Below, piece after piece: positions 1 through 28,954 of a stretch of 28,954 bases of DNA (the first letter of the stretch is position 1; the number at the start of each line of letters is the position of its first letter). Source of the stretch: a virus. Position numbers and translations under genes: made by a program. The notes beneath the pieces were generated by a model, which had not been told where the DNA came from, did no database searches, and saw nothing but the letters and a program-made list of their open reading frames with translations. Location of the stretch: the IMG/VR virus record IMGVR_UViG_3300037285_000072, positions 1 to 28,954 of that record; one strand, written 5' to 3'.

Positions 1-194
1 CCGGCCCCGGCTTTAACGACAGGGTTAGCAGATTGTGTTTGCGTTATTGCTACTGTGGTCCGAACTAACGCAGATACTCCTACTACCGGGTTCAGAGCGG
101 TTACGATTGAGATTGCCAGTGAAACTGATACTGTTACCGCCGCTGAAGTTGAGGCGTTTACCGCTTTTACGTTTACCGCCGTCGAGTTAATCAA
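1..194 (-). CDS. Partial tail-cluster protein, cut by the left window edge
   Basis: An open frame runs leftward off the window from a probable TTG start at 194. A GAGGAG ribosome binding site lies about 10 nt before that TTG, inside the end of the gene at 199-597. The visible 64 residues are rich in Val, Ala, Thr and Ser (for example VNASTSAAVTVSVSLAISIV), as in small phage structural or fibre-associated proteins, and no Cys, signal peptide or catalytic motif is visible. The opposite strand is also open here, so the assignment rests on the ribosome binding site, the shared orientation with the cluster and composition. Function is not recognised. Confidence 0.45.
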   Translation of the reverse strand, partial: MINSTAVNVKAVNASTSAAVTVSVSLAISIVTALNPVVGVSALVRTTVAITQTQSANPVVKAGA

Positions 195-198
195 AGTC

Positions 199-597
199 CT
201 AGAACTCCTCAGCTTGCGGGATTGCCGTTAATCCTAGCGCGGCAATGTGATCCTGTGCTGACTCCAGCCGGTCGCCTAGTATTACAGCTATCACATCCGG
301 GCTTGCTATGCCGCCGTTGATCTGTAGCAGGCTTTGTGCTCTTGTGGCTGCTACTAGGTCCATATCCGGTGCGTGATCAGGGGCAAAAAGTGGTTGGCTT
401 GCTAGCTGGGCAAAGACCGGCTTGGCGACGGTTGAACATACTGCGTACAGTTTGCCCTGTGCGTCTTTGTAGTTTGCAACGGTGAAAGTCTGGTCGTCTG
501 CGCTGGACTCGCCCAAGGCCAGGGCTAGCTGGTCGGCATCGTCTATGTGGGCGACGGGGGCGGCTATGGTGGCCTTTTGGATGTAGTCGGTGGTCAT
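199..597 (-). CDS. Hypothetical tail-fibre-associated protein, 132 aa
   Basis: This is the third gene of the leftward tail-fibre cluster. Its ATG overlaps the stop of the 594-1409 gene in an ATGA arrangement, so translation is probably coupled. The protein is small, acidic and soluble-looking, with no transmembrane segment. It reads like a short accessory protein that follows a receptor-binding protein gene. Such neighbours often assist fibre folding, but I see no diagnostic motif of a known chaperone family. The function is therefore unknown. A structural or chaperone role is an inference from position only. Confidence 0.6.
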   Translation of the reverse strand: MTTDYIQKATIAAPVAHIDDADQLALALGESSADDQTFTVANYKDAQGKLYAVCSTVAKPVFAQLASQPLFAPDHAPDMDLVAATRAQSLLQINGGIASPDVIAVILGDRLESAQDHIAALGLTAIPQAEEF

Positions 598-1409
598 AGC
601 GCTACTCCTGACAGCGCAGCTATGTAGGACTCAGTTTGTTGAGTTTCAGACGTTGAGCTGTTTTTGTTTCTTATAATCAGCGCGTATATTTTGATCGCAG
701 AAAAGGAAGTGTTTTTGATAGAGCCTATTTCTACTATATCAGACGTAGAACTGCTTGCACTGGGTGAGAAATTAGACCCTATGGTCAGATTCATAGGGAC
801 GTTAGACCCGTCGGTTCTTAGCGTTCCGACGCCAGCATTAGGTATAGAAAAGCTAACAATTCCGGCAGTATTAGCAGCCCTTGAATAAAGTGATGAGCCT
901 AACCGAAGCTGTGGGTTGTCTGATATCAGCATAAAAGTTTCGCCAGAAGTCAATCCGGTAAAGCCGCTGAAATAGTACCCGGCTGATCCAACAACAAAAT
1001 CTTTTGTGTTGTCTGCGACAGTCCCAGCTTCGGTTTCTATGCCGTAGAAAAAATCAACTTCTGTGAAGTTACGGTATTCTGGAAACGTAAACTGAAAATG
1101 AGAGTTAGTCCCATTTGTTTCAAACCAATGCAGCACACCATCAGTTCTATAGACCGGCCTACGTCCGCTAATTGATTGTATGGCGTGATTGCCACTCCCC
1201 GATTGGTCCATCATTTTGCCAATAGGATCACCATCTGCCGTCACCGGCACTGTGCCTGCGGCGTCTTGAAACAGAGCCTGTGCGCCGAGGACGATAGGCA
1301 TAGGGATGTAGATTGCGCCTTGTTCGCCTGCTCCGAATAAAGAGTTTATCAAGGCTTGCAAGGCGCGCACACGCGCCCCAGACACCGCCCTTAGCATCTG
1401 GCCCAGCAT
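594..1409 (-). CDS. Tail protein with lectin-like (LamG-type) region, probable host-recognition protein
   Basis: The protein has 271 aa. The ATG at 1409 overlaps the upstream stop as TGATG and is preferred over an in-frame TTG one codon earlier. After a short N-terminal segment it has the segment LFQDAAGTVPVTADGDPIG (about residues 47-65), followed by DQSGSGNHAIQ. This pattern is typical of phage tail proteins whose C-terminal part is a concanavalin A-like/LamG beta sandwich. The remaining 190 residues are rich in Ser, Thr, Gly and aromatic residues, with repeated beta-strand-like segments. A carbohydrate-binding or adhesin role at the tail tip is likely. The exact ligand cannot be read from the sequence. 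Confidence 0.7.
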   Translation of the reverse strand: MLGQMLRAVSGARVRALQALINSLFGAGEQGAIYIPMPIVLGAQALFQDAAGTVPVTADGDPIGKMMDQSGSGNHAIQSISGRRPVYRTDGVLHWFETNGTNSHFQFTFPEYRNFTEVDFFYGIETEAGTVADNTKDFVVGSAGYYFSGFTGLTSGETFMLISDNPQLRLGSSLYSRAANTAGIVSFSIPNAGVGTLRTDGSNVPMNLTIGSNFSPSASSSTSDIVEIGSIKNTSFSAIKIYALIIRNKNSSTSETQQTESYIAALSGVAL

Positions 1410-2122
1410 CAAACAGACCCCACGTAAGCGCCGTAAAGCGTAGTACTAAGTTTCCAGAACTGAATAACGTCGTCTGCGGTTAACGTCGGCTCACTACCCC
1501 CTACCCACGTTATTGTTGGCCACGTCGCTGTGTAAGCGTCACCGCCGGATAGGTGCAGCGTCAAGGATTCGCCAGAGTCAATCGTAATTGAAAAGGTAGT
1601 GTCAGCGGCCATTGTAAAGGTCTGAATCCCGCCGTCTGCTCGGTCTAGTGCCGCACTTCCGATTGCCACTGTCTCGTTATACCGCTTTAGTTCAAGGCTG
1701 TCTGCGATTCCAGACATGTCCTGATATAAACCGCTTGCGGCAACCGCTGCCAGGCCCAGATTGGCGCGTGACGTGGCAGCATCCAGCAAATCAGATAGGT
1801 TGTTACCGATCAGCAAAGCCCCTTGAGCATAAGTCTCGTGCACCCCGGCAGTAAATCGCAACTCTGCTCGGTCGCCAGCAGAGAACGCCAGCGCGGTGGT
1901 GCCTTCTTGAGCCCGCTCTACTGTCAGTGTGTCACCGGATCGTGCCGTTGCCCGAAGTATCTCAAGCGTGCCGGAGCCTTGCAGGGTCAGCGGAAACCAC
2001 TCGCTACCGGTAGGTGAAGGAAACAGAGCGCCATCACCTGTGGCTAACACAATGGTAGTGTCGGAGTCCGTTATTGAGCTGGCCAGCACTGAGGCCGCGT
2101 TGTTTGAAATCAGTGAGGACAT
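1409..2122 (-). CDS. Tail fibre/tail tip protein
   Basis: The start at 2122 is chosen because GGAG lies 8 nt before this ATG; an ATG 11 codons upstream lacks such a site. The protein then begins MSSLISNNAASVLASSITDSD, with 237 aa. The N-terminal 90 residues follow a common tail-fibre pattern: NNA, ITDSDTTIVLATGDGALFPSP, then TARSGDTLTVERAQEGTTA and FSAGDRAELR. A middle segment (SDLLDAATSRANLGL) resembles the shaft motif that precedes fibre C-termini. It is the first gene of a cluster transcribed separately from the main tail operon, after a terminator and an extended -10 promoter. It probably attaches the receptor-binding region to the tail. Confidence 0.7.
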   Translation of the reverse strand: MSSLISNNAASVLASSITDSDTTIVLATGDGALFPSPTGSEWFPLTLQGSGTLEILRATARSGDTLTVERAQEGTTALAFSAGDRAELRFTAGVHETYAQGALLIGNNLSDLLDAATSRANLGLAAVAASGLYQDMSGIADSLELKRYNETVAIGSAALDRADGGIQTFTMAADTTFSITIDSGESLTLHLSGGDAYTATWPTITWVGGSEPTLTADDVIQFWKLSTTLYGAYVGSV

Positions 2123-2155
2123 TACGGGCGCTCCGAAAAGTATTATTGAGCGCAA

Positions 2156-2164
2156 AGTTTAGCA
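2156..2164 (-). promoter_or_regulatory. Probable extended -10 promoter of the tail-fibre cluster
   Basis: On the minus strand the sequence TGC-TAAACT (extended -10) stands about 34 nt before the fibre start at 2122 and just downstream of an intrinsic terminator. No good -35 hexamer is visible, as is usual for extended -10 promoters. The same TGC dinucleotide-plus-one context precedes the -10 at 28305-28313. This is a pattern-based call only. Confidence 0.4.
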
Positions 2165-2182
2165 TAGAAACCTTCCGTCCAT

Positions 2183-2204
2183 AAAAAAACCCTCACGAGG
2201 AGGG
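2183..2204 (-). terminator. Intrinsic terminator, leftward
   Basis: On the minus strand CCCTC and GAGGG (plus positions 2200-2204 and 2190-2194) form a stem with a five-base loop, followed by seven T (2183-2189). It lies between the structured RNA interval and the fibre promoter and insulates the fibre genes from transcripts entering from the right. Confidence 0.85.
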
Positions 2205-2285
2205 CAAAGTCCGGTTGGTGATGCGCACTCCCGGAAAGCACATCCGCGTACATCGCCCGCGGCAGGCTGTCAACACTCACCACAC

Positions 2286-2417
2286 TAAAAAGGGCTCCGT
2301 AAATGCTGTCGCTTCGAGACCACGCTTTCAACGTCAACAACACTTTGGGCCGGAGCCCTTATCAGTGCCCACTCATACGCTGAATGGGTTGCGTTTAATG
2401 TGTCGCTTCTCAGCGAG
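2286..2417 (-). ncRNA. Candidate structured small RNA with its own promoter and terminator
   Basis: No convincing gene lies here. The minus strand shows, in order: a 5-bp hairpin with a GAGA tetraloop (2403-2416), an 8-bp hairpin with one G-U pair and a five-base loop (2368-2388), and a long hairpin whose outer stem is 10 perfect pairs (AAGGGCTCCG at 2351-2360 with CGGAGCCCTT at 2290-2299). The inner part can also pair (UGUUGUUG with CGACAGCA). The outer stem ends in five U. An extended -10 promoter sits at 2424-2432, giving a predicted transcript of about 130 nt. Three consecutive stems plus promoter and terminator make a noncoding RNA likely, although it could be an untranslated leader or trailer. 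Its target is unknown. Confidence 0.6.
2287..2360 (-). terminator. Long-loop intrinsic terminator at the 3' end of the candidate RNA
   Basis: A perfect 10-bp inverted repeat (2290-2299 with 2351-2360) encloses 51 nt that can pair internally. On the minus strand the distal arm merges with a run of five T (2287-2291) followed by AG. The U tract is short, so termination may be partial. The second terminator at 2183-2204 would act as a backstop. Confidence 0.55.
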
Positions 2418-2423
2418 TTAGTA

Positions 2424-2432
2424 ATTATAACA
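2424..2432 (-). promoter_or_regulatory. Extended -10 promoter for the candidate RNA
   Basis: The minus strand reads TGT-TATAAT, a perfect -10 hexamer with the TGn extension. It directly abuts the stop codon of the 2433-2915 gene. No clear -35 hexamer is seen. The predicted start is near 2417, immediately before the first hairpin of the candidate RNA. Confidence 0.55.
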
Positions 2433-2915
2433 TTACTCTTTTACTAGCCGGTAGCCCTTTTCGATTATGCCGCTAACAATGCCTTTTGGCTTTAGCCCGG
2501 CAGAGATTGCTTTTTCTATGAAATCCTCTAGGGCTGCAAGTTCGCGCTGCGCTTCGGTTTGCACCTCCCGGAACTCAAAATCATATTCTTTCAGATCGCT
2601 GACTACATTCCAAGTCCCCGCTGAGCCCTGCACAACTACGCTGCCGTCCGGTATTACCATGCACGCAAACCAATCTGCCTTGCTCTGCCAACTGCACTCG
2701 CCCTGCCAGCCTAATGGTGGCCAGCCTTCTACCCAGCCCGAAGGTGCGGGCTCTGTCGGGCGGGGGGTGTAGCGGTCTGTATTCCACCCCTCGTTAAGAC
2801 ACGGTATCCACTTTTTACTTTCTGACCACCACCATCCGCGCTGACAGAATAAATCAGCTCTTGTATCCCAATGCGTTGCGCCTTCCGGTGCCTGTGTCCA
2901 ATCTGGATTGCTCAT
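2433..2915 (-). CDS. Hypothetical phage early protein, 160 aa
   Basis: The N-terminus (MSNPDWTQAPEGATHW) followed by a Trp-rich region is a recurrent pattern among small early proteins of phages of Gram-negative bacteria. The first 95 residues hold many Trp residues, including GWWW at about 27-30, plus several Cys. The last 60 residues are charged and probably helical (EAQRELAALEDFIEKAISAG). This is the last gene of a leftward trio. A hairpin (2964-2981) lies in the 87-nt leader before it. No enzyme motif is visible and the role is unknown. Confidence 0.7.
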   Translation of the reverse strand: MSNPDWTQAPEGATHWDTRADLFCQRGWWWSESKKWIPCLNEGWNTDRYTPRPTEPAPSGWVEGWPPLGWQGECSWQSKADWFACMVIPDGSVVVQGSAGTWNVVSDLKEYDFEFREVQTEAQRELAALEDFIEKAISAGLKPKGIVSGIIEKGYRLVKE

Positions 2916-2963
2916 CTCGTAGTTCCCTGTAGCCCTGTAGCGGGCCTTCTGATTGTGTGGGTA

Positions 2964-2981
2964 GGGTAGCTTAGACTACCC
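2964..2981 (-). other. RNA hairpin in the leader of the 2433-2915 gene
   Basis: GGGTAG and CTACCC form a perfect 6-bp stem with a six-base loop. No T run follows on either strand, so it is not a terminator. It may affect translation or stability of the downstream gene. Confidence 0.5.
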
Positions 2982-3002
2982 GGTGATCGTTGCTTGTGTG
3001 GT

Positions 3003-3149
3003 CTACTGAGCCTTCTCAGGCACATGCCAAGTATAAGTGCGCTTAGCGTCCAGTGGATCGCCTTCCTGTGTGCAGAGAATGTATTCCAGCTCGGCAACGT
3101 GGATACCGGCGTGGATGGGTAGTTTGCGCTGGCAGCCTTCGCAGATCAC
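3003..3149 (-). CDS. Small Cys-containing protein, 48 aa
   Basis: The frame starts at GTG 3149 and overlaps the stop of the upstream 55-aa gene (GTGA). The protein begins MICEGCQRKLPIHAG, a C-x2-C knuckle at residues 3 and 6. A third Cys follows near residue 26 (YILC), and the end is TYTWHVPEKAQ. This looks like a half zinc ribbon, or a small protein that needs a partner for a full metal site. It is too short for most automatic gene calls. The evidence is tight coupling, shared orientation and protein-like composition. Function is unknown. Confidence 0.6.
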   Translation of the reverse strand: MICEGCQRKLPIHAGIHVAELEYILCTQEGDPLDAKRTYTWHVPEKAQ

Positions 3150-3313
3150 AAGTCACCCCGCTTGTACGCGTCAATGAGGTCGTACTCGGTAATCATGCGC
3201 CCGTTAACTGCGATAACTTGACTGCCCCACATTTCCACACCTGTCGGCTTGTAAGTGCCAGCGCTGGCCTCAACGTGCGCTTTGATCTTCTCTAACAATG
3301 CTGACCTGCTCAT
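3146..3313 (-). CDS. Small hypothetical early protein, 55 aa
   Basis: The ATG at 3313 is preceded by AAAGGA at good spacing. The protein starts MSRSALLEKIKAHVEASAG and ends GRMITEYDLIDAYKRGDL. It appears to be a helix, a short beta region and a second helix, with no Cys and no transmembrane segment. It is the first gene of the leftward trio (3313 to 2433), directly behind a promoter whose -10 lies in a palindrome. Function is not recognised. Coupling to the next gene supports that both are real. Confidence 0.65.
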   Translation of the reverse strand: MSRSALLEKIKAHVEASAGTYKPTGVEMWGSQVIAVNGRMITEYDLIDAYKRGDL

Positions 3314-3339
3314 CGTAATTTCCTTTCTTGTGGTTCGTG

Positions 3340-3359
3340 TTGAGTTAATATTAACACAA
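3340..3359. promoter_or_regulatory. Operator-like near-perfect palindrome
   Basis: TTGAGTTAATATTAACACAA reads as its own reverse complement except for one position pair. It covers the -10 of the leftward promoter at 3348-3375. Twelve bases of it (ATATTAACACAA) recur at 12921-12932, next to the Cro-like gene. It is a likely repressor binding site. Confidence 0.6.
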
Positions 3360-3375
3360 GCTGGCGGGTGCGCAA
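3348..3375 (-). promoter_or_regulatory. Sigma70-type promoter for the 3313-2433 genes
   Basis: On the minus strand TTGCGC and TAATAT are separated by 16 nt, placing transcription start shortly before the ATG at 3313. The -10 lies inside the 20-bp palindrome at 3340-3359, so the promoter is probably repressible. Confidence 0.5.
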
Positions 3376-3558
3376 GCCCTAAAATTAAATAAACCTGAAA
3401 AACTGCAAATGATAATTAATTTCATTAGCCAATGCCAAGGGCCAACTTCAGTACCAAACTTTGTCCCTTGAGATAATAGTTGAATGAGACGCATTATCAC
3501 CCTAAGTAGTTGTATTAAATATAGATATTATATCTCTACTTTGTAGAGAAGACAGATT
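3376..3558. other. AT-rich gene-free stretch with overlapping palindromes
   Basis: I see no credible gene on either strand here. Two inverted repeats overlap near its right end: AGATAT-T-ATATCT at 3523-3535, and TCTCTAC-TTT-GTAGAGA at 3533-3549 (a perfect 7-bp stem with a three-base loop). The stretch sits between two leftward transcription units. Possible roles are protein binding or a replication-related structure. Neither can be shown from sequence alone. Confidence 0.4.
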
Positions 3559-3637
3559 CCACCAATACCAACGAAAAAGACCCCGCACTAGGCGAGGTCA
3601 ATTTATTTTTTGCTTTAGTTTTCTTTGGTATTGGTGG
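3559..3637. repeat. 19-bp inverted repeat around a terminator
   Basis: CCACCAATACCAACGAAAA at 3559-3577 is the reverse complement of 3619-3637 with a single mismatch. The intrinsic terminator at 3574-3599 lies between and partly inside the arms. The right arm merges with direct copies of a GGTATTGGT-type unit (3626-3650), which encode the Asn-Thr-Thr repeats at the end of the 3615-3752 ORF. Confidence 0.7.
3574..3599 (-). terminator. Intrinsic terminator of the primase operon
   Basis: On the minus strand GACCTCGC and GCGGGGTC pair over 8 bp (one G-U pair) with a five-base loop, followed by five T. It begins 16 nt after the stop codon at 3615. It therefore closes the leftward operon that starts at 6370. 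Confidence 0.75.
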
Positions 3638-3752
3638 TATTGGTGGTATTCGTCGCTACAGCCCGCATGGTTGTGCGGTTCTCGGAGGACAAATTTCTGT
3701 CCGCCGCGTTGGCCTTGGTAGCTCCTAACTGCTCTTTACCTAACCACTGCAT
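3615..3752 (-). CDS. Small hypothetical protein with Asn-Thr-Thr repeat tail, 45 aa
   Basis: The frame starts MQWLGKEQLGATKANAADRN and ends in NTTNTTNTKEN. The ATG follows directly after a tiny upstream ORF (TAA-ATG), and the stop lies just before the operon terminator. Both points support a real coding region. The repeat tail is encoded by the 9-bp direct repeats that also form one arm of an inverted repeat, so this end may have been shaped by repeat slippage. The ribosome binding site is weak. Function is unknown. Confidence 0.4.
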   Translation of the reverse strand: MQWLGKEQLGATKANAADRNLSSENRTTMRAVATNTTNTTNTKEN

Positions 3753-3821
3753 TTACTCTATACCGGCACCGCAAGCCCTGCAACAGCTAACTTTACAGGT
3801 GCTAGGAAATACGCCGCACAT
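3753..3821 (-). CDS. Cys-rich micro-ORF, 22 aa, tentative
   Basis: MCGVFPSTCKVSCCRACGAG plus two more residues has five Cys, including a C-x2-C and a CC pair, as in a zinc knuckle. It overlaps the 3' end of the primase gene in another frame and stops directly before the next ATG. It could be an independent micro-protein, or the tail of the primase reached by a frameshift. No strong ribosome binding site is visible, so it may also be chance. Confidence 0.25.
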   Translation of the reverse strand: MCGVFPSTCKVSCCRACGAGIE

Positions 3822-6183
3822 ACTTGGTCAGAGCGTTATTGGCCGACATGCTTTCTGTTACAACAATCTTACCGCCGGTTTCCAGTTTAACAATCATGGC
3901 GTCGACTTCTGCCTTGGTTGAGCAGCGCATCATCTTGTTGACCTGGCCGCGTGGCATCTCAACCTCTAGGGATAACTTGCTCATAAGCTTGACCAGCTTG
4001 GCATCCCCGGCAAGCTCGATGCTATCTTCGTTGATACTGGCGTATGCGTATTCTATTTTCAGTTCAAGGTCAGCCCTGGCCAGCGCAAAGGCGTACAAGA
4101 CGTGTTCCGTTGTGCGCATTCCTCCGTCGGCCATTGCCAGAATAAGGCTAAATTTCAGCACTATCTCGTTTCCACGCCGGGTAATACCTTCAAGCCCTGT
4201 TTTTTCTTTGTGCTTTTCTCCTAGCAGCCAGAAGAAGTTCATGGACTCGTCGAGCAACTGATCTGCCTCGGCGCTGGTGGTTATGCTGTGCTTGTTGCCG
4301 CGTACCTGGACCCGGCTACCGGCCTCTATGGTTTCCCCTCCGCCGTACAGGCTGGACATTTTCATCGCCATTGCGAACGGCAGCTCAGGCTTTTTAAAGT
4401 TTGGCTTCCACCTGGGGTTGGTTTCTACTTCGCGGAATATGACAGCGCGAGATATAAAGCCGCTGTTTGCGCTCTCGTGGTTGATGCAGCCGTCAAACGT
4501 GCTTGGCGTTGTGCTACCCATCACGCACAGGTAAGGGTCTTTCAAACCCTCGTCAGCCGCTACAAGTCCACGCGTAAGCTCGTCAATCTTGGCGGCAAGC
4601 TCTGGCGTTTCCCCTTTCTTTTCTATGCGCTTGTTAATGCCTGCAATCTCGGCGCGGATCGACTCTTTTATGGTTTCTTTTTCGTCGCCAGTGACCGGCA
4701 AAATTCCGATTGACTTAGTGTAAATGCTCATTACCTCGCCGATAATGCCCTCAAGATAAGCGGCTCCGCCTTTTTTGCCTGCGTTGTCAATCTTGCGAAG
4801 CTCGATGCCAAGTTCATCAATGGAGTAAAAACCACTCTGATTGCGAAACAGGTTGCGTTTTATTTCCTGCTCAGATTTAAACTTGCCATGTTGTGCGCCA
4901 ATTACAGCAGCGGCAAGCATCAACCGGGTGACAGCTTGGCCAACGGCTTCTTTACCTGTGCCGGTTGCGGCCACGTTAAAGATCATCACGTTCAGGCCCA
5001 TGCTGTCGCGCTCGTCGACGTGACGCATTCCGCCAATACAGCTCAAGGCGTACATGGTGGCCCCTATGGTGATCTCCTCACGCGGGAACCGGCACTGCGA
5101 GTTAATCCACCTGTAAACCTCGCCAGCGTAGCCCGGCATAGCCCGGCGATTTATGCCTGCTGACCGGGTGACAATGGACAGGTTCTCGGCGTAGTCTTCT
5201 GCGTTTTCTTGGTTGACGGCCCCGGCGATCTCGTCAAATGAATCGACGTTGCCGATTATTACGCTGTCGACGTACCCGCCTTGGCGGGCGTGGAATATCA
5301 ACGTGGCCATTGTCACGCTGGACCCGCTTTTGCCGAACGTGTGCCATTTACGAGCACAAACGCCGTCTTTGTAGCGGTCTGGGTCTGTGTCTAAGGATAA
5401 GGCGTCCCAAAGTTCAAGACCATATTCAGAGCCGCCTGTGGTGTGGTGAAAGGCCATGCCGACTTCTACCCAGCCGTGATAATCCAGCGCATCAACCGAG
5501 ATAAAGCTGGCCACTTCCTTTAGCTCGTTGTCTGACACCTCAACAACCACGCCGCCATTCACGCCGCTGAACTGGCCTTTATGAGTTAGCAGGTCGATCA
5601 GTGCTTGCGGCGCTTCGGTTATGTCCTCGGGGTATCCCTTTATGCGTTCGTACTCAAAACCGGAAATATGCGGCGATCCCCAGCCGACCACGAAGCCGCT
5701 AGACTTGAAATCTATGCCGGGGTAGTCGGGGCGCGACTGATACAGCTTGCCGGTTACTTTTTCGCTCCTAAAATAATAGTGTGCTGACGCGCCGCCCGAT
5801 CCGGTTTGCACTGAGTAGCCAGCCACTTGGTCAAACTCAACCCCTAGGTCATCGCACAACCTGCGGAAAGACTCGACGCCGCCGTTGCGCTGATCCACGT
5901 CGACAACTAGCAAGCCCTTGTCCACCAGCACACCATAGGCCGGGTAAAGCTGGTGGTTGTACAGACGCATCATTTCAATCTGTTGATCGTCCCATACCGG
6001 CGTATTTTGCCAGTTACTAAAAACAGGATGCTTGCCCGGCGCTTCGCAGTCAGGATTGCCACATCCGCATCGCCCGTTAACGATAGGGTTTAGCGGTATC
6101 ACGCGGATACCTGCGGCCATGCACTGCCGGTACGGGTATTCCCATTCGTCTTCTATGTCAAAGTCTTCGGCGTCGTCAAACAT
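3802..6183 (-). CDS. Primase-polymerase with helicase/ATPase domain
   Basis: The protein has 793 aa and is the likely replication initiator enzyme. Residues 39-52 form a zinc motif (C39, C41, C46, H52). The archaeo-eukaryotic primase core follows: D95 and D97 (VVDVD), S133-x-H135 (SAH) and D158 (GID). Residues 215-303 match a PriCT-2-type primase C-terminal domain (GWVEVGMAF, KWHTFGK). From about 400 on it has a DUF3987-type helicase/ATPase region with a P-loop-like AATGTGKE ending at K411-E412, where Ser/Thr would be usual. Catalysis would be primer or DNA synthesis plus unwinding at the phage origin. Its start overlaps the HTH gene by 8 nt, so the two are co-regulated. Confidence 0.85.
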   Translation of the reverse strand: MFDDAEDFDIEDEWEYPYRQCMAAGIRVIPLNPIVNGRCGCGNPDCEAPGKHPVFSNWQNTPVWDDQQIEMMRLYNHQLYPAYGVLVDKGLLVVDVDQRNGGVESFRRLCDDLGVEFDQVAGYSVQTGSGGASAHYYFRSEKVTGKLYQSRPDYPGIDFKSSGFVVGWGSPHISGFEYERIKGYPEDITEAPQALIDLLTHKGQFSGVNGGVVVEVSDNELKEVASFISVDALDYHGWVEVGMAFHHTTGGSEYGLELWDALSLDTDPDRYKDGVCARKWHTFGKSGSSVTMATLIFHARQGGYVDSVIIGNVDSFDEIAGAVNQENAEDYAENLSIVTRSAGINRRAMPGYAGEVYRWINSQCRFPREEITIGATMYALSCIGGMRHVDERDSMGLNVMIFNVAATGTGKEAVGQAVTRLMLAAAVIGAQHGKFKSEQEIKRNLFRNQSGFYSIDELGIELRKIDNAGKKGGAAYLEGIIGEVMSIYTKSIGILPVTGDEKETIKESIRAEIAGINKRIEKKGETPELAAKIDELTRGLVAADEGLKDPYLCVMGSTTPSTFDGCINHESANSGFISRAVIFREVETNPRWKPNFKKPELPFAMAMKMSSLYGGGETIEAGSRVQVRGNKHSITTSAEADQLLDESMNFFWLLGEKHKEKTGLEGITRRGNEIVLKFSLILAMADGGMRTTEHVLYAFALARADLELKIEYAYASINEDSIELAGDAKLVKLMSKLSLEVEMPRGQVNKMMRCSTKAEVDAMIVKLETGGKIVVTESMSANNALTKYVRRIS

Positions 6184-6370
6184 TGTTTTCGTCCATTGTT
6201 TTGCCTAGCAGAATAAATGCGTCTGATACTTTTTTTACCGAAGAATAACTTGAATCACCTTTACCATCTCTCATCCTATAAAGGCTGTTTTGATGAACTC
6301 CTGCAAACTTAGAGAAGTTCTGAATGTTGACCATTTTCAGTCTCTCTTGAATTTCCTCTATTTTTAGCAT
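6176..6370 (-). CDS. Small HTH transcription regulator (Cro/XRE-like), 64 aa
   Basis: The start at 6370 (MLKIEEIQERL) is chosen because AAAGG lies about 7 nt upstream; the longer open frame to 6460 would begin with an implausible hydrophobic leader that crosses the promoter region. Residues 15-45 (IQNFSKFAGVHQNSLYRMRDG) fit a helix-turn-helix of the Cro/XRE type with a recognition helix at HQNSLYRM. It stands at the divergent junction with the recombination operon and overlaps the primase gene. It probably binds the inverted repeat at 6400-6423 and controls both directions. Confidence 0.7.
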   Translation of the reverse strand: MLKIEEIQERLKMVNIQNFSKFAGVHQNSLYRMRDGKGDSSYSSVKKVSDAFILLGKTMDENNV

Positions 6371-6399
6371 TTTGAAACCTTTTGTGATTGTGGCTTGAT

Positions 6400-6423
6400 T
6401 TGATGTTGACAGGTTACCATCAA
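6400..6423. promoter_or_regulatory. Operator-like inverted repeat over the rightward promoter
   Basis: TTGATG and CATCAA form perfect arms separated by 12 nt. The -35 hexamer TTGACA (6406-6411) lies between the arms, so a bound regulator would block RNA polymerase. The nearest candidate regulator is the HTH protein at 6176-6370. Confidence 0.5.
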
Positions 6424-6434
6424 CCGCATAAAGT
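6406..6434 (+). promoter_or_regulatory. Sigma70 promoter of the recombination operon
   Basis: TTGACA (consensus) is followed after exactly 17 nt by TAAAGT. Transcription would start near 6441, giving a leader of about 40 nt before the ATG at 6479. It is overlapped by the inverted repeat at 6400-6423. Confidence 0.65.
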
Positions 6435-6478
6435 AGGCAACAGATCAAAACGCAAAACAACTAAATAGGAATTACAAA

Positions 6479-7396
6479 ATGTCATTTTTAAGCCAAGCAA
6501 AAAAGCCAGCAGCAAAGCCCAAGCCGCCGATTATTACAGTCATCGGATCGCCAGGATCGGGCAAGACAAGTTTTGCGGGCACTTTTCCGAATGCAATCTT
6601 TATACAAGCAGAAGACGCCAGTACAGTGTTTGAATCTTGGGATGAGTCAGTTCAGCCGATGATGTTCCCGGTTCTGCCTAAGTCCACAAAAACGGTCAGC
6701 ACGTTTGACACTTTGATCTCTCAACTGCGAGAGCTGGCCACCACGGATCACGACTTCAAGACCGTGGTTGTGGACAGCATAACGGCTTTAAACCTGCGCA
6801 TAGAGCATGAGCTTTGCTTGCAGGACGACGTGGCCACGATTGCCGACGCCGCAGGCGGTTACCATAAAGGCTATACAAAGTCCGCATCAAAGCACGCTGA
6901 CTTTATGGCCGCTTGCGAAATACTGCGAAACCGAAAGGGTATGGCCGTTGTGCTGCTTGGTCATAGCGGCGTGCAAAAGATCAAGAACAGTCCAGATCAA
7001 GGCAGCGAGTACACCATTCACTCGCTAGATATGCACAAGGATTCGGCATCTGTCTACATCAACAACAGCGACGCCGTAATCTACATCAAAAAAGAGGAGA
7101 TGATTACTGGCGCAGAAACCAACAAAAAAGGGCAGACCACAAAGTTTGGCCGAGCCATGCAGACCGGCGAGCGTGTATTGATAACATCCGGCGACGGCTT
7201 GCTTGGCTATGTTTCTGCTAAGTCGCGCTACCCTACGCCCTCAGAGATACCCCTGCCCATCGGCACTAACCCATTGCTGGCCTACATTGCCTTTTACAAC
7301 CAAGGCGCACCAGCAGCACCAGAGGCACCAGAAAAGCAGCAAGAAGAAGTAACACAAACCGACACATTAACCTCAGACGTCAAGGAATCATTATGA
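6479..7396 (+). CDS. Sak4-like RecA-core ATPase, single-strand annealing protein
   Basis: The 305-aa protein has a Walker A G23-SPGSGK-T30 after a short Lys/Pro-rich N-terminus. A Walker B strand, TVVVDS, lies at 95-100. The layout fits the phage AAA_24/Sak4 family, RecA-core proteins that anneal single strands with the help of a cognate SSB. The last 40 residues are Ala/Glu/Gln-rich and probably disordered. A TAGGA site precedes the ATG. Its stop overlaps the start of the SSB-like gene (ATGA), and an exonuclease follows, which is the usual recombination neighbourhood. A more general phage nucleotide-binding role is the alternative. Confidence 0.75.
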   Translation: MSFLSQAKKPAAKPKPPIITVIGSPGSGKTSFAGTFPNAIFIQAEDASTVFESWDESVQPMMFPVLPKSTKTVSTFDTLISQLRELATTDHDFKTVVVDSITALNLRIEHELCLQDDVATIADAAGGYHKGYTKSASKHADFMAACEILRNRKGMAVVLLGHSGVQKIKNSPDQGSEYTIHSLDMHKDSASVYINNSDAVIYIKKEEMITGAETNKKGQTTKFGRAMQTGERVLITSGDGLLGYVSAKSRYPTPSEIPLPIGTNPLLAYIAFYNQGAPAAPEAPEKQQEEVTQTDTLTSDVKESL

Positions 7397-7986
7397 GCTT
7401 TTTCAGCACCAGCGACGGCCAAGAAATTAAAGCAGACGGCAAGTACGAGTCAGGTGGTGGCGACTTGCCGCCGATCCCTAAAGGCACCCAAGTGCTTGCC
7501 GGTATCGACCAGGCCAAGTGGTCAGAGTTTGAAGGAGATCGCTTCATTGATCTGCGCTGGAACATTGTGCGCCCAGAAGAATTTGCAAACCGTAAGATTT
7601 TCCAGAAGGTGCGCGTTAACGACGCAAGCACGAACAAAAAAGACCGGGCGCTCAGGATGCTTGCAGCAATTGACTCAAACGCTGGCGGTAAACTGGTGGC
7701 GGCAGGGTGCGAGCCTACGGACGAAAGCCTGCTCTCATCGCTTGCTAATCGCCCAATGGTCCTAAAGCTGGAAGTGTGGGAGATTGAGAAAGACGACAAC
7801 GGCATACCTGTACCGCCTGCCGAGCGCAAAAAGGGAAACTGGGTCAGCCAGGTAGGCCCTCACACAAAGAAAGCCAGTGACGCGCCGGTAAACCCTATGG
7901 CTGCAAAGCCCGCGGCCCCGTCTCCTGCTGCGGCTGCGGTAGTGCCTGATCCGGTTGACGACTTTGCAGATGACGTACCTTTCTAA
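7393..7986 (+). CDS. Phage single-stranded DNA-binding protein (DUF669-like)
   Basis: The 197-aa protein begins MSFFSTSDGQEI, has a predicted beta-rich core, and ends in DDFADDVPF. That acidic, Phe-terminated tail is the hallmark by which bacterial and phage SSBs recruit partner enzymes. The core resembles the DUF669 family found beside phage annealing proteins. An Ala/Pro linker (about residues 165-185) separates core and tail, as in SSBs. It overlaps the Sak4-like gene and precedes the exonuclease gene. It would coat single strands made by the exonuclease and stimulate annealing. Confidence 0.75.
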   Translation: MSFFSTSDGQEIKADGKYESGGGDLPPIPKGTQVLAGIDQAKWSEFEGDRFIDLRWNIVRPEEFANRKIFQKVRVNDASTNKKDRALRMLAAIDSNAGGKLVAAGCEPTDESLLSSLANRPMVLKLEVWEIEKDDNGIPVPPAERKKGNWVSQVGPHTKKASDAPVNPMAAKPAAPSPAAAAVVPDPVDDFADDVPF

Positions 7987-7993
7987 AACAAGC

Positions 7994-8009
7994 GGGCGCG
8001 AAAGCGCCC
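7994..8009 (+). other. GNRA-loop hairpin between SSB and exonuclease genes
   Basis: GGGCGC-GAAA-GCGCCC is a perfect 6-bp GC stem with a stable GAAA tetraloop. No T run follows, so it is not an intrinsic terminator. It lies 21 nt before the exonuclease start and may set message stability or relative expression. Confidence 0.6.
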
Positions 8010-8029
8010 TAGTACACGCGGAGAAAACA

Positions 8030-8941
8030 ATGATTAACGACACGCAAAGAACAGATCAGTGGTTTAAAGATCGGGCAAACAGGGTGACAGGATCAGTTGC
8101 GGGCGCGGCCCTTGGCGTTTGCCCTTGGCGCAAGCCTGAAGACGTTTTACGCCAGATGGTCCGTCAGCATCACGGCCTGCCCGATGAAAACAACCTAGAC
8201 GGCAACCCGGCCATTCAGTACGGCAACAACCACGAGCGGGCAGCTATCCTGGCGTTTATGAAAAAAACCGGCATAGATGTGTTTGACGTTGGCTTTCTGC
8301 CTATTGAACATTGGAGTGGCGCAAGCCCTGACGGCATTACAAACGACGGCGCTGTGCTTGAAATTAAGTGCCCGTTCGGCAAGCGCAAAGACCTTGTGCC
8401 AGATTTTAAGCCGCTGGCAGATCAGCCGCATTATTACGCCCAGGTGCAGCTTGAAATGATGGCAGCGGGCAAAACAAAGGCATACTTTGCACAATACCGG
8501 CCTGCTATTGGTGACGTTTTTGGCGATGATTACGCGCCCGAGGTTGTAGAGGTTGAGGTGATTAAGGTTGACCATTTATGGAAGCTAGATAACCTTTCTC
8601 GGCTAGAAGAATTTTATGAAATGTACTTGGTTGAGCTAGACAACCCCGCCCACCTTGAACCGTTGCGGGTCATCCTAAACGAGCCCCGGCATCAGCAGAT
8701 GATTGATCACATCGGCGAGCTAGACGACAAAATAGCTATGGCCACAGAGGCTCGTAAAGCCGCAATCGCCGACCTGATTGAAATGGCAGGCGGCAAGAAC
8801 GCGGATATCTGCGGGCGAAAGCTGACACTGGTCAAACGCAAAGGATCAATAAGCTACGCCAAGGCATTGAAGGCGCTGGCACCGGGTGCGGATCTTAGCG
8901 GCTATGAAGGGAAAGAAAGCGAGAGCTGGCGTCTTTCCTGA
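8030..8941 (+). CDS. YqaJ/lambda-exonuclease-type recombinase nuclease
   Basis: The ATG at 8030 has GGAG about 6 nt upstream; the longer open frame to 7955 would overlap the SSB gene and the hairpin. The protein has 303 aa. It shows the PD-(D/E)xK core of the YqaJ family: E69 (NNHERAA), S99-P-D101-G, E111-I-K113 and HYYAQVQLEM (134-143). It should degrade one strand of a DNA duplex 5' to 3', giving the substrate for the annealing protein. The C-terminal part (about 225-280) has a charged helical region. The order ATPase, SSB, exonuclease makes a complete phage recombination set. Confidence 0.85.
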   Translation: MINDTQRTDQWFKDRANRVTGSVAGAALGVCPWRKPEDVLRQMVRQHHGLPDENNLDGNPAIQYGNNHERAAILAFMKKTGIDVFDVGFLPIEHWSGASPDGITNDGAVLEIKCPFGKRKDLVPDFKPLADQPHYYAQVQLEMMAAGKTKAYFAQYRPAIGDVFGDDYAPEVVEVEVIKVDHLWKLDNLSRLEEFYEMYLVELDNPAHLEPLRVILNEPRHQQMIDHIGELDDKIAMATEARKAAIADLIEMAGGKNADICGRKLTLVKRKGSISYAKALKALAPGADLSGYEGKESESWRLS

Positions 8942-9039
8942 TACAATAACCCTGCGGCGAGTGGCTTAGCGGCCACGCTCGGAATCAGCACCCGACGCCG
9001 TTTTGCTTTCCCTGTGCTGACCTTGCTGAAGGTTAAAAA
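8942..9039 (+). other. Structured 98-nt leader before the helicase gene
   Basis: No gene is seen. CGAG-TGGC (8958-8965) can pair with GCCA (8972-8975) and CTCG (8978-8981), with a two-base bulge. GCGGCG near 8954-8959 can pair with CGCCG at 8996-9000. This may be a branched RNA leader. A ribosome binding site (AAGG) lies before the ATG at 9040. Confidence 0.35.
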
Positions 9040-10917
9040 ATGAAACTTATACCCCGCGATTATCAAACCGCCGCACACGACGCTGTAATAAAATGGTGGA
9101 AGCATACAACCAGTCCGTGTCTGGTAGAGGCAGCAACGGGTTCAGGCAAATCAATCATCATTGCCATGCTAGCCGAAACCCTGCACAGCATAAGCAAAGG
9201 CAAGCGAGTGTTGTGTCTTGCGCCGTCTTCCGAGCTTATTGTTCAAAATAGCGAGAAGTACGCGGCCACTGGCAACCCTTGCAGCGTTTACAGCGCCAGC
9301 ATTGGCAAGTCACTGCGGCACCCGGTTGTGTTCGCAACAGAAGGCACGTTTAAAGCCGTCGCAAAGCGTCTAGGCCACGAGTTTGCGGGCGTCATTATAG
9401 ATGAGTGCCACCGCATAACGCCGACCGTAAAAGCGATAATAGACGACATGAAAGAGGGCAATCCTAACCTTAGGATTTGCGGGCTATCAGCTACGCCATA
9501 TCGATTGGGTGACGGCTTTGTTTTTGCGCAGATGCCGAATGGCAAGCCTGTGCCAGAATCAAGTTCTCGTGATCCGTACTTTACGCGCCTAGTTTATTAC
9601 ATCGGTGCGCCTGAACTTATAGATCGCGACTACCTGACCCCGCCAGTCATCGGCGAAATAAACGCGGACCAGTACGACGTTAGCGGATTAAAAGTACAGA
9701 AGAACGGCCAATACTCAAAGAAAAGCATTGACCAAGCGTTTGAGGGGTGGGGCAGAAAGACAGCGGGCATTGTTGCCGACATTGTGGAAAAAACACACGA
9801 CCGAATGGGCGTGATGATCTTTGCCGCAACCGTTCGACATGCGGAAGAAATAATGGCAAGCCTGCCACCAGAAAATAGCCGCATGATCGCAGGCAGCATA
9901 AACACCAACAAAACAGACCGCGCCCGGCTGATCAGCGATTTTAAAAACCGCCGCTTTAAATTCTTTGTTAACGTCAACATTTTAACCACGGGGTTTGACG
10001 CGCCGCATGTTGATGCCATTGCCATTTTACGTGCCACCGAATCGGTAAGCCTGTTACAGCAAATCATTGGCCGAGCATTGCGCAAGCACGATGCCAAGCG
10101 GGATGCGCTGATTCTTGACTACGCTGGAAACATTGATAAGCATTGCCCAGACGGTGATTTGTTCGCGCCAGAGATTAAGGCGGCGTACCAGGGCGGCGAG
10201 AAGATGCCAATAGATGCAATCTGTGAATTTTGCAGCGCCGTTAACACGTTTACCGCCAGGCCAAACAGCGAAGGCATGGGCATAGATAAGTGGGGCTATT
10301 TTTTAGACCTGACCGGGCACCGGGTCAACACAGAAACAGACCCCGATAAGCCAGAGAAAGAAATGCCCGCACATTTTGGCAGACGTTGCACCAACTCTGT
10401 GAAGGTTGGGCACGAGTATCAGCGTTGCGATTACTACTGGACCGGCAAGGATTGCCCGGCCTGCGATCACAAAAACGACATAGCCGCCAGGTATTGCGAG
10501 ATTTGCCGAGAGGAGCTTATAGACCCAAACGCCAAATTGGTTTCAGACTTTAAGCATCAGAAGCGAAGCCCACACGAAAAACAGACCGATGAGGTTATAT
10601 CGATGGACGTTGTGAGCACGCTAAGCCGGTCAGGCGCGGATATGTTGCGGGTAGAGATGCAAACCACGCACCGCCGGTTTTCTCTTTTCTATGTCATAAA
10701 CAGCGAAAAGGATTTTATTAAGCGCAAGACCGATGCGTTTTTACAGGTCACAGGCGGCGGGCAGGATGCGCCAAAAACAGTGACATACCAAAAAAACAAA
10801 GAAAGCGGATTCTACGACGTGTATGGATTTAACCGGCCAACCGATGAGCAAGATCTGCAAGACAAAATAGGCTGTACGGTTGATGAATTTGCAGAACGGC
10901 AAAAGGCGATAATATGA
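9040..10917 (+). CDS. SF2 DNA helicase with C-terminal zinc ribbon
   Basis: The 625-aa protein has all main superfamily 2 motifs: a Q-motif-like RDYQ (6-9), motif I ATGSGKS (32-38), motif II DECH (121-124), motif III SATP (150-153), motif V TTGFDAP (316-322) and motif VI QQIIGRALRK (340-349). Beyond the helicase core there are Cys pairs at 395/398 and a zinc ribbon C472-x2-C475...C486-x2-C489. The family includes phage helicases that remodel forks and recombination intermediates. It lies between the exonuclease and the VRR-NUC nuclease and overlaps the latter by an ATGA junction. It probably supports replication restart or recombination; the DNA substrate is not known. Confidence 0.85.
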   Translation: MKLIPRDYQTAAHDAVIKWWKHTTSPCLVEAATGSGKSIIIAMLAETLHSISKGKRVLCLAPSSELIVQNSEKYAATGNPCSVYSASIGKSLRHPVVFATEGTFKAVAKRLGHEFAGVIIDECHRITPTVKAIIDDMKEGNPNLRICGLSATPYRLGDGFVFAQMPNGKPVPESSSRDPYFTRLVYYIGAPELIDRDYLTPPVIGEINADQYDVSGLKVQKNGQYSKKSIDQAFEGWGRKTAGIVADIVEKTHDRMGVMIFAATVRHAEEIMASLPPENSRMIAGSINTNKTDRARLISDFKNRRFKFFVNVNILTTGFDAPHVDAIAILRATESVSLLQQIIGRALRKHDAKRDALILDYAGNIDKHCPDGDLFAPEIKAAYQGGEKMPIDAICEFCSAVNTFTARPNSEGMGIDKWGYFLDLTGHRVNTETDPDKPEKEMPAHFGRRCTNSVKVGHEYQRCDYYWTGKDCPACDHKNDIAARYCEICREELIDPNAKLVSDFKHQKRSPHEKQTDEVISMDVVSTLSRSGADMLRVEMQTTHRRFSLFYVINSEKDFIKRKTDAFLQVTGGGQDAPKTVTYQKNKESGFYDVYGFNRPTDEQDLQDKIGCTVDEFAERQKAII

Positions 10918-11324
10918 AAATGCCCGATTTTTTAAAAGTGTACGGCAACACCAACTACCGTGGCCCTTGCCCACCTGAAAGCGCCGAGCAGATTACGTTC
11001 TTTGCAGAGATTCGACGCCGATATCCTGACACTTATGGCAAGCTGGCACTGCACCCGAAGAACGAGGCCGTTCGAAACGGCAAGCAGTTTAATGTATTGG
11101 CTATGGACAAGGCTTTAGGGATGACGCCAGGCGCTTCTGACGTGATTATACCTTTGGGCTTTGTTTGTGAGATGAAGCGAAAAAACCACGTTTTGAGCAA
11201 ATGGCAACCCGGCCAGATCGAATACCTGCAAGCCGTACACGACGCTGGGGGCTTCGCTTGTGTTGCTCTTGGCTGGATAGCAGCAATGGAGGCGCTAGAA
11301 GAATGGATAAGCCAGCGGACCTAA
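10914..11324 (+). CDS. VRR-NUC family nuclease
   Basis: The 136-aa protein is within the usual length of stand-alone phage VRR-NUC proteins. It shows HPKNE (47-51), then G73-A-S-D76-V-I-I-P, E86-M-K88 and KWQPGQIEYL (97-105). That is the D...E-x-K catalytic core followed by the conserved Gln helix. Such nucleases cut structured DNA, with relatives acting on flaps or Holliday-type junctions. The start overlaps the helicase stop, which suggests a joint role in processing recombination or replication intermediates. Confidence 0.8.
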   Translation: MKMPDFLKVYGNTNYRGPCPPESAEQITFFAEIRRRYPDTYGKLALHPKNEAVRNGKQFNVLAMDKALGMTPGASDVIIPLGFVCEMKRKNHVLSKWQPGQIEYLQAVHDAGGFACVALGWIAAMEALEEWISQRT

Positions 11325-11476
11325 TCAGCCGGGTAATGAACGGGACGGCAAACTATGCGGACCTGCCCTCGTACCTTAAATCAGCAATGGGCCTGCCCAT
11401 CTATAACCGGGCCTGCGCAGTGCTTGCGGAGCCAACAAAGGGGGCCATGCGGGCAAAGCTAAACGCCGAGCCCTAA
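11303..11476 (+). CDS. Small hypothetical protein, 57 aa
   Basis: The ATG at 11303 lies inside the end of the nuclease gene with an AGAAG-type ribosome binding site. The protein reads MDKPADLISRVMNGTANYAD, then LPSYLKSAMGLPIYNRACAV and a short charged C-terminus. It resembles a small protein often seen next to phage replication nucleases, but I cannot name its function. It has one Cys and predicted helices. It is the last gene of the recombination run, and a promoter-like region follows. Confidence 0.6.
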   Translation: MDKPADLISRVMNGTANYADLPSYLKSAMGLPIYNRACAVLAEPTKGAMRAKLNAEP

Positions 11477-11535
11477 AGCGTGCGCGGGCTTATAGAGACC
11501 GAAGCATTACGCCTGCATAAATTGCGATCTTAGAG

Positions 11536-11564
11536 TTTACATTAACTCATTGCTGGTTTATTGT
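11536..11564 (+). promoter_or_regulatory. Probable promoter for the 11595 gene group
   Basis: TTTACA is followed after 17 nt by TATTGT, and the ATG at 11595 has AAGGAG. The spacer contains TTAACTCA, a half-site of the 3340-3359 palindrome. The 118-nt gap between 11476 and 11595 holds no gene. Confidence 0.45.
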
Positions 11565-11594
11565 TAACGCACGAATAACGAAAAGGAGAATGTC

Positions 11595-12221
11595 ATGCAC
11601 GCAGATTTAATTTGGCTAGCAGAGAATGTCAGTAAGTGGCACAACAAAATGGATAGAATTTCAAGGCAACCGAATAGCGTTAGCTGGTTTGACCAAGTTT
11701 TATTCCCAGGCTGGAAGGGCTTTACCCGCGAGCAATGGCAAGCCGCTCGCGATGAGCTAAAAAAAGTCACACCCTGGCAAGTTGCAGAAGATGAGATCCT
11801 GATGGAAGAATCCAGCCTTACAAAGTTCTGCAATGAGATAGGGGCAACACTTTACTGGCAGTCCGAGCAAGACAGCCGGGCAAAGCTGCACCCCGACACC
11901 CACAATGAAAATCCATTCACCACACCCGATGAGGACGAAGCCTGGGAAGAAGCAGAGCATCGCATGAACGCTATTGCCCGAAACGGCAACGACGGTGACG
12001 CATATCCACAGGCCCGTCAGCTACGCTATCAGGATGACGACGGCGGAGACTGGATAGACAAAGCAGCACGCACGCTAACGCCGCAGGAGTTCCGGGGCGC
12101 GATGCGATTTACGATAGGGAAGTACAACCGGCGCATGGGCAAAAAAGACGATCTGATTAGCGAGATTGAGAAGATGCGCGATTACTGTAATCGCTGGTTG
12201 GAAGTGGAGCAGGGGCGATGA
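11595..12221 (+). CDS. Hypothetical early protein, 208 aa
   Basis: A strong AAGGAG site precedes the ATG. The protein is hydrophilic and rich in Trp, Asp and Glu. A helical N-terminal half (WFDQVLFPGWKGFTREQWQAARDELKK at about 31-57) is followed by an acidic middle (DEDEAWEEAEHRM, about 110-122) and a charged helical end (KKDDLISEIEKMRDYCNRW). No known catalytic pattern is visible. It starts a group of three overlapping genes (11595-12618). The acidic middle could mimic DNA or bind a basic protein, but that is speculation. Confidence 0.65.
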   Translation: MHADLIWLAENVSKWHNKMDRISRQPNSVSWFDQVLFPGWKGFTREQWQAARDELKKVTPWQVAEDEILMEESSLTKFCNEIGATLYWQSEQDSRAKLHPDTHNENPFTTPDEDEAWEEAEHRMNAIARNGNDGDAYPQARQLRYQDDDGGDWIDKAARTLTPQEFRGAMRFTIGKYNRRMGKKDDLISEIEKMRDYCNRWLEVEQGR

Positions 12222-12421
12222 CCTCAACACAAAAACAAGGCAACCGACTAATGCACGCAAAAATGGAAATCAAGGCACTCAACGTCAAGCTGGCGCAACA
12301 AGCAGACTTGATCGCACGTCTTACAGTGATGAACGCGAAAGCCCAGTACGACAAACGAGAGAACTTCAGGATCGCGGATCAGGCTTTTAAGTTGCTTGGG
12401 CAAATTAAGGGGGATGTATAG
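12218..12421 (+). CDS. Small coiled-coil protein, 67 aa
   Basis: The ATG overlaps the previous stop (ATGA) and is preceded by GGAG. Residues 15-60 have a heptad-like pattern (MEIKALNVKLAQQADLIARL) and would form a long helix or coiled coil. There are no Cys and no transmembrane segment. The stop overlaps the GTG start of the next gene. The function is unknown; dimerisation or binding to another small phage protein is plausible. Confidence 0.55.
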   Translation: MTSTQKQGNRLMHAKMEIKALNVKLAQQADLIARLTVMNAKAQYDKRENFRIADQAFKLLGQIKGDV

Positions 12422-12618
12422 TGGCAAACGAAGCTGATGAAGCAGACAACATAATAGAGGCAAACCTACAAATAGCGTTGCAGAATGCACGACGGCAGGT
12501 TCACACACACCCTTTTACCGGCCTGTGCCGAAATTGTTCGGATCACATTGATCAGGGGGCCTTTTGTGACGCTTTTTGTCGTAATGACTATGAGCAGAGG
12601 GCAATATTTAACAGGTAA
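12421..12618 (+). CDS. Small zinc-finger protein (TraR/DksA-like finger), 65 aa
   Basis: The start is GTG at 12421, sharing one base with the upstream TAG. The first 30 residues are acidic then helical (MANEADEADNIIEANLQIAL). A four-Cys finger follows: C36-x2-C39-x9-C49-x3-C53. The arrangement recalls the zinc finger of short phage TraR/DksA-type proteins, which bind RNA polymerase in its secondary channel, and the acidic N-terminus would suit that. The spacing is not decisive, and a general small zinc protein is the alternative. A bidirectional terminator follows directly. Confidence 0.55.
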   Translation: MANEADEADNIIEANLQIALQNARRQVHTHPFTGLCRNCSDHIDQGAFCDAFCRNDYEQRAIFNR

Positions 12619-12623
12619 AGAAA

Positions 12624-12639
12624 AGCCCCGCGAGGGGCT
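12624..12639. terminator. Bidirectional intrinsic terminator between convergent genes
   Basis: AGCCCC-GCGA-GGGGCT is a perfect 6-bp stem. On the minus strand it is followed by TTTCTTT, a good terminator for the repressor gene, whose stop lies within the stem. On the plus strand ATTTGAT follows, so termination there is probably weaker. Confidence 0.75.
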
Positions 12640-12877
12640 ATTTGATAAGTATCCGCGCAATCTGCTCAATGTGCATTTCCTTGTACTCTACCGGCAACCC
12701 TGCCAGATCAACGAGCGCCGACTGCACCCGGTAGAAACTTTCTTTCTTCGGGTTCCGCTTGGCCGCTTTCCACACGCTCAGAATGTTAGTACCTAAACCA
12801 GATGCTTTTGATAAGTCACGCTGATCGACGCCGCAGTAGTGCGCGACAGCCAGTAAAAGATACACGTCAAGCCTCAT
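12638..12877 (-). CDS. Cro-like HTH repressor, 79 aa
   Basis: The protein has a predicted helix-turn-helix at residues 14-37 (CGVDQRDLSKASGLGTNILSVW), followed by a basic patch (KAAKRNPKKESFYRV) and a short C-terminal dimerisation region. The length is typical of phage Cro proteins. AAGGG lies 8 nt before the ATG. It is transcribed divergently from the 12951-15027 operon across a 73-nt gap that holds a good promoter flanked by TTGTGTT/AACACAA arms. It most likely represses that promoter, and possibly the 3348 promoter with the same motif. Confidence 0.7.
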   Translation of the reverse strand: MRLDVYLLLAVAHYCGVDQRDLSKASGLGTNILSVWKAAKRNPKKESFYRVQSALVDLAGLPVEYKEMHIEQIARILIK

Positions 12878-12891
12878 AAAAATATTCCCTT

Positions 12892-12932
12892 TTGTGTTTA
12901 CAGTTGTCCAATAAGGCTATATATTAACACAA
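12892..12932 (+). promoter_or_regulatory. Promoter of the 12951-15027 operon with operator arms
   Basis: TTTACA (12897-12902) and TATATT (12920-12925) are separated by 17 nt. The promoter is bracketed by TTGTGTT (12892-12898) and its reverse complement AACACAA (12926-12932). ATATTAACACAA (12921-12932) is identical to 12 nt of the palindrome at 3340-3359. Confidence 0.65.
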
Positions 12933-12950
12933 CACTAAAGAGGAAGTCAC

Positions 12951-13166
12951 ATGCGAACACGTAACCAAACCACGACAAGCAACCCGGCACCAGCAATCAG
13001 CGTGCTTTTCTGCATAATTGTTGTCGCGCTAATTCTAAGCAGCAAAGATGCGCAAGACGATTTAGTGGGAAAGCAGGCGAACTATTGCGAAATGAGAAAG
13101 ATTTATATTGACAGCGATTCAGAATATGGCTGGCCCAAACTCGACGGATATGAGGAATGCAAATGA
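12951..13166 (+). CDS. Small membrane-anchored protein, 71 aa
   Basis: An AGAGGAAG site precedes the ATG. Residues 14-30 (APAISVLFCIIVVALIL) form one transmembrane helix or an uncleaved signal anchor after a short basic N-terminus. The rest is a small exported or cytoplasmic domain with Cys near 46 and 70 and the sequence EYGWPKLDGYEECK. Proteins with this membrane helix and YGWP-type end are found among phage early genes, with no known role that I can name. It overlaps the next gene (ATGA) and is first in its operon, which could suit a superinfection or host-membrane function. Confidence 0.6.
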   Translation: MRTRNQTTTSNPAPAISVLFCIIVVALILSSKDAQDDLVGKQANYCEMRKIYIDSDSEYGWPKLDGYEECK

Positions 13167-13459
13167 CTGATACAAAGTTTACGCCAGGGCCTTGGAGGCT
13201 TGGATACGGACATACTGTTGTTGCTGACAGCACAGAGGGGCTAACCATCAGGGGTAGCACAGAGCCGGAATATTACGGCGGAAACATGATTGCGGAGTCT
13301 GTGGCCTCAGCAAACTGTCACTTAATCTCCGCAGCCCCTGAGCTTTACGAAGCTTTGCGCAACATTGTGGAATCTGGCGAGATACCTTACTGCCAGACAA
13401 GCCCACTTGTTGTTGCTGCCAAGACTGCACTATCCAAGGCAAAAGGAGATACAGAATGA
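13163..13459 (+). CDS. Phage 'TPGPW' early protein, copy 1, 98 aa
   Basis: The start at 13163 (MTDTKFTPGPW) has GAGGA upstream and overlaps the previous stop as ATGA; the ATG two codons earlier is less likely. The pattern TPGPW, a variable middle, then CHLISAAPELYEALRNIV and a closing ALSKAKGDTE is a widespread phage family of unknown role. The next gene shares the first 11 residues and a similar end, so the two are paralogues. The family has no known catalytic residue. Small size and position argue for an early accessory function. Confidence 0.65.
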   Translation: MTDTKFTPGPWRLGYGHTVVADSTEGLTIRGSTEPEYYGGNMIAESVASANCHLISAAPELYEALRNIVESGEIPYCQTSPLVVAAKTALSKAKGDTE

Positions 13460-13737
13460 CTGATACAAAGTTTACGCCGGGGCCTTGGACTCATGATTAC
13501 GTTGGTGATCTTAGGCAAAAAAACGGAAAAATGGTAACAGTATGGGGCTTAGGTGTCGCACACGGATCCCGCGAAGAAGAAACAGAATTTAATGGCATTC
13601 TTATGTCTGAGGCCAGCAATCTGTATTCGCGCTTGCAAGACGTAATATATGACAATCAAATGTATGGCCACACAACCGCGCATACGCTTAACGAAATTGA
13701 AAATGCTATGGCTAAGGCTAGAGGCGAAACACAATGA
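13456..13737 (+). CDS. Phage 'TPGPW' early protein, copy 2, 93 aa
   Basis: It starts with the same MTDTKFTPGPW as the upstream gene. The first 34 nt of the two genes differ at one position, and both end in A(L/M)xKA(K/R)G(D/E)T. The middle is different: NGKMVTVWGLGVAHGSREEE, and then SEASNLYSRLQDVIYDNQ in place of the SAAPELYEALRNIVE segment. The gene overlaps both neighbours by ATGA junctions. A duplication followed by divergence, or conversion of the 5' end, explains the pattern. Function is unknown. Confidence 0.65.
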   Translation: MTDTKFTPGPWTHDYVGDLRQKNGKMVTVWGLGVAHGSREEETEFNGILMSEASNLYSRLQDVIYDNQMYGHTTAHTLNEIENAMAKARGETQ

Positions 13738-14066
13738 CTGACTACAACACAAGCGAGCTAGACCGCCACCAGGGCATAGTTGACCAGACCGCAGACGAAG
13801 ACGCGGCTATGGAGCGGAACCAAGAAGAATTTTCCAAACGTCTGATGCATGAATACCTGGATGACAACCACAAGCTTAGCTGGCTTGTTGCCGATTGGCT
13901 AAGCGAAGAAGGTACACAGATGGAAGGCTATTTGTTCTCGGTGATTACAAGCCCAGACTTTGATATGGGGCAAGTGTGGCGAGACTGGCTGACAGATAAG
14001 TTTTCTACGCTGGCTGTCAGCATGGACAGCAAAGAAATTGACGATTTTGTAGAGGAGTATTTTTGA
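13734..14066 (+). CDS. Hypothetical acidic early protein, 110 aa
   Basis: The ATG overlaps the previous stop. The first codons (ATGACTGACTA) resemble those of the two TPGPW genes upstream. The protein is strongly acidic, with many Asp and Glu (DQTADEDAAMERNQEEF near residues 18-34, MDSKEIDDFVEEYF at the end) and several Trp. It has predicted helices only, with no Cys and no transmembrane segment. No family is recognised. Strong negative charge and small size are seen in some host-inhibiting phage proteins, but nothing here specifies a target. Confidence 0.6.
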   Translation: MTDYNTSELDRHQGIVDQTADEDAAMERNQEEFSKRLMHEYLDDNHKLSWLVADWLSEEGTQMEGYLFSVITSPDFDMGQVWRDWLTDKFSTLAVSMDSKEIDDFVEEYF

Positions 14067-14605
14067 TGGATAGCAGAGAAGCATTTGAGAAGCACGCAGA
14101 TCAATACGACAACTTTGGCGATGAGTGGCAAGACATGGGACTTGATAAACATTTCATTGCCGGATATGAGGCAGGGCAAGCCAGCTTCCAGGCGCTTGAT
14201 AGCTGTGAGCCTGTAATGTGGTCTTTGCAATTCGACAACGGCCCCGTAAATCATTTCACAACTTATCCAACTTTAGAGAAGGCGGAAGACTACGCCACTC
14301 TTTGCAACATAGGGAAAGATAAAAGAGACATAAAGATTATTCCTCTCTACACCCACCCTGCCAGCGATGAGTTGGATCGATTACGGGCGCTAGTGGCTAG
14401 CCTTGAGTGCAGATTGCGTGAAGCAGAAGACCCGATTAATCCTAATGCTTTTATTCTGCGGAAGCAGGCAGACGCGGTAGAAGCCGAAGCCTATAGTATC
14501 CAAGGCAATGTTCGCGGTATTCGAGATGGTGCTGTTTATCTTCATCTTTTTAATTTCGCCAGTCGACTGCGAAAAGAAGCCAACAAGCAGGAACAGAAGT
14601 CATGA
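14066..14605 (+). CDS. Ea22-like hypothetical early protein, 179 aa
   Basis: The ATG at 14066 follows GAGGAG and overlaps the stop as TGATG; an in-frame TTG one codon earlier is less likely. The N-terminus (MDSREAFEKHADQYDNFGDEW) and the later IIPLYTHPASDELDRLRALV are typical of a loose group of phage early proteins related to lambda Ea22. They have an N-terminal REAFE segment, a sample of variable sequence and a YTHP motif before a helix. A long helical C-terminal half follows. The function of this group is unknown. Confidence 0.6.
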   Translation: MDSREAFEKHADQYDNFGDEWQDMGLDKHFIAGYEAGQASFQALDSCEPVMWSLQFDNGPVNHFTTYPTLEKAEDYATLCNIGKDKRDIKIIPLYTHPASDELDRLRALVASLECRLREAEDPINPNAFILRKQADAVEAEAYSIQGNVRGIRDGAVYLHLFNFASRLRKEANKQEQKS

Positions 14606-15027
14606 GACAACCCCCAGCAAGCAAGCGCACAATAGACGAAATCCTACGACGCTACGCTCAGCGCGATGAGCGCAAAAAGGAGCGAAAGCAATACACCATG
14701 CTAGCCATAGGTGCGCGATACGATATGGTCAGCAGCACAGTCAACAGGCTAGGAAAAGGTTATGAGACGAACAATTTTGAGGCAGGTCTAGTTGCCAAGA
14801 TCAGGGCAGACTATGATCGTGGTATTGCGCTAGACGCGCTGATCTTGCAAGACCGAGCAAAGAACATTGCCGAAGATTTTGGGATGTCGCCGCGCAACGT
14901 GGAGAAGATATGGGCCAAGCACAGGATTAATTCAATCAGCGTTGACCTGCCAAAGTCCAAGGGCTATCACTGGATTTATACAAAGCGCCTGAGCAAGTCG
15001 CCAGGGCCGTTCGTGACGTATTACTGA
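14602..15027 (+). CDS. HTH DNA-binding protein, possible late regulator, 141 aa
   Basis: The ATG overlaps the upstream stop. After a very basic N-terminus (about residues 9-30, YAQRDERKKERKQY) there is a first helical segment MLAIGARYDMVSSTVNRLGKG (33-52) that fits a helix-turn-helix. A second lies at 86-105 (AKNIAEDFGMSPRNVEKIWAKH). The C-terminal region is basic. Two HTH-like segments in a 141-aa protein at the end of the early operon would suit a regulator of late genes, but no antiterminator motif is visible. Its stop region overlaps the end of the convergent lysis gene. Confidence 0.6.
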   Translation: MRQPPASKRTIDEILRRYAQRDERKKERKQYTMLAIGARYDMVSSTVNRLGKGYETNNFEAGLVAKIRADYDRGIALDALILQDRAKNIAEDFGMSPRNVEKIWAKHRINSISVDLPKSKGYHWIYTKRLSKSPGPFVTYY

Positions 15028-15329
15028 TCAGGAGTAACACAGCGACGATCAGGGGATTGCTTTCGGATTTCGTGCAGCTCCTGATCTCTTTTTTCTCTTT
15101 TCTTTTGAAAATGCAAGTTGACAAAGAAAGTGGCTATGCCGAATGCTGTGGCAATCATCATCATCACTTCGTTAACCGTCATCGCGCCCCAAGTAAAGAC
15201 TATTCCGTTTGTTAAATAGGTAGAGCTTGCAGCAATTGATTCTGGTTTTAAAGCACTTGGGGCGCTTTCTACTACAGTCTTTAGAGTCATACTGCTGGCT
15301 CGTTTTGAGGTGCGTTGAATTGCAAGCAT
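15021..15329 (-). CDS. Probable class II holin (HP1-family type), 102 aa
   Basis: One clear transmembrane segment lies around residues 51-72 (MTVNEVMMMIATAFGIATFF), followed directly by a basic tail (HFQKKREKRDQELHEIRK). A weaker hydrophobic stretch lies before it. The TVNE...FFVN-K pattern matches small phage holins of the HP1 family. It is the last gene of the lysis cassette, 9 nt after the 3-TM holin gene. The start is uncertain: 15329 or 15290 (MTLKTVVE), neither with a strong ribosome binding site. It could act as holin, or as antiholin to the upstream membrane protein. Confidence 0.6.
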   Translation of the reverse strand: MLAIQRTSKRASSMTLKTVVESAPSALKPESIAASSTYLTNGIVFTWGAMTVNEVMMMIATAFGIATFFVNLHFQKKREKRDQELHEIRKQSPDRRCVTPDQ

Positions 15330-15338
15330 TGTAACAGT

Positions 15339-15827
15339 TTACTTTTGCAAAATCTTTGCCAGCAATCCCGACCCGCTGATTTCCTTTGTGATCTTTTCCG
15401 CACTGCGGCCAATGACATACCCACCAAGGCCCAGTTTAATTAGGCCAAACAGGGATAGTATGGCTTCTTCTGACAGGTTCTCAGGGGTATATCCGAACCA
15501 GTACGCGCCAACCAAAAAGCTAAACCAAACCATTGTCAGTGGACGCCAATTACGCTGCAACCATGACTCGCCCTTGGCCTCTGCCTGCACAACCTGGCCG
15601 CGCACTTGCAGCCGGGTCTGCTCTAGTTGTGCCTCGATCTGGCGGATCTTGACAGCGGCCATAGGGTCCGCTTTTATTGCTGCGGCTACGGCGTCTGGTG
15701 TGGCGTCTACTCCTAGCGCACTGGCAAGCATGGCACCAATAGCACCACCAGCTTGCCCGGCAAGCAAAGAGCCTGCTACGGGTGCGACAGAGCCGACCAC
15801 GCTTCTAATTTTATCCCATGTGCTCAT
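15339..15827 (-). CDS. 3-TM holin superfamily protein
   Basis: The start at 15827 (MSTWDKIRSVVGSV) is chosen because GGAG lies 8 nt upstream, inside the end of the amidase gene; the frame to 15854 is longer but unsupported. The protein has a glycine/alanine-rich first hydrophobic region (GSLLAGQAGGAIGAMLASAL), then a charged helix (VKIRQIEAQLEQTRL), then two membrane segments around WRPLTMVWFSFLVGAYWF and ILSLFGLIKLGLGGYVIG. This is the layout of GTA_holin_3TM proteins. It follows the endolysin gene directly, as expected in a lysis module. Confidence 0.75.
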   Translation of the reverse strand: MSTWDKIRSVVGSVAPVAGSLLAGQAGGAIGAMLASALGVDATPDAVAAAIKADPMAAVKIRQIEAQLEQTRLQVRGQVVQAEAKGESWLQRNWRPLTMVWFSFLVGAYWFGYTPENLSEEAILSLFGLIKLGLGGYVIGRSAEKITKEISGSGLLAKILQK

Positions 15828-15829
15828 AG

Positions 15830-16258
15830 TTATAACTCCAAGGTAGAGGCCCATGCGCGGGCGTCAAAAGTCGGGCAGGTCTTTCCGCTGTCAAAGTCTC
15901 GGTGTCCGTACACGTCTGTGGCGGTCAGCTTGTGACGCTTGCAAATGTCAGTGACCAGAAACGACAAGGCCCGCCACTGCGCTTGCGCAAAGTTACAGCC
16001 GGGCTTGCCGCCGACCATGCAAATTCCCAGACTGCCGACATTGTGCCCGCGAGTGTGTGCGCCAACCTCGTCTTCAACGTCACCATCACCATTAAGGTCA
16101 CGACCAGTCTCTACGAGACCGCTGCGGCGTATTACGAACGCGTAACCTATGTCGGACCAACCTCGTTCTTCAACGTGCCAGCGCCGTATCTCTGCTGCGC
16201 CTATGTCCATAGACGCGGGCGTGTCTGCGGCATGGATGATTATCTTTTTAACAATCAC
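15830..16258 (-). CDS. Endolysin: N-acetylmuramoyl-L-alanine amidase, T7 lysozyme-like
   Basis: GTG at 16258 is chosen because AAGGAG lies 8 nt before it; a GTG three codons upstream overlaps the Shine-Dalgarno. The enzyme cuts the amide between muramic acid and the peptide stem. In the 142-aa numbering the zinc ligands fit T7 lysozyme: H9 (IIIHAA), H119 (YGHRDF) and C128 (GKTCP), with Y39 and K126 as catalytic candidates. A short segment, DLNGDGDVEDEVGAH (54-68), resembles an EF-hand or dockerin-type calcium loop. There is no signal peptide, so release depends on a holin. Two holin-like genes follow. Confidence 0.9.
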   Translation of the reverse strand: MIVKKIIIHAADTPASMDIGAAEIRRWHVEERGWSDIGYAFVIRRSGLVETGRDLNGDGDVEDEVGAHTRGHNVGSLGICMVGGKPGCNFAQAQWRALSFLVTDICKRHKLTATDVYGHRDFDSGKTCPTFDARAWASTLEL

Positions 16259-16263
16259 AGGGA

Positions 16264-16488
16264 TCACTCCTTAACGTTGTCATACTCATCATTCGCAAGC
16301 CAAGGAAACAAGCCTACGAACAAGCCCTCCCGAGTCAGCGCAAACCAAACCAGCCGAAAGTGATTGATTCGGTTTGACGTGTCCGCAGGCGGCTTCTTTC
16401 TGCGCACAAACACATGGAATATAAACAATAAGCCAATGGCGGCAGGCAATGCCATAATCGCACACAGGACAGCTAGGAGCGTTACCAT
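16264..16488 (-). CDS. Small membrane protein of the lysis cassette, 74 aa
   Basis: The N-terminal 28 residues (LLAVLCAIMALPAAIGLLFI) form a transmembrane helix followed by VRRKK, so the C-terminus should be cytoplasmic unless a second weak hydrophobic region (EGLFVGLFPWL, about 52-62) inserts. It overlaps the PagL-like gene (ATGGTAA) and ends directly before the amidase start. The position would suit a spanin or holin accessory, but neither a lipobox nor a periplasmic coiled coil is seen. Function is unknown. Confidence 0.55.
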   Translation of the reverse strand: MVTLLAVLCAIMALPAAIGLLFIFHVFVRRKKPPADTSNRINHFRLVWFALTREGLFVGLFPWLANDEYDNVKE

Positions 16489-16958
16489 GGCGTGGGAATC
16501 ACATAGCTTAGTGCTACATAGTCCAAACCAGTATTAGGCCGGTGTATCCCGGCGCTACTGTGGTGCACATACTCAAGCCGAAACACTTGGTTAAACTCAA
16601 CGCCCAAGCCTAACCTAAAATTGCTAGAGCCGATCAGCGTGCTGCCAGTGTTGTGACTGACCCCCAGCCGAACATAGGGCTCTACGCCCCTGTAGCCCCA
16701 GCCAGGGCGCGTAATGTACGAGACTGAGTAGATGGACATCTGATCCTGCTGCCCGTTCTTTGTGTCGCCTGCGCCCATCAGTGACGCCTGTACTTCCCAT
16801 CCCTTGCGCTCGTATCCAATTTCGCCGACCTTGGCAGATGAGTTTATGATTGATTTGCCCAAGCCGATGTACACAGTGTCAGCGCGAGCGGTTGCCGCGT
16901 ACCCCGCTGCGATCAGTATTACAATGAAAGCGGCTACTAATATCTTGGTTTTTTTCAT
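16482..16958 (-). CDS. PagL-like lipid A 3-O-deacylase, outer-membrane beta barrel
   Basis: A signal peptide spans residues 1-26 (MKKTKILVAAFIVILIAAGY...ATARA), then the mature chain alternates like a beta barrel to the terminal aromatic W158. Near the C-terminus it has VHHSSAGIHRPNTGLD (131-146). In PagL of Pseudomonas aeruginosa the catalytic His126, Ser128, Asn136 and Glu140 fit H132, S134, N142 and D146 here by spacing, with Asp in place of Glu. PagL removes the 3-O acyl chain of lipid A. Length (158 aa) is close to the family. It lies first in the lysis cassette. The role (envelope disruption or LPS change) is inferred. Confidence 0.8.
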   Translation of the reverse strand: MKKTKILVAAFIVILIAAGYAATARADTVYIGLGKSIINSSAKVGEIGYERKGWEVQASLMGAGDTKNGQQDQMSIYSVSYITRPGWGYRGVEPYVRLGVSHNTGSTLIGSSNFRLGLGVEFNQVFRLEYVHHSSAGIHRPNTGLDYVALSYVIPTPW

Positions 16959-17110
16959 GCCTTTGCCTCAAGTGCTGAAAGCCGCGCCTCAAAACCACGC
17001 GCAATAAATAAGTTTAATTGATCATAACGAAAGCCATATCTGTTGCCCGCCGTTTGTGTTTGTTCGGTCCATGCTGGAACACCTTCTAAAGGTTCGTTGA
17101 AAGTGTGCAA
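16955..17110 (-). CDS. Conserved-looking tail-cluster ORF with uncertain start
   Basis: The frame ends at TGA 16955, overlapping the PagL ATG. It reads HTFNEPLEGVPAWTEQTQTA, then NRYGFRYDQLNLFIARGFEA and RLSALEAKA, a typical phage tail-associated motif. Open reading extends to a TAA just upstream, but no ATG or GTG occurs in frame; TTG 17110 is the only start codon, 15 nt from the GGAG. That GGAG instead serves an ATG at 17115 in another frame that makes only 31 residues. Either an unusual start, a -1 shift from the upstream gene, or a decayed start explains this. Confidence 0.45.
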   Translation of the reverse strand: MHTFNEPLEGVPAWTEQTQTAGNRYGFRYDQLNLFIARGFEARLSALEAKA

Positions 17111-17118
17111 AGGCCATG

Positions 17119-17667
17119 CTAATTACTCCATCCGGTTGTTATGTCGTAGTCAGCAAGCGCCTGACCTGTAAGTTGTTTCATTGCGTCCTTGTGACTCCAC
17201 GCGGTTGCGTAGTGGCCGGACATAAAAGCACTTACCGCAAGGCCCATATCAAGCGCCTGTATGGCTGTGAGCGTGTGTGTTATGTCTTCCGAGCTTCGGA
17301 ATAGTATCGGCTTATCATCTTCAACCAAGATCGAGACTTGAGCAGATGCAGATATTCCGAGAACGTTGCTGATGTCAGCCGGGTTGCGTAGCTGTACAGT
17401 GCCCGGCCCTTCTGGAAAATTGTAAGGCATACCAGCTGCAATCGCCTGATCCCTAAGAACGTTTACGTCTAGCTTTCGCTGTTCAAATGTAGGCAGTGCC
17501 GCAACGTAGGGTAATGCCGTTGCCTGCGCGTCTGCAAAGAGCAATCGCCCATGCTCTTCTGGGTCGTCAGGGGAGGCGGTGAAAGGTATAATGCCATAAA
17601 CGAGGTGGTTTATTTCCATATCTATGGTGCCGTTAAAATTTAGTCTTTGGCCTGTGTATTCGTACAT
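17119..17667 (-). CDS. Tail-associated protein with DUF4376-like region, 182 aa
   Basis: The N-terminal 60 residues include INHLVYGIIPFTASPDDPEE. From about residue 62 the chain reads EQRKLDVNVLRDQAIAAGMP and YNFPEGPGTVQLRNPADISN, which matches the DUF4376 type found in phage tail fibre and fibre-assembly proteins. The C-terminus is helical. The gene begins directly after the TAG of the 17668 gene. It probably belongs to the tail tip or fibre attachment, as in related phages where this domain sits beside fibre proteins. No catalytic motif is seen. Confidence 0.6.
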   Translation of the reverse strand: MYEYTGQRLNFNGTIDMEINHLVYGIIPFTASPDDPEEHGRLLFADAQATALPYVAALPTFEQRKLDVNVLRDQAIAAGMPYNFPEGPGTVQLRNPADISNVLGISASAQVSILVEDDKPILFRSSEDITHTLTAIQALDMGLAVSAFMSGHYATAWSHKDAMKQLTGQALADYDITTGWSN

Positions 17668-18018
17668 CTATAAAACCCTCAGCCAATTACCAAAACTGGA
17701 ACTACTGCCACTGGTTATTGTGAAGCCGTAAAGCACCCATGTTCCAGACAAAGACGATCCGTTTCCCACTCCTGCTGGAAACAATATTGATCCAGAAACT
17801 GAATCACCAAAGTTTTTTCCAGAGGTGTTTGCTTGTGCCCTGACGTAAGTTCCAATAGCGCCAGGGCTTGACTCTATTGCAGCAGCAATTACTTTTGGAG
17901 CACCCGCCTCAGCCCTTGCAATCGCAATAGTATTATCCCTAAGCGCCAACAAGTCTACCGAACGAACCGGCTTTCCCGGCTCAAGCGACGCATCTGTAAT
18001 ATCTGTCCAAGTTGCCAT
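17668..18018 (-). CDS. Small tail fibre-like protein, 116 aa
   Basis: The start MATWTDITDASLEPGKPVRS, followed by VDLLALRDNTIAIARAEAGAPKV, is a common N-terminus of tail fibre proteins in phages of gammaproteobacteria. The remainder is Ser/Gly-rich and beta-like, ending SSSSFGNWLRVL. It is shorter than most fibre proteins that begin this way, which suggests a truncated or split fibre. It is followed without a gap by the DUF4376-type gene. Confidence 0.6.
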   Translation of the reverse strand: MATWTDITDASLEPGKPVRSVDLLALRDNTIAIARAEAGAPKVIAAAIESSPGAIGTYVRAQANTSGKNFGDSVSGSILFPAGVGNGSSLSGTWVLYGFTITSGSSSSFGNWLRVL

Positions 18019-18029
18019 TTAATTTGACC

Positions 18030-19799
18030 TCACTGTAAAAAATAACCCTTATCGCCGCCAGGCATTAACCCGAGCAAATCGCCAATAAATCCGCCAGTAA
18101 ATCGTTCTGCGTCAGTGGCATTGGCATAAGTAGGCGCGTCGGACGCCATTATAAACGCGGCTTTGTCGGTCGGGCCAAATTCAAACCGCTGCAGCTGATA
18201 TTCTGTCACTTCTCCGCTTATCGTTTCTTCTGCGCTAATCACCTGCCAGCGCAACACTCTTGGCCCGCCTGTTGCATCTACTATGCTGTCGACGGTTACA
18301 TCCGCTAAGTCACCTGTCCACATGGCCCGGTCTTTAGCATCAAGCGCGAACGCTATGTACTCGGGTGTGTCCCTGAACCGTGACAATAATCTGGCCGTGG
18401 TCTGTATGGCGATTGCATCTGACTGTATCCAGCGGCTGTAAATCTTTTTGATTCGCTGCTCACCGTATTGTAAATCAGACTCGGCATCACCATCAACGCG
18501 CACACGTATTCGACGGAAGTTTTGCTCATCGTCAAGCTTTTCAACCGGGTTGCGCTGGCCAAAGAAAACCCAGACTTGGCTGATCCTTTCTTTGGGCTTT
18601 GCTTTTAGCTCGAAGGTTCCGGCTAAGATGCTTTTAAAGTTGTCGATCGGCTTTACGAAATCGCCCGCTGCTGGCCTAAGTGCCCGCAGCTTTATCTGCT
18701 CGTCTCGCTCATCCCACCACACGTAAAACAAAGCCTGCTCTGTTATCTCACCAAGCAGATCAGTAACACCTGTCGGCTCTGTGATAAGTGTAGACAGTCG
18801 GAACTGCTCAAGCCATACCAATGCTTCGGCGTTCCAGTCTGCCAGCGGTATAAAAGATGACGGCACATTGCCGTATGTTGTCAGCAAATCGTTAGTAAGT
18901 TCGTCGGGTCGGATATTGGTGTACTCAAGGCAAATCTGCACCCGGTCGCCAGTGTCTTGATCTTCTGCCTCTGTGCCTAATATCGAACGAGTAATGCCGG
19001 TCAGGTTCATTTCTGTTTCGGATATTGTGCTGACGCCTGTATACGAAAAAAGCTCTTTATTGATCCGAACTTTACCGGGTGCCGGATATGCCGCAGCAAC
19101 TGCGCCGGTAATTCTTATAGGGTCCATGCTGGCGGATTCTGAATAGTCAACAATCAGCTCACCTGTTGATGCACCTGGCGCTTGTGCTTTGTCATTATCT
19201 GCAAGCTTCAGCACGTCCTTTGCCTTGATCATTACGTTCTGATTGCTATCAGGCCCGCTGAACGTATCAATCAAGTATGTCCGCTTGCCCATCTCGGCAA
19301 TCGTTTGGCCAACATACCCATCGTACACGCGCATGATGTAGCCGTTGTAATACGGGTTACGGGCTAACCACTTGCTCCAATACGAGCCCCTGTCTGTAGC
19401 AATGTAATTACGCTCAAGTCGGTACTTGTCAACCAGCACATCAGAGTATGGGTGGTCTTTAAATGTTACGGATAGCTCTGCACGTATCCCCAATGGGCCT
19501 TTAGATTTGCTGCCGCCTACTACGTTGATCTGCGTTGGGCTTGTGCTGACAGACTGTAGAGACGGTACGCAAAAGATACCGGCAGGCTGAGTTGCTTGCG
19601 GTTTGCAGAACCGTAAAAGCAGCGGCTCAGGGTTGTAGTTCGGTAAGTTCTGACAGGTCTTGGACCCGTTAAAGCATTTGATACTTCCGGTAACACCTAG
19701 CTGCGCCTGGCAAGGCGACACTCCGTATTCCAACGTGCAAAACGGCTGCTCAATTTCTATGATCTGTAAAGGCTCTCGGCCAATCGTATTCTCACTCAT
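18030..19799 (-). CDS. Tail tip/hub-type protein with Cys-rich N-terminus, 589 aa
   Basis: The protein sits after the distal tail-like protein and before the fibres, the place of the tail hub in siphophages. It starts MSENTIGREPLQIIEIEQPF and has Cys at 21, 30, 42, 49, 65 and 77. Later segments (LTGITRSILGTEAEDQDTGD, DLLGEITEQALFYVWWDERD) resemble hub or baseplate domains. The Cys cluster recalls tail-tip proteins that bind an iron-sulphur cluster (lambda gpL and related hubs), but the ligand pattern here is not proven. It overlaps the 19792 gene by 8 nt. Confidence 0.65.
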   Translation of the reverse strand: MSENTIGREPLQIIEIEQPFCTLEYGVSPCQAQLGVTGSIKCFNGSKTCQNLPNYNPEPLLLRFCKPQATQPAGIFCVPSLQSVSTSPTQINVVGGSKSKGPLGIRAELSVTFKDHPYSDVLVDKYRLERNYIATDRGSYWSKWLARNPYYNGYIMRVYDGYVGQTIAEMGKRTYLIDTFSGPDSNQNVMIKAKDVLKLADNDKAQAPGASTGELIVDYSESASMDPIRITGAVAAAYPAPGKVRINKELFSYTGVSTISETEMNLTGITRSILGTEAEDQDTGDRVQICLEYTNIRPDELTNDLLTTYGNVPSSFIPLADWNAEALVWLEQFRLSTLITEPTGVTDLLGEITEQALFYVWWDERDEQIKLRALRPAAGDFVKPIDNFKSILAGTFELKAKPKERISQVWVFFGQRNPVEKLDDEQNFRRIRVRVDGDAESDLQYGEQRIKKIYSRWIQSDAIAIQTTARLLSRFRDTPEYIAFALDAKDRAMWTGDLADVTVDSIVDATGGPRVLRWQVISAEETISGEVTEYQLQRFEFGPTDKAAFIMASDAPTYANATDAERFTGGFIGDLLGLMPGGDKGYFLQ

Positions 19800-20598
19800 C
19801 CGCGTAGCCTTCGACGCGCATTGACACGCTCATGTAGTCAAGGCCACCGCTGTTTGTTGGAGTAATGTCATTGGTTGACCAGCAATAACCGATCTCGTTT
19901 GGAAACTTTGAAGGACGCCATGCTATGAAAAACGGGAGGTTTCTTGCGCTCTTTACAAACGGGTCAAAATATTCTCTGTACCAGTCAGCCTTTAAGTTGT
20001 TCCATGTGAAATTAGTCTGCAAGCCTTGCCTGATGGTTGAGCTTCCGAGAAACTGTCCGGACTCTGATTTAGTGGGCCGCTTCTCGGTCATGCGTCCAAG
20101 CGTCACAGGCGTATGCCCTGAGTAGATTGCACGCTCCATAGCCAAGGCCATGCCCAGATATATAACGCCGATTTGCGGGGCCGTAGCGCCTGCCACTGAA
20201 ACTCTAAAATACCGCGCCGTTACTTCAGCAAAGATCACCATAATGGCGCTGCTATCTGAAGGCGATACAGTTTCAATTGTTGTGTATGTTGAATTGTCAG
20301 AGCTGTAAGCAATAGTTAATGTTGACCCGGCAGAGCCCAATGTGTGCGCAGCGATACCAATATAATCAGCAGACTTGGCTGTGCCGTTATCAATGGTGAT
20401 GCTGCCATTACCCGAAGTAGGTTGCCAGCGCTCAAATGTGTTCTCTCGCTGAACTGAATCAGCAGGCCAAGGCGTTGCCTCGCTTGTCGCTGTAACCGTA
20501 GCGGCTGGCACAAAGTTGTCATAGCCGATGCGAGCGTGCGTAAGCGGTTCATCTGTAAGCACGTTAATTACAACCGATGGACTGACAACGAACGTCAT
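19792..20598 (-). CDS. Distal tail protein with discoidin-like segment, 268 aa
   Basis: The N-terminal half has a beta-sandwich region with TATSEATPWPADSVQRENTF, IGIAAHTLGSAGSTLTIAYS and ARYFRVSVAG. That is a pattern like coagulation-factor 5/8 (discoidin) carbohydrate-binding domains. The second half has RNLPFFIAWRPSKFPNEIGY and an end typical of distal tail proteins. It follows the tape measure gene (overlap of ATGA type) and precedes the hub protein, the usual order. It probably links tube and tip, and may bind sugars. Confidence 0.65.
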   Translation of the reverse strand: MTFVVSPSVVINVLTDEPLTHARIGYDNFVPAATVTATSEATPWPADSVQRENTFERWQPTSGNGSITIDNGTAKSADYIGIAAHTLGSAGSTLTIAYSSDNSTYTTIETVSPSDSSAIMVIFAEVTARYFRVSVAGATAPQIGVIYLGMALAMERAIYSGHTPVTLGRMTEKRPTKSESGQFLGSSTIRQGLQTNFTWNNLKADWYREYFDPFVKSARNLPFFIAWRPSKFPNEIGYCWSTNDITPTNSGGLDYMSVSMRVEGYADE

Positions 20599-22745
20599 AC
20601 GGTGTTCAACCTGATGCGCATACCGTCTTCCTGTAGCTCGTTGATTTGCTCGACTAGACCGATGACTGTTCGCCGGTCAAAGTTCTGGCCTTGTATGTTA
20701 AGGTTTGCGATTAGGGTTTCGGTAGGCGGCTGCATAGCCATTTGTTGCCCGCCGCCGCCCATAGACCCACCACCACCACCGCCGCCTGAGCCGCCACCAC
20801 CGCTACTGCCGCCGCCACTAAGGGCACCTGCCGCCTGAGCAATACCAGTTGCTGCAATAATGCCGAGGTTTATCTTGCCCATAAGTGCAACACGCGCAGC
20901 CAAAACTCCTGTAGGGTCGACGGCCATAGCCGCCATTTCAGCCGCTGCTGTATTCACTATCGTTTGAGCAATAGCCAAGCCTTTCGTTACAGCGATAGAC
21001 GCAATAGCCGCAGCTTTGCTTTCTCCAGCCAGAACATTAAGCAATCCGACTGCATTGCGAAGCGCCGCTTCCCGCAATGAACCAATTGCGCTTTGTGCCT
21101 TTTCTTCTAATGATATTCTTTTTTCTTTTTCTCGGTTTTCAATCTCAGTAATGGCCGCTTCGTGGTCTGCTACTGACTCAAGGGTTGCTTCCCTTGCTTC
21201 TGCTTTGCTGATAAATTCCTTCTCTAAAGCCTCTGCAATTCTTTCTTGTTGTAATTTAAGCTTTAGATCAAGCGCCTCAATCTCTAGAACGTCAAACTCT
21301 TGTATAATCGCCAAACGTGCAGACAGCCTGTCCGCAAGGGTAGACTCATCTTCTACGCCCGCACCTTTACCTGAACCGGTTGGAGTATCTGGATTTTCAC
21401 TTATTGACCCTGAGCCATCAACACCAAGAGACGTGCCCATACCCTGATCGGCTTGCTCGCGGCTTTCTCTTATTGCTTCGGCCTGGCGGCGAAGTGCACC
21501 GGCAAAACCATCAGCGTTAACGGTGCCGGTATTTAGCAGTTCATTATAAGCGGCTTGCGCCTCCGATGAGCCCTGAACGGTTGCGCCAAGCTCAGCTTCA
21601 ATTTCTCGTAAGGATGCAATCTGCTCTCTTGCGCTGGTAATAAACGGGCTGTCATCTGCCTGCCCAATTTCAGCCGCCTTGTTTATTATTTGCTGCTGTT
21701 TGGCAATATCTTCCTGAACACCCAGAAGTCTGCGAGCATTGTCTTCGCCGTTAGAAATTCCAATCCCAAACTCGGCCAAGCCTTCTTTAATAATATCAAA
21801 AGCCGCACCAATAGCCGCACCGATTAAAAGACCTTTTGGGCCAAGTATCACAAAGCCAAGTACGCCAAACTGTGCGGTTATCGGGTTGCCACTTATAAAG
21901 TCCATGGCGCTGGCTGCGCCGTCTAAAAAGTCAGCAAACGCCTCTACGCCAATATCAACAGCATTCTCAATTCCTTCACCTAACGACCCACTGCCTCGTG
22001 TAAATTCTTTGATCATTTGCTCTGATACTGCGGTGATAGTATGAGCAAATTCAACTGCCAAGCGCTGGGAAACTCCTTCAATCGTAAGCCCTATGCGAGA
22101 AAATGCGTCATTAGCTAATTCAACTTTTGCCGCGTCAATATCACTAAGCGAAAGGCCAAGCTCAACAAGTTCAACGCGAGCGCCACGAATGGCGTCGCCA
22201 CCTTGCAACATAAGGTTAACAAGCTCACCATTTCGAATGCCCATCTGCCGCAGCTCATCAGCCGCAGAAGACGTAGACAGCTCAAGCTCTTGCATCCTGT
22301 CTGCAATGGCTGCCATGCGGGCGTCAACATCCATCTCACCCAAAGCATCTGCACTTAGGCCAAGGCGCTCAAACGATGCAGCTGCAGTTCCCGTTCCTCT
22401 CTGCGCCTCACCGATCCGCTGGTTAAGCTTTTCCGTGGCATCGTTCATTATGCCAATGCCAATACCGGCATCGGATGCAGCAATCTGTGTGGCCCGCAGT
22501 CCGTCAATAGTGCCACCAATCTGCCTTGCCAACTTTGCCTGTGCATCAACAGCCGCAAGACCTTTGACAGTCAGCCCAATTGTTAAAGCAGCTCCGGCAG
22601 CAGCAAAGGCAGCTCCAAACTTTGCCGCCGTTACAATGTTGCTTTTCATCTCTCGGCCTAAGCCTTCAAGCCTAGTCCTTGAGCTTCTTACGGCTTCGTC
22701 AAGGCTATCAGTGTTCGCCCCAATAATTACTTCAACGCCAGCCAT
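20595..22745 (-). CDS. Tail tape measure protein
   Basis: The protein has 716 aa, rich in Ala, Gly and charged helices. It starts MAGVEVIIGANTDSLDEAVR and contains a hydrophobic stretch (FGAAFAAAGAALTIGLTVKG, about 44-63) and a second one around 290-310. A coiled-coil region at about 480-550 contains EFDVLEIEALDLKLKLQQER. Residues 644-668 form a run of glycine and serine, and the last 48 residues form a small domain. It sets tail length and is ejected with DNA. The ATG overlaps the stop of the GT chaperone frame (TGATG), the expected position. Confidence 0.85.
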   Translation of the reverse strand: MAGVEVIIGANTDSLDEAVRSSRTRLEGLGREMKSNIVTAAKFGAAFAAAGAALTIGLTVKGLAAVDAQAKLARQIGGTIDGLRATQIAASDAGIGIGIMNDATEKLNQRIGEAQRGTGTAAASFERLGLSADALGEMDVDARMAAIADRMQELELSTSSAADELRQMGIRNGELVNLMLQGGDAIRGARVELVELGLSLSDIDAAKVELANDAFSRIGLTIEGVSQRLAVEFAHTITAVSEQMIKEFTRGSGSLGEGIENAVDIGVEAFADFLDGAASAMDFISGNPITAQFGVLGFVILGPKGLLIGAAIGAAFDIIKEGLAEFGIGISNGEDNARRLLGVQEDIAKQQQIINKAAEIGQADDSPFITSAREQIASLREIEAELGATVQGSSEAQAAYNELLNTGTVNADGFAGALRRQAEAIRESREQADQGMGTSLGVDGSGSISENPDTPTGSGKGAGVEDESTLADRLSARLAIIQEFDVLEIEALDLKLKLQQERIAEALEKEFISKAEAREATLESVADHEAAITEIENREKEKRISLEEKAQSAIGSLREAALRNAVGLLNVLAGESKAAAIASIAVTKGLAIAQTIVNTAAAEMAAMAVDPTGVLAARVALMGKINLGIIAATGIAQAAGALSGGGSSGGGGSGGGGGGGSMGGGGQQMAMQPPTETLIANLNIQGQNFDRRTVIGLVEQINELQEDGMRIRLNTV

Positions 22746-23313
22746 CAGTCATCTCCGTATGCGTCTTCATAGATTTCAGCGGCTTCTGATGCACTCATGC
22801 CCCCGGCGTATTGTTTGGCTGGCGTGTTCATTTCAACTTTCGTTTCTGCTACCCAAAAGAACTCTGTGGGGTGCGTCTTCCAGAAATCAACAGGGTTGTA
22901 ACCCCACATGACCCATATCTGAAACCAGTGCCTAACTAACTTTTGGCCACTTTTTTTTGGGCCTTTTCTACGTCCTTGTCAGTTCCCTTGACACTGCCAA
23001 GATCGACATCAGCGCCAGGCTGACCCATATCAAGAATTGCCGCAAGCGATCCCGCAATGGTTCCCATCTTCCTATAATCAGAAGCCCGGCGTAACTGATC
23101 AGGCGTTACTTTTGCACCGGCATAATTCAGCGCTACTGCATAGGCTCGAAATATTCTAGCGGATGGGTATTTACCTGTGGAAAAAGCCGGGGCCAGCTCA
23201 AAGAACGTGATCACGTTTTCAATGGCTTCAATCAGCCCCCAGATTCCATCCTCTTTGTCGACCTTGTATTCTTTGCCGTCAAACGACAACGTGACTGGCT
23301 CAAGCTGGCTCAT
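22745..23313 (-). CDS. Tail assembly chaperone GT fusion made by -1 frameshift
   Basis: The upstream frame (residues 1-121) is the G protein. After the slippery run, the -1 frame continues 68 residues to TGA at 22745. The T part contains WVMWGYNPVDFWKTHPTEFF, with the NPxDFW and TPxEFF motifs of tail-assembly chaperones, and ends in YEDAYGDD. The fusion is 189 aa, in the normal range. As in lambda and many siphophages, G and GT together coat or guide the tape measure protein during tail polymerisation. The fusion stop overlaps the tape measure start. Confidence 0.8.
22936..23313 (-). CDS. Tail assembly chaperone G (short form), 125 aa
   Basis: This is the zero-frame product, ending in EKAQKKVAKS at TAG 22938-22936. 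It begins MSQLEPVTLSFDGKEYKVDK and has the mixed helical fold expected of gpG-like chaperones (ITFFELAPAFSTGKYPSARI). It lies between the tail tube and tape measure genes. Most ribosomes should make this form and a minority the fusion. Confidence 0.8.
   Translation of the reverse strand: MSQLEPVTLSFDGKEYKVDKEDGIWGLIEAIENVITFFELAPAFSTGKYPSARIFRAYAVALNYAGAKVTPDQLRRASDYRKMGTIAGSLAAILDMGQPGADVDLGSVKGTDKDVEKAQKKVAKS
22951..22957 (-). promoter_or_regulatory. -1 ribosomal frameshift site
   Basis: On the minus strand the heptamer A-AAA-AAA (within CCC followed by eight A) precedes GTGG. In the zero frame the codons are AAA AAA. A -1 slip continues with AGT GGC CAA in the T frame. The run is a canonical bacterial slippery site. 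No strong downstream pseudoknot is evident by eye. Confidence 0.8.
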
Positions 23314-23325
23314 GATTTAACTACC

Positions 23326-23715
23326 CTATGCCGGGGTGTATGTAACTGCGCCTGTACTCATAAGCGTAGCTGTGAATGTTACAGCTTCGTTATACGGCTG
23401 GCCCTCGCTATATGCGCCAAGCTGGAAGTTCCCGGCAATCTCTGCGCCGTCCGTATAAGTCAAAGTAACAGCTTCGCGCAGGGCAGCACCACCGGCAAAC
23501 TTAGCAGCCCGCAAGATTGAATCTTTTGTTACGCCAGAAAGCTCAATAGTAACGCTCGTTTCAGCATCCTCAGCAAGCAAGATTTGCACGCCGTCATCTT
23601 CGTCAGATGTGACGTTAACTGCTTCACCATTGATTGTCAGTGACTTTTCACGCACGCCAAGAATGGCCGCTGCGTCCCACAATAAAACTACCTTCCGCCC
23701 GTATTCGCTTGCCAT
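23326..23715 (-). CDS. Major tail (tube) protein, 129 aa
   Basis: The protein starts MASEYGRKVVLLWDAAAILG and includes LTINGEAVNVTSDEDDGVQI. It has a beta-rich body with VTFTATLMSTGAVTYTPA at the end, the normal composition of the siphophage/GTA tail tube family. The position between the tail terminator-type gene and the chaperone gene is standard. It polymerises into the tube through which DNA passes. No signal or membrane segment is seen. Confidence 0.75.
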   Translation of the reverse strand: MASEYGRKVVLLWDAAAILGVREKSLTINGEAVNVTSDEDDGVQILLAEDAETSVTIELSGVTKDSILRAAKFAGGAALREAVTLTYTDGAEIAGNFQLGAYSEGQPYNEAVTFTATLMSTGAVTYTPA

Positions 23716-23717
23716 GG

Positions 23718-24131
23718 TTATGCTTCCTCGTAGATGATTCTGAACTCTTGAACGCCGTGGCGGGTTATGCCGTCGGGGTCACGCTCAACCGTCTGTGTGA
23801 TGCTGTCAGACCCTATGAACACTGATCCTGTGATAGTAAGTGTACCACGATGCAGCACGTCGTATATAGCGCCCTGAATCTGCTTGACTTGCAGCGCGTT
23901 ACTTGCCCTGCTCCATACATGCACCTGCGCTATGGACTCTTGGCCAGTCTTTGTGTCTGTGTCCCATGGCGTGCTGCTGCCGTCGCTAATGGTTACATAA
24001 GGAAAGGCGGTGTCGTCTTCGGGGTTGCCTGCTTGGCTAGGGTTGTCGTATATGCCAACAATAAGCGCAGACAGGGCCGTGTCAGCATCAAGTGCAGCGT
24101 ATATGCCGATCTGTAACTGGTAGGCGCTCAC
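23718..24131 (-). CDS. Tail terminator/completion protein, DUF3168-like, 137 aa
   Basis: The start is GTG at 24131, overlapping the upstream stop (GTGA). It begins MSAYQLQIGIYAALDADTAL, then VGIYDNPSQ, IAQVHVWSRA and a C-terminus of the DUF3168 type. Such proteins cap the tail tube at the head-proximal end and fix tail completion. Neighbours on both sides (gp10-like and tube protein) are as expected. There are no Cys and no membrane segment. Confidence 0.75.
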   Translation of the reverse strand: MSAYQLQIGIYAALDADTALSALIVGIYDNPSQAGNPEDDTAFPYVTISDGSSTPWDTDTKTGQESIAQVHVWSRASNALQVKQIQGAIYDVLHRGTLTITGSVFIGSDSITQTVERDPDGITRHGVQEFRIIYEEA

Positions 24132-24631
24132 TTGTAAAAATCTCTTGTTGCCTTTGTGACTCCTTCTACCATCTTGTCAATAATGAATCTTTCATTTTCA
24201 AATAAAGCAGGCGTAATAAACGGTCTAGCCTCCATTTTTGTTGTGCCGTATTCAAGCCAAAACGCATACTGAAGCGAGCTAAAAACCTTGGCAGAAAGGC
24301 CGTTTCGATCTGCCTTTATGCTACTAACAAGAAAACCCGTATCTGTTGCGGGCGACTCCCCCGGTGCGGAAGCTTTGTGCGATGCTGAAAGGTTATTCCC
24401 CTCTGACCTTTCACCAACAGGTATGACCTTGCCCCCAATTGTAGCGAAGATTTCAGTATAAACTCTGCCCGTTTTAGTTCCTCTTTGTATCTTTTTTATT
24501 GCGGTAGTTCTTACCGCTTGGGCTCCAGCGTCTAGGGCTTTCTCAGCCTCGCGCCTGCCAGTTTTACCAAGCCGATTGAAAGCTTTTAGCGTATCTTCAA
24601 GCCCTTCTATTCTGCTTAATTCGGCGCTCAT
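24128..24631 (-). CDS. HK97 gp10-like tail completion protein, 167 aa
   Basis: The N-terminus (MSAELSRIEGLEDTLKAFNR) and the C-terminal LEYGTTKMEARPFITPALFE are the standard landmarks of the HK97 gp10 family. The middle is basic with KIQRGTKTGRVYTEI. These proteins act at the head-tail joint during tail attachment. The ATG overlaps the stop of the head closure gene (ATGA), and the next gene overlaps its own stop. I see no deviation from the family. Confidence 0.8.
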   Translation of the reverse strand: MSAELSRIEGLEDTLKAFNRLGKTGRREAEKALDAGAQAVRTTAIKKIQRGTKTGRVYTEIFATIGGKVIPVGERSEGNNLSASHKASAPGESPATDTGFLVSSIKADRNGLSAKVFSSLQYAFWLEYGTTKMEARPFITPALFENERFIIDKMVEGVTKATRDFYK

Positions 24632-24966
24632 ACAGGCACACCCCCATCAAGGTCAATCTCTAAAAACTTGTTTCTAAATTCAAGATTGTTTATAAAGCGG
24701 ATCTGATACGCCCGGCCCCTGACTATTACCCGGTCCGACTCAAGCAAGTCTGTGCGGTATCGAATTATTATCCGGTTGCGCGTGGTCGCGTCTATGCGCT
24801 CGGCGTACAGGCGTTCGTTGCCGGACATTGGTCTAAAGTCGCCACGCAAGCCAACTCGCTTAACGTATGTGATAGTAGTCGCGCCGCCGCCAATGTCGGT
24901 TCTAACTTGGCGCTGAAATTCTACAGGCTCGCGCAACATTCCGGCCTTTACGTCGCAGCACTTCAC
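24628..24966 (-). CDS. Head closure/head-tail adaptor, 112 aa
   Basis: The start is GTG at 24966, overlapping the connector stop. The chain begins MKCCDVKAGMLREPVEFQRQ and has VGLRGDFRPMSGNERLYAER, matching the phage head-tail joining family. Predicted structure is beta-rich. Two adjacent Cys (3 and 4) are unusual but lie in the flexible start. It would close the connector after packaging. Confidence 0.75.
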   Translation of the reverse strand: MKCCDVKAGMLREPVEFQRQVRTDIGGGATTITYVKRVGLRGDFRPMSGNERLYAERIDATTRNRIIIRYRTDLLESDRVIVRGRAYQIRFINNLEFRNKFLEIDLDGGVPV

Positions 24967-25631
24967 AGGCTAATTGCCTTGTAAGTGTTGAGCAGGGAGC
25001 GAGCACCAGACATTTGCATGGCGCTGGCTGTGTCGCAGTCTCCGCGATGCTCAAACATGTACGAGGCCATTTGAATGATGGCAAGCCTAAGGGCTGCTGG
25101 CACGTCTGACGCTGCTGACCCATAGCCTGCGGTGTATTCAATGTCGATACCGTTGGCTCTATCAAGTACCACAGGCCACGTATACCCGCGCTTAACAATC
25201 AATCTGCCAGGCTTCTGCTGTGTGTCAACTATAAATACATCTGCAACAGTAACCGCTAGGCCGTCAGCGTTTATTTCATCAACGCTTTGCAAAGGGTAGC
25301 GCGGGATGATTACTTGTGACGCCCTGCCAGATTGCATAAGCTCATCAACAGAGCCTTGCCGTGTGCCGCTCCACCACTGCTGCCGGTCGTTTGGCCAATG
25401 GTCAAGTGTGAGCTTCCACGTCTGTGTTATCAGTGCCAGGCCGGTATACTCTTCAACCATTTCACGCGCTGCGGTTATGTAAAGCTCTATCTGCGCATTC
25501 TTGGCCGTGTCGTTTGGGTCAAGCTCTAGCTGATCTTTTACGTCAAGCGCAGACACCGGCTCAGCAAGCGGTGCAGTCACTAAACTATGCCCGCGATATT
25601 GGTTGTAATGCAGTGGGTGTCTGAGTGCCAT
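24963..25631 (-). CDS. Head-tail connector protein, gp6-like, 222 aa
   Basis: The sequence has PVSALDVKDQLELDPNDTAK and then QIELYITAAREMVEEYTGLA. LRLAIIQMASYMFEHRGDCD follows near the C-terminus. This pattern is of the phage connector family (HK97 gp6/DUF-type), mostly helical rings attached under the portal. The start MALRHPLHYNQYRGHSLVTA has no signal. The gene follows a 63-aa gene without a large gap. The portal itself is not in the window. Confidence 0.75.
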   Translation of the reverse strand: MALRHPLHYNQYRGHSLVTAPLAEPVSALDVKDQLELDPNDTAKNAQIELYITAAREMVEEYTGLALITQTWKLTLDHWPNDRQQWWSGTRQGSVDELMQSGRASQVIIPRYPLQSVDEINADGLAVTVADVFIVDTQQKPGRLIVKRGYTWPVVLDRANGIDIEYTAGYGSAASDVPAALRLAIIQMASYMFEHRGDCDTASAMQMSGARSLLNTYKAISL

Positions 25632-25634
25632 AGA

Positions 25635-25826
25635 TTAGCCCCTGTGCTTGGCGGCGGTCGGCTTTGTGTACTTCGGCTTCGGTAGCTCTTTGGCAGGCGC
25701 AAGGGCCTTGCCGTCACGCACAGCCATCTCTGCGATTGTGCCCTCTACCTCGGTGCCCGCTTTAAGATTGAAGGTTGTATGGCCGTCTGGTGCCACGTTG
25801 TAATCGTGAGTTAATGTGACTTTCAT
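25635..25826 (-). CDS. Small hypothetical head-region protein, 63 aa
   Basis: The ATG has AAGGTG about 6 nt upstream. The protein begins MKVTLTHDYNVAPDGHTTFN, continues with LKAGTEVEGTIAEMAV, and ends in a basic Lys/Pro tail (KYTKPTAAKHRG). This is the composition of small phage head proteins of unknown role. It is preceded by a hairpin in the message. It may be a minor structural or DNA-binding protein. Confidence 0.6.
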   Translation of the reverse strand: MKVTLTHDYNVAPDGHTTFNLKAGTEVEGTIAEMAVRDGKALAPAKELPKPKYTKPTAAKHRG

Positions 25827-25846
25827 CGCAGCACCTTGTAATAATT

Positions 25847-25864
25847 AGGGCCGTCCGTGGCCCT
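25847..25864 (-). other. Intergenic hairpin after the 25872-26279 gene
   Basis: AGGGCC and GGCCCT form a perfect 6-bp stem with a six-base loop. Only an AT-rich, not T-only, sequence follows on the minus strand, so it is more likely an mRNA stability or attenuation element than a full terminator. Confidence 0.55.
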
Positions 25865-25871
25865 GAGTAGC

Positions 25872-26279
25872 TTAAAGGACAGACTGTACGCTAAAGCCCT
25901 TCGGCTCTTGATGCAGGTATTCGCGCACACCGACAACAGATACAGCGCAGTTAGTTTCGCCGCCAATAGTAAAGCGGGCGCGGACGTATTGCTTGCTGCC
26001 GATATACCCAAACTGATACGCGGTGTTCGCGGCCAGGGTAGGCTCAGAGCCCAAAATGTCCGCGTCTGCCACGTTGGTGAATGTAGAATTGTCAATTGAT
26101 TCCTCAAGGAATACAGCGGCATCACCAGCCGTACCAGTTTTTGCGCCAGTTGATACGGCAAACAAAACGCCGTCAGACCCGCGCAAGTTAATTGACTGGC
26201 CTGTTACGTTTCCGGTCGCTACCTGCGGTCGGATGCTTTCTACTACATCAGCGCGTGCGTTTGTGTCACGAGTCGCCAT
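25872..26279 (-). CDS. Probable capsid-associated structural protein, 135 aa
   Basis: GAGGG stands before the ATG. The protein reads MATRDTNARADVVESIRPQV, later LRGSDGVLFAVSTGAKTGTA, AAVFLEESIDNSTFTNVADA, and YQFGYIGSKQYVRARFTIGG, an all-beta pattern. It lies directly after the major capsid gene, where decoration or head-stabilising proteins are usual, and it is enclosed by stem-loops on both sides. I do not recognise a named family. A decoration protein is the best guess, and a minor head protein is the alternative. Confidence 0.6.
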   Translation of the reverse strand: MATRDTNARADVVESIRPQVATGNVTGQSINLRGSDGVLFAVSTGAKTGTAGDAAVFLEESIDNSTFTNVADADILGSEPTLAANTAYQFGYIGSKQYVRARFTIGGETNCAVSVVGVREYLHQEPKGFSVQSVL

Positions 26280-26303
26280 ATTATTACCCTCTAAATTAAG
26301 TTA

Positions 26304-26319
26304 TGGGGCCGAAGCCCCA
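26304..26319 (-). other. UUCG-loop hairpin after the major capsid gene
   Basis: On the minus strand TGGGGC-TTCG-GCCCCA is a 6-bp stem with the very stable UUCG tetraloop, placed 6 nt after the capsid stop. ATAACTTAATTT follows, not a T run. It may protect the capsid message 3' end or cause partial termination. Confidence 0.65.
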
Positions 26320-26324
26320 AGCGA

Positions 26325-27629
26325 TTATGAAGAAAATTTAATGATCTTCATCGCTTCGAAGTTAATTACATCGCCCCCAACACGTTTGGTTGTGTAGAAC
26401 TTAATGTAGGGCTTTGAGGTAAACGGATCACGCAACACTCGGACGCCGATACGGTCAACGATCTGATAAGTCTCGTTCATATCACCGTAGGCGATTGACA
26501 GAGAGTTCGCGCCGATCTGCGGCATATCCTCAAACTCAAGGATTGGATAGCCAAGCAGAGTGGCCGGTTGAGCTGCACCGATACCCGGTGCCCACAAGTA
26601 AGTGCCGTCTTCTGCCTTCAACTGCCGAACCTGGCCAGTGGCATTACGCGGCATAAACCAACGGCTGTTAGGGCGGTATCCTTGCTTCAAGCTGTAGATA
26701 GCATCCAGCAATACATCGCCGCCAGTTCCGTCAGTAGCAAAGCCGCCGGATACGCCAGTGCTGACCTGCTGAATGCTACCCGGCAAAGTTGTGCCCGCTG
26801 GGTAGGTCAGGAAGCCGCGTGGCTTGCCAACACCGTCACCAACTACAAAGGCCGCGTTTTCTTTACGCGCAAACTTGGTGGCGACTTTTTCAGCGAGCCA
26901 TGATTCCAGATCAACCAAGGAATCATCTAGCAACTTCTGAGTGATAAGAGGCTGTGCGTACATCTCGTGTACAGGGATGCGCCATGCGGCAAGTTTCGGT
27001 GTGCTGGTATCGGGTCGGCTTTCTGTCTCGCCTACCCACCCTGAGCCCACTTCGTCAAGGTCAAATATGCCTTCCAGTGCATCAGTGCCGATTGATAGTA
27101 CGTTGGCAACCTGGCGCATGGGTGAGGTTTCAAAGATTTTGGTGACGATCCGGCCAGAGGTATCAGGCTCAACAAAGTAACCGCCGTCAGGATCTGATCC
27201 TACAGACAGAGATTTCAACGCATCAGGCTGGTTTGCGTAGCGGTCGCCTTTGCGCATCCACTCCTTAAAGTGGGCCTTGTATTCGCTCAGACCCTTTGGC
27301 CCGAAGTCCTTGACCAGCTCAGAGGCAGGAATCCCCCGGCTCTTTGCAACCATGCGTGCAAACTGGTCGGCCTTTTCTTGCATCTTGCCAGAGGTGCCAT
27401 CATCAGCAACCGGCGCTCGGCGTGCAAATGCGTTTTCAGCTTCGGTCAACCGGGTCTTGATTGCGCCCAGCTCGTCCAGTTGCGCGTTCATTTTGGTAAG
27501 CTGACCTTCCAGCAGGGGGTCAGCCTTACCGTCTTTTTCGATCTGAACTAAACGCTCGTCGTTCTTTTTCTTGAACTCGTCAAACGTTTTGCCAAGACCT
27601 TCGATTACGTCCTTCAGCTCATCAGCCAT
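26325..27629 (-). CDS. Major capsid protein, HK97 family, 434 aa
   Basis: The first ~110 residues are charged and helical (FDEFKKKNDERLVQIEKDGK, about 16-35), like the HK97 delta/scaffold domain cut by the prohead protease. The fold region begins near SVGSDPDGGYFVEPDTSGRI (about 142-161), continues with ETSPMRQVANVLSIGTDALE, and ends VGGDVINFEAMKIIKFSS. ATG overlaps the protease stop (TAATG). The protein forms the icosahedral shell. A GC hairpin directly follows the gene. Confidence 0.9.
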   Translation of the reverse strand: MADELKDVIEGLGKTFDEFKKKNDERLVQIEKDGKADPLLEGQLTKMNAQLDELGAIKTRLTEAENAFARRAPVADDGTSGKMQEKADQFARMVAKSRGIPASELVKDFGPKGLSEYKAHFKEWMRKGDRYANQPDALKSLSVGSDPDGGYFVEPDTSGRIVTKIFETSPMRQVANVLSIGTDALEGIFDLDEVGSGWVGETESRPDTSTPKLAAWRIPVHEMYAQPLITQKLLDDSLVDLESWLAEKVATKFARKENAAFVVGDGVGKPRGFLTYPAGTTLPGSIQQVSTGVSGGFATDGTGGDVLLDAIYSLKQGYRPNSRWFMPRNATGQVRQLKAEDGTYLWAPGIGAAQPATLLGYPILEFEDMPQIGANSLSIAYGDMNETYQIVDRIGVRVLRDPFTSKPYIKFYTTKRVGGDVINFEAMKIIKFSS

Positions 27630-28261
27630 TAGGAATATCCTTTAAGTTTGTTTAAGAGGTTTCGTGTCGCTTCAAGCGCCTCAGCCTCAGAATCACTCTG
27701 ATCAGATGCCGCTTTGTAACCACGGCTTGCAATAGCCGTGGCTTCTTTTCTTGAGTATCCAGCGTCACGCAGGAGCCTCTCAAAATCTTTGATGGACTTT
27801 ACGCTAGTAATCATGGCTTCGGGATTAGCGCCGAATGTCACCAGGCTGATCTCCATCAGATCAACTTCTTCAATCATTAGGCCATGATTCATGCCAAAAG
27901 CGCCACCGGGCGGGATATTAAAGCCCACACTCATGGCGTCAAGGATGCCTTCTTTCAGCAGGGCGAATGTCTCGCGACCCTGTTGCGTTTCCATGATAAT
28001 TCGGCCTTTGACAAACAGGCCGTTATCGTCTTCTTGAATGTCGGTGTACTTGCCAACCAGGTTGCGAATGTCGTGCTGCAAAAGCATCTTTGGCATACGG
28101 CCTGTTTCTTTAGCTTTGGCAATGGTGTTCTTAAAAGCGCCCTTCATGATTACGTCGCCATCAGAATCCTGCACGCCGAACACGCTGGCATAGCCTTCAA
28201 ACATGCCGGTGTCTTCTATGGCCTTGATCTGCAAGCTGCCCGTAAAGTGCTTTTGATTCAT
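27629..28261 (-). CDS. Prohead protease, HK97 family, 210 aa
   Basis: A serine-protease core of the HK97 U35/herpes-assemblin type is seen: H63 in LLQHD and S111 in DAMSVGF, with FEGYASVFGVQDSDGDVI (21-38) before them and EISLVTFGANPEA (137-149) after. The C-terminal ~60 residues are an Ala/Glu/Lys helix. It cuts the capsid N-terminal domain during maturation. GAGG lies 7 nt before the ATG. It is the first gene of the late operon in this window. Confidence 0.9.
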   Translation of the reverse strand: MNQKHFTGSLQIKAIEDTGMFEGYASVFGVQDSDGDVIMKGAFKNTIAKAKETGRMPKMLLQHDIRNLVGKYTDIQEDDNGLFVKGRIIMETQQGRETFALLKEGILDAMSVGFNIPPGGAFGMNHGLMIEEVDLMEISLVTFGANPEAMITSVKSIKDFERLLRDAGYSRKEATAIASRGYKAASDQSDSEAEALEATRNLLNKLKGYS

Positions 28262-28304
28262 GCCTGCGCCTCATAGTTGCGCTGTGGTTCTATAACTTTG
28301 GGTG

Positions 28305-28313
28305 ATGATAGCA
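28305..28313 (-). promoter_or_regulatory. Extended -10 promoter of the structural operon
   Basis: The minus strand reads TGC-TATCAT about 45 nt before the protease ATG. No convincing -35 is seen. It lies just past the 28341-28361 terminator, so the late operon appears to start here. Confidence 0.45.
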
Positions 28314-28340
28314 CATTTTGCGAAAGTAAAGTACAGGCGT

Positions 28341-28361
28341 AAAAAAACCCGCGTCTGCGGG
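28341..28361 (-). terminator. Intrinsic terminator of the right-hand cassette
   Basis: On the minus strand CCCGC and GCGGG pair with a four-base loop, followed by seven T. It closes the leftward small-gene cassette that enters from the right edge. Confidence 0.85.
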
Positions 28362-28474
28362 TCTGGCTGTCTCGTAGTTTATGCGTCCAAATCACCCCCT
28401 AACCGTACTACAAGGAGATGCGGGGGCTCTGGCTGGCAATGTTATTAGCGCCACCTTTGCCTGGGCTGAACCGT
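28362..28474. other. Gene-free spacer with short repeats
   Basis: No gene is seen. GTAGT/ACTAC arms and two imperfect copies of a GGG-TCTGGCTG-like segment (28358-28371 and 28423-28437) lie here. It may be part of the 3' region of the right cassette. Confidence 0.35.
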
Positions 28475-28648
28475 TTATTCTTCTTTGCCAAGCTTCCGAT
28501 CAATCCGCCCGCGCTCAACCGCATGGCTCATGGTGACAAGTATCCACACCGGAACCCAGAAGCCCGCTGTGATTACTGAAAGCACCAAGTGCAGCAGGTG
28601 TGATGTGCTGTGGTCTGCGCGTCTTGCTAGTAGTTGTGATTTGTTCAT
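28475..28648 (-). CDS. Small membrane protein resembling phage immunity-type proteins, 57 aa
   Basis: The ATG at 28648 has AGGAAGG upstream and overlaps the previous stop (ATGA). The chain begins MNKSQLLARRADHSTSHLLH, followed by LVLSVITAGFWVPVWILVTM, one or two membrane segments, and ends in a charged tail (ERGRIDRKLGKEE). The layout LLHLVLS...FWVPVWIL recalls short membrane proteins of the superinfection-immunity type, but the match is by feel. It is the last gene of the right-hand cassette. Confidence 0.55.
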   Translation of the reverse strand: MNKSQLLARRADHSTSHLLHLVLSVITAGFWVPVWILVTMSHAVERGRIDRKLGKEE

Positions 28649-28812
28649 ACCGCCTTCCTCTTGCTAGTGTAAAGCCTGCCGTTAATAACAAAGCCGCTGT
28701 TCATGGCTCTGTGTAGCGTTGACCTGTCATAGCCTAGAGCAGACGCCGCGTGTGTCACGTTGCCGTTGTGCCGGGTTGCTATGTACTCCCAGACTGGCGT
28801 GGCTTGGGTCAT
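28645..28812 (-). CDS. Small HTH-like DNA-binding protein, 55 aa
   Basis: The chain starts MTQATPVWEYIATRHNGNVT and has HAASALGYDRSTLHRAMNSG (21-40), which fits a helix-turn-helix with the recognition helix at DRSTLHRAM. The end is basic (YTSKRKAV). An in-frame ATG lies four codons upstream (28824); both starts overlap the previous gene. It may regulate its own cassette. Its size and place suggest an early protein. Confidence 0.6.
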   Translation of the reverse strand: MTQATPVWEYIATRHNGNVTHAASALGYDRSTLHRAMNSGFVINGRLYTSKRKAV

Positions 28813-28954
28813 GCTTCTACCCATGCCTCTGTGACTGAGCAGTAAACAACCTCGACAACATCTTCCAGAGTATCCCAGTTACCATCAAAATCTACCGATC
28901 CGGTCAGCGGATTCATGTAAACTGCATCGCTGCTTATGACAATGCTGCCGTGAC
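28809..28954 (-). CDS. Partial early protein, cut by the right window edge
   Basis: The visible 47 residues end in SVDFDGNWDTLEDVVEVVYC and SVTEAWVEA. They are acidic, with one Cys, and overlap the next gene. No start is in the window. It is a hypothetical early-type protein. Confidence 0.55.
   Translation of the reverse strand, partial: HGSIVISSDAVYMNPLTGSVDFDGNWDTLEDVVEVVYCSVTEAWVEA

Follow-up and report, generated by a model that had tools for sequence, protein, structure and literature searches.

Gene Order at the Locus

The DNA considered here, a 28,954-base IMG/VR virus record classed as linear and referred to in its entirety as the window, carries late genes on its minus strand (head protease, major head protein, connectors, tape measure, and tail fibers) and recombination and helicase genes on its plus strand. 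The record is probably incomplete, as neither a terminase nor a portal was detected in the scanned proteins of the window. On the minus strand, an open reading frame (ORF) at 16482-16958, exactly where the earlier note had placed it, encodes a 158-aa protein that is predicted to be a PagL-family enzyme with an outer-membrane barrel fold. Residues 1-26 (16881-16958, minus strand) resemble a signal peptide with an ATARA end before D27, as judged by eye from the translation, and this pattern is repeated in the homologs.

The neighbors claimed previously, namely a membrane protein, an endolysin, and two holin-like genes, were all found, each on the minus strand. The stop of the PagL gene is overlapped by the gene for a 74-aa membrane protein with no Pfam or PHROG match (16264-16488), which is followed by an amidase endolysin (15830-16267; PF01510, 60.2 bits; phrog_822) and by holin-like proteins of 171 aa (15339-15854; phrog_3427, holin) and 102 aa (15021-15329; phrog_20, holin). 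On the other side, the PagL start is overlapped by the stop of a 51-aa ORF (16955-17110, minus strand) that matches the C-terminal ends of tail-fiber families only (phrog_24159 and others) and is probably the remnant of a swapped tail-fiber tip. Upstream of it lies a DUF4376 tail-fiber-associated protein (17119-17667, minus strand; PF14301), a recurrent type of neighbor.

The 74-aa protein (NRINH.RL.WF...FPWL..DE; alignment A6, L080-L133) is conserved in many phages, including some without PagL. Of the loci of this protein that extend far enough upstream, 17 of 46 have PagL nearby. It is a frequent companion, and an obligatory partnership is ruled out since most of its loci are without PagL. 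Xanthomonas phage LucasX carries a relative of the 74-aa protein, and no PagL homolog was found in that phage.

Assignment to the PagL Family

PagL usually removes a fatty acid from the lipid part by which bacterial lipopolysaccharide (LPS) is anchored. The 158-aa protein scores 29.6 bits against the Pfam PagL profile (PF09411; curated cut-off 23), and each of the 11 sequences in the first homolog alignment matches PagL. In the PDB, PagL of P. aeruginosa (2erv) was the sole credible match both for the single sequence in phmmer (E 7e-4) and for a 24-sequence profile (E 4e-5), and profile-profile comparison of the phage family with eight cellular PagLs gave a probability of 95.5% and E 1.5e-8. 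The Pfam score, the consistent PagL matches, and 40 homologous virus loci identify a real PagL motif, and a chance motif is ruled out by profile, fold, and dN/dS.

AlphaFold2 modeling of the mature protein with 24 sequences gave a pLDDT of 91.3, a pTM of 0.84, and eight main strands; an earlier model that included the signal peptide and used 11 sequences was poorer (pLDDT 78). Foldseek ranked 2erv first (E 2.9e-6; runner-up 4e-4), so that the refuting outcome named in the earlier note, a predicted structure other than an eight-stranded PagL barrel, did not occur. TM-scores against PagL are moderate (0.54-0.60) and those against OmpA and OprF are comparable, thus the fold by itself would not settle the family. 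LpxR (3fid), an outer-membrane lipid A 3'-O-deacylase and thus an enzyme of the kind predicted here, was a weak Foldseek match only; it differs in having a much larger barrel and belonging to another family.

The motif HHSSAGIHRPNTGLD holds H132, S134, S135, N142, and D146, and the earlier note had read H132, S134, N142, and D146 as the PagL spacing with Asp in place of Glu140. This reading was borne out by phmmer alignment to 2erv, in which they pair with H126, S128, N136, and E140, the 2erv numbers being counted backwards from the end of the alignment. The corresponding minus-strand codons lie at 16563-16565 (H132), 16557-16559 (S134), 16533-16535 (N142), and 16521-16523 (D146). All four residues are invariant and belong to a set of 19 invariant mature positions among 24 diverse members, which also includes S135 and G144; the active-site residues stay invariant among members down to about 38% identity. 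The barrel face was judged from the hydrophobicity register along the strands. On strand 7, positions in register with H132 and S134 are hydrophobic in 100% of residues vs. 29% at alternate positions, and on strand 8 the corresponding values are 98% in register with D146 and 35% at alternate positions, which places the triad on the lipid-facing side. We take this to be the side on which the active site of PagL itself lies. The corresponding residues of Salmonella PagL, His163 and Ser165, are essential (PMC4958258).

The phage proteins share with 2erv an eight-stranded outer-membrane barrel, predicted here and the best match by sequence and fold, and the His, Ser, Asn, and acid residues at matching lipid-facing positions. 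They differ in being phage-borne and tail-fiber-linked, in having a shorter mature form, and in two substitutions, Ser for Asn129 and Asp for Glu140. Position 129 is Asn in eight of the eight cellular PagLs examined and Ser throughout the phage clade (S135; 16554-16556, minus strand), whereas the acid position varies among the same eight proteins. Therefore, the Asn129-to-Ser change, absent from the earlier note, marks the phage clade and the Asp for Glu does not; D146 is a conservative change at a position where cellular PagLs also vary, and its being unusual is ruled out.

Two alternatives to a lipid A deacylase arise from these features. In the first, a PagL-derived outer-membrane protein with a disused active site would obstruct a receptor or act as a plug at the surface. 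Small barrels can mask receptors, and the replacement of Asn129 across the clade would be in keeping with a lost activity. We nevertheless regard this as improbable, since a structural role would not need His, Ser, Asn, and Asp to stay invariant and lipid-facing in such divergent members. In the second, the PagL fold and active site would be retained for an acyl ester in a phospholipid or another acylated lipid rather than the 3-O chain of lipid A. A change next to the catalytic Ser that is specific to the clade, together with the shorter barrel (132 mature residues vs. 150 in 2erv), is compatible with a changed substrate, but the active-site set and its lipid-facing position are those of PagL, and PagL was the nearest family in every search, making this reading very unlikely as well. 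The identification of the 158-aa protein as a predicted PagL-type lipid A deacylase, based on profile, modeled fold, invariant active-site residues, and lipid-facing register, is well supported.

Distribution and Neighbors of the Phage Homologs

In the widest search, 40 homologous loci were found in virus contigs, and three homologs were found in bacterial genomes, two from Denitromonas and one from a proteobacterial MAG, in prophage-like surroundings. Searches of 50,697 cultured-phage records with five different queries returned no homolog, PHROGs has no named family for a phage-borne lipid A deacylase, and no earlier description of a phage PagL was found in the literature searched, where matches such as PMC10305713 were name collisions. 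Comparison of the window gene with its closest relatives gave a dN/dS of 0.07-0.09.

Upstream of PagL, DUF4376 occurs in 12 of 27 neighbors, from different loci, and the remaining matches are mostly to tail-fiber, collar, and tail families across phage types. The PagL start is often overlapped by the stop of the upstream gene. One of the PagL upstream neighbors, probably the ORF at 5328-5654 on the plus strand of L076, matches the Pfam family of Tad2-like Thoeris anti-defense proteins, which suggests a spot for accessory genes. The downstream genes vary. An amidase follows in the window, L003, and L014, baseplate wedge genes follow in L007, L019, and L021, and a tail sheath gene follows in L037. 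In the closest relative of the window (L001), an unrelated 151-aa gene occupies the amidase position and the 74-aa gene is gone, with PagL kept. In Denitromonas halophila (L039, 9908-10692), PagL is the last phage gene at a prophage end, and tRNA-Met and then host genes begin 0.2 kb past it.

The constant upstream tail-fiber module and the variable downstream genes mark PagL as an accessory gene that travels with the tail-fiber module and occurs in several settings, one of them beside lysis genes. The phage PagL genes make up a conserved clade that extends across unrelated phages and prophages and is associated with receptor-binding genes. The enzyme family itself is known; what is new is the carrier, along with the active-site change specific to the clade, and the finding would amount to more only if the enzyme carries out the outer-membrane step of lysis.

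Lysis and the Putative Role of Phage PagL

The earlier note had proposed that PagL could act at lysis in place of spanins, having seen no clear spanin pair. A lipobox scan agreed with the latter observation, as no plausible spanin lipoprotein was found among the window late genes. The scan is an in-house consensus search, which odd lipoboxes may escape. The same scan found no plausible spanin lipoprotein in a 44-kb relative (G008) that has the same cassette and carries genes for terminase, portal, head, sheath, tail fiber, PagL, amidase, and holin. This relative is effectively complete, given that its two ends share a 4.4-kb overlap at 98.9%. The terminase of G008 was found with PHROGs; TerL_ATPase (PF03354) had no match in the window or in G008. 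This phage also carries a phosphoadenosine phosphosulfate reductase gene (L134, 15844-16644, minus strand). Identifiable spanins are missing from approximately 13% of surveyed phages (PMC6139136).

Spanins were found in at least five homolog-bearing phages. Overlapping or embedded Rz/Rz1-like pairs occur in L028, L033, L073, and G010, the record of L036, where the pair was recognized by eye from ORFs together with the lipobox scan. L004 has a spanin-like lipoprotein, supported by PHROG, that carries a membrane segment at its C-terminus, and a gene similar to it by topology only occurs in L023. G010 additionally encodes a ThyX-like protein (L138, 11895-13589, minus strand) that by eye is apparently interrupted by an intein-like insert. 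Given that spanins coexist with the homologs in these phages, spanin replacement is rejected as the general role of phage PagL. The protein itself has neither a lipobox nor a periplasm-spanning anchor, and instead has the signal-peptide-like start and a barrel. It would share with the spanins (Rz/Rz1 and u-spanins; PMC6139136) only the outer-membrane lysis step that the earlier note had proposed for it.

One precedent for a function in lysis is the mycobacteriophage mycolyl-arabinogalactan esterase LysB, a phage esterase that acts on an outer envelope lipid layer (PMC5707550). The analogy is one of role only, as the two proteins, their hosts, and their substrates are unrelated, and the lysis role is demonstrated for LysB and only proposed for phage PagL. 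On this account, the enzyme would weaken the outer membrane as infection ends and replace spanins in the window lineage. The place of the gene just ahead of those for the endolysin and holins, the lack of a detected spanin lipoprotein in the window late genes and in G008, and the membrane shedding promoted by PagL (PMC4958258) favor it. However, homologs elsewhere occur alongside spanins, precede baseplate or sheath genes, or sit at a prophage end, and Salmonella PagL raises vesicles without envelope stress (PMC4958258). The proposal of the earlier note is therefore not supported as a general function, though it could apply to the lineage of the window and G008, where no spanin lipoprotein was found. 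As an overall explanation, a lysis factor seems rather unlikely to us, and we are more doubtful still of the narrower proposal that in the lineage of the window and G008 LPS deacylation constitutes the outer-membrane step of lysis, as a LysB-like esterase route for Gram-negative hosts.

As the constant neighbor is the tail-fiber module, a putative role in receptor or envelope modification, the second option of the earlier note, fits better than spanin substitution. Because the gene tracks the receptor-binding module, altered adsorption or release is judged the most likely effect and assistance with lysis the second. Lipid A itself is rarely bound by phages, thus any effect on adsorption would be indirect. 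The leading explanation, to which we give about an even chance, is that PagL is a late, tail-fiber-linked accessory enzyme that deacylates host LPS, alters the outer membrane, and affects adsorption or release. The gene, at the end of the tail-fiber module, would presumably be a late gene, expressed together with those for the virion and lysis. Its product would be exported to the outer membrane as an eight-stranded PagL-family barrel, where the His/Ser/acid site on the lipid-facing surface may hydrolyze an acyl ester of host LPS, by homology the 3-O-linked chain of lipid A. Deacylation would be expected to alter the packing, curvature, and surface of the outer membrane. In Salmonella, PagL expression raises outer-membrane vesiculation; the effect requires the catalytic residues and comes with no envelope stress response (PMC4958258), and by analogy phage PagL could change curvature and shed membrane. 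The most likely benefit would be envelope remodeling that affects adsorption and release: progeny might avoid being held on debris, competitors might be excluded, or lysogens might undergo conversion. A weakened outer membrane at lysis would be a secondary effect and possibly one specific to the lineage. Against this explanation stand the change of Asn129 to Ser in the whole phage clade and the moderate TM-scores, to which those of OmpA-type barrels are similar; in addition, the genomic association with tail-fiber genes bears on the role only indirectly. The enzyme identity is strong, and the biological role is what we infer from context.

Alteration of the O-antigen by phages is known. If phage PagL is active, phages would also edit the very part of LPS that anchors it in the membrane, with consequences for adsorption, superinfection, vesicle production, the LPS that lysing cells release, and perhaps lysis. 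Spanin-independent disruption of the outer membrane becomes directly testable in the relatives that carry PagL and apparently lack spanins.
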